A stretch of 64,000 bases of DNA from Caldicellulosiruptor owensensis OL. GTDB taxonomy: Bacteria; Bacillota; Thermoanaerobacteria; Caldicellulosiruptorales; Caldicellulosiruptoraceae. Made by a program: the position numbers and the translations under genes. Below, piece by piece: positions 1 through 64,000 of the stretch (the first letter of the stretch is position 1; each line of letters opens with the position of its first letter). The notes under the pieces were generated by a model, which saw only the letters and a program-made list of their open reading frames with translations, was not told the origin of the DNA and ran no database searches. Where the stretch lies: positions 2,359,501-2,423,500 of the forward strand of contig NC_014657.1 in the NCBI RefSeq assembly GCF_000166335.1, in the 5' to 3' direction.

Positions 1-373
1 AGTAATAGGGAAGAACATTTTCGTTATAGCTTAAAAGCAGTTCTCCTATTCTGTAAAAAATGCTTGATGGTGCCAAAAGCTCCTCAAACGAAATAGCCAC
101 AACATAGATTGAAAGAGGGTTTTGCTCTGAATAATCTATTCTGTGAATCTGGTACGGCATGACAATTGAAAATGTGCCGGGTTTTAAGCTGTAGCTGATT
201 GAATTTATATGTTCTGTCCCCTCGCCTTTGACAACATACATAAACTCAACAAAGTTGTGCCTGTGAAGTTTAAAATACCTTGGGTCTTCCCAGAAATTCA
301 AGACAAACTTCTGTGGTCGCTGGCTAACATAATCAAAAATCTCTTCTATGTAAAGAGGCTCTTTTTCAGGCAT
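1..373 (-). CDS. AraC-family transcriptional regulator, N-terminal part (partial)
   Basis: The gene reads leftward and runs off the window start, so only about 124 N-terminal residues are visible. They look like the cupin-type sensing domain of AraC regulators: after the start come a WEDPRYFKLHRHNFVEF stretch (His pair on the first cupin strand), a GEGTEHIN turn and KPGTFSIVMPYQIHRI. Such domains bind a small ligand and steer a C-terminal double helix-turn-helix, which would lie outside the window. The ATG at 371-373 is preceded by AAGGGGA at a good distance. It is divergent from queF; nothing links the two functionally. The target genes and effector cannot be inferred here. Confidence 0.75.
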   Translation of the reverse strand, partial: MPEKEPLYIEEIFDYVSQRPQKFVLNFWEDPRYFKLHRHNFVEFMYVVKGEGTEHINSISYSLKPGTFSIVMPYQIHRIDYSEQNPLSIYVVAISFEELLAPSSIFYRIGELLLSYNENVLPYY

Positions 374-483
374 TTATCATTTCCCCTTAACAATTTTAAA
401 TTCTCGTGCTAATTCTCATTATACCCCAATTTGCAATGCAAATTAAAGTGTGCTAAAATCTTTTTTGCAGGTGCTTCAAAGCG

Positions 484-529
484 CTGCCCGGGTCGCGGCA
501 AACCCCGGCCAAAAAACAAGGAAAGGAAG
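484..529 (+). promoter_or_regulatory. preQ1 class I riboswitch
   Basis: A compact aptamer lies directly before queF. Stem P1 is CCGGG (488-492) with CCCGG (504-508). The loop holds TCGCGGCAAA. An A-rich linker (about 511-519) is followed by GG (520-521), which can pair back to the loop cytosines to make the H-type pseudoknot. The arrangement matches the known class I preQ1 aptamer. The closing GG overlaps the start of the AAGGAAAGGAAG ribosome site, so preQ1 binding should hide the ribosome site and lower translation of queF. Confidence 0.9.
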
Positions 530-539
530 TGCAAATTCT

Positions 540-935
540 ATGTCTGACAAGTACCAGCAAAGAAGATTTGACATCTATGGGTATGAAAAGATTGACACAG
601 AGGTTTTAGAAGCAATTCCATATGAATACCCTGAAAAGAACACGGTGGTGGAATACATCACAGAAGAGTTTTCATCAGTCTGTCCGTGGACAGGTCTTCC
701 AGACACCGCAAAGCTTACAATTCGATATATCCCCCACCAAAAACTTGTTGAGCTAAAATCTCTCAAGTATTATCTTACCTCATACAGAAACGTTGGGATA
801 CTGCAGGAGCATGCAGTAAATAGAATCCTGGATGACCTTGTAAAACTACTTGAGCCAAAGTTCATGGAAGTGATTGGAGAGTTCCATGAGCGCGGGGGAA
901 TATCAACAAAAGTAGTGGCAAGGTATGAAAAATAA
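540..935 (+). CDS. queF: NADPH-dependent 7-cyano-7-deazaguanine reductase QueF
   Basis: QueF reduces the nitrile preQ0 to preQ1 in queuosine tRNA-modification synthesis. The 131-residue product is the short, monodomain type. The catalytic cysteine is visible as C48 in [11 protein letters not shown], and the NADPH-binding motif follows as [14 protein letters not shown]; the C-terminal HERGG is also typical. A longer reading frame opens at 450, but its first 30 codons would be the riboswitch. The ATG at 540 with AAGGAAAGG upstream is the correct start. No other queuosine gene is adjacent, so this looks like a single-gene unit ending at the hairpin over its stop codon. Confidence 0.95.
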
Positions 936-952
936 CACCTTGCCACTTTTTA
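915..952 (+). terminator. Intrinsic terminator of queF
   Basis: A 10-bp perfect stem GTGGCAAGGT (915-924) with ACCTTGCCAC (937-946) is followed by a T-rich run. It spans the queF stop codon. The convergent gene at 958 may share the region. Confidence 0.85.
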
Positions 953-957
953 ATTTT

Positions 958-1608
958 TTACTCAGCCCCTTCAAACATATTCACCACAAACTGCAGGTTG
1001 TCAAGCCTAAAGAGTGAAAAGTTGTCCCAGAAGATGCAGCTTCCACACACAATAAGTTTTCCGCCACTTTCAAATCTTTTTTGAGCAATAAGCACAGGCG
1101 ATTTCTTGCCACTGTCTGTGAGGCTAGTCTTTCTTGCTCTCAGCACAATCTCAGCTCCATTTTCCACCTCAAGAGGAGCTGAATACGGGAACACAACCTC
1201 TTTTACACCTTCTCGGTAAAGTTTTACTTCATCTGTTGTTATTATAAAAAGGTCATCTTCCAAATGGTGCATCTCATCCTTTATACCTTCTGGCAATATG
1301 TCTATCCCATAATCCCTTGTTATGCTATTGCAAATCTCAGAAACACCGTCTTTGTTTTTGAAATGCGCTGTGAAGATGATCTTCTTGCCTTTTTGCTCCA
1401 GAGCTTCTCTTATTTTTTCCTTCTCTTCACTGCTGAAAGGATTTTCTGGATAGTTGAAAACTATGACATCATACTCAAAAAGCCTGTCAAAATCGTCTAC
1501 CTCTTCAATTTCAATTCTTCTATTGCAAAGCTCCTTGTAAAGCCCTGAAAAGTAATAGCCGTCTGTGAGCAGAAACTCCTGGTGAGTTGCGCTCCACGCA
1601 ACTCTCAT
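958..1608 (-). CDS. Hypothetical protein, possible class I glutamine-amidotransferase-like fold
   Basis: About 216 residues with no certain family. The layout (WSATHQEFLLTDGYYFSGLYKEL near the start, then EYDVIVFNYPENPFSSEEKEKIREAL, GKKIIFTAHF, and a late GGKLIVCGSCIFWDN) recalls the flavodoxin-like or GATase-like folds of DUF4350/ThuA-type proteins. No catalytic cysteine in a nucleophile elbow can be assigned. The frame is open from a GTG at 1620, but the ATG at 1606-1608 sits about 8 nt after GCAGGGTGAG and is preferred. It is convergent with queF. The function is unknown; the fold suggestion is inference only. Confidence 0.6.
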   Translation of the reverse strand: MRVAWSATHQEFLLTDGYYFSGLYKELCNRRIEIEEVDDFDRLFEYDVIVFNYPENPFSSEEKEKIREALEQKGKKIIFTAHFKNKDGVSEICNSITRDYGIDILPEGIKDEMHHLEDDLFIITTDEVKLYREGVKEVVFPYSAPLEVENGAEIVLRARKTSLTDSGKKSPVLIAQKRFESGGKLIVCGSCIFWDNFSLFRLDNLQFVVNMFEGAE

Positions 1609-1884
1609 CCTCTTTCTCACCCTGCGTGTTTTAGTTTTTCAAATATTTGGGTGGACCAATTCTTATTTTCTTGTTAATACTTTATATAATTTATTTTATC
1701 ATCCCCAACAATCTTCTCAAAATCCTTAAAATGTGCAAAATTGCTCTCCAAAGGTATATTTATTTTTAGTCAAAAAGTGATATCATATATTGTGTAATTC
1801 TACAGAGCAATCTTCTTAAAGCTTAAAACCTTGTATTATCTTATCTCGATACATACAAATTTTGGAAGGAGCGATGAAAAGGCA

Positions 1885-3303
1885 ATGCACAGAGAAGAAG
1901 ACACAAAGATCAATAAAAAAATACTCATCGCAACAACACTTTCTTCTTTTTTGGTGCCGTTTATGTCAAGCGCAGTCAACATTGCCGCACCAGATATAGC
2001 AAAAAGTTTCAAGCTCAACGCTGAAGAGCTGAATCTTGTTATAAGCATATTTTTGATATTCTCTGCAGCTTTCATTCTCCCCATGGGAAAGCTCTCCGAC
2101 ACATTTGACAGGACAAAGATATTCAAAACAGGGCTTTTGCTGTTTACACTTTCAACCCTGATGTGTGCTCTTTCAAACACGGTAGAAATTCTTTTTGTCT
2201 TTCGTGCTCTGCAGGGATTTTTCTCAGCTTTCACATTTGTTACATCAATGGCAACCTTGATTGAGAATCACTCACCACAAATAAGAGGAAGGCTTTTGGG
2301 AATAAACACAGCAGTTGTGTACTTGGGAACATCCTTAGGACCTTTTTTGGGTGGTGTGCTTGTAAAGCTGTGGGGATACAGGAGTGTATTTTTGTTCGGA
2401 TTTGCCATAGGACTTGTTGGATCATTTGTGAGTTTATTTTTCCTCCAAAAAGAAGTGAAAAATACAAAGCAGGCAAAATTACTCGACAGCCTCAAATCGC
2501 TTGACAAAATAGGTACAATCCTGTCAATGACAGGACTTTTTCTTTTGATGTATGGAGCATCTACATTTGAGCTTGGGAATACCTCTAAAATTCTGTTTTT
2601 TGCAGGATTAATTTTGATGGTAATTTTTGTTATTGTAGAGGCAAAACTTCAAAATCCCGTTTTGGACGTAAAACTGTTTGTAAAAATCCCTCAGTTTGGA
2701 TTTTCAAACTTGGCAGCGCTCATAAACTACAGCTGCACATTTTCTGTATCTTACCTTCTGTCGTTGTACCTTCAGCTTGTAAAAGCTCTGCCTTCCCAGC
2801 TTGCCGGCTCAGTTTTGATTGTCCAGCCGCTTTCGCAGGTTATAACCTCATTGATTTCTGGCAGAGCCTCTGAAAAGATCGAGCCGCGAAAACTTGCAAC
2901 AGCCGGCATGGTCCTTACAACCATAGGTCTTTTTGTTTTTTCGCTCTTTAGCAGCAAGACAAGCCTTGTCTTGGCAGTAGCCAACCTTCTTGTGATGGGA
3001 ATTGGTTTTGGACTTTTTTCGTCTCCAAACACAAATGTTGTCATGAGCTGCGTGCCAAAATCGCTTTATGGCACGGCATCATCAACAATATCTGTCATGA
3101 GAGTTGTAGGCCAGGCATTTTCAATGGCAATTGTCTCGTTTGTATCGATCATGTTTTTGAAGGGTGTGAGACTGTCGCACGAAAACTATTTTCTCATTCT
3201 AAAGAGCATGAAGACAAGTTTTTTGGTGTTTGCAAGCCTTTCCATTTTAGGAATTGTTGCATCGTACAAGAGAGGGAATATATATAGTAGTAGAAATAGC
3301 TGA
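1885..3303 (+). CDS. MFS drug-efflux-type transporter (DHA2/EmrB-QacA family)
   Basis: This is a 472-residue integral membrane protein with about 14 hydrophobic segments, the number expected of DHA2 drug:H+ antiporters. Family signatures are visible: the loop 2-3 motif GKLSDTFDRTKIF, the motif C-like LGTSLGPFLGGVL in helix 5, and the opening PDIAKSFKLNAEELNLVISIF typical of EmrB/QacA. It would expel hydrophobic compounds using the proton gradient; the substrate cannot be told. The frame is open upstream to 1831, but the ATG at 1885 lies after GGAAGGAG and AAAAGG, so I chose it; the spacing is not ideal. It stands alone, ending at a strong hairpin. Confidence 0.85.
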   Translation: MHREEDTKINKKILIATTLSSFLVPFMSSAVNIAAPDIAKSFKLNAEELNLVISIFLIFSAAFILPMGKLSDTFDRTKIFKTGLLLFTLSTLMCALSNTVEILFVFRALQGFFSAFTFVTSMATLIENHSPQIRGRLLGINTAVVYLGTSLGPFLGGVLVKLWGYRSVFLFGFAIGLVGSFVSLFFLQKEVKNTKQAKLLDSLKSLDKIGTILSMTGLFLLMYGASTFELGNTSKILFFAGLILMVIFVIVEAKLQNPVLDVKLFVKIPQFGFSNLAALINYSCTFSVSYLLSLYLQLVKALPSQLAGSVLIVQPLSQVITSLISGRASEKIEPRKLATAGMVLTTIGLFVFSLFSSKTSLVLAVANLLVMGIGFGLFSSPNTNVVMSCVPKSLYGTASSTISVMRVVGQAFSMAIVSFVSIMFLKGVRLSHENYFLILKSMKTSFLVFASLSILGIVASYKRGNIYSSRNS

Positions 3304-3308
3304 GCAGA

Positions 3309-3353
3309 AAAAGGGGCAGTACTTTGAAAAAAGTGGCTGCCCCTTTTGTTTTT
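3309..3353. terminator. Bidirectional terminator between convergent genes
   Basis: Stem AAAAGGGGCAG (3309-3319) pairs with CTGCCCCTTTT (3337-3347), with T-rich flanks on both strands. It serves the MFS gene (+) and the anchored-protein gene ending at 3367 (-). Confidence 0.85.
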
Positions 3354-3366
3354 GCTACATCATTTT

Positions 3367-4068
3367 TTATTTTAGAACCTTTATATCCTCAACAACCGGA
3401 TTTGACTGGGGATTTTTAGGATTTGTCTTAAAAGTAACCTCAACATTGGTATTTTCATCAAGATAAGAGACCTTGTCTGCAACATTGCTTATCTGCAGAA
3501 CAACATGTTTTTGGTCAAACACAAACTCTGCAAAGTTGTTGTCTGCAAGTCCCACAAACTTACCTTTTAGAGTCACCTCGTCAGGCTTTTTTATGCTCAC
3601 AATTCTGGGGTTGCCACCATCTTGAGGTTTTTCAAACTCAATTTCAACAATCTCACCCTCTGAAAGATTTAGCCCTTGAGTGAGCTTCTCATCAATCTCA
3701 AATTCTTTGTAGTCAAACTCTGTATTAAGAAGCGAAAGTTGTACAGTATGTGCATCAACACCGCCATCAAATCTTGCAAAAGCTTTGTAAACCTCTGAAG
3801 AAATTGTTGTCTCCTGCTGTTGCTGTTCAGATACTTGCAAGTTTGTAGCCTGCTCCTGCTGTGCTTGGCTTGAGCTATTTTGTTCATTTTCCCCTTGCAA
3901 TTGCTGGGAAGGCCTACTTGTCTGCAAAGTTTGGTCGATTGCAGCAGGTTTTTTAGCCAGATACCCTGCCATGTAATATCCAGCCAAAATGCCAAGAGCA
4001 CATACTGCCACAATCAAAACCACAACCCAAACTTTTTTGGTAGTAGCTTTCCCTCTTTTCATAGACAT
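3367..4068 (-). CDS. Membrane-anchored extracytoplasmic protein of unknown function
   Basis: A 233-residue protein with a short basic N-terminus (MSMKRGKATTKK), one transmembrane helix (VWVVVLIVAVCALGILAGYYM), and a Gln/Ser-rich low-complexity linker (about residues 45-95). A C-terminal region of about 130 residues has regular charged/beta-like alternation, such as VTLKGKFVGLADNNFAEFVF. The anchor should leave the C-terminal region outside the cell. The start at 4066-4068 follows AAGGGAG; the longer frame to 4104 has no ribosome site. It lies downstream of hydE in the same direction (92 nt gap), so cotranscription is possible, but the two functions are not obviously related. No family recognised. 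Confidence 0.65.
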   Translation of the reverse strand: MSMKRGKATTKKVWVVVLIVAVCALGILAGYYMAGYLAKKPAAIDQTLQTSRPSQQLQGENEQNSSSQAQQEQATNLQVSEQQQQETTISSEVYKAFARFDGGVDAHTVQLSLLNTEFDYKEFEIDEKLTQGLNLSEGEIVEIEFEKPQDGGNPRIVSIKKPDEVTLKGKFVGLADNNFAEFVFDQKHVVLQISNVADKVSYLDENTNVEVTFKTNPKNPQSNPVVEDIKVLK

Positions 4069-4160
4069 TCCAAACTCCCTTTCGGTTACAAAAAACAAAC
4101 CCACATTCTAAATTTATACCTATTAGTCTACAGCAAAGCCAAACCAAAATCAATGGAATT

Positions 4161-5216
4161 TTAAGACGCAGCAGCTCTTTTGTAGTGCCTGCTTTGTCCT
4201 TTTCCCTGTCCCACTTTTCTGCCAAGTGAAACAATGATTGACTCAATACAACCTCTGCACTTTGTCGCATCCTCATTTATGCAAATCTTTCCAGGATATA
4301 ACTCATATTTGAGCTTGTACTTGAGGTTATTTACATTTGGCATCACAATGTTAGCACCGCACATGAGCCCCTTTTGTCTTCCAAGGGGGTCTAAAGTACC
4401 AAGCGCAGTTGTTGCCGGAATATTAGCATCTGGAATTAAAAGCCTCAAAATGGCAATGCTCTTGAGGGTCAAATCAACCGACCCTTCTTTTGCATCTTTT
4501 AGAGGCGTCTGTGGATGAGGAATAAATGGTCCAATGCCTATCATATCTGCATCCAATTCCTTTACAAGAATTATGTCCTGTGCTAAATCATCAATAGTCT
4601 GCCCGGGAAGGCCTATCAAAAAACCTGTCCCAAGCTCATATCCAAGATTTTTGAACCATTTGAGACACTCAATTCTTTTTTCAAAGCTCATGCCGGGATG
4701 ATATTGTCTATATAGCTTTTCATTTGAAGTTTCAAACCTCATCAAAAACCTGTCCGCCCCGGCATCTTTGAACGCCTTGTACTCATCATACGACCTTTCA
4801 CCAATCGAAAGTGTTATTGCAACATCAACATTTTCTTTTATCTTCTTTATTATTGAGCACATTCTATCTTTTGTGTAAAACATATCCTCACCAGACTGCA
4901 ATACCACCGTGTGGTACCCCATCTGATACGCCCTTTTTGCAACCTCTACTATCTCATCTTCTTGCATTCTGTATCTTTGAGCCTGGTTATTACTTCGTCT
5001 CAGTCCACAGTAAAAACAATCGTTTTTGCAGTAGCTTGAAAATTCAATAAGCCCTCTTAAAAAGACCTCATCACCAACATGCTCTTTTCTCACCCTGTCT
5101 GCCGTTTTGAAAAGAAGGTCTTTGTCCTCATCTTCTGCCTCAAGTAAAACTTTTATTTCATCCTTTGTAAGATTATTTTTAGCACAGGCTTTCTCTAAAA
5201 TATTCTTTATTTTCAT
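4161..5216 (-). CDS. hydE: [FeFe]-hydrogenase H-cluster maturase HydE (radical SAM)
   Basis: HydE is the radical-SAM enzyme that acts with HydG and HydF to build the diiron subcluster of [FeFe]-hydrogenase. The 351-residue length fits. The radical-SAM cysteines are C63, C67 and C70 in YCKNDCFYCGLR, preceded by the HydE-typical RGLIEFSSY. GEDMFYT, MRFETSN and GTGFLIGLPGQT follow in the order seen in HydE/BioB-like barrels. Late cysteines (CRGC) could hold the accessory cluster seen in some HydE. HydF, HydG and hydrogenase genes are not in this window. BioB and PylB are related, but the sequence around the CX3CX2C favours HydE. Confidence 0.88.
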   Translation of the reverse strand: MKIKNILEKACAKNNLTKDEIKVLLEAEDEDKDLLFKTADRVRKEHVGDEVFLRGLIEFSSYCKNDCFYCGLRRSNNQAQRYRMQEDEIVEVAKRAYQMGYHTVVLQSGEDMFYTKDRMCSIIKKIKENVDVAITLSIGERSYDEYKAFKDAGADRFLMRFETSNEKLYRQYHPGMSFEKRIECLKWFKNLGYELGTGFLIGLPGQTIDDLAQDIILVKELDADMIGIGPFIPHPQTPLKDAKEGSVDLTLKSIAILRLLIPDANIPATTALGTLDPLGRQKGLMCGANIVMPNVNNLKYKLKYELYPGKICINEDATKCRGCIESIIVSLGRKVGQGKGQSRHYKRAAAS

Positions 5217-5360
5217 TTTTTCAAAACCTCTCTTAATGTAAAGAATTTAAAGTATTTCTATCTACTTTAACGGTTTTAATTTAATTTTATCACATTTTAA
5301 TTTATTTTAAAAGTAAAACACCATTCATCTTGCCCAAAATGGTATATAAACTTATTTTTG

Positions 5361-5369
5361 TGGTATAAT
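5361..5369 (+). promoter_or_regulatory. Extended -10 promoter of the PBP gene
   Basis: TGGTATAAT is a TGn extended -10 element 26 nt before the start codon of the penicillin-binding protein. No good -35 hexamer is seen at 17 bp. Confidence 0.6.
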
Positions 5370-5394
5370 CTAATAAGGAAGAGGGGAGGATTCT

Positions 5395-7851
5395 ATGGTG
5401 CAAAATAAGAGCAAAAAAAAGTCTAAAAAAGAATCGCCGCTGTCACTTTTTTTAAAAGGTTTTTTAAAAACCATGTTAATCTTAATAATTGCAAGCATGG
5501 CAGTGTTGATAGGTGCCGGCATTGGTATGTATACAGGATACATAAAAGCTATACCCGCAAACGCTCTTGACATAATAACTGCTTCTTCAGATTCTCAAAC
5601 TACAATTGTCTACGACCAGAGTGGAAATGAAATTTCCCGGCTTCATGGCAATGAGAACAGGATAAGAGTACCTTACAGTAAGATCCCAAAAAATCTAATA
5701 AACGCTTTTGTTGCAATTGAAGATGAAAGATTCTGGCAGCACAACGGTATAGATATAAAAAGAATAATTGGAGCTATATTTAGAAATATAAAAAGCGGAA
5801 ATCTGTCTGAAGGTGCAAGTACAATTACCCAGCAGCTTGTGAGAAACAAACTTTTAACCTTTGAAAAGTCATTCAAGCGAAAGATTCAAGAACAATACCT
5901 TGCTATTCAGCTTGAAAAAAGATGGACAAAAGAACAGATTTTAGAAGAGTATCTCAACACAATTAACCTTGGCAGCGGAGCTTACGGGGTTGGGGCAGCA
6001 GCGTACACCTATTTCGGAAAGGATGTATCGCAGCTGACATTAGCAGAGTGCGCTCTCATTGCTGGAATTACTCAAAACCCTTCATATTACAATCCTTATG
6101 TATTCCCAGACCATGCAAAGAAAAAGCAGGAAATTGTTCTTAAGAAGATGTTTGAGCTTGGATATATAACCGAACAAGAGTACTTAGAGGCAAAAAATCA
6201 GCCACTTGTTTATGTAAAAAAAGACATTTCTGCAGAAAATGCATACAAACATCCGTACTTTGTTGATTCTGTGATAGATGAAGCCATCGAAATTCTATCT
6301 GAAAAGAAAAGAATTTCTGAAGATGAGGCAGAAAACTTAATCTATGGTGGCGGGCTTAGAATATACACAACAATGGATGAAACTATACAGAGCATAATGG
6401 AAGAGGTCTTCTCAGACCCATCAGTTATGCCGAAAATAAAGCACTATGATAAGTCTGGCATACCACAACCTCAGGCAGCAGCAGTTTTGATTGATTTTAG
6501 TACAGGTGCTGTCAAAGGCATTATGGGCGGAAGAGGAAATTTGAAAGGTGTCAGGCTATTAAACCGTGCAACAATGTCTGTGCGCCAGCCGGGCTCTGCT
6601 ATAAAACCAATTGCTGACTATGCTCTGGCTCTGGAAAATGGATATACTGCCGCAACTGTAATTGACGATGTACCATTTTCTGTAGGAGGGTACACTCCTC
6701 GAAACTGGTATAAAAGCAATACTGTCTCTGGTAAGAGAGGTTACAAAGGATTAATGACTTTAAGAGAATCTTTACAGTGGTCGGCAAACATCCCTGCTGT
6801 GAAAATAGCATACAACCTTGGTATTCAAAATGTCTACAGGAACTTAAAAAGGTTTGGTTTTACCACCTTAGCTGCACAGGATATGAACAGTCTTTCAATC
6901 GCAATTGGCGGGTTTACTTATGGAGTCAAACCTATTGAGCTTACTGCTGCATTTGCTGCAGTTGCCAACAGCGGTGTTTATATAAAGCCTTATTTTATAA
7001 CAAAAATTGAAGATAAAAACGGCATTACAATATTTGAAAGAATACCTTATAAAAGAAAAGTGATGGATGAAAAGAATGCATACATACTTACAAACATGCT
7101 CCAGAGCGTTGTTACAGCAAGAATAACAGTAGGTGTAAAATTTTCATACCCTGTTGCAGGAAAAACCGGTACTACTGATGATAGCAAAGACAGATGGTTT
7201 GTGGGATACACTCCAAACTATGCGCTTGGCGTATGGGTTGGCGAAGACAAGCCTGTTGCTCTCAGCTACTTAACGGGTACAAACCCAGCTTTGAAAATAT
7301 TTAAGGGAATAATGGATAAGGTTGTCAGCAAAAAGGGTGTGAGCTCCGAGTTTTTGAGACCTGCCGGAATTGTTGAAAGGTACATCTGCAAGGAGTCTGG
7401 TAAACTTGCAACAAGCCTTTGCAGACAGGACCCTCGCGGAAGCCAGGTTATAAAAGAGATATTTGCTGAGGGTACAGAACCAACAGAGTACTGCGACAGA
7501 CATGTAAAACTCAAAGTTTGCACAGAGTCCAACAAGCTTGCAACACAGTACTGCCCAACAAAAATTGAAAAGGTGTTTATAAAAAGAGATAATCCTGTTT
7601 GGCCAGGTCAAAACTCGGGCATTGTGCCACCTGATGATTATATGTATCAAGCACCAACCAGCTACTGTGACATTCACAAATCACCACAAGAGGTGGTAGT
7701 ACCCCAGGAAGGCAATACATCGCAGCAGGAGCAGTCTTCTTCACAGAGCCAGCAGTCCTCTTCTTCTGACCAGAGCAACCAGCAAAGTAGCCAGGAAAAC
7801 CTGCCTCTTGATGGCGGTACAACTCAGTCTAGGACTTATTCTTCACAGTAG
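5395..7851 (+). CDS. Class A penicillin-binding protein (PBP1A-type transglycosylase/transpeptidase)
   Basis: A bifunctional peptidoglycan synthase of 818 residues. A basic cytoplasmic tail is followed by one membrane helix (about 22-46). The GT51 glycosyltransferase domain (about 75-250) has EDERFWQHNGID and GASTITQQLVRN. The transpeptidase domain carries SXXK as S401-A-I-K404, SXN as S463-A-N465, and KTG at 590-592. After the enzyme there are three cysteine-containing repeats of the ESGKLATSLC / ESNKLATQYC type, then a Gln/Ser-rich tail, a common end for clostridial PBP1 proteins and probably wall-spanning. GAAGAGGGGAGG precedes the ATG. Stands alone between an extended -10 promoter and a strong terminator. 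Confidence 0.95.
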   Translation: MVQNKSKKKSKKESPLSLFLKGFLKTMLILIIASMAVLIGAGIGMYTGYIKAIPANALDIITASSDSQTTIVYDQSGNEISRLHGNENRIRVPYSKIPKNLINAFVAIEDERFWQHNGIDIKRIIGAIFRNIKSGNLSEGASTITQQLVRNKLLTFEKSFKRKIQEQYLAIQLEKRWTKEQILEEYLNTINLGSGAYGVGAAAYTYFGKDVSQLTLAECALIAGITQNPSYYNPYVFPDHAKKKQEIVLKKMFELGYITEQEYLEAKNQPLVYVKKDISAENAYKHPYFVDSVIDEAIEILSEKKRISEDEAENLIYGGGLRIYTTMDETIQSIMEEVFSDPSVMPKIKHYDKSGIPQPQAAAVLIDFSTGAVKGIMGGRGNLKGVRLLNRATMSVRQPGSAIKPIADYALALENGYTAATVIDDVPFSVGGYTPRNWYKSNTVSGKRGYKGLMTLRESLQWSANIPAVKIAYNLGIQNVYRNLKRFGFTTLAAQDMNSLSIAIGGFTYGVKPIELTAAFAAVANSGVYIKPYFITKIEDKNGITIFERIPYKRKVMDEKNAYILTNMLQSVVTARITVGVKFSYPVAGKTGTTDDSKDRWFVGYTPNYALGVWVGEDKPVALSYLTGTNPALKIFKGIMDKVVSKKGVSSEFLRPAGIVERYICKESGKLATSLCRQDPRGSQVIKEIFAEGTEPTEYCDRHVKLKVCTESNKLATQYCPTKIEKVFIKRDNPVWPGQNSGIVPPDDYMYQAPTSYCDIHKSPQEVVVPQEGNTSQQEQSSSQSQQSSSSDQSNQQSSQENLPLDGGTTQSRTYSSQ

Positions 7852-7964
7852 TGAGAAGGAGTAATAAATAGATTAGAAGCTATCTAAAAACAAAACTTCG
7901 GAATATTTTTATTGAGAAAAATAAGGAAAAACTCTGCGACGTAAATACTATACATTACAAGAAA

Positions 7965-8003
7965 GGGGCTATCAAACTTTCTTTTCAGATAGCCTCTTTT
8001 TTT
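7965..8003 (+). terminator. Intrinsic terminator after the PBP gene
   Basis: Stem GGGGCTATC (7965-7973) with GATAGCCTC (7988-7996) and a run of seven T. It lies about 110 nt past the PBP stop codon, with nothing recognisable between; 8004-8213 also shows no feature. Confidence 0.85.
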
Positions 8004-8213
8004 GATTTCTTCTTTCTTTTTAGACTACCACAAAGATCATTTTCTATAGATAGACTTTCATTTAAATTTGTTTTCTGAGTATTTTGTGGATATATCCATT
8101 AATATTCAGTCAAATTTTATTTGCAAGCAATAATTGGTTATTTTGTTATTACATTTATTGCCTTTCTAAGTCATGTATCAAATCGTTACTGAGATATAAA
8201 GCCTTTGCATTTA

Positions 8214-8384
8214 CCAATTGTTGTCGACCTGCAGAACCCCCGAAAACCCCCGGGGGTCGACAGCAAAAGGAATATATTACCATGTGTTGACTTTCAAGAG
8301 TTTGTGGAGTATAATAGAAATAACTTATAGCAGCTTGAAACTTCATCCATTTGTTCCTCATAAGACTTTACAAGCTCTCTACGT
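8214..8384 (+). promoter_or_regulatory. CRISPR array 1 leader with promoter and GC-rich palindrome
   Basis: This 171-nt block is repeated, with about eight differences, before array 2 (22716-22886). The sequence further upstream is unrelated, so the leader has sharp borders. It holds a consensus promoter: TTGACT (8287-8292), 17 bp, TATAAT (8310-8315), aimed into the array with the start about 65 nt before repeat 1. Upstream of the promoter lies a GC-rich inverted repeat, GTTGTCGACC with GGTCGACAGC, enclosing two CCCCC runs and GGGGG (about 8220-8265). A ribosome site is not seen, as expected for a crRNA leader. Confidence 0.9.
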
Positions 8385-9674
8385 GTTCGTAGCCTCCCCT
8401 TTGGGGATTGAAATAGGTATAACGGCACAAATTTTATCTTACAGGGTAGCGTTCGTAGCCTCCCCTTTGGGGATTGAAATATTGTCGTCTAAATGGTTTA
8501 GATACGCTGTTACATAGTTCGTAGCCTCCCCTTTGGGGATTGAAATTATCAAAAGAAGCGTTGTGGGCTATCAAAGGATATTTGTTCGTAGCCTCCCCTT
8601 TGGGGATTGAAATTCCGACGTGCGCAAAAGAGTGGACTTTGCAATGGGTTCGTAGCCTCCCCTTTGGGGATTGAAATTCCAGAGAGGGCCGTCCCTCTCT
8701 GGTTTTCATAACAAGTTCGTAGCCTCCCCTTTGGGGATTGAAATCTGAAGCTGCTTTTATCAAAGACAGAGTATATCATGAGTTCGTAGCCTCCCCTTTG
8801 GGGATTGAAATTTGCAACTGTTTGGAATGCAATCAAGAATGTTATTTGGTTCGTAGCCTCCCCTTTGGGGATTGAAATTCGGCTTGCCACTTATCCTAAA
8901 ACTCTCAATAACCGTTCGTAGCCTCCCCTTTGGGGATTGAAATTGTATATCACACTTAGGACAATAAACGTTCAACTCGGTTCGTAGCCTCCCCTTTGGG
9001 GATTGAAACATCTGCAAGTTGTGAATGAAGACCCGCAATCTTCTACGGTTTGTAGCCTCCCCTTTGGGGATTGAAACAGTTGTTGCGCAGGATGTTGCTG
9101 GCTGGAGAATACAGGTTTGTAGCCTCCCCTTTGGGGATTGAAACAAAGCCAGCAGGCAATAACATAGTCCTGCGCTTCAGGTTTGTAGCCTCCCCTTTGG
9201 GGATTGAAACGTAGGATTAATAATATTATTATTCTTTTCTTTACTTGGTTTGTAGCCTCCCCTTTGGGGATTGAAACCCACCTCAAACTTGTGTTCTGTT
9301 CTGATTATACCACCGGTTTGTAGCCTCCCCTTTGGGGATTGAAACGCCCTTATCTTCAGCCCTTGCTCATCTTTGATAAGCGGTTTGTAGCCTCCCCTTT
9401 GGGGATTGAAACCGCAATGTGAGTTTAAACCATCTAAGCTGTTTGAGGTTTGTAGCCTCCCCTTTGGGGATTGAAACCACCGAAACCGTAACGGGAAATA
9501 CACAGGTAAACTGGTTTGTAGCCTCCCCTTTGGGGATTGAAACAGTCGGCGGCGGATGTATTCTACCGCTAATGCTGCGTTTGTAGCCTCCCCTTTGGGG
9601 ATTGAAACAGGAGGTCGCGCTTGTTTTTTTCGTACCACTCCTTGGTTTGTAGCCTCCCCTTTGGGGATTTAATT
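8385..9674 (+). CRISPR. CRISPR array 1: 20 repeats of 30 nt, 19 spacers
   Basis: Repeats begin at 8385, 8451, 8517, 8584, 8648, 8715, 8782, 8849, 8914, 8980, 9048, 9115, 9181, 9248, 9316, 9383, 9448, 9514, 9579 and 9645; spacers are 34-38 nt. Each repeat starts GTT(T/C)GTAGCC, carries the CCCC-TTT-GGGG mini-hairpin, and ends ATTGAAA(C/T), the usual 8-nt crRNA handle; so crRNAs come from the + strand and the leader is at the left. Repeats 1-9 read TTCG...GAAAT, repeat 10 TTCG...GAAAC, repeats 11-19 TTTG...GAAAC. Repeat 20 is degenerate at its 3' end (GATTTAATT), marking the old end. Open frames on the other strand across the array are artefacts of the repeat. Confidence 0.97.
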
Positions 9675-9863
9675 TTAAAGGTTTGAAAACTGAAATGTGC
9701 CTTTGTTTTTTATTTCATAAAAATTTCATTACCCTAAAATAGCCTCTTCAGGGCTGAAAATCTCAAATTTTTAATCATTGCTCTACATTCTTTTTGCCCC
9801 ATAATCCAATGCTTCCATCATTTCTGTCAACCTCTTTAAAATGCCAAACGAAATGTAAAGATT

Positions 9864-9874
9864 TGTGGTATAAT
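9864..9874 (+). promoter_or_regulatory. Extended -10 promoter of the broken Rpn gene
   Basis: TGTGGTATAAT lies 36 nt before the remnant's first ATG; the same 11 bases precede the Rpn gene after array 2 (23738-23748), showing the two units share ancestry including their promoters. The 235 nt between the array and this point hold nothing else I can support. Confidence 0.55.
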
Positions 9875-9909
9875 TAAATTGTGAGAAAAACAAAAGAAAA
9901 TAAAAAGCC

Positions 9910-10667
9910 ATGTATTTGATTAGTGTATTTTTACATCTTAATTGAGAACCAGTCAACAGTAAGAAGAGATATGGCACAAAAGATACTAAAGTACATGGTA
10001 AGCCTGTGGTGAAAGGAACTTAGCAATGGTGCAGAAAACCTGCCGCCTGTTATACCCATAGTGGTGTACAACGGAATAAAGGAAAAATGGAGTATTTCTA
10101 CTGATTTAATGGAAGCATTTGAAACCTTCAAGGATGACGTATTCAGATACAGAGTAGTTGATGTAGTTGAGATAGATGTCAAAAAGATTTTGGAAGAAGA
10201 AAAAGATTTGCTAATGCCCGATAGTATTTTATTTAGAGCAGGTAAGAGAAGACAGAGATGAACTGATAAGTAGACTTTTAGAAGTTGAGAAGAATTTAGA
10301 AAAACTAAGCAAAGAGAACATAGACAGATTTTCAAGGTAGGCATATTACATCATTAGACCGAGGTTATTGGAAGAGCAGAGAGAAGAGTATGAAAGAATA
10401 GTAGAGATAATCAAACAAGGGGGTGCTGAGAAGATGGGTGATTTTGTATCCAATGTGGCAAGACTCCTTGATGAGGCAAAAACAAAAGAGTTCAACCTCG
10501 GGCTGCAGCAAGGACTGCAGCAAGGTCTACAGCAAGGTATTCGTGAAAGTCAAATTAAAATAGCTAAGAAGATGATACTCAAGGGAGCACAGGATGAAGA
10601 AATAGCGGAGCTGACCGAACTTGATATTGAGTAGATAAAGAAATTGAGAAAAGAGCTTTTGAATTGA
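9910..10667 (+). pseudogene. Broken Rpn-family (PD-(D/E)XK, transposase_31) nuclease gene
   Basis: Remnant of the same family as the gene at 23795-24679. The region coding for roughly the first 100 residues is missing: after the ATG at 9910 the homologous frame starts at about 9924 with YFYILIENQSTV, which retains the ENQS motif of the catalytic core. Lesions: in-frame TGA at 10010, a frameshift near 10219, TAG at 10338 and TAG at 10632. The C-terminal part has four GLQQ-type units (12-nt tandem repeats near 10499-10540) and ends in the LTELDIE...IKKLRKELLN tail typical of the family. Rpn proteins are linked to RecA-independent recombination and have been described as DNases. This copy cannot make a whole protein. 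Confidence 0.88.
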
Positions 10668-10682
10668 TGTTAAGAATTTAAG

Positions 10683-10730
10683 CCACAAGCGGCTTTAGAG
10701 TTTGAGAACTGCTTGTGGTTTTTATTTTTT
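10683..10730 (+). terminator. Terminator after the broken Rpn gene
   Basis: Stem CCACAAGCGG (10683-10692) with CTGCTTGTGG (10709-10718), then TTTTTATTTTTTT. Confidence 0.8.
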
Positions 10731-10984
10731 TAGCAAGCACACTTTTAAAGCCCTGGTAAAACAGTTTTACAACAAACCCGATGATAACAACAGTTGCAAA
10801 AACTTTTAACCCTTCTTTTCAAGACCATTTAGCATCATTGATGCACCAAGAAGAGAACTTAGCGACATCCCTTTTCACCTCGCAGATTTTTCCTGCTACT
10901 TCTAATTTACCCTCTATGAAAAACTTGCAAAAGTCAATTTTCATGCGAAGAAAATTGAAAGAAATAAAAGAACTAAAAATAAAA
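10731..10984. other. Intergenic stretch, no supported gene
   Basis: About 250 nt between the + strand terminator and the - strand cas operon terminator. An open frame of 124 codons starts at 10781 (+) but has no family resemblance, no ribosome site and runs into the 3' end of cas6 on the other strand. It may be the relic of an older insertion; I see no feature I can support. Confidence 0.4.
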
Positions 10985-11029
10985 GGCTACCCTGAATATT
11001 CTCAAAAATCTATAAAAGCCAGGATAGCC
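10978..11029 (-). terminator. Terminator of the csm-cas6 operon
   Basis: On the - strand, GGCTATCCTG (11029-11020) pairs with CAGGGTAGCC (10994-10985) around a 25-nt loop and is followed by TTTTATTTTTAG. It lies 43 nt after the cas6 stop. Confidence 0.75.
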
Positions 11030-11071
11030 GTTTCATCAATAAACAACCACCAAATTATTCAAAGCCATTTC

Positions 11072-11806
11072 TTAATATACCCTGTAAATGGTCTTTTCCT
11101 CTTTCGATTTAATGTCTTCTATACATCCAAATCCCAATGCATTTTTGAGTCCTAAACCTGCATCATAAGCTGTTTCAATTATATCTTCATCACCCTCAAT
11201 TAATAAAAGTCCAGAATATGCTTCGCTGGGTGTATTGTTTATAACAATAATGGTCTTTTTTAATGTTTTCTCAAAAAGTTTTAGGTTAAAATCTTCTTCG
11301 TTATACTTCTTTCTCTTGAATACATAAACTTTGCACATAAGGTTTTTTTTAAGATTTCTCTCCACTTCAATAAAACTCCAATTTTTAAAAATAGTTTTTA
11401 CTATAAAGGGAGAATATGTTTGTGCTATTATTTTTTTCTTTTTGCCAAGTCTCTTAACAGAAATTGACTCTAAATAAAATTCTCTGCCGCTTAAAGATAT
11501 TTTCTTTTCTTTTAAAAGCCCTTCTAAAAAAGAAAACCAAAAGTTTTCGTCAATACTTGAAATAATAAGCTCAACATATCCTTTTTTAATTTCTATGCCA
11601 TATGAATTAATCTGATATTGTTCAGGCAATAATCGAGAAAAAGTATATGGTTTAAATATTTTATTGTCACATTTAAAACCTCCATTTTCTAAAAATTCGA
11701 CATACTTGGGGTTTAAAAAATTTTTTATAACCATTGAAAGCTCAAGATTGTAATCAAAGCGCAGTAAAACATCTTGTTCTGTGTAAAATCTTAATTTATA
11801 CCTCAT
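11072..11806 (-). CDS. cas6: CRISPR-associated endoribonuclease Cas6
   Basis: Cas6 cuts the long pre-crRNA inside each repeat and leaves the 8-nt ATTGAAAC-type handle seen in both arrays. The 244-residue product has two ferredoxin-like halves and ends with the glycine-rich signature (AGLGLKNALGFGCIE), the hallmark of the family's C-terminus. YTFSRLLPEQY and SPFIVKT are typical internal strands. The catalytic residue (often a His near the N-terminus) cannot be fixed by eye. Its ATG overlaps the csm5 stop as ATGA, so it is the last gene of the operon and translationally coupled. With two near-identical repeat types, one Cas6 may serve both arrays. Confidence 0.9.
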   Translation of the reverse strand: MRYKLRFYTEQDVLLRFDYNLELSMVIKNFLNPKYVEFLENGGFKCDNKIFKPYTFSRLLPEQYQINSYGIEIKKGYVELIISSIDENFWFSFLEGLLKEKKISLSGREFYLESISVKRLGKKKKIIAQTYSPFIVKTIFKNWSFIEVERNLKKNLMCKVYVFKRKKYNEEDFNLKLFEKTLKKTIIVINNTPSEAYSGLLLIEGDEDIIETAYDAGLGLKNALGFGCIEDIKSKEEKTIYRVY

Positions 11807-13002
11807 CTTTTCTCTTCCTCAATTCTCAGCTTAACCCAACCAATTGGCAATTTATCTGCGTCATCTACATTGATTGTGTATGGGAAAAAGTCCTGTTTTG
11901 AAAGATTATTTGAGTCAAAACTCATAAAACTTTTTGCATGGATTCCGCCTCTCCCTAATTTAATTATTATCTCTTCATTTTCAACTTCAGACAAAAGCGT
12001 GTCATAAAATTCTGAATTTTGAGGATTCAAATCTTTTATTCTTTGAGCAAAATGTTTTCGTTCGGCTTCTATTATCTTTTTGCTAAACTTTTTTAGACCT
12101 TCTCTGCAAATGTCTATTAAGTTCAAATTTTCCGGATAGTTTAGGTCTTTATAATACAAAAAGCTCAGCATATTAACGGGCAAATCCTTTAGATGATTTA
12201 CCTCTTTTATTTCTCCTTCAAACAAACTGCCCTTTTGGGCAAGTTCTATATACTGCAGAGTTGCAGATTTTTTGTTTACTCTACTTATTCTGTTAACTTT
12301 TTTTACTACAAATCTTCCATCTTTTACTACAAGATCAGAACAAATTATATTTCTAAAAAGCATATTTTCTGTGGACAAAATTATATTATCAATCTCATTT
12401 ATCTCTTTCCATGTGTTTTCCCCCACAAGTTTATATAGGTGAACACCTTTTTTTACATCATTTTGATTAATTAAAATTTCATAAAGCTGCTGAGTATTTT
12501 TTGCTTTATCCTTAAGGTTATTGGGCTTTAGCAGCATAAGTTGAAGTCTCTTTTTATTACCCACTCTTCCGTATTTGTAATCTGCACTATTCAAAAAGAA
12601 ACTCAGAAAACCCGTTTTCAATATCCCTTTCACAGTGCTTGCTGGTATAGCGTATCTCTCCCGATAACTATTATCTGCGAGTTCAGAAAATCTCCAGAAT
12701 CTTATTATGCCAATATTATTGTCATATTCACTTGCAAGCTCTAACTTATAATCTCCAAAATACTTTTCAAGATATTCAGGATGTGCCTGTAAAAAAGCTT
12801 TAATATCTTCAAGCTCATTTTCTGAAATAACACCATCTTCAAGCATTTTGACTACACTTGAATTTTCGATAATATAGGCAAATTTGCCGTTTATTAAATA
12901 CTCAGAACTTTTAATGTTAAAGTCTTGATTGGCACTTACACAAAAATCCGAAATAGCTTCAACCAAAACCTTATATGTTTTATAAGAAATTTCTTTTTCC
13001 AA
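11803..13002 (-). CDS. csm5: Type III-A RAMP protein Csm5
   Basis: Csm5 caps the crRNA 3' end of the Csm complex and is needed for crRNA maturation. The 399-residue protein has the RAMP motif IPASTVKGILKTGFLSFF (about 120-137), the position and form of the IPGSSLKG loop in the family. It ends LPIGWVKLRIEEE, typical of Csm5. The start is TTG at 13000-13002, with AGGTGGTG about 8 nt upstream; no ATG fits. It overlaps cas6 by 4 nt and lies 17 nt after csm4. No obvious defect is seen. Confidence 0.87.
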   Translation of the reverse strand: MEKEISYKTYKVLVEAISDFCVSANQDFNIKSSEYLINGKFAYIIENSSVVKMLEDGVISENELEDIKAFLQAHPEYLEKYFGDYKLELASEYDNNIGIIRFWRFSELADNSYRERYAIPASTVKGILKTGFLSFFLNSADYKYGRVGNKKRLQLMLLKPNNLKDKAKNTQQLYEILINQNDVKKGVHLYKLVGENTWKEINEIDNIILSTENMLFRNIICSDLVVKDGRFVVKKVNRISRVNKKSATLQYIELAQKGSLFEGEIKEVNHLKDLPVNMLSFLYYKDLNYPENLNLIDICREGLKKFSKKIIEAERKHFAQRIKDLNPQNSEFYDTLLSEVENEEIIIKLGRGGIHAKSFMSFDSNNLSKQDFFPYTINVDDADKLPIGWVKLRIEEEKR

Positions 13003-13019
13003 ACTTAATCACCACCTGT

Positions 13020-13931
13020 TTACAGCTTAAGAGGAAATATACATGTATAAAGCAACTTCCCTTGATACTCCTTGACTAAATTCAACTTACTACTAATTGG
13101 CACAACCACTGCACCTTTTGCTGCACAAAAGTAAGGCGGTTTGAACGTAAAATATCCCTTGCTATCATACCTAAACGTCAAGTATGTCTTGAACTTGCAA
13201 ATTTCTGTTATTTGTGGACTAAATATTGTAGAAGATATATTAACAAACTCTTCTTTCCCATCTATATTTTGAGGAAAATATCTTTCTACCTGTTCATCTC
13301 TTATTAGTATTTTATTTTCATGTTTAAAAAACCTAATCTTTCCCTTACCAATAGATACATCTGGACCAAAACCTGTAAGTTCAATTATCGAAAAACATTT
13401 TTCAATAATTTCTATTAATTTTTCATTATCACATTTTATGTATATTGAAAAAGGTTGATTTTGCGGAAATATAAATTCTTGATGGTAAAATAATATGCCT
13501 TCTTGTGAAGTATCTGTGTGCCTATTTACTTGAATTCCAATTCTATAAACTTCAACAGCACTAACGATATTTCTATTTGTCTCTTTCATATTTCCGCTGT
13601 GGTCAATTGCAATCAATAGTTGCTGTCCTGCCTTCTTTTTCATTTCTCTCGATAGTTTCCTTCTATCTTTCAGAGAAAGATCTCCATTTTCAAATTCATC
13701 AAAAGAAGATAAACCTATCTTCGTAAAGAGTCTTTCAATACCATTATCAGTTCTTATAATCGGGTAGGCATCAGAAATTAATATATCGCTTGAAATAATT
13801 TCGTCCACTATTTTCCTTGCCTTTTTTTCATCTACAAGCTCAAAAATTTTATCTACTATTACGCCAAAAATCACAGGTGATATAAACTGCGAAGAAGTTG
13901 AAACCGCCGTGAAATCTACTCTGTAAATCAT
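13020..13931 (-). CDS. csm4: Type III-A RAMP protein Csm4
   Basis: Csm4 binds the 5' handle of the crRNA and joins Cas10 to the Csm3 backbone. The 303-residue protein opens MIYRVDFTAVSTSSQFISPVIFG and has ISDAYPI soon after. The glycine loop ELTGFGPDVSIGKGKI (about 193-208) and the C-terminal FKPPYFCAAKGAVVVP are both in the expected places for the family. A TTG two codons upstream is open, but the ATG at 13931 lies better behind AAGGGGAAA. It stands between csm3 (31 nt) and csm5 (17 nt), consistent with one transcript. Confidence 0.88.
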   Translation of the reverse strand: MIYRVDFTAVSTSSQFISPVIFGVIVDKIFELVDEKKARKIVDEIISSDILISDAYPIIRTDNGIERLFTKIGLSSFDEFENGDLSLKDRRKLSREMKKKAGQQLLIAIDHSGNMKETNRNIVSAVEVYRIGIQVNRHTDTSQEGILFYHQEFIFPQNQPFSIYIKCDNEKLIEIIEKCFSIIELTGFGPDVSIGKGKIRFFKHENKILIRDEQVERYFPQNIDGKEEFVNISSTIFSPQITEICKFKTYLTFRYDSKGYFTFKPPYFCAAKGAVVVPISSKLNLVKEYQGKLLYTCIFPLKL

Positions 13932-13962
13932 TTTCAATTTCCCCTTTTTTGGTAAGCAGATT

Positions 13963-14664
13963 TTATAGCTTTATTTTATCTACTTTGGATTCACTTATCT
14001 CAACAAAATCGTCTGTAACTTTTATATCATATCTTTTAAACTCAACATCACTAAATTTTACTTTACCATAGCCACGTGTACCACAACCACCCAAATAGGT
14101 AAACTCTATCAGCTTGAGTGCCATTTTAATGTTTTTTATAAAATTTTCTTCGTGTTCCAAATCCTTTTCATAAAGTCTTAAAACAAACTCGCATTTAAAC
14201 TCTGTACCAGCTGGAATTCTGTCAAGTGTTCGCGGATGCTCAGCCACACCAGTTACTCTGTTTACAACATTCTCTGTCTTTATCTCAACATAATCGCCAA
14301 CAAAATTTAACAAAAGCTCTTGCGATTCTTCGGTCATATAACAATCTCTTACTATAAGCCTTGAAACTTCTTTTTTTTCAGCACCAGCTTTGCTCCCTGC
14401 CCCAAAAAGCTTACATACAACACACTCTCCACAGAAGCAAGGCTCTTGTACACCATTGAGTGCTATCTCTAAGACTGATCTCATTTTACCTTTCAGCGAT
14501 GAACCAGGGATATAAGGCCGTTTTGTAATAGGGTCTCTTATCACTGGATGGTCTATATCGCCAATTCTTACTTCTTCTTTTGTACCTCCTATCCTTAAGC
14601 CTGTTTCCAACTTCATCAAAGTCGTCATAACAACTATCTTTCTAAGCAGCATACTATTCTCCAT
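13963..14664 (-). CDS. csm3: Type III-A backbone protein and target RNase Csm3
   Basis: Csm3 forms the helical backbone and cuts target RNA every 6 nt. The start is the ATG at 14664, just behind GGAGGG; the longer frame begins at a TTG upstream of that site. In the 233-residue product the sequence LETGLRIGGTKEEVRIGDIDHPVIRDP is seen; the second Asp of DIDHPV (D38) aligns with the catalytic Asp33 of the Streptococcus thermophilus protein, so cleavage should be intact. IPGSSLKGKMRS is the RAMP loop. A cysteine cluster CFCGECVVCKLFG (zinc-binding type) and GGCGTRGYGKVKF near the end complete the family pattern. Confidence 0.93.
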   Translation of the reverse strand: MENSMLLRKIVVMTTLMKLETGLRIGGTKEEVRIGDIDHPVIRDPITKRPYIPGSSLKGKMRSVLEIALNGVQEPCFCGECVVCKLFGAGSKAGAEKKEVSRLIVRDCYMTEESQELLLNFVGDYVEIKTENVVNRVTGVAEHPRTLDRIPAGTEFKCEFVLRLYEKDLEHEENFIKNIKMALKLIEFTYLGGCGTRGYGKVKFSDVEFKRYDIKVTDDFVEISESKVDKIKL

Positions 14665-14691
14665 CAAAAATCCCTCCAATAATTTAGAATT

Positions 14692-15306
14692 TTACTTCAT
14701 AAATGCAATCAGTGTTTCTAAAAGTTCCATAAAAGCCTCAAACTGCTTATACGAAGTTGTTATCTTGTCTGTGGAAAGTTTTATAAACTCTCTAAAATTG
14801 ATATATGCTATTTGTTTTGCATAATAACTGTCATCTTTTCGATTGCTTCCTTCTTTTAGTTTTCTTTCAACAAGATAATTCACCTTAGCTTTTGCAGAAA
14901 TAAGCTGTGGTCTTATTTTCTCAAACGCCTTTTGTTTACTGTCCTTAATCCTGTTATTTAGCATTTCAAGCTCATATGTCTGGAATTTTCTCCTGATAGA
15001 AATATAATTTTCGAAGATATTTCTTATACTTGAAGATGTCACTCCTGTCTCACCAGTATTTTGCAAGTAAACACAGTTTAAGTACTTTGCAAAATCCTCT
15101 ATCTTTTGCATCACATCAAATCTTGTGCCGTTTTCATCACAAAAACCTTGCTCTTCACGAATCTTTTCAAACAACTCCGTTTTTGAAGAGTCCAGCTGTT
15201 GATAAGTTGGATCAGAAAAAAAACTTGGCTGCTGATTCTGATTTTGCTGATTATTTCTTTGCTGATTGCTATTCCTGCTTCCCTTATGATGCATTCCATT
15301 TGACAT
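14692..15306 (-). CDS. csm2: Type III-A small subunit Csm2
   Basis: Csm2 is the helical small subunit lining the target channel. The 204-residue product is longer than the usual 120-160 because of a Ser/Asn/Gln-rich N-terminus (about residues 5-40, NQQRNNQQNQNQQ). The remaining 160 residues are predicted all-helical, with KIEDFAKYLNCVY, SSSIRNIFENYI and AKVNYLVERK; the AKAKVNYLVER region matches the family's best-conserved helix. The ATG at 15306 follows AAGGAGTGAG. It sits between cas10 and csm3 as expected. The low-complexity tail is odd for a thermophile's ribonucleoprotein and may be disordered. Confidence 0.88.
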   Translation of the reverse strand: MSNGMHHKGSRNSNQQRNNQQNQNQQPSFFSDPTYQQLDSSKTELFEKIREEQGFCDENGTRFDVMQKIEDFAKYLNCVYLQNTGETGVTSSSIRNIFENYISIRRKFQTYELEMLNNRIKDSKQKAFEKIRPQLISAKAKVNYLVERKLKEGSNRKDDSYYAKQIAYINFREFIKLSTDKITTSYKQFEAFMELLETLIAFMK

Positions 15307-15314
15307 AGTTATTC

Positions 15315-17762
15315 TCACTCCTTGTTTTTTATTAATTTTCTTAAAGCTATTTTTACCGCAACAATCTGCATATCAACGTCACGGCAAGTTGAAGGTATTA
15401 ACATAAAGCTATCTAAAAACTCAATCACTTCTTCCTTCTGTTCTTTGCTCAGCTTTCTATTTTCTTCAATAAGTCTTCTCTTTAAATAGCAATACTGTGA
15501 TACAGCTTTAATCTCAAGATATGGTATTTTTCTCGACTTTTTTCTGTTTTCAAGAATATCTAAAAGCTTAGCCACCATAGATTTTGTAAGAATTTTCTTT
15601 TCAACGTATTCTACAATCTTTGCAGCAATTTCTTTGCTCTCTCTGAGCTTTGGATAGCTCAATACAGCGTCAAATATATATACAGAATTCTTGACAGCTT
15701 TTGCTTTCTCTAAGCCTTCAGAGACACTTTTAATCACAGCATCAAAATTTTCATTTGCCCTGTGAAATACTATTGAAGAGGTAACTGTTACATTTCTTTG
15801 GCTCACTATCTTACCCGTTATAAACATTGAAAATTCTTTTTCTATTTCATCTATCGCTTCAATTACCTTTTCCCAAACGCCTGTTATTAACAAATCATCT
15901 CCACCGCTGTATAAAATCATAACCTCATTTTTAAACTTCTCATCTATAACAGACTTAACACCCTCTGTAAAGAACAAATTCAACAGCCACGATGCATATG
16001 AAAGTCTACTCACTGAAAATGGATATTCCTCTTTCTGAGAAGCTCTGACCGGGTAAACCTGATATAAAATAAATCCCAAATCGTCAATATCCATTTTAGC
16101 TGTTGCAATAATATTGTCAGAGTTGCTCAGCTTTTCTAAACAATTTGTGCTTATAATCTTTTTTGCATCATTATCTTTTGGCTCAGAGGTATCAAACTTA
16201 TATGGCTCATTACATTTATCAAAAACAGGACATTTTTTACACACATGTATATTATAAATAAACTTCCTACCCTGTAAAAATGTATCTATACATTTAAATT
16301 CATCTATTCCTTGATTGCTAAAATTCACAACTGATTCATTTTTTCGCAAATCACCTTCTAAATGCTCAGGTGATTCAATATTTTCAACTTTTAGATTTTC
16401 AACGTTGATTTTTATTTTACTGATATCTATGTTCATCCATTTATTCTCTATGTAGCAAGCTTTGCAAATATAGTCTTCTCCCTCTTGAATTACATTTGAA
16501 GAATTTATACTGCAATTGTTACACTTAAAATATTTTCTGTCAAAATAACCCTCTTGAAATAATGAGGGTATAGTGTCAAAAGAACGGGACAACTTTTTAT
16601 CTGAAAGTTTAGCTCCCAAGCGCTTTAGTTCATTTCCGATAGTGTATTTGCCATTTTCATCAACAATGGAGATTTGGTCACAAATAGCCTCAAAGTAAAT
16701 TTTTGACTCAAATATATCAGCCACTTTTTGCTTAATTTCTGAAATTTTTCTTTCAGCATCTTGAATATATGAGCAGGGGATAAAAATCAAAAATGCTCCA
16801 CCACCATAGAATATTATATTAAATGGATATAGCTTTAAAGTTTTGATAATATCATAAGGAATCAACATATTTAAGATAGAAACTAATTGTGACCTTGTAA
16901 TAATCCTGCGAAGAGGCTTTTCAATTTTTGAGTTTATTCCAGAAAATATATAATCTTGAATTTTGAAAAGCCTGCCATAGATTACTCCCATTTTTTTGTA
17001 CCTATCTATCTTCTCACCTGCAACAAAGTCAATATATCTATTTACTGCAAAAGCTGCCGTAGTTGCACTGTGATGGTACAAGGAAATATCTCTAACTCTT
17101 TCTTTACCGCTCGAAGTTATGTAAGTTGAGTACCTTTTTAAAATATAATTTAATCTCATAATAAATTCATCTTGAGAACTGCTGCTTTTTATTAAACTAT
17201 TAAACTCTTTCTCAAATTTGTTAAACATTTTTTCATTTTCTTTAACAACAGAAGTGTTGGAATCAAGTTCAGGTTTGCGATATAAAAGTGCATCTTGAGG
17301 CAAAAAAGCCTTTATCTGTAAAAGATACTCGCCAGCTTCCTCCTCTTTGCCTTGACGCCAAACCTCATCAATCTCAAATGCTTCATTGATAAAAGAAAGT
17401 ATGCTGTGAATCGGTAAATATTCCTGAGAACCCGTTGCTTCTGTTTCTGTTGACCTTTCTGATGCAGAATCCCAATCTGAATATATAAGAATTTTCAATA
17501 AATTTTTCTCATCATCGCTAAATTTGCTATCATTTGAACTTGATAGATTATTATGGTGATTAACAACAAGCTTTTCTACAAGCTCAAGCTGCTCAGACGA
17601 AAACAAACTGCTCTGTTGAATTATTCCTTTATATCGATTTAAAAATTCTTTTGACTCATCCTCGTGAGAACTTTTACCAAGCCCACTTCTGCGGACAAAT
17701 TTCCCAATATCATGCATCAAAGCTGCAAATGCAATAGTATTAATTATTTCTCTTTTCTGCAA
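15315..17762 (-). CDS. cas10: Cas10/Csm1: HD nuclease and cyclic-oligoadenylate synthase
   Basis: Signature subunit of type III systems; when target RNA binds, it cuts ssDNA and makes cyclic oligoadenylates. The 815-residue protein begins with an HD domain (H17-D18 in LMHDIGKFVRRSG, then NHHNN). Two palm domains flank zinc-ribbon pairs (CNNC...CKAC and CKKCPVFDKC), and the second palm has the cyclase motif GGDD at residues 620-623 (LYSGGDDLLITG). Both activities therefore look intact. The start is a TTG (17760-17762) behind GGTGGTGG; the next ATG would delete the HD start. It is the first gene of the csm operon; its stop is 8 nt from csm2. Confidence 0.95.
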   Translation of the reverse strand: MQKREIINTIAFAALMHDIGKFVRRSGLGKSSHEDESKEFLNRYKGIIQQSSLFSSEQLELVEKLVVNHHNNLSSSNDSKFSDDEKNLLKILIYSDWDSASERSTETEATGSQEYLPIHSILSFINEAFEIDEVWRQGKEEEAGEYLLQIKAFLPQDALLYRKPELDSNTSVVKENEKMFNKFEKEFNSLIKSSSSQDEFIMRLNYILKRYSTYITSSGKERVRDISLYHHSATTAAFAVNRYIDFVAGEKIDRYKKMGVIYGRLFKIQDYIFSGINSKIEKPLRRIITRSQLVSILNMLIPYDIIKTLKLYPFNIIFYGGGAFLIFIPCSYIQDAERKISEIKQKVADIFESKIYFEAICDQISIVDENGKYTIGNELKRLGAKLSDKKLSRSFDTIPSLFQEGYFDRKYFKCNNCSINSSNVIQEGEDYICKACYIENKWMNIDISKIKINVENLKVENIESPEHLEGDLRKNESVVNFSNQGIDEFKCIDTFLQGRKFIYNIHVCKKCPVFDKCNEPYKFDTSEPKDNDAKKIISTNCLEKLSNSDNIIATAKMDIDDLGFILYQVYPVRASQKEEYPFSVSRLSYASWLLNLFFTEGVKSVIDEKFKNEVMILYSGGDDLLITGVWEKVIEAIDEIEKEFSMFITGKIVSQRNVTVTSSIVFHRANENFDAVIKSVSEGLEKAKAVKNSVYIFDAVLSYPKLRESKEIAAKIVEYVEKKILTKSMVAKLLDILENRKKSRKIPYLEIKAVSQYCYLKRRLIEENRKLSKEQKEEVIEFLDSFMLIPSTCRDVDMQIVAVKIALRKLIKNKE

Positions 17763-18121
17763 ATCAAACCACCACCATCAGTGTAAGAGTTAGATGTAAA
17801 TCAGAAAGATTGTTACTATACAAACTATAATATATTATCAACTGGAAAAAAACAATATATCTTTATTATTTTTTAAAAACTTTTTCAACCTGTTAACTTT
17901 TGGTTTATCCATAGCGTGTTTTAAATAAAATGCTAAAGTCCACATCAACATTTATATCTTTTTTCTTTATTTTTTTACCTCCTAAATTTTTTATTTATAA
18001 TTTGTATTTTACCTATTATTTTGTTTTTATTTTAAATTTTGCATGTTATTTTCTCCTTATCCTTGGGTATTTAAAAATTAGCTATTCTTAAAAACTTAAC
18101 TTTGTAAAGGAGAATTTCTTC
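17763..18121. other. Divergent intergenic region between cas10 and the TspO-like gene
   Basis: About 360 nt, very AT-rich, with no gene. It must hold both divergent promoters. On the - strand, TTGATA near 17845 followed by TATAGT-like sequence toward 17818 is a possible cas10 promoter (short spacing, weak). No clear promoter can be named for the + gene, though a ribosome site AAAGGAG lies just before it. Confidence 0.4.
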
Positions 18122-18925
18122 ATGGAGAGAAAAAGAAAAGCTATCATAAGTGGTGTACTTTTGGTAATTACTTTAATTGTAAACGCACTGGGGTCAATGG
18201 GAATTATAAACGGAAATTCACAAAAGGCTGTGTCTGACAAGTATCAAACTTTGATAACTCCATCTCCGTCAACATTTAGTATATGGGGCTTGATTTATTT
18301 GCTTCTTATAATTTCTGTTGCACTTATGATTTTCAAACACAATGATGATTATTTTGCAAAGCTAATCGATAGCATAACATATCTTTTCTGGCTTTCGTGT
18401 GTACTGAACATTATCTGGATTGTATTTTTCTCTTATGAGATGCTTGGGCTTGCAACAATTGTAATTTCGGGAATGCTCATAACACTGACACTTATTGTGA
18501 AAAACATTAGCAAAATGCAGACGCAAAGAAAACGTCTTTTACCTTTGACATTTGGGCTTTATTCAGGATGGCTTTTGATTGCAACTGTTGTTAATATTTC
18601 AGCATGGCTTGTAAAACTTAGGTGGAACGGCCTGGGAATTTCACCTGAAATCCGGGCAACTGTTGTTCTTATTATCTCCATAGCTTTATCTACGATTATA
18701 GCTCGAAATATAAAAAATGAGGTATTTATTCTTCCGGTTGCATGGGCATATTTTGGAATTTACAACAATCTCATATCTGCTTCTGGATTTAATAACAAAT
18801 TTATTGTTTTGCCAAAGATAGCTATAATAGGCGCTGCAGTTTTGATTGCTATATTTGCAATAGAGTTTTATAAAAACAAATACTGTATAACACCAACAGT
18901 TGAATCTGAAAAGAAGGTAAAATAA
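18122..18925 (+). CDS. TspO/MBR-related multi-pass membrane protein inside the CRISPR island
   Basis: A 267-residue protein with about 8 hydrophobic helices. Features recall the TspO/MBR-related group: INGNSQKAVSDKYQTLITPSPSTFSIWGLIYLLL, then GLYSGWLLIATVVNISAWLVKLRW. TspO proteins bind porphyrins or tetrapyrroles and are stress-linked; this larger relative has no known function to me. AAAGGAG precedes the ATG. It reads against the csm operon and lies between cas10 (divergent) and csx1 (convergent), within an otherwise CRISPR-dedicated interval. Membrane proteins are recurrent ancillary genes of type III loci, so a role is possible, but it may simply be a passenger. Confidence 0.65.
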   Translation: MERKRKAIISGVLLVITLIVNALGSMGIINGNSQKAVSDKYQTLITPSPSTFSIWGLIYLLLIISVALMIFKHNDDYFAKLIDSITYLFWLSCVLNIIWIVFFSYEMLGLATIVISGMLITLTLIVKNISKMQTQRKRLLPLTFGLYSGWLLIATVVNISAWLVKLRWNGLGISPEIRATVVLIISIALSTIIARNIKNEVFILPVAWAYFGIYNNLISASGFNNKFIVLPKIAIIGAAVLIAIFAIEFYKNKYCITPTVESEKKVK

Positions 18926-18950
18926 TGCTGATTGTGAAGTGAACTACCAC

Positions 18951-18966
18951 CCACCTAAAGAGGTGG
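18951..18966. repeat. Short hairpin resembling an IS200/IS605 subterminal palindrome
   Basis: CCACCT-AAAG-AGGTGG just after the TspO-like gene. It may be a weak terminator for that gene (T-run at 18972-18976) or the relic of an IS200/IS605 end; the sequence alone does not decide. Confidence 0.4.
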
Positions 18967-18990
18967 ACATCTTTTTGCTGAATGTTTGAT

Positions 18991-19034
18991 AAAAAAGCCA
19001 CGCAGAGAACAAAGAAGATTTTTCGTCTCTGCCG
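18991..19034 (-). terminator. Terminator of csx1
   Basis: On the - strand, GGCAGAGA (19034 side) pairs with TCTCTGCG (19008-19001) around an AT-rich loop, followed by TGGCTTTTTT. It lies 37 nt past the csx1 stop. Confidence 0.6.
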
Positions 19035-19070
19035 TAGCTTAATTTCTTACAAAAATTTACTAACATCAAA

Positions 19071-20489
19071 CTATTCTATTCTATCTTTCAGCCAGCAGTT
19101 GATTACATTAAAATTGGTATTAAATGCATACCTTATAAAAATTGTGCTGCCTTCTGTCCTTATCTCTGTTATATTTCTTTCAAATCCGCTGTGTGCAAAA
19201 TAGTTTCTGTCTATTGGCTCGCCTGCCGGCTTTCCAGGATCAATTATTTTGTAAAGCCCTGTCCAGCTACCTATATCATCCATTTGTTCTAATACTTTTT
19301 GTGTATTTGATATTTCATTGCTGAGCATAACATAGTTTGTAGGTACTCTGAATGTTGAATAAATCTCAAAATAGTTTCTCTTGAGAAGCTCGAGATCAAT
19401 CCCTGTATCCTGACAGAACATAGTTATATTGTGCTTTTCCAGCACATTTACAATCCCAATGTAAAATCCCAAACTCAAAATTGCATCTATGTAAGCTCTT
19501 TTGTTGAGGTTGGGAGATTTTTGATAGTCGCTGCAAAGCTGACCCTTGGCATGCTCAATTAGCTTGAAAATCTCTTCCTTTATCTCATCTACAGAGTGGT
19601 AATGCTGGTAGTAAAGATACAAAGGGACGTTGTTTTTTATGGCAGAAAACAAAAGGCAGAACATTTCTATCTTTTCTCTTAATTTCTTCCTTTTTTCTCT
19701 CACCTGCTGCTTGAGCTTTGCTGCCTCTGAACCCTTTGCACCGTTATCCGGATCTGGAAATATATTTCTTAAAAATGAAAAGTTGTACTCTGCTGCCTCT
19801 TTTCGTTTTATGGGTGATGAGAAAAATGCTGTAAATCTCTGTTGCTGGATGTGTATCTCAAAGACTTTAGCAGAGCTTCCTATAATCGGGTCAGAAAAAG
19901 TGAGGTATATTTTTGGCACTTTGCTTTCATCAAGCCAATTCATAAGATTTGAAAAGACAGCAAAGTGTCTTGCAGCCTCCAAAATTGCAGAAATATAAAT
20001 GTTGTGTCCGCTTGAAATGTCAAGGTAAAGATCTTCAAGTTCACCTTTCAAGTATCTTTCTATCATGTCAAAAAGAATCTCAAGCACAATATCATCATAG
20101 CTTGCATCAAGAGATGTCCCTAAATACTCACCAAGAGAGTGAACAATCAGCTTTTCGTCCCTGCACCTTTCAAGATCTATTCTATCTATAAACTCATCTG
20201 GATTTTTCAGGTACTCCGATGGTTCTTTAAAGATGGTTGAAAGTTCCTCTTTCAAATTGGCAGGCTGAATGTATTCAGGAAGTCTACTGTTCAGAACAAT
20301 GCTAACAGGATATATCACAACTGTTTTAGCCTCACAGCCTCTTTTGCGCAGAAAATCTCGCAACACAGTTGAAGAAAGTTCAGACTCTCCGCTCTCCTCA
20401 ACTATTTCACCATTGAAATTTTTAATATAAAACTTTTTAGTAGCTATTGCGGGATTATCCAGTCTCCCAACTTGATATATTACTTTCAT
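19071..20489 (-). CDS. csx1: Csx1-type CARF-HEPN ribonuclease
   Basis: An RNA-degrading effector switched on by the cyclic oligoadenylates Cas10 makes. The 472-residue protein has an N-terminal CARF (Rossmann-like) domain with the ligand-loop motif LDISSGHNIYISAILEA (about 155-171), a charged helical linker, and a C-terminal HEPN domain. The HEPN active site is R428-N-Y-F-A-H433 followed by SGFE, the R-x4-H pattern of Csx1. GGAGAGGAG precedes the ATG. It is separated from csm by the membrane-protein gene, so it needs its own promoter (TATAAT/TATACT-like sequences near 20545-20565 on the - strand). No Csm6 is seen, so Csx1 is the only visible cOA-activated RNase here. Confidence 0.92.
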   Translation of the reverse strand: MKVIYQVGRLDNPAIATKKFYIKNFNGEIVEESGESELSSTVLRDFLRKRGCEAKTVVIYPVSIVLNSRLPEYIQPANLKEELSTIFKEPSEYLKNPDEFIDRIDLERCRDEKLIVHSLGEYLGTSLDASYDDIVLEILFDMIERYLKGELEDLYLDISSGHNIYISAILEAARHFAVFSNLMNWLDESKVPKIYLTFSDPIIGSSAKVFEIHIQQQRFTAFFSSPIKRKEAAEYNFSFLRNIFPDPDNGAKGSEAAKLKQQVREKRKKLREKIEMFCLLFSAIKNNVPLYLYYQHYHSVDEIKEEIFKLIEHAKGQLCSDYQKSPNLNKRAYIDAILSLGFYIGIVNVLEKHNITMFCQDTGIDLELLKRNYFEIYSTFRVPTNYVMLSNEISNTQKVLEQMDDIGSWTGLYKIIDPGKPAGEPIDRNYFAHSGFERNITEIRTEGSTIFIRYAFNTNFNVINCWLKDRIE

Positions 20490-20621
20490 TTGATTATCTC
20501 CTCTCCTCAGAAAAACATTTTGGCATTTATTGCTAAATTTTTCTTCAGTATAATTTAATTATACCCTATTTTCTCCTCTAAAAAAAGAAAAAACTGCAAA
20601 GAGAAGTAGCAATAGCCCTCT

Positions 20622-21722
20622 TTACAGCAAAGTTTCCTGCTTTGTTTTTCTCAGATAATCTATAATTTTTTCTATAAGCCAATTATTTGAATTCTCTTCA
20701 AGAGAAATTTTTTCATATTCGTAAAAATCAAGCTGTGCCATTAATTCTTTTTGATTTGCCTCTGCTTTCAAAATAGCTTCTTTGTCAAGTTTTATAGAGC
20801 CATCTTTTTCCCTTATCCTTATTTCATCCTTTTCAAGATCAAGTCTACTACACAGAAGCGGTGAGTTGACATCATATTTTTTCGCATTTTTGAGAATTGA
20901 ATTTCTGCTAAAATTTGCATAGCAATAAGTGCAAAAGTGTTTGCATGTGTTGAATATCCCAAGGTCTATGCTCTGGACACATCCGCACGCCTTTCTTTGA
21001 TTATTATCTTTCTTATATTCTTTATTATCATGAAAACCTTTTTCTTTCCTGAGCTCCTTTATAAGCTCGCCATCTACACAATGTGCTTTTTTTAGTCCCA
21101 GCTCTTCGACCGGTACATCTTCTGCACAGGTCTCAACGCTGAGGTTATACTTTTTCCCAATGCTGCCTATCGCACCAAAGAGATTGTAAAGCTCTTCTGC
21201 CGCAAGATCCTTGGCATTTATTCTATTTAACTCATCCACTGCCTTGCTGTAAAAGTCAACATAGCTTATTATGCACTTTTGCGTATAGGGTGAAAGCTTT
21301 TCGCAAAGCTCTTCAAACTTTTCTTTGTGGTATTTCAAATCCATCTTATCTGTGATGATTATAGGGTCATACCGCCAGATAACTCTCTTTTTGCCTATCA
21401 TGTTTGAAAGCTCTATAAAGGTTTCAATGACCTCATCCTTCGAAGGAATGCCTGGCTCTATGTCTTTTCCATAAGGGGTAATTGTGAACTGAAAATAATA
21501 AGTATATTCTTCTAGGTATTTGAGCTTGTCCAAAAAATTCTTGGGATTCTTTGTCCAGAAAACTATGGCATCAACATCTTTTGGATGGAGCGATACTGCA
21601 AAAACCTGAGTCAGTCTCATAGGATTCCGGTACATTGCAAAACCTTCTTTTATTCTGTTTATAAACCAATCGCCATAAAAGGCTGGAATATCTGTCCTTC
21701 TACTTACACTTATTATCACCAT
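20622..21722 (-). CDS. DUF1848 family protein with cysteine-rich radical-SAM-like C-terminus
   Basis: A 366-residue protein matching the DUF1848 family. It opens MVIISVSRRTDIPAFYGDWF, has DAIVFWTKNPKNF and QFTITPYGKDIEPGIPSKDEVIETF, and near residue 250-275 carries CGCVQSIDLGIFNTCKHFCTYCYAN, a cluster able to bind Fe-S. The family's reaction is not known. About 50 residues follow the usual end (DFYEYEKISLEENSNNWLIEK), so the protein is a little longer than the core. AAGGGGCTGAG precedes the ATG. It is in the same direction as csx1, 132 nt upstream, and may or may not be part of the defence locus. Confidence 0.8.
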   Translation of the reverse strand: MVIISVSRRTDIPAFYGDWFINRIKEGFAMYRNPMRLTQVFAVSLHPKDVDAIVFWTKNPKNFLDKLKYLEEYTYYFQFTITPYGKDIEPGIPSKDEVIETFIELSNMIGKKRVIWRYDPIIITDKMDLKYHKEKFEELCEKLSPYTQKCIISYVDFYSKAVDELNRINAKDLAAEELYNLFGAIGSIGKKYNLSVETCAEDVPVEELGLKKAHCVDGELIKELRKEKGFHDNKEYKKDNNQRKACGCVQSIDLGIFNTCKHFCTYCYANFSRNSILKNAKKYDVNSPLLCSRLDLEKDEIRIREKDGSIKLDKEAILKAEANQKELMAQLDFYEYEKISLEENSNNWLIEKIIDYLRKTKQETLL

Positions 21723-21799
21723 CTCAGCCCCTTTTTTCTAAACTAACAATCAGCATTTTTAACAAGCACAAGCTGTGCACCTCAGTACTGATTCCACAT

Positions 21800-22268
21800 C
21801 TAAAAATAGTTCTTTAAATCCTCTGGAACACTTTTCATGTGAATCTCACACTTTGAATGAGTAACACCAAAACAAAGGGTTAGGTCACTGTTGTATGGAA
21901 AGTAATATTTTAACACTGAGATATTGTAATTAGACCTAAACTTGCGAGCCAAATAATCAAAGATCTGTGCACGGTCCGCAACCAACTGAAAGAATCCTGG
22001 GATTGTCTGGAAGCCTGGAGCTAATCTGTTCAAGAAGCGTGAAGAGCTCGCCAGTATGCTTAAGAGAATATCTTCCGCAATAATAGTATATCATATTCTC
22101 GCAATCATAATCACGAACATTACCATTGTTCTTCCTTTTAAAGTGAACCCGGTTGAGACATGCTGTACAGGTGCTTTTTCTGGGATAGAGTGAATTTGAG
22201 GATTGAAGGCAAACAGAAGAATGATTCTTTTTTGCTAATTTCATTACATCATACATAAGCTTGAACAT
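21800..22268 (-). pseudogene. Frameshifted remnant of a small methyltransferase-like gene
   Basis: Two overlapping frames make one broken gene. The first (22268 to 21957) has cysteine pairs (CTACLNR, YDCENMIYYYCGRYS) and then a SAM-binding-type loop, PRILSVGCGPCTDL. The next frame (to 21800) continues with FDYLARKFRSNYNISVLKYYFP and ends SKCEIHMKSVPEDLKNYF. A frameshift near 21960-21970 splits them, and the C-terminal half of a methyltransferase domain seems short. It is on the same strand as DUF1848 and csx1. Probably a decayed accessory gene. Confidence 0.6.
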
Positions 22269-22715
22269 CCTCTTATCACACTCCTTGAAACTAAGGCTCG
22301 AGAGAAAACAGAAATAATTTTAAAAGATGCTTTTAAACAGTTTAAGGTCAAAAAATTTGCGAAGTTGCTGTAAAAATCTGTGGTATAAAGTAAAACAGGC
22401 TTTCTCTTCATATTTGAAAAGTTGGTTAACTTCTTCCCCGAAAAATCTTGTTATTTAGATGAGTGCTATTTAATAAGTGAACAAGCCGAATTTTTATTTT
22501 TGACTCTTTCAATATACCTTTTGTTGTTAGTTTCTTTAACTTTTACACTCAGCAATATTCAAAATACTTGAAGAGGTAGAAATTAATCAGCTTAACTTAC
22601 TACTTGATGCAAACCAAGCTGTATTCTGTCAACTTTTTCTTGCTATGTTATGGCATTTTTATCCATTTTGCTTTGTGTATTTTGGAATTTAAGTTATTTA
22701 GCATTTTTGTATTTT
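22269..22715. other. Intergenic region before array 2, no supported gene
   Basis: About 450 nt of AT-rich sequence with no coding signal I can support. A TGTGGTATAA element near 22380, like the promoters of the two Rpn genes, is the only recognisable piece and may be a relic. Confidence 0.4.
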
Positions 22716-22886
22716 CCAATTGCTGTCGACCTGCAATCCCCCCGAAAACCCCCGGGGGTCGACAGCAAAAGGAATATATTACCATGTGTTGACTTTCAAG
22801 AGTTTGTGGAGTATAATAGAAATAATCTATAGCAGTTTGAAACTTCATCCATTTGTTCCTCATAAGACTTTACAAGCTCTCTACGG
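22716..22886 (+). promoter_or_regulatory. CRISPR array 2 leader with promoter and GC-rich palindrome
   Basis: Same 171 nt as before array 1, about 95% identical. Promoter TTGACT (22789-22794), 17 bp, TATAAT (22812-22817). The upstream palindrome here is a perfect 10-bp arm pair, GCTGTCGACC with GGTCGACAGC, around CCCCCC, GAAAA and CCCCCGGGGG. The one arm difference between the copies (C here, T in leader 1) changes a C-G pair to T-G. Confidence 0.9.
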
Positions 22887-23647
22887 GTTTGTAGCCTTCC
22901 CTTTGGGGATTGAAACCAAATCAAATTGTCTCAAATATTTTTGCCTTTCTAAGTTTGTAGCCTTCCCTTTGGGGATTGAAACTAAAAAGTCATTCCTCCA
23001 CCCCTTAGTATCCCCAATCGTTTGTAGCCTTCCCTTTGGGGATTGAAACGAAAATCCAAATGCGAAGGAAACTCTCATGCAGGTTAGTTTGTAGCCTTCC
23101 CTTTGGGGATTGAAACATATTATTCTGTTCCTGTTTCTGTTCCGGCGATGGGTTTGTAGCCTTCCCTTTGGGGATTGAAACTTCTTTGGATGAGGTTTCA
23201 AAAGCGTCGTCTTCACCAGTTTGTAGCCTTCCCTTTGGGGATTGAAACTGATGATTTCGTAGCTGAAATATCCTGCACCTGCAAGTTTGTAGCCTTCCCT
23301 TTGGGGATTGAAACTCCTTGAAACACCAGAATACAGGAGCGCATTTTTCGGTTTGTAGCCTTCCCTTTGGGGATTGAAACAAATATTTTGCTTGGTCAAT
23401 CACAAGTGTTCTTTGGTTTGTAGCCTTCCCTTTGGGGATTGAAACACAAACCACCGATTTTTTTTGAATTTTTTTCACTGTAAGTTTGTAGCCTCCCCTT
23501 TGGGGATTGAGGAGAGGGGAGAGCCTCCCCTTTGGGGATTGATGAGAGGGGAGGGCCTCCCCTCTGGGGATTGAAACTAATCGTGGATCAAACGTGCAAA
23601 CGACCAACTGAGGATGGTTTGTAGCCTTCCCTCTGGGAATTGAGGTG
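22887..23647 (+). CRISPR. CRISPR array 2: nine good repeats plus a degenerate distal end
   Basis: Repeats begin at 22887, 22953, 23020, 23087, 23152, 23219, 23285, 23351 and 23416, and differ from array 1 by TAGCCTTCCC in place of TAGCCTCCCC; spacers are 35-38 nt. A tenth repeat (23484-23510) reverts to the CTCCCC form and loses its last bases. Then come two compressed units (about 23522-23542 and 23553-23577) separated by only about 10-12 nt of GAGAGGGGAG-type sequence, one more 39-nt spacer, and a last degenerate repeat (23617-23647). The polarity is the same as array 1, leader at the left. Confidence 0.95.
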
Positions 23648-23737
23648 TAAAAGGAACTTATCTTAAGGGGATAGAAAAAGAAATTGGTAAGCACTTTTTG
23701 GAATCTAAAATAAGCAATGTATCTTTTGCTTACATAG

Positions 23738-23748
23738 TGTGGTATAAT
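23738..23748 (+). promoter_or_regulatory. Extended -10 promoter of the Rpn gene after array 2
   Basis: TGTGGTATAAT, the same 11 bases as before the broken copy (9864-9874), 46 nt before the GTG start. Confidence 0.55.
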
Positions 23749-23794
23749 AAAAGTCTACAGAAAAGTGTGCAACATAAGAAAAAGGAGAAAAGCT

Positions 23795-24679
23795 GTGTGC
23801 AAGAAATTGCCACCAAAAGAGCATGATACAACATTTAAGTTTTTGTTTTCAGACAAAGACGAAATACTTTTGCTGGTAAAAGATATACTTTGCTATACAT
23901 GGGCAGACAGGATTGAAGAAGACTCTATTGAACTTGTCAAAACAAACTATGTTACTCATGAGTTTTCACAGGTTGAGGCTGATGTTGTTGCAACTGTAAA
24001 AAAAGAGATGCAGCAAAAGATTTTAAAGTACATGATAAGTATATGGGCTGATGAGATAAGAAAAGATGTTCAGATTCTGCCAGCAATTATTCCTATTGTT
24101 GTATACAATGGAATAGGTGAAAGATGGAGTGTATCGACCAATCTTATAGAAGCGTTTGACATATTCAAGGATGACGTGTTCAGATACAGAGTAGTTGACA
24201 TAATAGAACTTGATGTGAAAGAGCTTTTAGAAACAAAAGAGGATGTGCTGCTACCTGTAGTGTTTTATCTTGAGCAGGTAAGAGAAGATAGAAGCGAGCT
24301 TATAAGAAGGCTTTTAGAGGTTGAAGAAAACTTGAAAAATCTGAGCAAAAAGAATGTAGATAGATTTTTGGAATGGTCGTATCGCATTATACGACCAAGG
24401 CTTTCTGAAGAACAAAAGTCAGAGTATGATACAGTTGCAAGAAGACTGTCAGAGGTGGGCGTAAATGCCATGGGTGAGTTTATATCAAATGTTGCAAGAC
24501 TTTTAGACGAAGCAAAAATAAAAGACTTTATGGCTGGGAAACTTGAAGGAAAACTCGAAGCCACAATAGAGATTGCGAAAAGATTAATACAAAAGGGTTT
24601 TAGCGATGAAGAGGTTGCTGAACTTACAGAACTTCAGATTGAAAAGGTTAAAGAGTTAAGAAAATCCATGTTAAATTGA
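23795..24679 (+). CDS. Rpn-family (PD-(D/E)XK) protein, internally deleted
   Basis: A 294-residue member of the recombination-promoting nuclease / transposase_31 family. It opens CKKLPPKEHDTTFKFLFSDKDEILLLVKDIL, then VYNGIGERWSVSTNLIEAF, DVFRYRVVDIIELDVKELL, and a C-terminal helical tail ending LTELQIEKVKELRKS. The start is GTG 23795 behind AAAGGAG. Between VEADVVA and TVKKEMQQKILKYM the family normally has about 20-30 residues including the E-x-Q-S catalytic motif; these are gone, so nuclease activity is doubtful although the frame is open. It follows array 2 just as the broken copy follows array 1, which keeps ENQS. Confidence 0.85.
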   Translation: MCKKLPPKEHDTTFKFLFSDKDEILLLVKDILCYTWADRIEEDSIELVKTNYVTHEFSQVEADVVATVKKEMQQKILKYMISIWADEIRKDVQILPAIIPIVVYNGIGERWSVSTNLIEAFDIFKDDVFRYRVVDIIELDVKELLETKEDVLLPVVFYLEQVREDRSELIRRLLEVEENLKNLSKKNVDRFLEWSYRIIRPRLSEEQKSEYDTVARRLSEVGVNAMGEFISNVARLLDEAKIKDFMAGKLEGKLEATIEIAKRLIQKGFSDEEVAELTELQIEKVKELRKSMLN

Positions 24680-24800
24680 GAAATGTATAAACATAAAATA
24701 GAAAGCAGGGTTGTCTAAAAAAAAGATAAGGTGAGCTAAAACCTGAAATCTGATTGCAAAGCTAAATAATACTGAAAACGAGCAGACTAAATAATAAACA

Positions 24801-24848
24801 AAAAAGGGGCTGGCTGTGGCTAAACTTTGGAACAAGCCCCTTTTTATC
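24801..24848. terminator. Bidirectional terminator
   Basis: AAAAAGGGGCT (24801-24811) pairs with AAGCCCCTTTTT (24834-24845) between the Rpn gene (+) and the secreted-protein gene (-). Confidence 0.75.
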
Positions 24849-24911
24849 TTTTTGTAATACCTCTGCCTCAATCTTTTTTGCCGCTATATTTTTTAAAGCG
24901 CAAAGGTATTT

Positions 24912-25895
24912 TTACATTTTCATGACACTCGCAAGATGATGAACAGCAAATCCAATATTTGTATATCCTTTGGATTCAAAATAAGATTTAACACTGCTTA
25001 GCTCACTGTACATTGTTGCAAGCCCTTCTTCGAAAAATGTGACATTCTCACCCTCGGTTGATGGCTGGGTTTCAACAGAAATTACAAGTTTTTTACCAAA
25101 ATTTTTTGCATAACCTGCTTCGTTCTCAGAAATTGTTATAATCTCCTGACTGCTGTCTCTATACGCCATGATGTTTGTCCAGCTTGCTTTCGAAATTACC
25201 CACTGGGCAAGATTACCTGAGCCATAACTGTTGGAATAATATATTTCGTCAAACCAGAACGGTATGTCAAATACAGCCGGAAGGTTCAATCTCGATGCCT
25301 GCAAAATTGCCTCCTCAACAAAGCTTTGATAATTCAAAATTACAACATCTCTTGCTGTATTCCATTCAGTGTTTTGATAAGGCTCAACATCAAGGTGAAT
25401 ACCACAAAACTTTTCGCTCTCTGATACATTCAAATTATAATTTTCAACCCATCTTACAAAATTATAAAACCCTTCTCTTCTGTCCTGCCATATCCATATA
25501 CTATCTCCAGACAAAGCATATACACTTATCCCATAAGATGCAGCAGAAGATACAAAATCTCTGTAATACCTTGAATCAAGAGTACTATCAATCTGAAGAT
25601 ACAGTTCAGAATACCCATTTGCTCGCAAATAGTTCAAAATATCATCTTTGCTGCTTACAATTAACCACGGATTCCAAAGCCATGTACCAAAACCTGTGTT
25701 ATTGCTGGATATAGCCGTTTGAGATGACTGTTTTGTTTCTTCTTGAGATACAGGAGTTTGACCCGGCTCAGAAATCTCATGAGACTGGCTTTTCTTTGGA
25801 CCTGCAACCTGTTTTTTCTTTGCTGCAAATGCCATTGCATTTGAGACAGATAAAATTAAAAAAACAATAAGCAGTGTTGAGATTACTCTCTTCAT
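24912..25895 (-). CDS. Secreted protein with glycoside-hydrolase-like barrel, under c-di-GMP control
   Basis: A 327-residue protein with a clear signal peptide (MKRVISTLLIVFLILSVSNAMAFA) and a Ser/Gln/Thr-rich linker to about residue 65. The catalytic-looking domain starts at GFGTWLWNPWLI. GIHLDVEPYQ (about 185-195) resembles the acidic strand end of TIM-barrel glycoside hydrolases; WTNIMAYRDS and ISVETQPS later fit a barrel. The start follows AAGGAGGT; the open frame upstream belongs to the riboswitch. A c-di-GMP-I aptamer in the leader means export of this protein is tied to the motile/sessile switch. The enzyme activity and substrate are not known; wall or extracellular polysaccharide is a guess. 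Confidence 0.7.
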   Translation of the reverse strand: MKRVISTLLIVFLILSVSNAMAFAAKKKQVAGPKKSQSHEISEPGQTPVSQEETKQSSQTAISSNNTGFGTWLWNPWLIVSSKDDILNYLRANGYSELYLQIDSTLDSRYYRDFVSSAASYGISVYALSGDSIWIWQDRREGFYNFVRWVENYNLNVSESEKFCGIHLDVEPYQNTEWNTARDVVILNYQSFVEEAILQASRLNLPAVFDIPFWFDEIYYSNSYGSGNLAQWVISKASWTNIMAYRDSSQEIITISENEAGYAKNFGKKLVISVETQPSTEGENVTFFEEGLATMYSELSSVKSYFESKGYTNIGFAVHHLASVMKM

Positions 25896-25962
25896 AATAA
25901 AATACCTCCTTATATGGAGTTTTTTGTTTTTGGTTTTTAGGAACTCCATATAAGGAGTTCCT
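25896..25962 (-). promoter_or_regulatory. Expression platform: alternative hairpins that hide or free the ribosome site
   Basis: On the - strand, AGGAACTCC (25962-25954) can pair with GGAGTTCCT (25947-25939) into a 9-bp hairpin. The 16 nt at 25957-25942 are also an exact reverse complement of the 16 nt at 25921-25906, which contain most of the ribosome site AAGGAGG. The two pairings exclude each other, so this is a translational on/off switch. No T-run follows, so it is not a terminator. Confidence 0.8.
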
Positions 25963-26047
25963 GGCAGCCTGGCGACCATAGGGGACTTTTCCCCGACAGG
26001 CCCATGGCTTTGCGCCCACAGGTTTCCCTGTGTTTGCCTTTTTCAGG
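25960..26047 (-). promoter_or_regulatory. c-di-GMP class I riboswitch (GEMM-I)
   Basis: Read on the - strand the aptamer shows AAGGCAAAC, then stem CACAGG-GAAA-CCTGTG with the GNRA tetraloop, then GGCGCAAAGCC, a GC-rich third stem (CGGGG...CCCC), and a closing helix CCTG (26047-26044) with CAGG near 25960. These are the conserved GEMM-I parts in order. It lies between the promoter (TGTTATAAT on the - strand, about 26085-26077) and the secreted-protein gene. Whether it prefers c-di-GMP or cGAMP cannot be told by eye. Confidence 0.9.
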
Positions 26048-26160
26048 AAGTTCACTTTAATTTCTCGTACAATTTAATTATAACATTTCTATTTTCAAAA
26101 ATAAATAACTAATTTTCTAACCTGTTTTTCACCCTTAATTTTTAATTGTCTGAAATCCCT

Positions 26161-26970
26161 TTATTTTTTCGGAATCCATAAATAATCTACAGAAGACTTT
26201 TTGTTAACAGGTTGAGGATATAAACACATAAGCTGTTTTATTTCTTTATCCATATCGCACCTGACTCTTAAACCCAGTTCTTTTGCTTTTTCATAAGTTA
26301 TAGGGAAATCATGTGTGTATTTGCCCTCAACAAGCTCTTTTGCTATGTTTTGAGCAATATTTTCTGGATAGTTATCAGAAAGAAGTTCTAAAACAGCATC
26401 TTTTGTTTGCTTTAAAGCTTTTCTTGCAATATCTGCCAGAATCAATGTTTTATCGTCAATTTCGTTCAACGTTTTTTGTTTTACAACCTCAAGGATAGAC
26501 ACTGCCGGAAACTCTCCAATCTGTGGGTCAACAGGACCCAGTACCGCATCCTCACACATGACTATTTCATCAGCAGCAAGAGCAATAAGAGTCCCGCCCG
26601 ACATTGCATAATGAGGAATATGAACTGTAACCTTGCTTTTATGTCTCTTGATAGCTCTTGCAATTTGAAGCGATGCCAAAACAAGCCCGCCCGGTGTGTG
26701 AAGAATTATATCAAGCGGAATTGATGGGTCGGTCATATTGATTGCTCTTATAACCTCTTCTGAATCATTTATATCAATATATCTATATACAGGAAAACCC
26801 AGAAAACTCATTGTCTCCTGTCTGTGAACAAGAAGGATAACTCTTGAACCCCTTTTTTTCTCTATTTTAGCAATAAGTTTTTGCCTTGCAGACTCAAGCA
26901 TCCTCTGTTTCATAACTGGCTGAAGAGAACTTGCTATAATGAAAAATATCAGTAAATCCCAGAAACTCAT
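26161..26970 (-). CDS. Membrane-anchored ClpP/SppA-class serine protease (SDH-protease family)
   Basis: A 269-residue protein with an N-terminal membrane helix (FWDLLIFFIIASSL) and a crotonase/ClpP-type fold. Signatures: ILHTPGGLVLASLQIARAI, then the nucleophile Ser124 in IPHYAMSGGTLIALAADEI, and GPVDPQIGEFPA. These fit the PF01972-type serine dehydrogenase proteinases, relatives of the signal-peptide peptidase SppA. It probably cleaves membrane-embedded or signal peptides. The start at 26970 is behind AAGGAGAG; a GTG three codons earlier overlaps that site. It lies 24 nt after a rhomboid protease gene in the same direction, so two membrane proteases appear to be made together. Confidence 0.85.
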   Translation of the reverse strand: MSFWDLLIFFIIASSLQPVMKQRMLESARQKLIAKIEKKRGSRVILLVHRQETMSFLGFPVYRYIDINDSEEVIRAINMTDPSIPLDIILHTPGGLVLASLQIARAIKRHKSKVTVHIPHYAMSGGTLIALAADEIVMCEDAVLGPVDPQIGEFPAVSILEVVKQKTLNEIDDKTLILADIARKALKQTKDAVLELLSDNYPENIAQNIAKELVEGKYTHDFPITYEKAKELGLRVRCDMDKEIKQLMCLYPQPVNKKSSVDYLWIPKK

Positions 26971-26994
26971 ACCATACACTCTCCTTTTTGAGTT

Positions 26995-27723
26995 TTAATA
27001 ATATCTGTAGTAAAAAATTTCATCATCGAAAAAATTATTGTATCTTCGGTATTTCTTTCTAAAGAAATTTACAGTCAACGCACCAAATACAAATCCACCA
27101 ATATGCGCCCACCATGCAATGCCGCTACCAAACACAGGTCCAAACAGTTCCAAGATTCCAGACGATACCTGCGATAAAAACCACAGACCAAGATAAAACA
27201 CTGCCGGAATGTTTATAAAAAGAGGAATAAAACCTATCGGTATGAGCGTAACAATTTTAGAGAGCGGGAACATCAAAAAGTATGCACCCATTACACCTGA
27301 AATTGCACCTGATGCACCAACAACCGGAATATCAGACCCTGCATAGAAAAACCAGTGAGTATAAGCCGCAAAAAATCCGCTCAGAAGATAAAAAATTAAA
27401 AATCTGAAATGTCCTACCCTGTCTTCGACATTATCGCCAAACAGCCACAGCGACCACATGTTGGATATAAGATGCATCCAGCTTCCGTGCATGAACATTG
27501 AACATATCACCGGCCATATGGAATAAATAATTCCTGTTATAATTCCATACGACAGAGCTTTTGAGAACTCTTCAGGAATAAATGCGTATCTTAAAACAAA
27601 CTCCTGTGCCGTCTCGGGTGGAAGAGATACCTGATACAAAAAAACAAACACGTTTACCACAATCAAAAACCATGTCATAAAAGGTTTTTCCCTGCTCGGG
27701 ATGGTGTCTTTTAATGGAATCAA
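26995..27723 (-). CDS. Rhomboid family intramembrane serine protease
   Basis: A 242-residue protein starting MIPLKDTIPSREKPFMTW, the usual rhomboid opening, from a TTG at 27721-27723 behind AAAGGAGG; the ATG 12 codons upstream would place this site inside the gene. Six or seven membrane helices are seen. Catalytic Ser138 lies in VVGASGAISGVMG and the partner His in WWAHIGGFVFG near the end; MHGSWMHLISNMWSLW is the helix 2 motif. It cuts transmembrane substrates. The next gene is a ClpP/SppA-class protease with a 24-nt gap. Confidence 0.92.
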   Translation of the reverse strand: MIPLKDTIPSREKPFMTWFLIVVNVFVFLYQVSLPPETAQEFVLRYAFIPEEFSKALSYGIITGIIYSIWPVICSMFMHGSWMHLISNMWSLWLFGDNVEDRVGHFRFLIFYLLSGFFAAYTHWFFYAGSDIPVVGASGAISGVMGAYFLMFPLSKIVTLIPIGFIPLFINIPAVFYLGLWFLSQVSSGILELFGPVFGSGIAWWAHIGGFVFGALTVNFFRKKYRRYNNFFDDEIFYYRYY

Positions 27724-27830
27724 ACTTGGTGCCTCCTTTTTAAAAGTTTCTTTTTTCAATACTTATATTTTAAATACCCATCTCTTACATCTTTTATTCT
27801 AACATAAAGGTAAAACTACAAAACTTTAAA

Positions 27831-27865
27831 AACAGTTTGAAATCATATATACAAACTGTTTTTGT
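27831..27865. repeat. Hairpin in the intergenic region between rhomboid and bioY
   Basis: AACAGTTTG and CAAACTGTT form a 9-bp stem with TTTTT on both strands. It is upstream of both divergent genes, so its role is unclear; it might stop readthrough. Confidence 0.45.
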
Positions 27866-27916
27866 CGAAATATGTCGGTTGTTGTCGAATATTAGACCTT
27901 AAAATCATCTTTACTA

Positions 27917-27946
27917 TTGACAAAGATTTAATTATTCTGGTATATT
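27917..27946 (+). promoter_or_regulatory. bioY promoter
   Basis: TTGACA (27917-27922), 18 bp, TATATT (27941-27946). Confidence 0.7.
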
Positions 27947-27947
27947 C

Positions 27948-27981
27948 AATGTAAACCATATATCAAGTTATAGTTTACATT
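27948..27981 (+). promoter_or_regulatory. BirA-type biotin operator
   Basis: AATGTAAAC (27948-27956) and GTTTACATT (27973-27981) are perfect 9-bp inverted arms separated by 16 nt, directly after the -10 element and before bioY. Arm sequence and spacing match the operators of bifunctional biotin ligase/repressor BirA in Firmicutes; biotin excess should block transcription. Confidence 0.75.
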
Positions 27982-28002
27982 GTAAAGGGGTGAATTTTTA
28001 GT

Positions 28003-28557
28003 ATGCAGAATACACTGAGCAAATATACAACAAAAAACCTTGTTCTTTCTGCTCTGTTTACAGCAATAGTTGCTGTATGTGCTCAAATCTCAATTCAAAT
28101 TGGACCTGTACCGTTTACACTGCAGGTTCTGGCAATCTTTCTTGCAAGTTTGATTCTGCCTCCAAAGTATGCATTTTTGAGCCTTCTTGTTTATGATCTT
28201 TTAGGGGCTGTCGGCGTGCCTGTGTTTGCAGGTTTTACCGGAGGACTTTCAAAATTTGTTGGACCAACCGGCGGATACTTGATAGCATTCCCCATCGCAG
28301 CTTTTGTCACAAGCTATATAAATACAAAAAAGCCAATAAAAAATGAGGCAGCAAATGCCTCGGCAGCACTTATTTTAGGGCTTGTGATTATCTATACATT
28401 TGGATTTTTGTATCTGTCGTGGGCTGCAAATATGACACTCAAAAAGGCTTTTGCCGCAGGTGTTGCACCGTTTATAATCCCGGATATTATAAAGCTCGCA
28501 ATTGCATATTTTCTTGCCCGCGCAATAAAAAGTCGCAAAGTGCTGAATATCGCATAG
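28003..28557 (+). CDS. bioY: Biotin transporter substrate-binding subunit BioY
   Basis: BioY is the membrane S-component that takes up biotin, alone or with the ECF energizing module. The 184-residue product has about six helices. Its core motif is QIGPVPFTLQVLAIFLASLILPP and GLSKFVGPTGGYLIAFPIAAF, both hallmark BioY sequences. AAAGGGGTG precedes the ATG. No EcfA/EcfT genes are near. It stands alone under a BirA-type operator, which supports the call. Its 3' end overlaps the end of recD2 on the other strand by 71 nt. Confidence 0.95.
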   Translation: MQNTLSKYTTKNLVLSALFTAIVAVCAQISIQIGPVPFTLQVLAIFLASLILPPKYAFLSLLVYDLLGAVGVPVFAGFTGGLSKFVGPTGGYLIAFPIAAFVTSYINTKKPIKNEAANASAALILGLVIIYTFGFLYLSWAANMTLKKAFAAGVAPFIIPDIIKLAIAYFLARAIKSRKVLNIA

Positions 28558-30712
28558 CCTCTTTCTGGTTTGCTATCATGTACTCTAAAGCACTTTTTTT
28601 ACCCACCAGCACAACAAGTTCTTTTGCCCGTGTTACAGCAGTGTAAAGAAGGTTTCTTGTCATCAAAATGGGGTAGGTCTCAACAATGGGCATTACCACG
28701 CACCTGAACTCAGACCCCTGCGATTTGTGAACAGTCATTGCATATGCAAGCTCCAGATCGTCTAAAAGCGAAAAGTCATAATATACAAGTTTTTCGTCGT
28801 CAAACAGGATCTCCAGCACACCCTGTACTCTGTCTATGTCCTTAACAACTCCAATATCACCGTTGAATATTCCTGTTGAGCTCCTGCCCTTCTCTTCTCC
28901 TTGTATAACTTCATATTCCAGCGAATAATTGTTTTTCACCTGCATTACCCTGTCTCCAACCCTGAACAGGTTTTCTTTAAAAACATATTCTCTTTTATGA
29001 GAAGAAGGCGGATTCAAATACTGTTGCAGCACCCGGTTCAAGTTGTACATCCCAACAAGCCCTTTTTTAGACGGACAAAGAACTTGAATGTCTGTCATAG
29101 GGTCGCACGAAAGATAGTTTGGAAGTTTTTTGGTTACAAGCTCAACCACAGTTTTTAAAATCTCTTCCTGAGAATTTTTCTGGATAAAATAAAAATCGCT
29201 CTCCTTTTGAAGATACGGAAACTCTCCTTTGTTTATCCTGTGCGCATTTAAAACTATAAAACTATTTTCGCTCTGACGGTAAACATCCGACAGAATAGTA
29301 CATGGTACAATCTGACTTTTTATAAGATCTTTCAATACATTCCCAGCTCCAACAGACGGAAGCTGATCTTTGTCTCCGACAAGAACAATTCTGGTTGTCG
29401 GCTTTATTGCAGACAATAAATAGTTCATAAGAAAACTGTCTACCATACTCATTTCGTCAACAACTACAACATCACATTTCAAAGGATTGTTTGGCCCTCT
29501 CTGGAAAATAACATGTGTATCTAATACTGTCATCTCTAAAAGTCTGTGTATTGTTTTTGCTTCTTTTTCACAGGCTGTTTGCATCCGCTTTGCAGCTCTT
29601 CCTGTCGGTGCACAGAGAAAAACTTTTTTCCCCGCACCTTCAAAAATCTCAATTATACACTTTATAATGGTGGTCTTTCCCGTACCAGGACCTCCTGTGA
29701 TTATGCTAACACCTTGAGTAAGCGCCATTTTAATGGCTTTCTTTTGATTTGGCGAAAATGCAATGCCGTTTTTTGCTTCAAACAGAGAGATCTTTTCATC
29801 TATATCAGCAATGTCATCATATTCTTTTAGCATTGACAGGATTTTATCTGCTATATACCTTTCACACTCATAATAGCCGTACAAAAATATCATCGTTTGA
29901 GATTCAACTTCATCTTTTACAACTCTTCTTTCTTGAGCTAAAGATTCAAGCGCCTCTTCTATTTTTTCCACTGGAAGGTCAAGTGTTTTTGAACAAATCT
30001 GTTTGAGCCTATTCTCTGGCAGACAGGTATGTCCCTCACTATTTGCTGCCAGTGTCAAAAGATTGAGTATTTTTGCAGATATTCTTCTTCTGTCATCCAG
30101 CATAACTCCCATGTCAAGTGCAAGCCTGTCAACCTTTTTAAAGTCAAGTTCCGGAAACACATCTAAAAGAAAATATGGATTTTCCTGTAAAAGCGACAGA
30201 GCAGAAAATCCATAAAGTTTAAAAAGTCTCATTGCATGGTTCTGTGAAAATCCATACCGGGAAAAGATTGACATGATATCTTTCAAGAATTTCTGGAAAG
30301 CAAACATATTTTTTATTCGCTCAACCTTTTCGGGGGTCATGCCGCGAATGCTCAAAAGTTTTTCAGGCTCTTCCTGCAAAATTCTTGCAGTGTCATCTCC
30401 AAATGTATCAACAATCTTCTTTGCTGTCTTCTGCCCGATACCTTTTATAACTCCTGAAGAAAGGTAAAGATATATCTCATCCTTTGTCTGAGGCAAAAGT
30501 TTTTCAAGGTAGCTTACTTTCAGTTGCTGACCGTAAACAGGATGAAAATAAAACTCACCGTATACGCTCACCTTTTCGCCGATAGCAATGTCTGGTACTA
30601 TCCCTACTGCTGTGAACACCTCATCGTCGCAGATTATCTCAAACACCGTATAGCTATTTTCCAAATTCCTGTAGATTATATCGCTCACCATACCTTGAAT
30701 GTTTTGCTGCAT
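28487..30712 (-). CDS. recD2: ATP-dependent RecD2-type DNA helicase
   Basis: A 741-residue superfamily 1B helicase of the RecD2 (not RecBCD) type. The long N-terminal part holds an OB-like section and helix-hairpin-helix repeats (IKGIGQKTAKKIVDTFG, LLSIRGMTPEKVERI). Walker A is GGPGTGKTT at residues 340-348. Walker B-type VVVVDEMSMVD, VGDKDQLPSVGAG and the final MTVHKSQGSEF, LYTAVTRAKELV follow. RecD2 acts 5'-3' in DNA repair and replication-fork processing. It is convergent and overlapping with bioY, and 49 nt past a ComK-like gene that reads the same way. Confidence 0.93.
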   Translation of the reverse strand: MQQNIQGMVSDIIYRNLENSYTVFEIICDDEVFTAVGIVPDIAIGEKVSVYGEFYFHPVYGQQLKVSYLEKLLPQTKDEIYLYLSSGVIKGIGQKTAKKIVDTFGDDTARILQEEPEKLLSIRGMTPEKVERIKNMFAFQKFLKDIMSIFSRYGFSQNHAMRLFKLYGFSALSLLQENPYFLLDVFPELDFKKVDRLALDMGVMLDDRRRISAKILNLLTLAANSEGHTCLPENRLKQICSKTLDLPVEKIEEALESLAQERRVVKDEVESQTMIFLYGYYECERYIADKILSMLKEYDDIADIDEKISLFEAKNGIAFSPNQKKAIKMALTQGVSIITGGPGTGKTTIIKCIIEIFEGAGKKVFLCAPTGRAAKRMQTACEKEAKTIHRLLEMTVLDTHVIFQRGPNNPLKCDVVVVDEMSMVDSFLMNYLLSAIKPTTRIVLVGDKDQLPSVGAGNVLKDLIKSQIVPCTILSDVYRQSENSFIVLNAHRINKGEFPYLQKESDFYFIQKNSQEEILKTVVELVTKKLPNYLSCDPMTDIQVLCPSKKGLVGMYNLNRVLQQYLNPPSSHKREYVFKENLFRVGDRVMQVKNNYSLEYEVIQGEEKGRSSTGIFNGDIGVVKDIDRVQGVLEILFDDEKLVYYDFSLLDDLELAYAMTVHKSQGSEFRCVVMPIVETYPILMTRNLLYTAVTRAKELVVLVGKKSALEYMIANQKEAMRYSALCDFLLRGQENMQLRAL

Positions 30713-30761
30713 ATTTTCATTGCTTCTCCTTCAAAAATTGCAATTTACCTGCTACATTATT

Positions 30762-31274
30762 TTACTCCAATCCAAACACATTCTCAAGCTCACACTCTTC
30801 TTTTATTTTAAGCGCACCCTGCAACCAGATACTTTGCAGATAATCTGTTATAACAGAGGCAAGAGTAATTCTCTTTTTGAAATACTTTGCAGAACCAAGA
30901 CAGTTCAAAACAGCACCGCATCGAAAAAGCATCTCAAAGTGGTCGTTTTTATCATCAATTTTAAATATCTGGCTCATGTTGACATAACCAAAGATGGGGT
31001 CTGTTTTAACAATTGCTTTTCTCGTTTTCACAGGAATGAAGGTGGCATCCGGAAGAACTATGGGAAGAAGATTTTTTTGACCAATTCGCTGTGAGATAAG
31101 TTTTTTGATTGCCTGACAGTCTATTGCATATAGTGAATATAGTTTTTTAGAAAAACTTCGAATTGACATTGGCACAATCTTTTTTTCGCCACTTAAAAAA
31201 AGAATTAGCACACTATCACCATCTTCTGTGTAGTATGGTACAAAATATATGATATCTTTTGGAATGCTGTTCAT
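30762..31274 (-). CDS. Hypothetical protein, possibly ComK-like
   Basis: A 170-residue soluble protein. The middle part, NLLPIVLPDATFIPVKTRKAIVKTDPIFGYVNMSQI, has the layout of the ComK core (a PI-V strand, then a conserved basic P-x-K-T-R, then GYxN...I). It is only a faint resemblance; ComK is the competence regulator of bacilli and DNA-uptake regulation in this lineage is not established. The start is the ATG at 31274 behind AGGATGGTG; an ATG 15 nt earlier has no spacing from that site. It lies just upstream of recD2 in the same direction and downstream of the YvrJ gene. Confidence 0.45.
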   Translation of the reverse strand: MNSIPKDIIYFVPYYTEDGDSVLILFLSGEKKIVPMSIRSFSKKLYSLYAIDCQAIKKLISQRIGQKNLLPIVLPDATFIPVKTRKAIVKTDPIFGYVNMSQIFKIDDKNDHFEMLFRCGAVLNCLGSAKYFKKRITLASVITDYLQSIWLQGALKIKEECELENVFGLE

Positions 31275-31359
31275 GATAAATATCACCATCCTGAAAAAAG
31301 GCTTTATTTTCCATATTTTTAAAAGTATATTTTAATTATATCGAACATTTTTTTGCATG

Positions 31360-31509
31360 TCAATTGTTTTTCATCTGCAATATCTTTTCAGAGAGCTTAT
31401 CGATGCTGTCAGAGAGCTTGTCTATCTTGCTCTCAAATCTTGTGAGAAGATATATACAAAGCACGATTGGAAAACCTATGTTGGCAATATTAGCAATTAA
31501 ATCCTGCAT
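31360..31509 (-). CDS. YvrJ family small membrane protein
   Basis: A 49-residue protein with one N-terminal membrane helix (IANIGFPIVLCIYLLTRF) then a short charged coiled-coil (KIDKLSDSIDKLSEKI). This is the YvrJ family pattern. CCGGGAGGTG precedes the ATG. The function is unknown. It sits in a cluster with DUF2922 and DUF1659 proteins, a grouping common in Firmicutes. Confidence 0.85.
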   Translation of the reverse strand: MQDLIANIANIGFPIVLCIYLLTRFESKIDKLSDSIDKLSEKILQMKNN

Positions 31510-31624
31510 ATTTTTTCACCTCCCGGTTTGAGTTTGTTATGTACATTTAAAAGTTTTTTTAAAAACATGCCGACCTGACAATGCTCAAAAGGTCAGGTCG
31601 GCACACTTTTAACAAAGCTTCTAA

Positions 31625-31834
31625 TTAGCCAATTAAAGTGTTTACCTCTCTGTCAACAATTCTTGCTGAAACTTTTTCAACAATTGGATCTGAGGTTACA
31701 AATATATTCTTTTGCACAATCAAGTTCATCACACTGTCAACCTCGGCAGCAGTAAGATTAGGTTTGGGATCAGGGATGGAAAGTCTGAATGTCTTGCCGT
31801 TTTGAAGCTTAAATGTCAAAACCAGTGTGAGCAT
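31625..31834 (-). CDS. DUF2922 family small protein
   Basis: 69 residues. MLTLVLTFKLQNGKTFRLSIPDPKPNLTAAEVDSVMNLIV is typical of DUF2922, a compact beta-rich protein of unknown role. AAGGAGGTG precedes the ATG at 31834; the longer frame has no support. It is downstream of the DUF1659 gene and upstream of YvrJ, all on the - strand. Confidence 0.85.
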   Translation of the reverse strand: MLTLVLTFKLQNGKTFRLSIPDPKPNLTAAEVDSVMNLIVQKNIFVTSDPIVEKVSARIVDREVNTLIG

Positions 31835-31892
31835 TCTCACTTTCACCTCCTTTCTGCTATTTTTTTGAGCTTTCAAAAGCTTGATGTGTCAA

Positions 31893-32105
31893 TTAGTACA
31901 AAAGCTCAAAGTTGTTGCTTCTTATGATCGTGTACAGCGGCTTTGACTGAAGGCTTGCAATTGCCTGACCAACCTGATACACATCTACATCCTGTGCATT
32001 CGGCTTAATGTCATAAGAGAGTGTCTTGAACCTTATTCTCCCAGTAGATGTTGTGCCGTTTTCAAGTTTTAATTGCAATGAACCTGTAAGTGGTTTTGCT
32101 GGCAT
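31893..32105 (-). CDS. DUF1659 family small protein
   Basis: 70 residues: KPLTGSLQLKLENGTTSTGRIRFKTLSYDIKPNAQDVDVYQVGQAIASLQ matches DUF1659, often found with DUF2922 and YvrJ. The ATG at 32105 follows GAAAGGAGGTG. The function is unknown. First gene of a short cluster; the spoVA genes diverge from it. Confidence 0.85.
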   Translation of the reverse strand: MPAKPLTGSLQLKLENGTTSTGRIRFKTLSYDIKPNAQDVDVYQVGQAIASLQSKPLYTIIRSNNFELLY

Positions 32106-32314
32106 GTTCTTTTCACCTCCTTTCAGCTTATATTTTAAACCCGCAACAACATTGTTTTCAAAAATTATTCGAACGTCTGTTTGTATAATCTGATTGATAT
32201 TTTTAATCAAATCTCAATCAAACTATTTCAAATCTCGCCTGGTTGTGAATAAATCTCAAAAAAATTTAAAATAATATCATCTTGAGGTTTTGTTTGCGGG
32301 GGGTGCTTTGCAAA

Positions 32315-32773
32315 GTGAATATCAAAGATAAGAAAGCCTCTGAATACCAGGCACTTGTAAAGGCAAACGAACCAGAGACAAACTCTTTCAAAAACTGCAT
32401 CTTGGCATTCTTAGTTGGCGGGGCTATCTGCGATGTTGGTCAGGCATTTTTGAACCTCTACAGCAGCTTTTTCCCAAAAGATGAGGCTCAAGTTCTAACG
32501 TCCATAACCATGATTTTTCTTGGAGCTTTCCTGACAGGAGTTGGAGTGTATGACAAAATTGGTGCTTTTGCAGGAGCAGGTTCTATTGTTCCAATTACCG
32601 GTTTTGCAAACTCCATTGTTTCACCCGCTGTTGAGTATAAAAAAGAAGGGTTTGTGTTTGGTGTAGGAAGCAAGATGTTTTTGGTAGCAGGACCTGTTCT
32701 TGTATATGGAATTTCCACATCTATACTGGTAGGGCTTCTTTATTACTTTGTTAAATTATTTCCCGGGGTATGA
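32315..32773 (+). CDS. spoVAC: Stage V sporulation protein AC (SpoVAC)
   Basis: SpoVA proteins form the channel that moves dipicolinic acid into the forespore and out at germination. The 152-residue product has several membrane helices and FLVGGAICDVGQAFLNLY, GVGVYDKIGAFAGAGSIVPITGFANS, signatures of SpoVAC. The GTG at 32315, 9 nt after GGGGGTG, is preferred; a TTG upstream is open without a site. The family is close to SpoVAE, whose gene lies two genes later. It begins a spoVAC-AD-AE run, with no spoVAA, AB or AF. Confidence 0.9.
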   Translation: MNIKDKKASEYQALVKANEPETNSFKNCILAFLVGGAICDVGQAFLNLYSSFFPKDEAQVLTSITMIFLGAFLTGVGVYDKIGAFAGAGSIVPITGFANSIVSPAVEYKKEGFVFGVGSKMFLVAGPVLVYGISTSILVGLLYYFVKLFPGV

Positions 32774-32792
32774 AAGTGAGGTTACCATTACA

Positions 32793-33806
32793 ATGAAGCT
32801 GGGAAGAGCAACATACAGATTTGAATCAAACGTGGCTATCTCCGACTGTTTTACAGTTGTTGGAAAAAAAGAGGGACAGGGACCACTTTCTATATACTTT
32901 GACATGGTGATTGAAGATGAGTATGCTGGACAAAAATCGTGGGAGCTTGCAGAAGGAAAGCTTTTGAATATTGCCATCACAAAGCTTGTGCAAAGAGAAG
33001 GGGAAAAGCCTGATAACATAGACCTTATCTTAAGCGGTGACCTTTTGAACCAGCTTTCAAGCTCTCACTTTGCTGCAAGGGATTTGGATATTCCGTTTAT
33101 TGGCATATATGGCGCATGTTCTACATTTGCTCTGAGCATCGGGCTTGCCTCACTATTTGTTGACAGCGGGTTTGCAAAAAATGTGATTGCTGCAACATCC
33201 TCTCACTTTTGTTCTGCTGAAAAACAGTTCAGATACCCTTTAGAACTTGGCATACAAAAACCTCCAACATCCCAGTGGACTGTAACAGGAGCTGCTGCCT
33301 TTTTGATAAAGCAAGAAGATAGCCTCCAAAGCCCCAAAATTACACACTTTACAGTTGGCAGGATCCTCGATTTTGGAATAAAAGACCCCAACAACATGGG
33401 AGCTGCAATGGCACCTGCTGCGTTTGACACTATAATGAGGCACTTTTCTGATACAAAGAGAAGTTTTGATTATTATGACATGATAATTACAGGTGATCTG
33501 GGGTATGTTGGAAGAAAGCTTCTCGATGAGCTTTTTAAAAAGGAAGGGATAAGATTTTCTTCTGAGCTTTTTGACTGCGGGATTTTGATGTTCGACCCAG
33601 AAACTCAAAATACAGGTGCCGGTGCAAGTGGATGTGCTGCCTCTGCCTGTGTATTTGGCGGGTATCTTTATAAACTTTTGCGTGAGCGCACATTCGAAAA
33701 AATTTTGATAGTTCCAACAGGTGCTTTGATGTCTCAATCAACTGCTTTGCTTGGTGAGAGCATCCCTGTGATTGCCCATGCACTTGCCATTGAGATGGTG
33801 CAGTAA
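32793..33806 (+). CDS. spoVAD: Stage V sporulation protein AD (SpoVAD)
   Basis: SpoVAD has a thiolase-like fold and binds dipicolinic acid. The 337-residue product shows AISDCFTVVGKKEGQGPL, FIGIYGACSTFALSIGLAS (the thiolase-like loop) and GAGASGCAASACVFGGYL. The ATG at 32793 lies 19 nt after the spoVAC stop with GAAAGTGAGGT upstream. It is soluble as expected. Flanked by spoVAC and spoVAE in one operon. Confidence 0.93.
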   Translation: MKLGRATYRFESNVAISDCFTVVGKKEGQGPLSIYFDMVIEDEYAGQKSWELAEGKLLNIAITKLVQREGEKPDNIDLILSGDLLNQLSSSHFAARDLDIPFIGIYGACSTFALSIGLASLFVDSGFAKNVIAATSSHFCSAEKQFRYPLELGIQKPPTSQWTVTGAAAFLIKQEDSLQSPKITHFTVGRILDFGIKDPNNMGAAMAPAAFDTIMRHFSDTKRSFDYYDMIITGDLGYVGRKLLDELFKKEGIRFSSELFDCGILMFDPETQNTGAGASGCAASACVFGGYLYKLLRERTFEKILIVPTGALMSQSTALLGESIPVIAHALAIEMVQ

Positions 33807-33836
33807 AAATTCCTGTTTAAAAGGGGTGAACTTAAA

Positions 33837-34190
33837 ATGGATTATCTAAAAGCATTTTTAGTTGGAGGGCTTATCTGCGTATTTGGGCAAATTCTTATTG
33901 ATAAAACAAAGCTGACATCTGCAAGAGTGCTTGTTCTGTTTGTAACGCTCGGGGCAATTTTGCAAGGTCTTGGAATATATCAAAAGCTTGTTGAGTTTGC
34001 CGGGGCGGGAGCAACAGTGCCCTTGCCCGGCTTTGGATATTCTCTGGCAAAAGGTGCTATCGAAGAGGTATCTAAAGTTGGACTTGTTGGAGCGTTCACA
34101 GGTGGCGTCTCAAGAACAGCTGGTGGCATCTCTGCGGCAGTGTTTTTCGGGTATGTAATTTCGCTTATTTTTAATCCAAGGAGTAAGTAG
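33837..34190 (+). CDS. spoVAE: Stage V sporulation protein AE (SpoVAE)
   Basis: A 117-residue membrane protein with FLVGGLICVFGQILIDKTKLTSARVLV and GIYQKLVEFAGAGATVPLPGFGYSLAKG, the SpoVAE pattern and a clear relative of SpoVAC. AAGGGGTG precedes the ATG. It ends the three-gene spoVA operon; the csx20 gene converges from the right with a gap of 44 nt. Confidence 0.93.
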   Translation: MDYLKAFLVGGLICVFGQILIDKTKLTSARVLVLFVTLGAILQGLGIYQKLVEFAGAGATVPLPGFGYSLAKGAIEEVSKVGLVGAFTGGVSRTAGGISAAVFFGYVISLIFNPRSK

Positions 34191-34234
34191 CAAAATTTAG
34201 TGCAAATTTGCCTGCATGTTATATTAGCCTGTTT

Positions 34235-34642
34235 TTACTTGCACAGTATGTATCTTCTAAACCTCTCATGTTTGAAAACCTTGAGAAGTTCCACAGAACC
34301 GTCAGGTTTTACAATTTCTTTTGCCACCCTTTTTGTTGTTGCGTAAATTGGCACAAAGCTATTTTTAAAACACCAGCTCACAAGGTAAACTGTTGCTCCA
34401 AAGTCCCCTTGAATAAGACAAAAGTTCTCTTTTTCTCCTCTGTTTTGGAGCAAAAAAGCTGTGATATCATCAAACATGTCTTCTGTCAGCTCTACATCTG
34501 GCAAAATATTGCTCCAAAACTCCTGAAGCTGAGGCGGAAGACTTACAATCTCCTCAACCTGTAAAACTTCTCTTGCTTCTTTTTCTTGCTCTTGAGAAAG
34601 CTGGTGGTTGAAAATTAAAAACAGTTTGTTCAATGTTGTCAC
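34235..34642 (-). CDS. csx20: Csx20-type CRISPR-associated ring nuclease candidate
   Basis: 135 residues matching, by recalled sequence pattern, the CRISPR-associated Csx20 family: LNKLFLIFNHQLSQEQEKEAREVL at the start, EIVSLPPQLQEFWSNILP, then FCLIQGDFGATVYLVSWCFKNSFVPIYATTKR and DGSVELLKVFKHERFRRY at the end. Csx20 belongs to the CARF-related group able to degrade cyclic oligoadenylates (ring nuclease), which would shut down Csx1. It stands outside the CRISPR island, convergent with spoVAE, with about 280 nt of sequence without a gene before it. The assignment rests on motif memory, not on a search. Confidence 0.72.
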   Translation of the reverse strand: MTTLNKLFLIFNHQLSQEQEKEAREVLQVEEIVSLPPQLQEFWSNILPDVELTEDMFDDITAFLLQNRGEKENFCLIQGDFGATVYLVSWCFKNSFVPIYATTKRVAKEIVKPDGSVELLKVFKHERFRRYILCK

Positions 34643-34885
34643 ATCCTTTTTTAAGTTTTCAATGAATTAAGATTCTTTTTTTATAATACTACACTTCGTT
34701 CAATTATAAAGCTCAAAAAATCTGCGAAAAAATATATTTTTTACTGGGAATTGAGAAAAAAAGTTTTTAGATTTCTTTTTGGAGAATGCGAAGCGAAAGG
34801 GTTTGAAGTCTGCTCTTTGATAGAGTAAAGAAGAGAATTAAAAGAATAGGGCAGGATAAAAAAAGGCAGTCTCCTATGAAGACAA
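34643..34885. other. Intergenic region upstream of csx20, no gene
   Basis: About 240 AT-rich nt. On the - strand a TATAAAAAAAG-like stretch near 34680-34690 could be part of the csx20 promoter. Nothing else is seen. Confidence 0.35.
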
Positions 34886-34912
34886 AAAAGCCGCAGCCGT
34901 TTTGGCTGCAGC
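34884..34912 (-). terminator. Terminator of the 34925-35770 gene
   Basis: On the - strand, GCTGCAGCC (34912-34904) pairs with GGCTGCGGC (34898-34890), followed by TTTTTT. Confidence 0.85.
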
Positions 34913-34924
34913 TTTTAAAGGCTT

Positions 34925-35770
34925 TTACTTTTCATCAAAATCGTCAAACAGGTCTGATATGTCAAAGTTTTCTGAACTGTTTTCATCTTCATCTTCGAAC
35001 TCTTCAAAGAAGGTGCCTATCTCACTTTTCTCTTCATATTCTACGTTGTAGTACTCACACACAAAATCTGCAACAGCAATGTTAAGGTCAAGTTCACCTA
35101 TCTGGTCTGATATTGAAAACGGGTCAAGCCTTTTCCATATAGTCTTGATATCTTTTTCCTTCTCAAGATGTTCAATGAAAATTTCAAGCCCGACTTTGTC
35201 AAGTGCAAGAACAACTGTCTGCCCGGCTTTGACAGGCGATTTTTTGCTTGGCTTTGCAATAAAGACTTTTAATAAAAACTCAACTGCCATTTTGTCTGCA
35301 TGGGTTATGAACCTTTTTTTACAACTCTTGCACTCTAAGTACGCCACATCTGAAAAGTTTATAAGACCAAGCTTTGCAAGGTAACCCTCGTCCTGCCACT
35401 TTAGCTCAAGTTCTTCTTTCCCACATTCCGGGCAGATGCTCGGCTGCACAGCAGCTTTTACAATGTTGTGATAAAATTGATAGTCACTCACTTTATCAGG
35501 TGTAAATACATCTGAAAAGTTTTCAAGCCAGCATAAAGTTGCATCACAAGTTTCATCTTTTTTGTTTTTATGGTATGGACACAAAGAAAAATATAGCGGA
35601 CAGAATTTATGGTACAAAAAGTCTCTTATTCCACCATAACTTATATATTCATCTTTCATTAGCTCTCTTATTGTCGCATTTTCTGAAAGCTTCTTTTCAA
35701 CAAAGTCAAGAATTGTTTGTTCTTCAGCAGGCTTTACTAAATTTTTATTTTTATAATCTTTATTTTTCAT
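34925..35770 (-). CDS. Unknown cysteine-rich protein with acidic C-terminus
   Basis: A 281-residue soluble protein of no family I recognise. It has a cysteine-rich section (CPLYFSLCPYHKNKKDETCDATLCW, about 60-85), a zinc-ribbon-like pair (CPECG, about 120, and CKSC, about 150), and a strongly acidic tail (EEFEDEDENSSENFDISDLFDDFDEK). The ATG at 35770 follows only a weak AGAGGCTGG; an upstream frame to 35884 would overlap the next gene. It is the last of three unknown genes on the - strand, with its own terminator. Binding of nucleic acid or metal is a guess from the ribbon. Confidence 0.55.
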   Translation of the reverse strand: MKNKDYKNKNLVKPAEEQTILDFVEKKLSENATIRELMKDEYISYGGIRDFLYHKFCPLYFSLCPYHKNKKDETCDATLCWLENFSDVFTPDKVSDYQFYHNIVKAAVQPSICPECGKEELELKWQDEGYLAKLGLINFSDVAYLECKSCKKRFITHADKMAVEFLLKVFIAKPSKKSPVKAGQTVVLALDKVGLEIFIEHLEKEKDIKTIWKRLDPFSISDQIGELDLNIAVADFVCEYYNVEYEEKSEIGTFFEEFEDEDENSSENFDISDLFDDFDEK

Positions 35771-35849
35771 AACAATACCAGCCTCTTTTTCAAAAAATAA
35801 GCTTTCATAATATTTATACCACTTTAAAAATAACTTGAACACTGATTTT

Positions 35850-36344
35850 TCACTTAAAAATAGTCTCAATAGCTTTTTTAACAAACCCTACATCTTTTTC
35901 TGTCATACTTTTCAGTGGCTGGATGTCAAGAAGATAAGCTCGCAAAAGCTTTGCAGTCTCGTCCTTTTCCTCTTCAATTGGTGAATACAAAACTTCTACG
36001 TTTCTTGCTGTCAAGCTTGTTCCAATTTTGCTTTTCAAAAACACATTGCACTTTATTCTGCATTCCAAAAATTCTTTTTGATTAAGCAAAATAAGCTCTT
36101 CCAAAACTTCTGTAACATCTTTTGAAGAGTGTATATAGTTTACCCTGAAATCCTTTATTTCTATTATTATATCATTGATAATTTCCTTTTGTACATTCAA
36201 ATTCATGGATTTTAAAGCTTGAATAATTCTGTTTATAAACATCTCAAACACAGGCGACATCTGAGAAAATATCCCAATTTCAACATCGCCAAACATAGAC
36301 TTGAACTTATGAAGCACCTGCTGAGAATAAAATGTAACTGTCAC
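35850..36344 (-). CDS. Unknown protein, middle gene of a three-gene cluster
   Basis: 164 residues, mostly helical and charged (IINRIIQALKSMNLNVQKEIINDIIIEIKDFRVNYI), ending in KSMTEKDVGFVKKAIETIFK. No transmembrane segment, no recognised family. It lies 79 nt upstream of the cysteine-rich gene and 42 nt downstream of the 36387-37085 gene, same strand, so the three are probably one transcript. Perhaps a chaperone-like or assembly protein; that is speculation. Confidence 0.5.
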   Translation of the reverse strand: MTVTFYSQQVLHKFKSMFGDVEIGIFSQMSPVFEMFINRIIQALKSMNLNVQKEIINDIIIEIKDFRVNYIHSSKDVTEVLEELILLNQKEFLECRIKCNVFLKSKIGTSLTARNVEVLYSPIEEEKDETAKLLRAYLLDIQPLKSMTEKDVGFVKKAIETIFK

Positions 36345-36386
36345 CTTCTTAATTTTCTATCCTCTCCTTTTATGTTTATACCAATT

Positions 36387-37085
36387 CTATTTCCTGTTCA
36401 GATTTCCCTGAAAAGATAAAAGCTGTGAGAAATATATTATCTGGTTCTGGAAAAATTCTTTTAAAATTTCTTTTAGTGGCGCAACAACGTGTTTTTTACT
36501 GACAGAACTTAAATAGAGGTCGTAATAATCAGACCCTTTAAATACTATATCAAATTCCTTGAAATTCTTTTTAAACTCTCTTTTTAGCTCATCAATACTT
36601 CTTGCATACACAATATTCATTGCAACATTATCTTCATTTTCCAGAAGTTTTCTGTATGCATCGCATATGTCAAACGGTACAAAGTCAGACATCGGAAAGT
36701 TTATATAAAGGTCTTCAAAGTGCTGGTAAAGAGCACATGGAATTATCATTTTTTCTTTATACTTTGCAATAATGCCATAGTAGCCCTCGCCAAGCCATAC
36801 TATCGGAATCATATCGGTTGTGATAAGAGCAAATACTTCTAAATTGTTGTTTGCTGCCCAGATTTTCATGGAATTTAGCATGCAAAGCACATCTTGAGCA
36901 TATACAACGTGCAAAAATTCATTGTAGAATGAATTTGCAACCTCAAAGCTTTTGAGCTGATTTTGAGAAGGCAGAGGTACTTTTATCTTTTCTAAAAGTT
37001 CGTGTGTGTATATCCATTTGTTTTCTTGAACGATTGTATTTAAAAATTCTGAAAATGTTAAAATACTTGAAACCCCCTTGAACAT
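36387..37085 (-). CDS. Unknown protein, first gene of a three-gene cluster
   Basis: 232 residues with mixed helices and strands (EVFALITTDMIPIVWLGEGYYGIIAKYKEKMIIPCALYQHF); no family recognised. The sequence FGPD-type or catalytic motifs are absent. AGGGGG lies just before the ATG (AAGGGGGTTTC). Opposite in direction to spoVS, which begins 190 nt further right, so the two may share a divergent promoter region. Located 1.7 kb from csx20 but with no evidence of a link to defence. Confidence 0.5.
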   Translation of the reverse strand: MFKGVSSILTFSEFLNTIVQENKWIYTHELLEKIKVPLPSQNQLKSFEVANSFYNEFLHVVYAQDVLCMLNSMKIWAANNNLEVFALITTDMIPIVWLGEGYYGIIAKYKEKMIIPCALYQHFEDLYINFPMSDFVPFDICDAYRKLLENEDNVAMNIVYARSIDELKREFKKNFKEFDIVFKGSDYYDLYLSSVSKKHVVAPLKEILKEFFQNQIIYFSQLLSFQGNLNRK

Positions 37086-37276
37086 TTTTCTAAAAACTCT
37101 TATTTGAATTTTATTTTATCCTAACTTATTCAAAATTACAAACGCTAAATTTAAATTTTTTTCATTTTGACTCTTGCAAAATTATACTTTTTCCCATTAA
37201 AATTTATATTGTATTAGTATATTTTTTGAAGCTTTTCTTTGTTACAAATCTAAAATCAATATGGAGGGGTGTTTGT

Positions 37277-37537
37277 ATGGAAGTTTTAAAAGTTGCTGCT
37301 ACATCAATGCCTCAGAAGGTTGCAAACGCACTTGCTGCAATTGTGAAAGAACAGGGTGAAGCAGAACTTCAAGCTGTTGGTGCATCTGCTGTAAATCAAG
37401 CTGTAAAAGCTATTGCTATTGCTCGTGGAAAGGTTGCTCCAAACGGAATTGACCTTTATGTAATTCCGGCATTTGCAGATATCATCATCGACGGTGAAAA
37501 GAAAACAGCTATCAAGTTTATTGTTAAGTCAAGATAA
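37277..37537 (+). CDS. spoVS: Stage V sporulation protein S (SpoVS)
   Basis: An 86-residue Alba-like protein, MEVLKVAATSMPQKVANALAAIVKEQGEAELQAVGASAVNQAVKAIAIARG, nearly consensus SpoVS. SpoVS is needed for late sporulation in Bacillus and occurs also in non-sporulating bacteria, where it probably binds nucleic acid. GGAGGGG precedes the ATG. A good terminator follows, so it is a single-gene unit. Confidence 0.95.
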   Translation: MEVLKVAATSMPQKVANALAAIVKEQGEAELQAVGASAVNQAVKAIAIARGKVAPNGIDLYVIPAFADIIIDGEKKTAIKFIVKSR

Positions 37538-37550
37538 AATAAAAAATGGC

Positions 37551-37600
37551 AAATGGGCTGCCGCATTACTCTTATTTTAAATACGGTAGCCCATTTGTTT
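37551..37600 (+). terminator. Terminator of spoVS
   Basis: AAATGGGCTGCCG (37551-37563) pairs with CGGTAGCCCATTT (37584-37596) with one mismatch, then GTTTT. Confidence 0.75.
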
Positions 37601-37613
37601 TACGCATTCACTT

Positions 37614-38009
37614 TTAATCACAACAAAAATTTATTTCAATTTTGCCATCATTGTTTACCTCGACCTTATTTATCTTTACTCCTTTTAAATTGACATTTAA
37701 AAGCTTTTGTGGATGTATTTCAAGTCTGTCTTTAAAAAGTTGTATGCCTTCAACCTTTTCTTTTTTCAGCTTTCCGAACAAAAAACCATATATAATTAGA
37801 CTTTTAGAAGGATCAAAAAGTATTGAAAATCCATTTTGTACAGATGTTATGGTAAACTTTAAATATATTTCGGGTAAAATAGTAGTAGGTTTTATCTTTA
37901 CCGTTACCTCGTTTTTGTTAACCTCAACCTTTTTAACAACATCAGGTATATCAACATTTTTAAGAAGAATATCCACAAACTCTTTCACATCAAATACCAT
38001 AAACCCCAT
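37614..38009 (-). CDS. Hypothetical small protein
   Basis: 131 residues with alternating beta-like pattern (VTVKIKPTTILPEIYLKFTITSVQNGFSILFDPS) and KLLNVNLKGVKINKVEV near the end, ending CCD. No membrane segment and no family recognised. GAGGG with about 9 nt spacing precedes the ATG at 38009. Convergent with spoVS; downstream of the large c-di-GMP enzyme on the same strand but separated by its terminator. Confidence 0.5.
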   Translation of the reverse strand: MGFMVFDVKEFVDILLKNVDIPDVVKKVEVNKNEVTVKIKPTTILPEIYLKFTITSVQNGFSILFDPSKSLIIYGFLFGKLKKEKVEGIQLFKDRLEIHPQKLLNVNLKGVKINKVEVNNDGKIEINFCCD

Positions 38010-38123
38010 TTGATAAATTCCCTCTTTTCAAAAAAGTCTTTTGTTTTTGTTTAGAGTTATAAGTCACACCTATAATATTTTATATACCCACCATTGGCAT
38101 CTAATAAAGTCAAATTTTTTGCG

Positions 38124-38156
38124 AAAAAAAAAAGAAACTACCTTATCGGTAGCCTC
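38124..38156 (-). terminator. Terminator of the GGDEF-EAL gene
   Basis: On the - strand, GAGGCTACC (38156-38148) pairs with GGTAGTTTC (38142-38134) around GATAA, followed by ten T. Confidence 0.9.
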
Positions 38157-38169
38157 ATTAAAACCAGAT

Positions 38170-41100
38170 TTAAACAGTAATCTTCTTTGCTATTAAAAGC
38201 TTTTCCACTTCGGTTTTTGGCAGGGGTTTTGAAAACAGATACCCCTGTGCAAAATCACATCCTATTTCTTTTAAAATCTCAAGCTCTTTTTTAGTCTCAA
38301 CACCTTCTGCCACAACTTTAAGGTCTATCTTGTGTGCCAGCAAAACAATGCCTTCAACAATTGCTCTGCTCTCTTTTGAACTCTCAATCTCAGAAATAAA
38401 ACTCTTGTCTATTTTCACACCACCAATAGGAAGTTTTCTCAAATAGATCAATGACGAATAGCCTGTTCCAAAATCATCTATCATAAACTTTATCCCCATC
38501 TGGCAAAGAAAATTCAAAATCTTGAGTGATACATCAAAGTTTTCAACAGCACCTGTCTCTGTTATTTCAAATGAAATCTTCTGTGGATCAACACTATATC
38601 GTTCAATAAGCTTTTTAACAACATCTACAAAAAACTTTGTTTTAAACTGTCGAACTGAAAGGTTTATAGCCATATTTATATAGTCAATTCCTTTTCTCTC
38701 CCAATTTTTAATGTCTGAAAAAGCTTTTTCTATAACCATTTCACCTATCTTTACTATAAGTCCACTCTCTTCTGCAACAGGAATAAATTCAAGTGGTGAT
38801 ACCATACCTTTTCCTGGCAAGTTCCATCTCAAAAGTGCTTCAACAGAATGAATCTCCATGTCTTTTAAGTTTATAACCGGCTGGTAATAAAGTTCAAACT
38901 GATCTTCTTCAATGGCTTTTTTGAGATTTTTTTCAATTTCAATTTTTTTAAGATTCTTCATAAGCATGAAAGGCATAAAAATCTGAAAGTCGTTCTTGCC
39001 ATTGTCTTTTGCAGAAGATAATGCCATATCAACATTTCGAAATATTTCTTTAACATTTTTTCCATCATCTGGATAAAATGAGATTCCCATTGATGCTGAA
39101 GTAAAAAGATGTCTGTCTATACTTTCAATATAAATCTCGCTTTCAAAGATCTTAAGAAGCTGAGCGCAAAACTCAATTACCTGTTCTTTTTTGACAAGAC
39201 CATGAAAAATTATTGCAAACTCGTCACCGCCAACTCTTGCAAAAAAGGTTTTAACCTCTAACTTCTTAAGATATTCTGAAACCTTCTCACCCAAAGCTTT
39301 CAGATATTCATCTCCTGCTTCATGACCGTAAATATCATTTATGTCCTTAAAATTGTCAATATCTATGAGAACAACAGCACCTGTGCTTTTCTCAGCCTTG
39401 GTTTTTTTGAGCCAGTCTTCTAACGTTTCTTCAAAAAGCTTTCTGTTCGGAAGACCAGTCAGCGTATCATAGTAGGCAAGATACTCTATTTTGTTTTCAT
39501 ACTCTTTTTTTGCTGTCCAGTCAACACATACTGCAACAATTTTTTCAGGATTTTTTTGCTCATCGTAATTTATATGTGCACGACTTGAGAGCCAGCGCCA
39601 TCTGCCACATTTGTCTTTTACACGAAAATCCAGTTCAACATATTCATCGCCTAAAAATATAGCATCCTGAAATTTTCGAAAAACCTTTCCCCTGTCATCC
39701 TCATGAAGATATTCAAGCCATACAAGTGAACTTTTTGTTGAGCAAATCGTCTCAACGTCAAAAGAGTCTTTCAGCTTACCATAAAGTTCTATCTTTTTTT
39801 GATTTATATCCAATTCAAAGACCAGGTCAGAGACATTATCAACAAAGAATTTATACTTTTCTTTCTCTTCCTCAAGCACCTGTGAATTTTTATTTAATGT
39901 TTCCAAAGCATTTATTAACTCTTCATTTGTCTGCTCAAGCTCCTCATAGCTTTCTTCTAAAAGCTGCTGGGTCTTTTTTATCTGTGTTACATCAAGCCCT
40001 GTTGAAATAATCAAGGGTTCATTCAAGTAAGGACTTTCGATAAGCGCATTGTTCCATAAAATCCATCTTATATCTCCATTTTTTGTTATAATCTCATTTT
40101 CATGGTCATTTAAAACCTTTTCTTCAGCTATTTTACTAAAAAGATTCTCAATATATTCTCGTCTGTGTGAGGGGATAAAAATATCGGTCCATTTTTTACC
40201 TATAACTTCTTCGCTTGTATATCCAGTAAGCTGCTCGGCAAACTTGTTAAAGTAAATTATCTCCCCTTTTAAATTCAGCGTCAAAACAATTGCATTTGCA
40301 TTGTCTGCCAAAAGCTGTGCATAACTTTCGTAAGCTCTTTTTCCATGCTCAAGTCTTTTATTTATCTTTATCATGATCAATACTGTTAATGATACAGCAA
40401 AGAATATAATTGCCAGAATAAACAGGAATGTAAGTATTGTCTCTCTGTTTTTTCTTTCATAGTACTCAGGTGAATATGTAGAAAAATAGTTAAAATAAAG
40501 TTCGTCAAATATTCCCTTGTCCTCAAGATAGCTCAACCTCTTATCGATATATGAAACAAGCTCTGGACGCTTTTTACTTATACCAAATGCGCTTTTGGTG
40601 ATGTATATATTCTTTATCTTTATTTCCAGGATATCTGAAAGATTGTTCTTTATAATAAAATAATTGGCTATCTCTTGGGTCACTAAAGCAGCCTCAATTT
40701 TACCATTTGCAAGTGCAAAAATAAGTTTTTCAACTGTTGGAAATGTACTGTATACCTTTACATTTAACTTTTCTTTCAAAATACTTTCTGTATAATCTGA
40801 CTTTAAAACGCCTATTTTGAATTTTTTTAAATTTTTAAGTGAAACACTTTTTGAAAAACCTTTCTTTGTATAAAGTCCTACATGTCGTGTCAGGATTGGC
40901 TTTGAAAAATATATATACTTTTTTCTTTCCTCCAGTATAGCAACAGGAGCCACTACATCAACTTGCCCTTTAACAAGCTTTTCGTACACTTTGTGCCATT
41001 CGTCGCTCGAAAGTTTTACGTCAAATTTGTCTGGCTCAAACACAATGTTTGCAAGGTCAATCGAAAATCCATATATACGTCCCTCTGAAGTATATGAAAA

Positions 41101-41220
41101 AGGTGGATAGTTCTTGTCTACTTCAAATTTAACAACAGTATTGCCGGCATATACAGGAAAGATAGAAATTAATAACCACAAAACTGTAAATACAAAAAGG
41201 AAATATTTTTTCCTCATCAT
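38170..41220 (-). CDS. Sensor protein: PBPb, two PAS, GGDEF and EAL domains
   Basis: A 1016-residue c-di-GMP enzyme. A signal/anchor helix leads to an extracytoplasmic bacterial solute-binding type 3 (PBPb) domain (about 30-270: YPPFSYTSEGRIYGFSIDLANIV). A second membrane helix (about 275-300) precedes two PAS domains. GGDEF at 664-668 reads RVGGDEFAII with no RxxD inhibitory site before it. The EAL domain has EAL 794-796, DDFGTGYSS and AEGVET, so both cyclase and phosphodiesterase sites look complete. The start is the first ATG of the pair at 41215-41220, behind GAGGGAA. It may sense an amino-acid-like ligand and set c-di-GMP levels, which the riboswitch at 25960 could read. Confidence 0.9.
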   Translation of the reverse strand: MMRKKYFLFVFTVLWLLISIFPVYAGNTVVKFEVDKNYPPFSYTSEGRIYGFSIDLANIVFEPDKFDVKLSSDEWHKVYEKLVKGQVDVVAPVAILEERKKYIYFSKPILTRHVGLYTKKGFSKSVSLKNLKKFKIGVLKSDYTESILKEKLNVKVYSTFPTVEKLIFALANGKIEAALVTQEIANYFIIKNNLSDILEIKIKNIYITKSAFGISKKRPELVSYIDKRLSYLEDKGIFDELYFNYFSTYSPEYYERKNRETILTFLFILAIIFFAVSLTVLIMIKINKRLEHGKRAYESYAQLLADNANAIVLTLNLKGEIIYFNKFAEQLTGYTSEEVIGKKWTDIFIPSHRREYIENLFSKIAEEKVLNDHENEIITKNGDIRWILWNNALIESPYLNEPLIISTGLDVTQIKKTQQLLEESYEELEQTNEELINALETLNKNSQVLEEEKEKYKFFVDNVSDLVFELDINQKKIELYGKLKDSFDVETICSTKSSLVWLEYLHEDDRGKVFRKFQDAIFLGDEYVELDFRVKDKCGRWRWLSSRAHINYDEQKNPEKIVAVCVDWTAKKEYENKIEYLAYYDTLTGLPNRKLFEETLEDWLKKTKAEKSTGAVVLIDIDNFKDINDIYGHEAGDEYLKALGEKVSEYLKKLEVKTFFARVGGDEFAIIFHGLVKKEQVIEFCAQLLKIFESEIYIESIDRHLFTSASMGISFYPDDGKNVKEIFRNVDMALSSAKDNGKNDFQIFMPFMLMKNLKKIEIEKNLKKAIEEDQFELYYQPVINLKDMEIHSVEALLRWNLPGKGMVSPLEFIPVAEESGLIVKIGEMVIEKAFSDIKNWERKGIDYINMAINLSVRQFKTKFFVDVVKKLIERYSVDPQKISFEITETGAVENFDVSLKILNFLCQMGIKFMIDDFGTGYSSLIYLRKLPIGGVKIDKSFISEIESSKESRAIVEGIVLLAHKIDLKVVAEGVETKKELEILKEIGCDFAQGYLFSKPLPKTEVEKLLIAKKITV

Positions 41221-41471
41221 AAATTTTATTCCCTCTTGCATGAAAGAATATAAATTTAATTCTAACAGATTATATACCCATTTTAAAGTAAATTTAAACC
41301 AATTCAAAGTTATAATAAAAGATTTTCATCTCATGTTTATTTTTTTCTTTCAAAAATTGCGCACTTTTTTTCAAAAGCTGAAAAAATACAAAATGCCTTT
41401 TCCAGGGCATTTTTGGTGTTTTCAACTTCTAAAACTATAGGTTTTTCTGCCCTTGAGTCTTTTAAGTACTC
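41221..41471. other. Intergenic region between the GGDEF-EAL gene and the IS remnant
   Basis: About 250 nt. An AAAATGCC...GGCATTTTT hairpin (41390-41414) is seen; otherwise nothing supported. Confidence 0.4.
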
Positions 41472-41646
41472 TTCTTGACTTTGTCAGTTAGGAGGAGTTT
41501 TTGAGCTAACAAAAAATAACAAAGTCTTAATTTAAAAAATTTTAAAAAATGTAGTGGCAAATTATAGTCTAAAGTATGCTGTAAATACTTGACATTTTGA
41601 ATATTTTGTGGTACACCTGCTCAAAATACCTTTGAAGAGTTACCAT

Positions 41647-42215
41647 ATGTTTGCCAAAATAACTAATGCTGGCGGTTACCAGTATATTAGATTAGTCGAA
41701 AACTGCCGTTAAAATGGCAAGGTAAAACAAAGAGTGCTATTTAATTTTGGTAGACTTGATCTTCTCAAAAGTGATCCTGCTTTTAAAAACATTGTAAAAA
41801 AACTATCTGATATTGTTGCCCAAACAACTACTGAGAATACAAAAGCTGTTACTATTGAATCTGAAAAGGATGTATCGGATGCAGTTAAAAAAAATTGGGG
41901 ATACATTGTATTCAGAAAGTTATGGGAAGAACTTGAAATAGATAAGTTTTTAAAAGAGAAAGCAACAAAAGGGCGAAAAATAAAATTTGATGTAGACAAA
42001 GTAAGTTTTTTAATAACCATACAGAGATTGATAGAACCTATGAGCAAACTAAGAACTTATCATCAGAGAAATAAATATTTTGGATTTGAAGAGGATATAG
42101 ATTTAAATCAGTTGTACAGGTGTTTAGATTTTCTTGACAATAGAAAATAGGATTTAGAGATGTATCTGTATCAGAAAAAGAGACTTGTCAAGAATTTTGT
42201 GTTTCCAATTTATAA
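41647..42215 (+). pseudogene. IS1634-like transposase, N-terminal remnant
   Basis: From the ATG at 41647 the frame MFAKITNAGGYQYIRLVENCR is cut by a TAA (about 41710), then continues NGKVKQRVLFNFGRLDLLKSD, GYIVFRKLWEELEIDKFLKEKATKGRK, and LYRCLDFLDNRK to a second stop (TAG 42148-42150). A short relic (DLEMYLYQKKRLVKNF) follows. This matches the N-terminal third of IS1634-type transposases; the DDE catalytic core is missing. Confidence 0.7.
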
Positions 42216-42229
42216 CGTAAATTATAGAG

Positions 42230-43260
42230 TTGGGTTATGTTGTTAATACATTTTCTAATACTGGGAACTCCATTTTTCCATTTTGCATAGCGTAAGTTTT
42301 CTTGCTGCAAGTAAATATTAATTTCTAAGATACAGGCAGCTGAAAGTATTCACCTGAATTTACTTCTTGTCTTTTCAATCATGCTATTTACACACAAAGC
42401 GGCATTTGTAGAAAGAGCTTTCTTAATTTTTCAGGGTATTTCATATGGACAGAATAAAACTCTGCTTTTTTTATATTGCAGCAATAAAATCGAGGATATT
42501 TTGAGCGGAAAAGCTTTATCTTTTATCATATGTTTTCTGCTATTTTGCTGGAGATAGACAAAAGCAAGCTCAAGGTCAGCAAAAGGATAAGCAAGTTTGA
42601 CAGCATATCAAAATATCAAGGAAAGTCATCTACTGTGACAATTAGAATCTTTTTTAGCTCTCTTGTAATTAAGTCTTCAAATACTTTCATTTAGGTAAGC
42701 CTTATATTTTCTTTGCCGAAGAAAGTGTTAGGTATCGAAAATGTCTTTTTTACCTTTCTTAGTCGATACCGAGGCAGGCATTGCAAGTAGCTTGTTTAAC
42801 TTTAGAATTGTCCTTAACTTCACTTCTGAATAACCGTCGATGATGAGAACAAAAGCACTTGCAGGTAAGTTCTCTTTGTTTGGGAAACTCAAGCTCATTT
42901 TTAAGGTCTTCTTTGATTTTTAGTATTTCATTTTCGGAATATGGAAGATTCAAAGCTTTCAAAGTCTGGACAAGGGAACTCTCAAGAATAACATTGTGAC
43001 TGAAGACATAAGCAGGTAAGTAGGCAAACTATCAACTCTTTTGTAGCGGGAAGAAGAAAATAGAAGGTCGGAAATTGGAAGTAACGTGTGCGAGGGACAG
43101 AGATTTCAAGACTTGAGACAGGTGTTGAAAGTTTTACTTTAAGTTGCTTTAGAGCTGGGCGGTGAGGATCATCACAAGAAGCAATACATATTTAATACTT
43201 GCTTCTTTTGCCATGTTTTTAGCAGTCTCAATAATTTCGTTTTTATTTATGCTTGTAAGC
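42230..43260 (-). pseudogene. IS256-like (mutator-type) transposase fragments
   Basis: On the - strand degraded pieces read like an IS256-type transposase with many stops: near 43230-43170 KNEIIETAKNMAKEASIKYVLLL-type N-terminus; near 42850-42760 FVLIIDGYSEVK and ATCNACLGID with GKKDIFDT after; near 42610-42560 VKLAYPFADLELAFVYLQ. The only open piece is a 67-codon frame (42759-42962). The remnant sits inside the IS1634-like element, in opposite direction. Assignment is by motif resemblance only. Confidence 0.5.
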
Positions 43261-43318
43261 CCCCTTTGATGATTATTTCAATACTAATTATACAGTGGAC
43301 ACAATTTTATTTTAATTC

Positions 43319-43572
43319 CCTTGGCATTTTTATTACAGAGGACATTGGAATATATTTTGAGGAAAAAAGGTAAAAGGATAAGTAGTGAAATGATAATGGA
43401 AGCAATAAATCCAATGAACTTTTTTGGAATAGAGATAAAAGGGAAGAAATATTTGATAAAGCAAAGGACAGAAGAAGGAGCTGGGAATATACTGAATGTG
43501 ATGAAGATAAAGGGGCCGAAAAATTTCATTACATATGAGGAAGGATTAGAATTTATTGGTGTTAGCAAATGA
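43319..43572 (+). pseudogene. IS1634-like transposase, C-terminal remnant
   Basis: LAFLLQRTLEYILRKKGKRISSEMIMEAINPMNFFGIEIKGKKYLIKQRTEEGAGNILNVMKIKGPKNFITYEEGLEFIG is the C-terminal tail of the same transposase whose N-terminus is at 41647. It ends about 65 nt before the right inverted repeat. Confidence 0.7.
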
Positions 43573-43789
43573 TGTAGTGACAAAATTGAGGTCCATATTT
43601 TGTTAATTCCAGTACTCCCAAGCTTTTTGAGTTTCAAACTGACAAAGTCAAGAAAGCCAGAAACCTTTCTTGCTTTTTATTTTTTTGACCAGCGATATGG
43701 TTTTGTTGTAGATTCGACGTAGCTGAGCCTGTTCAGTTCAGAACACAGATAATACAATTCTCTCGGAACAGGTACTTTATAAGTTCTAA

Positions 43790-44179
43790 CTATATATCTT
43801 GACATTCTTCAATGTACCTCCTGATAGTCTCCTCCGAAACAGTTCCTGCTGAACCAACATAGTATGTCCTACTCCATAATCCTTCCCCCGTCCTTAAACG
43901 TGGAAACTTCTCAAGAAGTTTTTTAGAAGATACTCCTTTGAACAAATTGGCTATTTGGGCTGGGGATAAGCGTGGTGGTGCTGAAACAAAAAGGTGAACG
44001 TGGTCTGGCTGAACTGATAAAGATAAAATTTCAATCCCATGGTTTTTGGCAATTTCAAAAATAAGTTTTTCAAACTCTTCCCTAACCCTATCTACCAGAA
44101 TCTTTTTACGGTATTTGGTTATCCACACAAAATGATAGTTCAAATTATAAAGACTCCATCTTGTTTTTCTTAATTGCAT
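43790..44179 (-). CDS. tnpA: IS200/IS605-family Y1 transposase TnpA
   Basis: A 129-residue HUH single-strand transposase. The HUH motif is H60-V-H62 in SVQPDHVHLFVSAPP, and the catalytic tyrosine is Y122 in SEETIRRYIEEC. WSLYNLNYHFVWITKYR is the usual N-terminus and the length is complete. The start at 44179 has AGGGTGAAA upstream. No TnpB is linked; the gene is on its own, as in IS200 forms. Hairpin ends are likely at 44235-44275 (GAGAGTGGC...), where GC-rich stem sequence stands out, but exact ends were not determined. It may be mobile. Confidence 0.93.
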   Translation of the reverse strand: MQLRKTRWSLYNLNYHFVWITKYRKKILVDRVREEFEKLIFEIAKNHGIEILSLSVQPDHVHLFVSAPPRLSPAQIANLFKGVSSKKLLEKFPRLRTGEGLWSRTYYVGSAGTVSEETIRRYIEECQDI

Positions 44180-44477
44180 AGTTTTCACCCTATACAATTA
44201 TAACACAAATGCTAATAACAACCAGGCCCTTTACCCATTTCGCTGAAGGAGAGTGGCTTGCGGCGGGGCACTATTCTCTGTCATCAAATGTTCTTTTAGC
44301 TATGTTAAAACTTCTGCATCCTCTCTTGAAAAACATCCATAAAAATATACTATCCTTGAAAATTTTCTGAGATAGTTAAAATCATTTACAAATGGATTGA
44401 ACATAGCCATTTAATTATGCACCTTCTTTATAATATTTATCATTAAAGAAAAAATCAACAATGTAATTATATTATCA

Positions 44478-44510
44478 TAAAAAACCCAGACAGTACAGAC
44501 TGCCTGGGCT
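44478..44510 (-). terminator. Terminator after the small membrane protein
   Basis: On the - strand, CCCAGGCAGT (44508-44499) pairs with ACTGTCTGGG (44494-44485) with one mismatch, then TTTTTT. Confidence 0.8.
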
Positions 44511-44540
44511 TTTGAATTATGTTAAAAATCTTTCTCTAAA

Positions 44541-44768
44541 TCATCGCAAAAGAAGCGTAAATAGTGTTGTAACATAACCGTTCAAAATTTGAAACATAAG
44601 TATTATATCATCGCAAATTTTAAAAATTGTTGTCCAGTATCCTGACTTGAAAAGGTTAAAGAAAATATCGTTACTGATACACAGACAAAAGTAAAATACA
44701 ATGTTGGTAACCGTAAATATAACAAATATCAGTATTATTTTTCGTGTGAAAATTTTGGACATTCCCAT
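44541..44768 (-). CDS. Small two-helix membrane protein of unknown function
   Basis: 75 residues with helix FTRKIILIFVIFTVTNIVFYFCLCI and a second hydrophobic segment near IILMFQILNGYVTTLFTLLL. AAGGAGGGG lies 6 nt before the ATG at 44766-44768. It begins 28 nt after the stop of the chemoreceptor-like gene and is probably cotranscribed. No family recognised. Confidence 0.5.
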   Translation of the reverse strand: MGMSKIFTRKIILIFVIFTVTNIVFYFCLCISNDIFFNLFKSGYWTTIFKICDDIILMFQILNGYVTTLFTLLLR

Positions 44769-44796
44769 TCTTGACCCCTCCTTTTAAAAAATTTTT

Positions 44797-46761
44797 CTAA
44801 TTTTTTTCCGGACCCATTGTTATTGAGGCAAGTTTCACAATTCCCTCATATACTTCTGAGAATTGATCAATCAGTTTGTCAACAGACTTTTTCTGATTTT
44901 GAAATATATCCCTTATTGATATTAGTGTCTTGAAGTACTGGGAAACTGTATACGTCTGTTTCTTTAGCACATCATTTATGGTAAATATCTTTTCCTGCTG
45001 AGATGCCACTTTATTTATAACATTTTCTATTTTTGTTTTAATTTGTTGATTGGTTGTTTCTATTCTTGAAAGAGATTCAGATGAACGTTTTGCAACTTTA
45101 GTTCCTGCTTCTACAATACTCAGGGTATTTTCAAGCTTGTATCTTGTTTTTTCAAATGCAGAAAGCCCTTCTTCAATGGTATCCAAGGAGGTCTTTGCCA
45201 GTGTATTTGCCGACTGTGATAGCCTTGAAATTTCTGAGGCTATCACTTCGAAACTTGAAATGTTTCTTTTAGCTGCTTCAATTGAAGCGTTGAGAGCAAT
45301 TATTTTTATTCTTTCAGCAAGGTTCGAAATATTTTGCGACATTCTTGCAATACCTTCAAAATCTTTTATTGCTTTTTTTAAATCTGTTGCTACTTCATTT
45401 ATTGCCGAATTTGCATTATACATATAATCTATAAGCATCTTTATTGACTCTTGTTCCTTTGATGTAGTCTGATATATTGTCGAAACTTCATTCTGTATTA
45501 CTCTGAAAATTTCAAACATCTTTTGTATCTGGTCTTCAAGTTCGGAAACCATCTGCACTGTCTCTTCAAATACCGCTTTTTGATTTTCTGCCAAAGCTGT
45601 AATTTCTTTTATCTGTTCACTTGTAATTTGATTGGTTTTTACAGAATCCGAAGCTATTGCGTTAAGTCTGTTAATATATTGCCGGGTAGTATTGAGCGTC
45701 TCTTCAATGTTTGTGGTATAACTGTTAATGTTTTTGACCATTCGGACAAATTCTTTTGTCAAAATAGAAACCTCATCATTTGACTTACCATTTACCTCTA
45801 TCTGAACATCAAAACTTCCTGACGCTACTTTCTTTGCACTTTCTGCAAGGCTTATAATTGGTCTTGTTATTCTGTTGGATACAAACAAACTTACAATTAC
45901 TACAATTATCAATGTTCCAATGAAAAGCAACACAGAAAATTTCATAGCTGCTTTGATAAACGAAAGAGCTATGCCATTTTTGCTAACAAGTGCTAATACG
46001 CCTGCTGCATCCGTCTTTTCACTCTTTCTGATTGGAAGAAGAATGTAATGGTAATTTCCTCCCGGTGTACACCCTGCAATGTGTTCGTATTGACCGGTAA
46101 ACATCATCTGTAATTCTTTGCTTTCTATTAAATTTTTAATATTCGAAGATGAAACTGCAGTGTTTGATTCTGAGGAGTATACTGCAACCTCCATTTTTGT
46201 AAGTTGTTTGAGGTTCTCGACAAACTTTTTGTCAAGTTTATAGCCAACAATAATTGTACCTATTATTCTCATATTGTTTGCAGACATGTTTGTCACTATA
46301 TCTGACACAGACCTTATATACACTGTATCATCCTGACTTTGAATTAAAGTATATTTGAGCCGTGCAAGTCCACACCTGACCAGATAATTGTCTCTCAAGT
46401 TATCGCCGTATTTAGAAAGAATATCACTGCGTCCAATTAATATACCTTTTTCGTCAGTTACTATAATTTGTTGTATTGAAAGTTCGCTTGCAAGCGGTGA
46501 GATTATTTGAACAACCTTGAGATGGTCTTTTCTTTCAACAGCTTCTCTAAGCTGTGGATTTGTTGAAATTAATATGCTGTAGTCCTGTGACAGCTTGCAA
46601 AGTCGTTCTATCTCCTGTACAGCTACATTTTTTGCACTCTCTAACCTTGTTTTTATCTCTTTTTCAGCATCTTTCCTAACAAGAGAAATTGAAAATACCA
46701 GAAATATTGTAAGTGGTATAAGTGAAATTATAATAAACCATGACATAATTCGTGTTTTCAA
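44797..46761 (-). CDS. Chemoreceptor-like protein with Cache-type sensor and HAMP
   Basis: A 654-residue membrane protein: helix 1 (IMSWFIIISLIPLTIFLVFSISLV), an extracytoplasmic sensor of about 240 residues (LSIQQIIVTDEKGILIGRSDILSKYGDNLRDN is Cache-like), helix 2 (FSVLLFIGTLIIVVIVSLFV), HAMP (NRITRPIISLAESAKKVASGSFDV), then a long coiled-coil. The signalling tip is unusual: LNASIEAAKRNISSFEVIASEISRLSQSA in place of the common LNAAIEAARAGE...FAVVADEVRKLA. So it belongs to the MCP superfamily but is divergent. The start is a TTG at 46761 after AAAGGA, spaced too tightly for certainty. Coupling to CheW/CheA is not shown. Confidence 0.75.
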   Translation of the reverse strand: MKTRIMSWFIIISLIPLTIFLVFSISLVRKDAEKEIKTRLESAKNVAVQEIERLCKLSQDYSILISTNPQLREAVERKDHLKVVQIISPLASELSIQQIIVTDEKGILIGRSDILSKYGDNLRDNYLVRCGLARLKYTLIQSQDDTVYIRSVSDIVTNMSANNMRIIGTIIVGYKLDKKFVENLKQLTKMEVAVYSSESNTAVSSSNIKNLIESKELQMMFTGQYEHIAGCTPGGNYHYILLPIRKSEKTDAAGVLALVSKNGIALSFIKAAMKFSVLLFIGTLIIVVIVSLFVSNRITRPIISLAESAKKVASGSFDVQIEVNGKSNDEVSILTKEFVRMVKNINSYTTNIEETLNTTRQYINRLNAIASDSVKTNQITSEQIKEITALAENQKAVFEETVQMVSELEDQIQKMFEIFRVIQNEVSTIYQTTSKEQESIKMLIDYMYNANSAINEVATDLKKAIKDFEGIARMSQNISNLAERIKIIALNASIEAAKRNISSFEVIASEISRLSQSANTLAKTSLDTIEEGLSAFEKTRYKLENTLSIVEAGTKVAKRSSESLSRIETTNQQIKTKIENVINKVASQQEKIFTINDVLKKQTYTVSQYFKTLISIRDIFQNQKKSVDKLIDQFSEVYEGIVKLASITMGPEKN

Positions 46762-46988
46762 TGATCCTTTAAAAATTTTTTAAATAATTTTTTGACAAAT
46801 GTCATCCTTCCTGATTCAGCCCCTTTCTCCTGTCTTTCTTGCTTAAATTTTACCTGACTTGTTTTAAAATATGGTTTAGGTTTTGTTAAATTGCTGTTAA
46901 AATCTTAACTCTTTATGAAGATGACCTTTTTTGTTCTGTGTGGTATTATGGTTATATACGATTGTTTTTCAGAAAGGACTTGATAAAA
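46762..46988. other. Divergent intergenic region
   Basis: AT-rich, no gene. TGTGTGGTATTAT near 46937-46949 (+) is a possible extended -10 for the CAP-domain gene. Confidence 0.4.
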
Positions 46989-47990
46989 ATGGCAAAAATG
47001 AGGTTTTATTTTTTACAGCTTGCCCATCTGCTCATATGTGTTACCTTTATTGTAAACATTGTTTTTTTATGTGATAGCAGTTACATCTTTGGTGCAAATA
47101 TGAGCAATAAAAAGATTTACATGTTCTGTACAAAGTCTTACTTTGATAATCTATTTCCAAATGTTAAAAAGTCAAATTTAAAAAGTCCCTTTAACTTTCC
47201 ATTTTATGTATCAGAAAATCCTTCTGATTTTTTCATAGCAGGTTTTGAAAAAGATAAACTTGTGTTTTTCTACACAAATTCTAAGCGGATTAATTTGGTT
47301 TCTGGTATAAAAATTGGCTCTGCAGCTGACGCTGTAAAAAAATCCGGACTTTCTTTTATTAATAAGTTTGTAATTATAAATGGTAATACCATAACTACAT
47401 ATTTTGATGGTGGTCTAAAAACGCTATATGATGTTTCAGTTATTAATAACTCATACTACTTTTTTATCATTTATGATAGGATTGTAAAACCTAATGTTGT
47501 ATGTGGAATTTTTATGGTAAAAAAGAGTTTGTGGGATGAGGTTTTGTTAAAAGAACATTTCTTGACTTTTGATAAAAGCTCTGAGCAAGATATTCTTTCA
47601 TCATTTGAAAAACTTATGTTTATGCATTTAAACTCCATGAGAGCTTATCTGCAAAAACCATATTTTTCTTTTTCAAATGATATCGCAAAGATAGCAAAAA
47701 CTCATTCGCAAAACATGGCAAGATATAACTTTTTTTCCCATACTGATAACTCTGGAAAAACAATCTCTGATAGATTTTTATCTGCAGGAATTTTATATAA
47801 AAAAATAGGTGAAAATATAGCAATGGGGACAAAGCTTCTTCCCTTCTTTGCAAATCATCTGCTTTTTAATTCAGAAGGACACCGTAAAAATATTGAAGAT
47901 AGCTTTGAAGTGGTTGGCATTGGATGTGCCATCGAAAAAAACTTTGATAATGTCTATTACACCCAGGACTTTGCTGTACTAAGACAATAA
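46989..47990 (+). CDS. Secreted or anchored CAP-domain protein
   Basis: A 333-residue protein with an N-terminal hydrophobic helix (LLICVTFIVNIVFLCDSSYIFG). The middle region (about 70-180) is of the CAP-associated type (SGIKIGSAADAVKKSGL). The C-terminal CAP/SCP domain (about 210-333) has MARYNFFSHTDNSGKTISDRF, GENIAMG, and EGHRKNIEDSFEVVGIGCA, the motifs with the usual His/Glu residues. Such proteins in clostridia act outside the cell, possibly in wall metabolism or sporulation. The ATG at 46989 follows AAAGGAC. Convergent with fumarase alpha, a shared hairpin between. Confidence 0.88.
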   Translation: MAKMRFYFLQLAHLLICVTFIVNIVFLCDSSYIFGANMSNKKIYMFCTKSYFDNLFPNVKKSNLKSPFNFPFYVSENPSDFFIAGFEKDKLVFFYTNSKRINLVSGIKIGSAADAVKKSGLSFINKFVIINGNTITTYFDGGLKTLYDVSVINNSYYFFIIYDRIVKPNVVCGIFMVKKSLWDEVLLKEHFLTFDKSSEQDILSSFEKLMFMHLNSMRAYLQKPYFSFSNDIAKIAKTHSQNMARYNFFSHTDNSGKTISDRFLSAGILYKKIGENIAMGTKLLPFFANHLLFNSEGHRKNIEDSFEVVGIGCAIEKNFDNVYYTQDFAVLRQ

Positions 47991-48027
47991 AAAAAAGGGG
48001 CAGCTTTTGAAGTAGCCCCTTTTTTTA
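47991..48027. terminator. Bidirectional terminator between convergent genes
   Basis: AAAAGGGGC pairs with GCCCCTTTT; T-runs on both strands. Confidence 0.8.
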
Positions 48028-48861
48028 TATTTGCACTGATACATGTCTTGCAACATGGCAACATATATTTACAGCAACTGGAAGACCAGCAATGTGAGTT
48101 GGATACTCTTCTATAAACACATCCAGCACTGTTGTTTTTCCTCCAAATCCTTCCGGACCTATCCCAAGCGCATTTATCTTATCAATTAACCTTTTTTCAA
48201 GCTGCGCTATATATTCTTTGCTATGTCTTTGTCCTATTTTTCTCAAAAGAGCTTTTTTAGATAAAAGAGCGGCAAGCTCGAAAGTCCCTCCTATCCCGAT
48301 ACCTACTAAAATTGGCGGGCATGGGTCAGACCCGGCTCTTTTGACTGTCTCAACAACAAATTTTTCGATTCCTTCAACACCATCTGCTGGCGTGAGCATA
48401 CAAAGTGCACTCTTGTTCTCGCTGCCAAACCCTTTGGGCATAAAATGAACTGTGATTTTATCGCCTTTTACCATATCAATGTGGATTATAGCCGGAGCAT
48501 TGTTGCCTGTATTTTCTCTTTCAATAGGACTTTTAACCATTGATTTTCTCAGATAAAAATCTGTGTAAGCTCTTGAAACAGCTCTGTTTATAGCTTCTTT
48601 TAAGGAGCCTTCTATAAATACTTCTTCACCAATATCAACAAAAAAGACAGCAGCGCCTGTGTCCTGACAAACAGGACGCATATTTTGTTTTGCAAGCTCA
48701 ATGTTCTTTATTAGATTTTCCAGAGTATACTTTGCAATTCCATCTTCTTTTTCATATGCTTTATAAAGGCTATCTTTAACGTCGTCTGGCAGTATACAAA
48801 CTGCCTGGTTTATAATTTCATATACCTTTTGTTCTATAGCCTCTGCCGTTACCACTCTCAT
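48025..48861 (-). CDS. fumA: Class I (Fe-S) fumarate hydratase, alpha subunit
   Basis: 278 residues equal to the N-terminal (alpha) half of class I fumarases/L(+)-tartrate dehydratases. Cluster ligands and active site: [56 protein letters not shown]. The beta subunit normally follows but here the next sequence is a terminator and a convergent gene, so it must be elsewhere. Upstream gene cvpA is 34 nt away on the same strand, a short gap that would allow cotranscription. The start has GAAGGGG at a distance of about 8 nt. Confidence 0.9.
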
Positions 48862-48894
48862 ATTTTAGTATTTCCCCTTCTTTGAAAGATTATT

Positions 48895-49524
48895 TTATAA
48901 TTTTAAATACTGACCCATGAGCATCACAATTATGTTGTTCTCATACAAAAACTCAGCAAACATAGAGGCTTTTATTGTTTTCTGAGCTGACTTAAAAATC
49001 TCTGCGTTCGGGAAAAAGTAGATAATTGAAAAAGCTATGTATATGATTATCAGCGAAACTGCTATGCCCGCTATAAAGCCCAAAAAACCGTCTATCTGTC
49101 CTATTACAGGAGTTTTTCTCAACAATCCCAACGTATTTTTAACCATCAAAATTATAATTTTTGCCCCAATAAAAATTAAAATCATTGCAATAAAGTTAGC
49201 AAGAACAACTGCTGCAGCATCTTGCAAGGTTTTGTTCAAAGCTTCCTGAGCCTGTATTATTGCGCCTTTAAAAAATTGAGGCACTGTCGGCAAAATATCA
49301 TTTTTTATCACAACCTTCTGTCTCACAAAATTGTATATTGCATCTTTTAAAGGCGGCGACTGAAGAATTAAACTGCTCAAAAACTTGTATCCATAAACTG
49401 CAACAAACCATGAAACTATGTACGAACCTATATCAAATGCCATCCTGAGCACACCTTTTTTGTAACCTATCCAGCTTGATATCAAAATCACCGCAAGAAC
49501 AATAAAATCTGCTATATTGGGCAT
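48895..49524 (-). CDS. CvpA family membrane protein
   Basis: 209 residues with four hydrophobic helices: IADFIVLAVILISSWIGYKKGVLRMAFD, IVSWFVAVYGYKF, FIAMILIFIGAKIIILMVKNTLGLLRKTPVIGQIDGFLGFIAG. The last is the CvpA hallmark. CvpA is linked to colicin V release and bile or envelope stress in other bacteria; its role in clostridia is unknown. The ATG at 49524 has AAAGGTGGTG upstream. Confidence 0.88.
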   Translation of the reverse strand: MPNIADFIVLAVILISSWIGYKKGVLRMAFDIGSYIVSWFVAVYGYKFLSSLILQSPPLKDAIYNFVRQKVVIKNDILPTVPQFFKGAIIQAQEALNKTLQDAAAVVLANFIAMILIFIGAKIIILMVKNTLGLLRKTPVIGQIDGFLGFIAGIAVSLIIIYIAFSIIYFFPNAEIFKSAQKTIKASMFAEFLYENNIIVMLMGQYLKL

Positions 49525-49531
49525 ATTGATT

Positions 49532-50566
49532 TCACCACCTTTCGCTATAACACTCAATTCTATCATTAAATATATAGTATAACCTGTCCTGACTTAGAAC
49601 AGCTTTTACAAAACCAAACGAAGAAACTTTTAATTGCTTTAACCTGTTCAAGTTCAAAGAATAAATCTCAACATTATTGCCCTTTGACAGTGCTATCTTG
49701 TCGCCTGTTGCACAGGCCCACTCAAAAGGTTTTAACCTTTTGAATATGAACCTGCCAGTATATTTGTTGTATGAAAGTATCCCATCTGATGAAATCAAAA
49801 CTTCTGGATTTCCCACAGCAGGTTTTGGAATACTATTCAATTGAAAAGATTTTTCCTTTTTTAAAAGTTGCATGTCATATACATTTAGCATCCTTCCGTC
49901 CCATAAAACTACGTTGTTCTGTATAATAAATAGTCTTTTAACATTTGAAAATGAAGCGGGAATTATTTTGGACTGGTAAACTCCTCTTTTATCTATGTAA
50001 TATACAGCCATATCGCCTGTTGATACGCTTTTAACAATTGCCACAGCAAAATTGTATCCAATATCAAAGTCTATAACCTTTTCATTTATCTTGGCAGAAA
50101 ACAGAATGTTTTGCTTGTTATCGTAGAAAACAATATAATTTTCTCTATCACTCAAAAGCACACATACCTTGCCATCTTTCACTTTCACGTCTTTTATTGA
50201 TATAGGATACATTATGTCTTTTTGGTCAGAAGAAGTTATTATATGAAGATACTTTCCCCCTTTTACAAACGCTACTGCAATTTGCCCATCAGAGTACCCC
50301 TGATGGTTCTGGTATGTAATTCTGGTCCACTTTAATGTATCGCCATTTAAGATGCCTATTTTCCCCCTGAACACCAATGCTATGCCACCTTCCAGTGGCA
50401 AAACATCTTCATAAAATTTTATGTTCGAATAGGTTTTTATATATTCATATTTCATAAACATGTAAGGGCTAAAAAATTCTATGCCAAACATATTCAGGGT
50501 AAAAATCGCAGCCACCAGTATCGCTACTGTAACAGTCGACCTGTATATAAATTTTAAAAACTTCAT
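49532..50566 (-). CDS. Membrane-anchored DUF5711-like beta-propeller protein
   Basis: 344 residues with an N-terminal helix (STVTVAILVAAIFTLNMFG) and an outer domain of repeating beta strands (KDVKVKDGKVCVLLSDRENYIVFYD, GRMLNVYDMQLLKKEKSF) like a propeller. Proteins of this shape next to CvpA are often assigned DUF5711; I make the call tentatively. The start at 50566 lies after GGGAAG; the GTG four codons earlier overlaps it. It is 7 nt before cvpA and 17 nt after the PP2C gene, so in one operon. Confidence 0.6.
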   Translation of the reverse strand: MKFLKFIYRSTVTVAILVAAIFTLNMFGIEFFSPYMFMKYEYIKTYSNIKFYEDVLPLEGGIALVFRGKIGILNGDTLKWTRITYQNHQGYSDGQIAVAFVKGGKYLHIITSSDQKDIMYPISIKDVKVKDGKVCVLLSDRENYIVFYDNKQNILFSAKINEKVIDFDIGYNFAVAIVKSVSTGDMAVYYIDKRGVYQSKIIPASFSNVKRLFIIQNNVVLWDGRMLNVYDMQLLKKEKSFQLNSIPKPAVGNPEVLISSDGILSYNKYTGRFIFKRLKPFEWACATGDKIALSKGNNVEIYSLNLNRLKQLKVSSFGFVKAVLSQDRLYYIFNDRIECYSERW

Positions 50567-50583
50567 CCTGCTTCCCACACTTT

Positions 50584-51681
50584 TTACATCTTTTCAATCA
50601 TCAAAACAGCTATGTCGTCATCTATATCAGATACAAAATTTCTGACATCTCTTATTAAAAGCTCTGTATTGATGTTCTTAATGCTCAGTATTCTTTTTAT
50701 GAGCCTCTTTTTACCATACATCTCACCTTGCTTGTTTTTGCTTTCAATAAGCCCGTCTGAATAAAATATAAGCTTGTCATTTTTTTCTAAAATCACTTCT
50801 TTCATCTCAAAACCCAGTTCAAGATCAATTGAAGCAATAGGCTGACCTCTCATAGAAAACATCTTTACCTTCTTGTTTGCCTTGACCAAAATTGGCTCTG
50901 TAACATGCCCTGCCGAAAGCATTGTAACTTTCCCGCTTTGCTTTTCTAAAATTCCAAGAACTATAGTAATATATATCTCGCCTGGAAAGTTCATGTCTAT
51001 AAAATCAAGTAAAACTCCTTTAATAATCTCCTGTGCACTTGAGTTTATGTAAGTATGTGCATTTTTGATAATGCTTTGTTTGACAAATATTGTTACCATT
51101 GATGCTAAAAGCCCATGCCCTGCAACATCAGCAACATAAAATACTATTTTGTCATCAATATTTATAACATCCAGAAAATCTCCTCCAAGCCTTTCACAAG
51201 GTTTGTATGTGTATGTAATTCTGTATCCTTCTATTTTAGGTATGACAGGTAGAAGAGATTGTTGAAGCCTTTTTGCAAACTCCAGGTCGCGCCTCAAGAT
51301 CTCGTTCTGGCGCCTGAGCCTTTCTTCAATCTTTCGCTGTTCTGTAATATCTCTGAAGACCTCAACAGTGCCAATTACTTTGCCATCCTCGCTGTGAACA
51401 GGCGAGCTTATGATATAGTAGAACTTGTCCTTGTGCTGCGCATACTTCATAAATCTTGTGTTTTCTCTCATCGCTCTTAATGCTATGCAGTCATCGCACC
51501 GCGAATCTTTGCAAAAAAGCTCATAGCATTTTTTGCCTGTCTGATCTCCAAACTCATCTTTCATCTTTGTATTGCAAAACACAACATCTCCATCTATATC
51601 AATGACCCTGACAAGGTCAAGCATTCCATTTAAAATGCTTTCATAAAAATTTTTAGTAAACTCAATTTTATTGGTCTCCAT
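50584..51681 (-). CDS. PAS-domain PP2C/SpoIIE-type serine phosphatase
   Basis: 365 residues. The N-terminal PAS domain (about 10-120) has cysteines in CYELFCKDSRCDDC, perhaps a metal- or redox-sensing variant. A short coiled-coil follows (QRKIEERLRRQNEILRRDLEFAKRLQQSLLP). The PP2C domain (about 160-365) has GGDFLDV, VADVAGHGLLASMV, LSAGHVTEPIL, FYSDGLIESKN, the residues that bind two metals. It is like RsbU/RsbP phosphatases, which control anti-anti-sigma factors, but no such partner is visible here. Upstream of the DUF5711-like gene. Confidence 0.9.
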   Translation of the reverse strand: METNKIEFTKNFYESILNGMLDLVRVIDIDGDVVFCNTKMKDEFGDQTGKKCYELFCKDSRCDDCIALRAMRENTRFMKYAQHKDKFYYIISSPVHSEDGKVIGTVEVFRDITEQRKIEERLRRQNEILRRDLEFAKRLQQSLLPVIPKIEGYRITYTYKPCERLGGDFLDVINIDDKIVFYVADVAGHGLLASMVTIFVKQSIIKNAHTYINSSAQEIIKGVLLDFIDMNFPGEIYITIVLGILEKQSGKVTMLSAGHVTEPILVKANKKVKMFSMRGQPIASIDLELGFEMKEVILEKNDKLIFYSDGLIESKNKQGEMYGKKRLIKRILSIKNINTELLIRDVRNFVSDIDDDIAVLMIEKM

Positions 51682-51753
51682 TTCTTCATCCTGCCAATGA
51701 ATGCTACTTTAAAACGTCATTGGCAGGTGCCCTCCTTTCCTTTATGATAACCT

Positions 51754-52266
51754 TTACTCTTTAATCTCCTTTGAAATATAGTTCTTTCTTGCAATGTCAA
51801 TTGCCTGCATCTCTTCAGCAGAAAGCGGGTACTTGGAAAGTCCATTCTCAATGGGTTTTGCATATACACTGCATCCCTCTCTTGAATATATACTGTTTAT
51901 CACAACCCCTGTATCAAGCTCATCAAGTAGTGCCAGTGCAAAGCTGAGTTTGCTTCCTACATTCTCAAATGCATCATATCTGATAACTCCAACTTTTTTG
52001 ATGCTAAGTTTTGAATTTTCACTTAGTATCCTGTGACTCTTTGTCAGTGCTTTTAATACCTCTTCAAAGTATTCAACCTTTTCATTTATCAGCTTTATGA
52101 TCTCCTCCAGGCTTTTGAAATCCTGATTTGACGTAAGGTCAAGAAACCTTCTTTTAAGACTCCTATTCTTTGCAAGTTCTATTAAAAGTGCAAGAAAAAG
52201 CACCATGTTGAGAACAAGAAAAAAGATGACTATCTCAGATGCATATGTAGTGATAAAACTTCTCAT
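51754..52266 (-). CDS. DUF4446 family protein
   Basis: 170 residues: N-terminal helix (IVIFFLVLNMVLFLALLIEL), a helical part, and VGVIRYDAFENVGSKLSFALALLDELDTGVVINSIYSREGCSVYAKPI, the DUF4446 signature. Members are often encoded beside parB in clostridia, as here. Function unknown. Confidence 0.88.
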   Translation of the reverse strand: MRSFITTYASEIVIFFLVLNMVLFLALLIELAKNRSLKRRFLDLTSNQDFKSLEEIIKLINEKVEYFEEVLKALTKSHRILSENSKLSIKKVGVIRYDAFENVGSKLSFALALLDELDTGVVINSIYSREGCSVYAKPIENGLSKYPLSAEEMQAIDIARKNYISKEIKE

Positions 52267-52309
52267 ATATTTTCCCCCTTGACATTTTGCTATTTGCTAC
52301 CGTTCAAAA

Positions 52310-52325
52310 TGTTCCACGTGGAACA
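52310..52325. promoter_or_regulatory. parS site 1
   Basis: Perfect palindrome TGTTCCACGTGGAACA, the ParB/Spo0J binding sequence in its GTTCCACG form. It lies just after parB's stop and before the DUF4446 gene. Confidence 0.93.
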
Positions 52326-52356
52326 TTCTGATGATGAATTTTTGTGTTAAAGCACT

Positions 52357-53214
52357 TTATGGCATAAGAATAGAGATTATCTTTTCAAGCTCTTCATCTG
52401 ACGAAAATTCTATTTCGATCTTACCTCTATTTTTCTTTTTCCGAATTTTAACCCTCAATCCAACCAGTTTCATAAGGTTTTCTTCAATCTCTCGAATTAT
52501 CTCACTTTCAAGCTCAAATTCCTTTTTATCTTCTCTTGATTTTACGATCTGTTCAAGCTCACGTACGCTTAAATTTTTTTCAACAACAAGCTGGGCAAGC
52601 TTATTCCTTTGCTCCTCATCTTCAACCGAAAGCAACACCTTTGCATGCCCCTCAGAAATTTTTCCTTTTATTAAAAGATCAATGATCTGTTCTCCAAGGT
52701 TTAAAATGCGAAGAGTGTTCGCAACCTTTGAGCGCGAAATAGCAAGCCTTCTTGCAAGCTCCTCTTGAGTATACCCAAACTCATCCATAAGCCTTTTGAA
52801 AGCAAGAGCCTTTTCGTACGGATTTAGGTCTTTTCTCTGGATATTTTCAATAAGAGCTATCTCAAGAGGATTTTTATATTCTTTTACAATACACTTTACC
52901 TTTTCGATACCAGCCATCTTACAAGCTCTCAATCTTCTTTCACCGGCAATTAAAACATATTTATCTCCCTTTTTTTGTACAACAAGAGGCTGTATAAGCC
53001 CAACACTTTTAATTGAGCCTGCAAGCTCTTCTATTTCCTCTTCATTGAAAATCTTTCTTGGCTGATTTTCTGAAAGCTCTATTAAATCAATATTAATCTC
53101 TTCAATCTTCTCAATATTTTCCTTGTCGTCAAAGCCGGCTTCAAACTCTTTTTCAGAGCTATTTATTTCATCCCCGAACAGGGCGTCAAGCCCCCTTCCA
53201 AGCCTCTTTTTCAT
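52357..53214 (-). CDS. parB: Chromosome-partitioning protein ParB/Spo0J
   Basis: 285 residues: MKKRLGRGLDALFGDE, then IDLIELSENQPRKIFNEEEIEELAGSIKSVGLIQPLVV, the CTP-binding GERRLRACK, LIENIQRKDLNPYEKALAF, a helix-turn-helix (TQEELARRLAISRSKVANTLRIL) and a C-terminal dimerisation region. It binds parS, slides as a CTP clamp and organises origin segregation. The ATG overlaps the soj stop as ATGA. Two parS sites flank the soj-parB pair. Confidence 0.96.
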   Translation of the reverse strand: MKKRLGRGLDALFGDEINSSEKEFEAGFDDKENIEKIEEINIDLIELSENQPRKIFNEEEIEELAGSIKSVGLIQPLVVQKKGDKYVLIAGERRLRACKMAGIEKVKCIVKEYKNPLEIALIENIQRKDLNPYEKALAFKRLMDEFGYTQEELARRLAISRSKVANTLRILNLGEQIIDLLIKGKISEGHAKVLLSVEDEEQRNKLAQLVVEKNLSVRELEQIVKSREDKKEFELESEIIREIEENLMKLVGLRVKIRKKKNRGKIEIEFSSDEELEKIISILMP

Positions 53215-54002
53215 TTATTTGCACCTCTTGAAAAACTATTTTCTATCCTGTTTATGTATTCTTCGGCAAGCTCTATGTATGCCTTTGCACCTTTTGAGTC
53301 AGGATCATAAATTATCCCTGGAAGACCAAATGAAGGTGCTTCCGATAACCTTACATTTCGCGGTATTACGCTCAAAAAGACCTTTTGTCCAAAAAACCTT
53401 TTTACTTCCTCAACAACCTCTAAAGAAAGGTTTGTTCTTGAATCAAACATGGTAAGAACAACACCATCAATCTCTAAGCGTTTGTTCAGGTGCTTTCTTA
53501 CAAGCGATATTGTATTAGAAAGCTGAGAAAGCCCCTCCAAAGCATAGTATTCACACTGGATGGGAATTATGACAGAGTCAGCAGCCACCAAAGCATTTAA
53601 AGTCAAAAGCCCCAGAGAAGGTGGACAGTCAATAAAGATGTAATCATATTCAATCTTTATTTTTTCGATAGCATCTTTCAATCTTAACTCTCTTGCAATC
53701 ATAGATACAAGCTCAATCTCGGCACCTGCAAGGTTCACATTAGCAGGAAGAACGCTCAAGTTTTCAAATTTGTCTTTTATAATAGCTTCTTCAGCCGAGC
53801 AGCTGCCAATTAAAACATCGTATGTAGTTCTTGAAAGAGATTTCTTGTCAATTCCAAAACCACTTGTGAGATTGCCCTGCGGATCACAGTCCACTGCTAA
53901 AACCTTTTTTCCTTTCTTGCTAATTGCTGCAGATAAATTCACACAGGTTGTTGTTTTCCCAACACCACCTTTTTGGTTGACAATCGCAACAATTCTTGCC
54001 AT
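53211..54002 (-). CDS. soj: Chromosome-partitioning ATPase ParA/Soj
   Basis: 263 residues: deviant Walker A KGGVGKTTTCVNLSAA (K-GGVGKT), DCDPQGNLTSGFG, and IDCPPSLGLLTLNAL. Soj drives origin segregation with ParB and can affect DnaA. The ATG at 54002, with AGGAAG six nt ahead, is better than the TTG two codons upstream. Overlaps parB by 4 nt. Confidence 0.96.
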   Translation of the reverse strand: MARIVAIVNQKGGVGKTTTCVNLSAAISKKGKKVLAVDCDPQGNLTSGFGIDKKSLSRTTYDVLIGSCSAEEAIIKDKFENLSVLPANVNLAGAEIELVSMIARELRLKDAIEKIKIEYDYIFIDCPPSLGLLTLNALVAADSVIIPIQCEYYALEGLSQLSNTISLVRKHLNKRLEIDGVVLTMFDSRTNLSLEVVEEVKRFFGQKVFLSVIPRNVRLSEAPSFGLPGIIYDPDSKGAKAYIELAEEYINRIENSFSRGANK

Positions 54003-54049
54003 CTTCAACTTCCTACTCTGAGTTTTTTAATTAAATTATATCACAAGAA

Positions 54050-54065
54050 TGTTCCACGTGGAACA
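54050..54065. promoter_or_regulatory. parS site 2
   Basis: A second perfect TGTTCCACGTGGAACA, 48 nt upstream of soj, in the same base context as site 1. Confidence 0.93.
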
Positions 54066-54153
54066 TTTGATTAACATTTTATTTACTATATCAAAGTGAC
54101 TTTTTATTTCAACTCAATACACCCAAAAAGTTCCCATCGCTTATTAAATGCAC

Positions 54154-54237
54154 TTTAACACACATTTAACATCTTTTTAATCCAATTTTAACCCAAAATA
54201 AACAAACATTTAACATGAATTTAAATATATTTAAACA
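54154..54237 (+). promoter_or_regulatory. Array of PhoP-type direct repeats upstream of the pstS-like gene
   Basis: TTTAACA-like heptamers in 11-bp register: 54154 (TTTAACA), 54165 (TTTAACA), 54176 (TTTAATC), 54187 (TTTAACC), 54209 (TTTAACA), 54220 (TTTAAAT), and about 54231 (TTAAACA). The 11-bp phase matches PhoP/PhoB binding on one DNA face. A TATATT -10-like element follows at 54247. Phosphate starvation should induce the gene pair. Confidence 0.8.
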
Positions 54238-54290
54238 TTGATGGACTATATTAGATATGGAAAAAACAATTTTCAGGAGGGGTAACAAAT

Positions 54291-55433
54291 ATGAAAAAGA
54301 GTTATTTCAAAACTATCTTCGCTTTTGTAATTCTGGTTTCTTTATTTTTAGTTTTCAACCTTTCAGCAACTATTTCTTACTCTCAAAGTTTTATGGTCAA
54401 ATCAAAATCGCTTCCTGCAACAACTTCACAAAAACAGATTGTAATTACATTTTCACAGGATATTTTAAAAGGTCCTGAATTCAATAAGATAACTCTTGTA
54501 AAAAACAAAAAATCAAAGGTACAATTTTCTGCACATATTCAAAATAACAAACTTGTAATATCAATCAAAGAAAATCTTTCTGCAAAAGCACAGTACCTTC
54601 TTAACATTCCCAAAAATGCTGTAACTTCGGCAAAAGGGGAACCAAATCCTGCCCTCAAGTTTACGTTTGTTCCACAGAACTATTCTTCAAACTTATCAGG
54701 AAGAATTATGATTGCTGGTTCAACATCTGTTCAGCCACTCGCTGATGAACTTGCTAAATATTTTATGCAACAGTATCCAAAGGTATCTATTGAGGTTCAG
54801 GGTGGAGGTTCATCTGTTGGAATTAAATCTGCTATTCAGGGAATAGTTGATATAGGCACATCGTCAAGAGAATTGACAGAAGATGAATCAAAACAGCTAA
54901 GTTCTAAAGGCTGGCAGGAAGTAAAAATCGCAGAAGATGGAATTGCAGTGATTGTTCACAAGTCAAACCCTGTTTCTAATTTGACAATTGAGCAAATAAG
55001 AGATATATTCTCTGGCAAAATTAAAAACTGGAAAGAAGTTGGCGGAAAAGATGCAAAGATCATTGTTGTCACAAGAGAAGAAGGTTCTGGTACAAGAGGA
55101 GCTTTTGAAGAAATTGTTATGGGCAAGGCAAAGATAACAGATTCAGCAATCGTTCAGCCTTCAACAGGTGCCATCAAAACAACAGTCAGTCAGGACGAAA
55201 ATGCAATTGGTTTTATATCCATAGGAGTGCTTGACAGCACAGTCAAAGGCGTAAAGGTTGATGGGATTGAACCAACAGAAAAGAATGTCAAGCTCGGAAA
55301 ATACAAAATCAAAAGACCGTTTTTGTTCTTAGTTTCCAATAATCCGAGCAAAGTCACAAAAGCATTCTTGGATTTTGTTCTCTCTGACGAAGGTCAGGCA
55401 ATAGTTGCTAAAAATTATATCTCTGTAAAATAA
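54291..55433 (+). CDS. pstS: PstS-like phosphate-binding protein with N-terminal Ig-like domain
   Basis: 380 residues. A signal helix (MKKSYFKTIFAFVILVSLFLVFNLSATISYS) has no lipobox cysteine, unlike most Firmicute PstS lipoproteins. Residues about 45-125 are a Big_5/SbsA-type Ig-like domain (ITFSQDILKGPEFNKITLVKNKKSK...LLNIPKNAVTSAKGEPNPALKFTF). The PstS part starts at SGRIMIAGSTSVQPLADELAKYF; GGGSSVGIKSAIQGIVDIGTSSREL and TREEGSGTRGAFEEI hold the phosphate loops. The rest of a Pst ABC system is not here. GGAGGGG precedes the ATG. Next to alkaline phosphatase, one Pho unit. Confidence 0.9.
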   Translation: MKKSYFKTIFAFVILVSLFLVFNLSATISYSQSFMVKSKSLPATTSQKQIVITFSQDILKGPEFNKITLVKNKKSKVQFSAHIQNNKLVISIKENLSAKAQYLLNIPKNAVTSAKGEPNPALKFTFVPQNYSSNLSGRIMIAGSTSVQPLADELAKYFMQQYPKVSIEVQGGGSSVGIKSAIQGIVDIGTSSRELTEDESKQLSSKGWQEVKIAEDGIAVIVHKSNPVSNLTIEQIRDIFSGKIKNWKEVGGKDAKIIVVTREEGSGTRGAFEEIVMGKAKITDSAIVQPSTGAIKTTVSQDENAIGFISIGVLDSTVKGVKVDGIEPTEKNVKLGKYKIKRPFLFLVSNNPSKVTKAFLDFVLSDEGQAIVAKNYISVK

Positions 55434-55480
55434 GTTTTGTAATAAAAAAAATTAATATTGAGGAGGGTGCATTTTAAAAT

Positions 55481-57124
55481 ATGAAAAGATTTTTTATGAA
55501 AAGAAAAAACTTGATTGTTTCTACTGTTTTGATTCTGTGCTTGATCCTGTCAACATTTGCACTGGCACAGCAAGAAAGTGAAGAGAATCCTCACAAAGTA
55601 AAAAACGTAATTTTAATGATTCCAGACGGTATGACAATAGCTCATACAAGCCTTGCACGCTGGTACCAGGATGGAGAATCTCTTGCAATGGATGAAATTG
55701 CATGCGGACTGATAAGAACACATTCAGCAAACAATCCAATTACAGACTCAGCACCAGCCGCAACAGCATATGCAACAGGGTTTAAAACCCAAAACAGATA
55801 CCTTTCAATATATCCTGAAATGGTTTCAATGCCAGGTGTAGGTCAGGTTGATGAAAAAGATTTTTACAAACCAATTGTAACTATCTTAGAAGCTGCTAAG
55901 AAGGCAGGAAAATCAACTGGTCTTGTTTTTACATGCCAGTTTCCTCACGCAACACCTGCTGCGTTTGCATCACATTCAGATAATAGAAATGACTATGAGA
56001 ATATAGCCGAGCAGATGGTTTACAATCAGGTTGATGTGGTGTTTGGCGGTGGTTATAAATACATTGACAAAAATCAGAGAAAAGACAAAGAAGATTTAGC
56101 AAGATACCTGAAAGAAAATGGTTTTTTTGTAACACCAAGCTGGTATGAAGCAAAAAACTTTTATGGACAAAAAATATGGGGTCTTTTTGCACAGGATGCA
56201 ATGCACTATGATTTTGATAGAAACGGTTCAGGTGAGCCGTCTTTGGCTGAAATGACTCAAAAAGCTATTCAGCTTCTTTCTAAAAACAAAAATGGATTTT
56301 TCTTGATGGTGGAAGGCAGTGAAATTGACTGGGCATCACACGCAAACGACCCTGTTGGAGTCATTTCAGATGTTCTTGCATTTGACAGGGCTGTGAAAGT
56401 TGCACTTGAATTTGCAAAATCAAGAAATGATACAGCAGTGATAATTGCATCTGATCATAGCAATGGTGGTATGAGCATAGGCAATTACTCAACAAAGTAT
56501 GATACAGCAATGCTCAATGATTTTTTGAAATATATCAAAAAAGCAAAAAGAACGGGAGCCGGGATAGAAGAACTTCTGGGTAATAACAGAACAGATGAGA
56601 ATATCAAAAAAATTGTTTCAGAATATTATGGTGTTGATAATCTTACACAGGACGAAATAAATGCTATTAAAAATGCAAAGACAGGAGAACTCAATTATGT
56701 GCTCGGACCAATTATCAGCAAAAGGTCAAACCTCGGCTGGACAACAAATGGTCATACAGGCGAAGATGTGGTATTATATGCATATCATCCAAACAACTAT
56801 ATACCAAGAGGACTAATTGACAATACAGAGGTTTGTGATTATATGGCAGAAATCCTTGGTATTGATCTTGGAAGCTTTAATGAAAATGCTTATATCTCAA
56901 ACATTGACTTGGAGGAAAAAGGCTATAACGTCTCAATTGATACAAGCAACCCTTCAAATGTTCAGCTTGTAATAAGTAAAGAAAACAAAACATATATTAT
57001 TCCACAAAATAAAAATGTGGTATTAGCAGGTTCTACTCAGTACAGGCTAAAATACGTAAGCGTGTATATTCCAACAGCTAAAAGGTTTTTTGTATCAAGC
57101 GAGGTTGAAAATTTGATCAAATAA
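55481..57124 (+). CDS. phoA: Secreted alkaline phosphatase
   Basis: 547 residues with a signal peptide (NLIVSTVLILCLILSTFALAQ). Metal and nucleophile motifs: VILMIPDGM, Ser90 in NPITDSAPAATAYATG, TCQFPHATPAAFASH, VEGSEIDWASHANDP, ASDHSNGG, and TNGHTGEDVVLYAYHP. A C-terminal extension of about 80 residues (NVSIDTSNPSNVQLVISKENKTYIIP) is beta-rich. It frees phosphate from esters outside the cell. GGAGGGTG precedes the ATG; 47 nt after the pstS-like gene. Confidence 0.95.
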   Translation: MKRFFMKRKNLIVSTVLILCLILSTFALAQQESEENPHKVKNVILMIPDGMTIAHTSLARWYQDGESLAMDEIACGLIRTHSANNPITDSAPAATAYATGFKTQNRYLSIYPEMVSMPGVGQVDEKDFYKPIVTILEAAKKAGKSTGLVFTCQFPHATPAAFASHSDNRNDYENIAEQMVYNQVDVVFGGGYKYIDKNQRKDKEDLARYLKENGFFVTPSWYEAKNFYGQKIWGLFAQDAMHYDFDRNGSGEPSLAEMTQKAIQLLSKNKNGFFLMVEGSEIDWASHANDPVGVISDVLAFDRAVKVALEFAKSRNDTAVIIASDHSNGGMSIGNYSTKYDTAMLNDFLKYIKKAKRTGAGIEELLGNNRTDENIKKIVSEYYGVDNLTQDEINAIKNAKTGELNYVLGPIISKRSNLGWTTNGHTGEDVVLYAYHPNNYIPRGLIDNTEVCDYMAEILGIDLGSFNENAYISNIDLEEKGYNVSIDTSNPSNVQLVISKENKTYIIPQNKNVVLAGSTQYRLKYVSVYIPTAKRFFVSSEVENLIK

Positions 57125-57149
57125 TCGAGTTTTTGCAATTTAAAATATA

Positions 57150-57178
57150 GCCGCTCAAGATCTTGAGCGGCTTTTACT
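57150..57178 (+). terminator. Terminator after alkaline phosphatase
   Basis: GCCGCTCAAGA and TCTTGAGCGGC (57150-57171) make an 11-bp palindrome, followed by TTTT. Confidence 0.85.
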
Positions 57179-57181
57179 TTG

Positions 57182-57212
57182 AAAAAAAGTACCTCCTCAT
57201 TTTATGAGGAGG
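57182..57212 (-). terminator. Terminator of noc
   Basis: On the - strand, CCTCCTCAT (57212-57204) pairs with ATGAGGAGG (57200-57192), then ACTTTTTTTC. The stem covers the noc stop codon. Confidence 0.75.
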
Positions 57213-58044
57213 TCTGCGGGGATTTTTTATTTATTCTAACGATTATTTCGTAGTATGCGTCGGTTGTGTTTTCTCTTATATCATAATTTATATCAGTTTT
57301 TTGGAATATTTTCAAGGCCTTTTTTATGGTATTATATACCACCCTGCAGTCGTTCATGGAAACTTTTATTACTCTTGTGGCTTTTGTACTCTTTTTGCTA
57401 CTCAGATAATCTGTAATAAGCCTCTCTGTTTGTGAAACAGTAAGCCCACCCTCAATTATTTTTGATAACACATTTTTCATATCCTCTTCTGATCTGAGCC
57501 TCAGAAGTGCCCTTGCATGACGCTCTGAAAGACCATGCTCGCGAATCATCCATCTTATTTCTGCAGGCAGCTGCAAAAGTCTTATTTTATTTGCAATGGC
57601 AGACTGAGTCTTCCCAATCCTTTTTGCAATCTCAACCTGAGTGAGACCAAACTCTTCTGAAAGCTGTTTGTAGCCTTGAGCCTCTTCGAAAAAGTCAAGG
57701 TCCTGCCGCTGGATATTTTCAATCAAAGCCAGGATTGCACTCTCAATATCTGTGACGTTTATGACAATTGCTTTTATCCTGTCATATCCAAGATGTTTGC
57801 AAGCTCTGAGCCTTCGTTCACCAGCAATAAGATAATAAAACTCTCCTTTTTTTCTGACAATAATTGGTTGCAAAAGCCCATATGTTTTTATCGATGCAGC
57901 AAGCTCTTCAATAAGTCTTTCATCAAAATTACTTCTTGGTTGATATGGATTTGGTAAGATCTTTTCAATCGGGACATCCTCAACAAAATATAGTTCCTTT
58001 TCAATATCAGCCCTGTTTGTCTGGCGTATCAAAAGTGAAAACAA
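57202..58044 (-). CDS. noc: Nucleoid occlusion protein Noc (ParB-like)
   Basis: 280 residues of the ParB fold: VPIEKILPNPYQPRSNFDERLIEELAASIKTYGLLQPIIV, GERRLRACKHLGY, NIQRQDLDFFEEAQGY, the helix-turn-helix TQVEIAKRIGKTQSAIANKIRLLQLP, and SERHARALLRL. The position between rsmG and soj is that of Noc in Firmicutes. Noc binds its own sites and keeps division off the nucleoid. The start is TTG at 58044 behind GGAAGGAG; no ATG fits. The Noc/ParB split is by position and divergence from the second gene. Confidence 0.85.
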   Translation of the reverse strand: MFSLLIRQTNRADIEKELYFVEDVPIEKILPNPYQPRSNFDERLIEELAASIKTYGLLQPIIVRKKGEFYYLIAGERRLRACKHLGYDRIKAIVINVTDIESAILALIENIQRQDLDFFEEAQGYKQLSEEFGLTQVEIAKRIGKTQSAIANKIRLLQLPAEIRWMIREHGLSERHARALLRLRSEEDMKNVLSKIIEGGLTVSQTERLITDYLSSKKSTKATRVIKVSMNDCRVVYNTIKKALKIFQKTDINYDIRENTTDAYYEIIVRINKKSPQTSS

Positions 58045-58184
58045 CTTCTACTTTCTCCTTCCCACAATTCCTTCTTCTGTATATGATCTATTTATTTATA
58101 TTCAACCTTCAATTAAAAACTCCTTCTTTTTATTTCTATTTTTATCAGACATTTTCAGACACAAACGAACATATTTCTATATGC

Positions 58185-58904
58185 TTACAATGGTTTTTTT
58201 ACAATTTGCTTTGTATTTCTGGGGAAATTTGAAGGTGTCTGTCGTAATTTTTTGATGACAATAACACTTCGTTTTTCATCAGAACATGGCAGGACAAACT
58301 TTTCAATTCTTAAAACTTCAGCACCCAGAACGTCTATAGCCTCTTTTGCATTTTCGCACTCATCTTCACAGTCATATCCTTTTTGAGCCAAAAATACGCC
58401 TCCTATTTTCAAAAGAGGAATGGCATATTCACACAAAACATTCAGTTTATCAACCGCCCGCGCAAACGCAAAGTCAAATCTTTCCCTAAAAACTTCTTTT
58501 CGACCCAAATTTTCTGCTCTGTCGCAGATAACTTCAACCCCTGCAATCCCAAGACTTTCTTTTGCCTCCATCATGAAATTGCACTTTTTCCTGTTTGAGT
58601 CATTCAGAAAAACTGTGATGCTTGGTTTTGCAATTTTGAGCACAAGTCCCGGTACACCAAAGCCAGAACCTATGTCGATGGCAACAGGGTTTTTCCCTGA
58701 GTCTTCTTCTTCAATGAACTTCAATAGAGAAAGAGAATCTGCAATATGTTTTATCACAAACCCTTCTTCATCTTCTATAGCTGTGAGGTTAAAAAGCTTA
58801 TTTTTTTTAAGCACCAAGTTCATGTATTTTAAAAAAAGCTGCTTTACAACAAGAGGATTTTTTACTCTATAGTACTCAAGTATTCTATCCAAAAGCTCCA
58901 TCAT
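58185..58904 (-). CDS. rsmG: 16S rRNA (guanine527-N7)-methyltransferase RsmG
   Basis: 239 residues with the SAM loop [37 protein letters not shown], and [25 protein letters not shown]. RsmG methylates G527 of 16S rRNA; loss causes low-level streptomycin resistance. AAGGGGAATAG precedes the ATG. Between mnmG and noc as in most Firmicutes. Confidence 0.95.
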
Positions 58905-58937
58905 TTCTATTCCCCTTTAAAAAATGAAGGTTTAAAT

Positions 58938-60824
58938 TTAATCCTTTTTTCCTTTTTTAATTGACTCAAGCCAGATAAGAAGCACAGATATATCTGCCGG
59001 TGACACACCAGAAATTCTTGATGCCTGGCCAATTGAAGCCGGTCTTATTTGTGAAAGTTTTTGTTTTGCTTCTGTCGAAAGACCAAGAATCTGGTTGTAG
59101 TCAACCCAGTCGGGTATCTTTTTGTTTTCAAGTTTTTTGAATTGTTCAATCTGAGCAAGCTGTTTTTTGATATATCCTTCGTACTTTATCTCAATTTCAA
59201 CTTCATCTTGAACATACCATGGAAGATCAGGCCGGTCAGGGTCTATCTCTTTCAAATCCTCATACGAAAGCTCAGGCCTTTTCAAAAGGTCAGAAAGCTT
59301 AACACCGGTTGAAATAGGTGATGAACCTTTTTCTTGCAAAAACTTATTTACCTTTTCGCTCGGTGCTATCACAGTATTTTTTACCCTGTTTATCTCATCT
59401 TCTATCATCTTTTTCTTTTGCAAAAACTTTTCGTACCTTTGCGAAGATACAAGACCAATTTTATATCCTATCTCAGTAAGGCGCAGATCTGCATTGTCCT
59501 GTCTTAATATAAGCCTGTACTCTGCTCGTGATGTCATGATTCTATAAGGTTCATTTGTACCTTTTGTGACAAGGTCGTCTATCAGCACTCCAATGTAAGC
59601 CTGTGACCTGTCCAAGACCAGCATCTCTTTACCCTTGACATACATTGCAGCGTTAATACCAGCAATTATACCCTGTGCTGCCGCTTCTTCGTACCCTGAT
59701 GTCCCGTTTATCTGACCTGCAGAAAAAAGACCTTTTATTTTTTTAAACTGCAGAGTAGGTTCAAGCTGAATCGGGTTTATGCAGTCATACTCTATAGCAT
59801 ATGCAGGTCGCATTATCTTGACATTTTCAAGACCTATTACGCTTCTGTACATTTTTATCTGCACATCTTCGGGCAATGATGTTGACATCCCCTGTACATA
59901 CATCTCATCAGTGTCAAGACCTGTAGGTTCAATAAACACCTGGTGTCTTGGCTTGTCTGCAAACCTCACAATTTTATCTTCAATCGAAGGACAGTATCTC
60001 GGTCCAACACCTGATATAATACCTGTGAAAAGCGGTGCCCTGTGCAAATTTTCTCTTATAATTTTATGAGTTTCTTCTGTTGTGTATGTCAAATAACAGG
60101 GAACTTGCTCAATATTAAAATTATCTTCATTTTCAAAAGAAAAAGGCAAAGGTTTTAAATCTCCCGGCTGAATTTGCATCTGTGAAAAGTCCAAAGACCT
60201 TCTGTGAACACGAGCAGGTGTTCCTGTTTTGAACCTCATCATTTCAATCCCAAGTTTTTTAAGGTTTTCTGTGAGATACCTTGCCGGGTGCATACCGTCA
60301 GGTCCACTGTCAAAAATGGTCTGTCCTATAATTACTTTTCCACCAAGGAAAGTGCCTGTTGCAAGCACAACCGCTTTTGCTAAAAAAATAGCTCCTGTTG
60401 TTATCTTTACACCTTTCACCCTTCCATCTTCAACTAAAACATCACACACTTCTGCCTGTCTTATATCAAGATTCTCCTGATTTTCAAGCACCCTTTTCAT
60501 ATAGAGTCTGTATCGATATCTATCACACTGTGCACGCAATGAGTATACTGCAGGTCCCTTTGCCCTGTTGAGTATTCTAACTTGTATAGCTGTTGCATCA
60601 GCAGCTTTTCCCATCTCACCACCAAGCGCGTCTATCTCACGCACCAGATGACCTTTGCCAGTTCCGCCAATACTTGGATTGCACGGCATGTTGCCAATCG
60701 AGTCCAGGTTTATTGCAAATATTATGGTTTTAAGTCCAAGACGTGCAGAGGCAAGAGCGGCTTCTATCCCCGCATGACCTGCACCCACCACCGCAACATC
60801 ATATTCACCTGCAACAAATTCCAT
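58938..60824 (-). CDS. mnmG: tRNA uridine-5-carboxymethylaminomethyl modification enzyme MnmG (GidA)
   Basis: 628 residues. FAD-binding opening [66 protein letters not shown]-terminal helical end [15 protein letters not shown]. With MnmE it puts the carboxymethylaminomethyl group on wobble uridine of some tRNAs. 30 nt after mnmE, 33 nt before rsmG. Confidence 0.97.
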
Positions 60825-60854
60825 AATCTTAAGCCCTACCTCCTCTTTAAAATC

Positions 60855-62222
60855 TCATTTTCCTATGCAAAACATTGAAAATATCCTGTCCACCATGTCC
60901 TCTGTGACGTTTTTACCGGTTATCTGGTACAAGTTCTCAAGCGCATTTTTGATGTCAATTGAAAGAATATCAAGAGGCACACTGAAAATGTTTGTCTTTG
61001 CCGAGAGCAAAAACTCCTTTGACTTCAAAAGAAGCTCTTTGTGGCGAAGGTTTGTTATAAGAATGCTATCAATCGCTTCAATGTTTTGACTTAAAACCTC
61101 ACGTGCAATAGCTTTTTCAACAAGCTCTAAGTTCTTGTCAAGTTCAACAGAGATGAAAATCCCTTCCTTACCAAAAACTCTTTTTATGTCATCCTGCGAA
61201 ACTTTTACTTCCCTGTCTATCTTGTTTACAAGAACAACAAACCTCTTGTCTTTTATTGTTTCAAAAATCTCCAAGTCTTCCTGCAAAATACCGCTTGACT
61301 CCACCATGAATAGCACAAGATCGGCTCTTTCAATGCTCTTTAAAGTCCTTTCAACACCAATTTTTTCAACAACATCTTCAGTTCTTCTCACACCTGCAGT
61401 ATCAGCAAGAATTATCGGAATCCCTTCAATGTCTAAAACTTCCTCAATCACATCGCGTGTTGTGCCGGGTATATCTGTCACAATTGCCTTCTCTTCTTTC
61501 AACAGCCTGTTGAGAAGAGAAGACTTGCCAACGTTAGGTCTTCCAACTATTACAGTGTATATTCCGCTCTTTATTGCTTTTCCTGTTTCATACGATTTTA
61601 TAAGTTTTTCTATTTTCGCCAGCGCACCATCTATTGTGCTCAAAATTTCATCGTGTGAAACCTCGTCAACTTCATGTTCTGAAAAATCTATTGACGCTTC
61701 AATGGTTGCAACCAGATTCAAAAGAAGCTGAGAAATCTCTTCAATTCTCTGGCTTAGCATCCCTTTTAACTGCTTTGCAGCGTTTTGTTGCAAAAGCCTT
61801 GTCTTTGAATTTATTATATCTATCACAGCTTCAGCTTGAGATAGGTCAATCCTGCCGTTTAAAAAAGCTCTTTTTGTAAACTCTCCCGGCATGGCATGAC
61901 GTGCACCATTTTTGATTGCAGCCTCTAAAATTCTTTTTAGCACAACAATACCACCGTGGCTTTGAATCTCAACAATGTCCTCGCCTGTATATGAATGGGG
62001 AGACCTAAACTTTATCAAAATTGCCTCATCGACAAATTCATCACCATCATACACATCAACAAGTGCAGCATATCTTACAGGGATATCATGGATGCTTTTA
62101 TATTTTCTGCTCTTTACAAGCTTTCCTGCAACATCGTATGCGTCTTTCCCTGATATTCTTACAATTCCTATCCCGCCTGTACCAACAGGTGTTGAAATTG
62201 CAACAATTGTGTCAAACTCCAT
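60855..62222 (-). CDS. mnmE: tRNA modification GTPase MnmE (TrmE)
   Basis: 455 residues. N-terminal folate-binding domain (DTIVAISTPVGTGGIGIVRISG; HGGIVVLKRILEAAIKNGARHAMPGEFTKRAFLNGRIDLSQAEAV), G domain (VGRPNVGKSSLLNRLL, GTTRDVIEE, DTAGVR, NKID), and the C-terminal FCIGK active-site end. AGAGGGGAAAG precedes the ATG. Partner of MnmG. Confidence 0.97.
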   Translation of the reverse strand: MEFDTIVAISTPVGTGGIGIVRISGKDAYDVAGKLVKSRKYKSIHDIPVRYAALVDVYDGDEFVDEAILIKFRSPHSYTGEDIVEIQSHGGIVVLKRILEAAIKNGARHAMPGEFTKRAFLNGRIDLSQAEAVIDIINSKTRLLQQNAAKQLKGMLSQRIEEISQLLLNLVATIEASIDFSEHEVDEVSHDEILSTIDGALAKIEKLIKSYETGKAIKSGIYTVIVGRPNVGKSSLLNRLLKEEKAIVTDIPGTTRDVIEEVLDIEGIPIILADTAGVRRTEDVVEKIGVERTLKSIERADLVLFMVESSGILQEDLEIFETIKDKRFVVLVNKIDREVKVSQDDIKRVFGKEGIFISVELDKNLELVEKAIAREVLSQNIEAIDSILITNLRHKELLLKSKEFLLSAKTNIFSVPLDILSIDIKNALENLYQITGKNVTEDMVDRIFSMFCIGK

Positions 62223-62316
62223 CTTTTACTTTCCCCTCTTTTACAAAACTTAACAAAATACAAACAAAGCAGGGCAAAAAGTGTTTTTACCCTGCTTTTC
62301 AAAGCTTTTTACACAT

Positions 62317-62943
62317 CTATTTTAATGTAATGACAACCTTTCTGTACGGCTCCTCACCTTCTGAGTATGTTGTGACAAACTTGTGGTTTTGCAAAGTGGT
62401 GTGTATAATTCTTCTTTCATATGGAGTCATGGGTCTGAGCTTAATACTCTTTTTACTTCTTGCCACTTTATCCGCAAGCGACAGTGCAAGCTTCTTAAGC
62501 CGTTCCTCTTTTCTCTTTCTGAAATTCTGACAGTCAAGAAGAATTCTAACAGTCTCCTCCTCTGGCACTCCTCTGTTCACAACAACACCTGTCAAAAACT
62601 GAAGAGCATCAAGCACCTCGCCATCCTTGCCTATAAGCTTAAATGTATTTTTCCCAAAAAGATTTACTTTTATGAATTCGCCATCTCTTACCATATCCAT
62701 CCTGTCAATTTTTACGTCCATGTTAGCAAGCACACTTTTCAAAAACTCTTCAATCTTCTCTTCTGGCGTCTGCTTTACAATCACCTTTACCCTTGCTGGC
62801 CGAGCGCCAATTATTCCCAGAATTCCTTTCGACCCTTCATCAATTATTATAACCTCAGCCTTTTCACGGGGAATTCCTAGCTCTTTCAAAGCAAGGTCAA
62901 CTGCTTCGTCCACAGTCTTTGCAGTTTTTTCTACCCATTTCAT
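62317..62943 (-). CDS. jag: Jag/KhpB RNA-binding protein
   Basis: 208 residues: an N-terminal Jag domain (KWVEKTAKTVDEAVDLALKELGIPREKAEVIIIDEGSKGILGIIG), a KH-like domain (GKDGEVLDALQFLTGVVVNR) and R3H (MTPYERRIIHTTLQNHKFVTTYSEGEEPYRKVVI). KhpB binds RNA and affects cell elongation and sporulation. The ATG at 62943 has GGAGGAG upstream. 29 nt after yidC. Confidence 0.95.
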   Translation of the reverse strand: MKWVEKTAKTVDEAVDLALKELGIPREKAEVIIIDEGSKGILGIIGARPARVKVIVKQTPEEKIEEFLKSVLANMDVKIDRMDMVRDGEFIKVNLFGKNTFKLIGKDGEVLDALQFLTGVVVNRGVPEEETVRILLDCQNFRKRKEERLKKLALSLADKVARSKKSIKLRPMTPYERRIIHTTLQNHKFVTTYSEGEEPYRKVVITLK

Positions 62944-62972
62944 AAAAATTTCTCCTCCGCACAAGAAATTTT

Positions 62973-64000
62973 TTACTTTTTCTTCTTCTTGCTTTTTTTG
63001 TGCTGGCCAGAAATCTGCTGTTTGAGTTTCTCAAGCTCTCTTTTTCTCTCCCTCTCCTGCTCATCCTTCTCAGAATTTTCAGCTTTTAACTCATCACTGC
63101 TATTCTCATCTTCTGAACTTATGCTTTCTTCCTTTGGCTCAATCTCTTGCATTTTTTGTGCCTGTTTTTCGAGCTGTTTTTTCTTCTCTTCTTCCTCTTT
63201 TTTGTGTTTCAGTTTTTTGTACACAACTTCATTGGCAATAAACTGCTGCAAGATTGTAAAAAGGTTTGTAACAGTCCAGTAAAGCACAAGACCAGACGGA
63301 ACCTGAAGCGCAATAAAATAAGACATAAGAGGGCTAAATATCATAAAACTTTTGTTGATGCTTTCAGCCATAGCATTTGACTGTGATTGAGAATACTGTG
63401 GATTGAACTTTTTCTGACTGTTTGATGAAAACCATACTGAAAGAAGCATGGTTGCAGCACTCAAAATTGGAAGAACCAGCAGCTCTTTTTTAGCAAGGTT
63501 TATCCCCAAAAAATGCATGTCAAGTCCAAGCTTCTGTGCTTCATCAACTATTCTCTGGGTAATTGCATATCCTGTTGCTCCTGTCACCAAATCTTTTACA
63601 TATTGATGTGATTTGCCAAGCACATAAACAAGTGGATTTTGGAAAACATAATACAGTGAAAAAAGTATTGGCATCTGAATCAAAAGAGGCCAGCACCCCG
63701 CTGCAGGATTATAACCTGTTTCCTGGTACAGTTTTAGCATCTCTTCCTGAAGCTTTTTCTGGTCATTTTTATACTTTTGCTGTATTTCCTGAAGTCTTGG
63801 AGCAACCTCTGCCATCTTCGACATAGAATGAATCTGTTTTATATACAAAGGAAGAAGAAGCCCTCTTACTATCAATGTAAGAAGTATTACAGCAATACCG
63901 TAACTTCCTGGAATGTGTGCCCCGTGTAAAAAGTCATATATTAACTTCAAAAGTCTTCCGAGCGGAATTGCTAAAAAATCAAACCATGTCGGATTCAAAA
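62973..64000 (-). CDS. yidC: Membrane protein insertase YidC/OxaA (start at or beyond the window end)
   Basis: About 341 residues visible, starting LNPTWFDFLAIPLGRLLKLIYDF from a TTG at 63998; the true start may lie a few codons beyond the window. Membrane core: ILLTLIVRGLLLPLYIKQIHSMSKM, EEMLKLYQETGYNPAAGCWPLLIQMPILFSLYYVF, SYFIALQVPSGLVLYWTVTNLFTILQQF. A charged Lys/Glu coiled tail ends KSKKKKK, typical for ribosome contact. YidC inserts membrane proteins. Next to jag. Confidence 0.93.
   Translation of the reverse strand, partial: LNPTWFDFLAIPLGRLLKLIYDFLHGAHIPGSYGIAVILLTLIVRGLLLPLYIKQIHSMSKMAEVAPRLQEIQQKYKNDQKKLQEEMLKLYQETGYNPAAGCWPLLIQMPILFSLYYVFQNPLVYVLGKSHQYVKDLVTGATGYAITQRIVDEAQKLGLDMHFLGINLAKKELLVLPILSAATMLLSVWFSSNSQKKFNPQYSQSQSNAMAESINKSFMIFSPLMSYFIALQVPSGLVLYWTVTNLFTILQQFIANEVVYKKLKHKKEEEEKKKQLEKQAQKMQEIEPKEESISSEDENSSDELKAENSEKDEQERERKRELEKLKQQISGQHKKSKKKKK

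Follow-up and report, generated by a model that had tools for sequence, protein, structure and literature searches.

The leader of a gene for a secreted barrel protein in Caldicellulosiruptor owensensis is quite probably a c-di-GMP-I riboswitch with a translational platform, which would shut the gene off at high c-di-GMP. The leader lies within a 64-kb stretch of DNA (the window). It contains an aptamer closed by a helix, P1, a hairpin, H1, and a strand complementary to the ribosome site (Table 1). Its pairings are mutually exclusive; one lies over the Shine-Dalgarno sequence and one is coupled to the aptamer, as defines a translational platform. Thus, a translational c-di-GMP-I switch with mutually exclusive ribosome-site pairings is supported by the sequence.

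Table 1. Elements of the switch, its probable promoter and the regulated gene (window coordinates)
Feature	Position	Strand	Basis or remark
c-di-GMP-I aptamer	25959..26048	-	RF03167 67.2 bits, RF01051 77.4 bits; pocket mapped from Vc2 numbering
P1 5' strand UUCCUG	26044..26049	-	6-bp complement to 25963-25958
P1 3' strand CAGGAA	25958..25963	-	AGGAA common to P1 and H1
Anti-ribosome-site strand CUCCUUAUAUGGAGUU	25942..25957	-	exact complement of 25921-25906; starts directly past P1
Ribosome-site strand AACUCCAUAUAAGGAG	25906..25921	-	covers most of the Shine-Dalgarno sequence AAGGAGG (25911-25905)
H1, 9-bp anti-sequester hairpin	25939..25962	-	excludes P1 and the ribosome-site duplex; energy matched by 0/500 shuffles
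Regulated gene, 327-aa secreted TIM-barrel protein, glycoside-hydrolase-like	24912..25895	-	translation, structure prediction, fold and profile matches
Probable promoter -10 region, TATAAT preceded by TGT	26070..26082	-	sequence; TATAAT also upstream of the congener switch (L048)

The first-pass annotation had proposed a c-di-GMP-I riboswitch, and two Rfam covariance models agree with it, as do the folding and comparative evidence presented below. RF03167 matches positions 26047-25959 of the minus strand with 67.2 bits (gathering threshold 59), and RF01051 matches genome positions 2385460-2385548, which correspond to 25960-26048 of the window, with 77.4 bits (gathering threshold 35). The element had been located correctly, but its 5' end had been set 2 nt short, given that the 5' strand of P1 occupies 26049-26044. 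In clan competition the best label by E-value is RF03167, c-di-GMP-I-GGC; the name presumably denotes the three pocket bases of this model. At the position of A47, the RF03167 consensus has G (CGCGAA) whereas the window has A (CGCAAA). The element was therefore rejected as a c-di-GMP-I-GGC variant: its score passes the gathering threshold, but the defining G in place of A47 is absent.

An A at position 20 is the mark of the cGAMP-type variants of c-di-GMP-I aptamers (GEMM-Ib). The window has G, not A, at this position (26038), and this variant, too, was rejected. In the sister genus, a c-di-GMP-I aptamer upstream of a secreted protein (L078, G012:C11:21377-21462) carries A20 (AATAGCAAAC) and with it the cGAMP-type signature. 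In Vc2 numbering [PMC4744006, PMC3764141], the pocket bases of the window aptamer, G20 at 26038, A47 at 26011 and C92 at 25964, are canonical. Since all three are canonical, cGAMP is unlikely to be the main ligand; c-di-GMP is the ligand expected from the sequence. The genome encodes 11 GGDEF and 5 EAL domains. One GGDEF-EAL protein of 1045 aa is present in the window (38170-41307), 12 kb from the riboswitch; judged by eye, we take it to contain substrate-binding and PAS regions beside GGDEF and EAL. The window also contains two CRISPR arrays with CRISPR-DR2 repeats (9048-9608 and 22887-23445), past the second of which (beyond 23445) the repeats look degenerate, and an ORF at 19071-20489 that, by eye, is presumably CARF-like.

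On the minus strand, CTCCTTATATGGAGTT (25957-25942) is an exact 16-nt complement of AACTCCATATAAGGAG (25921-25906), just as had been noticed at first reading. A search of the whole 64-kb window for inverted repeats with arms of 14 nt or more and a spacing of 3-80 nt gives this pair alone; when the 75-nt leader is shuffled 3000 times by dinucleotides, the longest inverted repeat to arise measures 12 nt. The 24-nt segment AGGAACUCCUUAUAUGGAGUUCCU (25962-25939) can instead fold on itself, and the 9-bp self-hairpin described in the annotation is recovered as H1, with arms AGGAACUCC/GGAGUUCCU and the loop UUAUAU. The anti-ribosome-site strand can enter H1 or the 16-bp ribosome-site duplex, but not both. 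The aptamer does adjoin the 5' side of the hairpin segment, as had been stated, but H1 also overlaps the 3' strand of P1 (25962-25958). These 5 nt of P1, AGGAA, are needed by H1, so P1 and full H1 are mutually exclusive. In contrast, the 16-bp duplex begins at the base right after P1; P1 and the duplex abut and are compatible. Thus, the earlier description of a "complete translational switch" was right about the mutually exclusive pairings, but it missed their coupling to the aptamer through the P1/H1 overlap and gave no sign of regulation. Among the 11 other species of the genus, an intact orthologue is present in G003 only (87% identical protein). In the switch of this congener, the ends of the aptamer and the exact 16-nt pairing are conserved, H1 is retained with 8 bp, and the linker between the arms is unrelated in sequence.

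The order in which these elements are transcribed suggests how the switch would work. When no ligand is present, H1 would form during transcription, before the ribosome site exists, and would outcompete P1; the ribosome site would then be left free, and the gene would be translated. When c-di-GMP is bound, P1 would be locked and full H1 would be impossible, and the 16-nt strand would trap the Shine-Dalgarno sequence as it emerges, silencing the gene. Ligand should close the ribosome site because P1 is stabilised, H1 is blocked and the duplex is compatible with P1. The same riboswitch and pairings could, in principle, have the opposite sign, with ligand-bound RNA exposing the ribosome site, for example if P1 were compatible with a shortened H1. 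Indeed, c-di-GMP-I switches of both signs exist [PMC6366702], and with P1 intact H1 could retain its inner 4 bp, CUCC/GGAG. However, P1 takes 5 of the 9 H1 pairs and spares the 16-bp duplex; given this geometry, which favours sequestration on binding, an ON switch is improbable, although of the alternatives it survives best. The comparison within the genus counts against the OFF model in one respect, since the arms are identical in both congeners and there is thus zero compensatory change there.

Ensemble energies are consistent with an OFF switch whose ligand-free state is set by the order of folding; the underlying secondary-structure model leaves out ligand, pseudoknots and ribosome. As long as the nascent RNA ends before the ribosome-site strand, H1 is more stable than P1, with a margin of 6.5 kcal/mol at 37°C and 2.6 kcal/mol at 70°C. 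Once the RNA is complete, the balance tips towards P1 together with the duplex, which outweighs H1 by 2.2-2.3 kcal/mol for the window and by 2.7-3.4 kcal/mol for the congener between 37°C and 70°C. At equilibrium, then, the model also gives the OFF fold for RNA without ligand, so that the ON state would depend on folding kinetics; a kinetic ligand-free ON state is predicted. A direct-path estimate, which gives an upper bound under crude assumptions, puts the refolding barrier at about 11 kcal/mol at 70°C (modelled as ~1-10 s) versus 23 kcal/mol at 37°C. Because the genome encodes a full-length reverse gyrase (1119.8 bits), a high growth temperature is likely.

The transcript probably starts just upstream of the aptamer. 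The TATAAT at 26070..26082 is not scored as a promoter by a consensus scan, and we infer the promoter from the sequence. A switch acting mainly on transcription or RNA decay, through a terminator, Rho or RNase, would be in keeping with the other c-di-GMP-I switches that were read in the genus, in which a hairpin followed by U, typical of a terminator platform, lies past the aptamer. In the window, however, no U-run is present after either hairpin, and the pairing involves the Shine-Dalgarno sequence. A terminator platform was rejected, as the scan found no terminator-like site on the minus strand at the platform. Control mainly at the level of transcription or decay is thus distinctly unlikely, although decay or Rho may play a secondary part beside translational control. 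Since the other genus switches that were read carry terminator platforms, the platform in the window is, by its sequence, the odd one in its genus. The genome's only other c-di-GMP-I switch (L012, G000:C1:1656216-1656305) has a terminator platform, GGCACCTGGC...GCAGGTGCCTTT; it precedes a small secreted protein, and a GGDEF gene is nearby on the opposite strand. A search of the literature found no report of a c-di-GMP riboswitch in Caldicellulosiruptor.

A profile search of 398 genomes from the phylum, among them those of the genus, finds relatives of the barrel protein in 14. A c-di-GMP-I aptamer is present just upstream of relatives in Clostridium punense (L005), in a member of the Bacillaceae (L006) and at three further loci (L098, L102 and L103); with the window and G003, the barrel family stands right behind a c-di-GMP-I aptamer at seven loci. 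The leaders of the distant loci L006, L098 and L102 contain both a hairpin on the aptamer 3' strand and a rival pairing of that strand with the ribosome site, in sequences that differ widely. In these three leaders, respectively, the duplex energies are matched by 18, 3 and 4 of 500 shuffles and the hairpin energies by 15, 16 and 1 of 500; pairing with a Shine-Dalgarno sequence in itself requires a CUCC-like core, so the weight rests on the flanking pairs. Among the shuffle-tested leaders, L005 has the hairpin alone, without the ribosome-site pairing, and L103 has neither. That the pairing recurs while its sequence changes argues for a function in RNA and not as a DNA operator. One could suppose that the palindromic segments are operators for a dimeric repressor and that the RNA pairing is incidental, since CTCCTTATATGGAG is nearly palindromic and occurs in two copies with 38-bp spacing. 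However, CTCCTTATATGGAG is found nowhere else in the genome, even when one mismatch is allowed; it starts exactly where P1 ends and takes in the Shine-Dalgarno sequence, and related loci retain the pairing logic with unrelated sequences. An operator is therefore very unlikely.

The aptamer wiring is not universal in the barrel family, because the fetched flanks of L099-L101 (large genomes from another family) and of L007-L011 (Treponema, Clostridia and SR1 records) contain no c-di-GMP-I aptamer above gathering. In large genomes from another family (L113-L118, in G101, G360 and G399), there are 4-5 barrel matches, including ORFs of ~590 aa with two tandem barrels, and no c-di-GMP-I aptamer is present in the scanned fetched flanks. 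Viral contigs contain no barrel relative. Within the genus, the switch-gene pair has been lost repeatedly: G006 keeps the promoter and an orphan aptamer (L052; 85% identical) with the gene absent, and G001, G005 and G010 have broken remnants of the target protein (L049, L050 and L051). Although such losses would allow the window switch itself to be decayed or inactive, its pocket bases, P1, H1, 16-nt pairing and reading frame are all intact and are retained in the congener, and decay is hardly credible.

The first-pass annotation had also called the target a secreted barrel protein, and structure prediction bears this out. AlphaFold2 models the TIM barrel with confidence (mean pLDDT 85; barrel mostly above 90) and the linker with low confidence; the N-terminus is signal-like. 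The best neighbours among solved structures are Cwp19 (Z 19.6), GH5 and GH18 enzymes, and PgaB. A profile match over the barrel (E 1.3e-16) leads to PDB 10yv, which its depositors call "Putative GH97 from Cellulomonas fimi". Scans with Pfam and NCBIfam give no family above cut-off for the target. Residues H167, D169 and E171 (HLDVEP), and D210 and D216 (FDIPFWFD), are invariant in 8 sequences, and the acidic ones are candidate catalytic residues; by eye, FxGIHLDVEP resembles the GH18 strand-4 motif, which provides a lead. Thus, the target is probably a secreted carbohydrate-active enzyme. It would be made at low c-di-GMP, that is, when a biofilm is left or not formed; this is the weakest step of the proposed mechanism.

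Taken further, these observations allow a tentative proposal, which we regard as possible but doubtful: uncharacterised secreted hydrolase-like barrels would make up a module, conserved in Bacillota and repressed by c-di-GMP, whose translation is controlled by ribosome-site switches that have been rewritten independently. The thermophile switch would be kinetic and would work because the RNA needs seconds to refold at growth temperature, and a fall in c-di-GMP could lead the enzyme to cut the matrix polysaccharide of the cells that make it. The predicted switch also links a secreted family without a Pfam or NCBIfam name to a regulatory signal, and suggests that the family is likely to act in remodelling the surface or matrix. 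The switch itself is a short, fully readable translational c-di-GMP-I switch; since its states differ by named base pairs, few mutants suffice for testing it.

Among known systems, the window element has the same aptamer model and the same G20, A47 and C92 as the RF01051 c-di-GMP-I (GEMM-I) riboswitches, such as Vibrio cholerae Vc2 and Clostridioides difficile Cd1. It shares its top label with RF03167 but differs from that model at A47, and the plain c-di-GMP-I model gives it 77.4 bits. Cd1 and the other functional class I switches of C. difficile stop transcription [PMC6366702, PMC9262584], whereas the window platform pairs with the ribosome site. The closest parallel in logic is the class I OFF switch of C. 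difficile zmpI/PPEP-1, where c-di-GMP represses a secreted hydrolase through a class I aptamer [PMC6366702]. However, that switch works by transcription termination and its target is a metalloprotease, while the window switch is predicted to act on translation and its target is a hydrolase-like barrel. The target is like PDB 10yv in its profile over the barrel and in the LDVEP motif; it has the same barrel fold as Cwp19, PgaB and the GH18 chitinases, but only about 10% identity to them. The element is thus of a known kind, a c-di-GMP-I riboswitch with a ribosome-site platform, and part of its interest is its recurring tie to an unnamed family of secreted hydrolase-like proteins.
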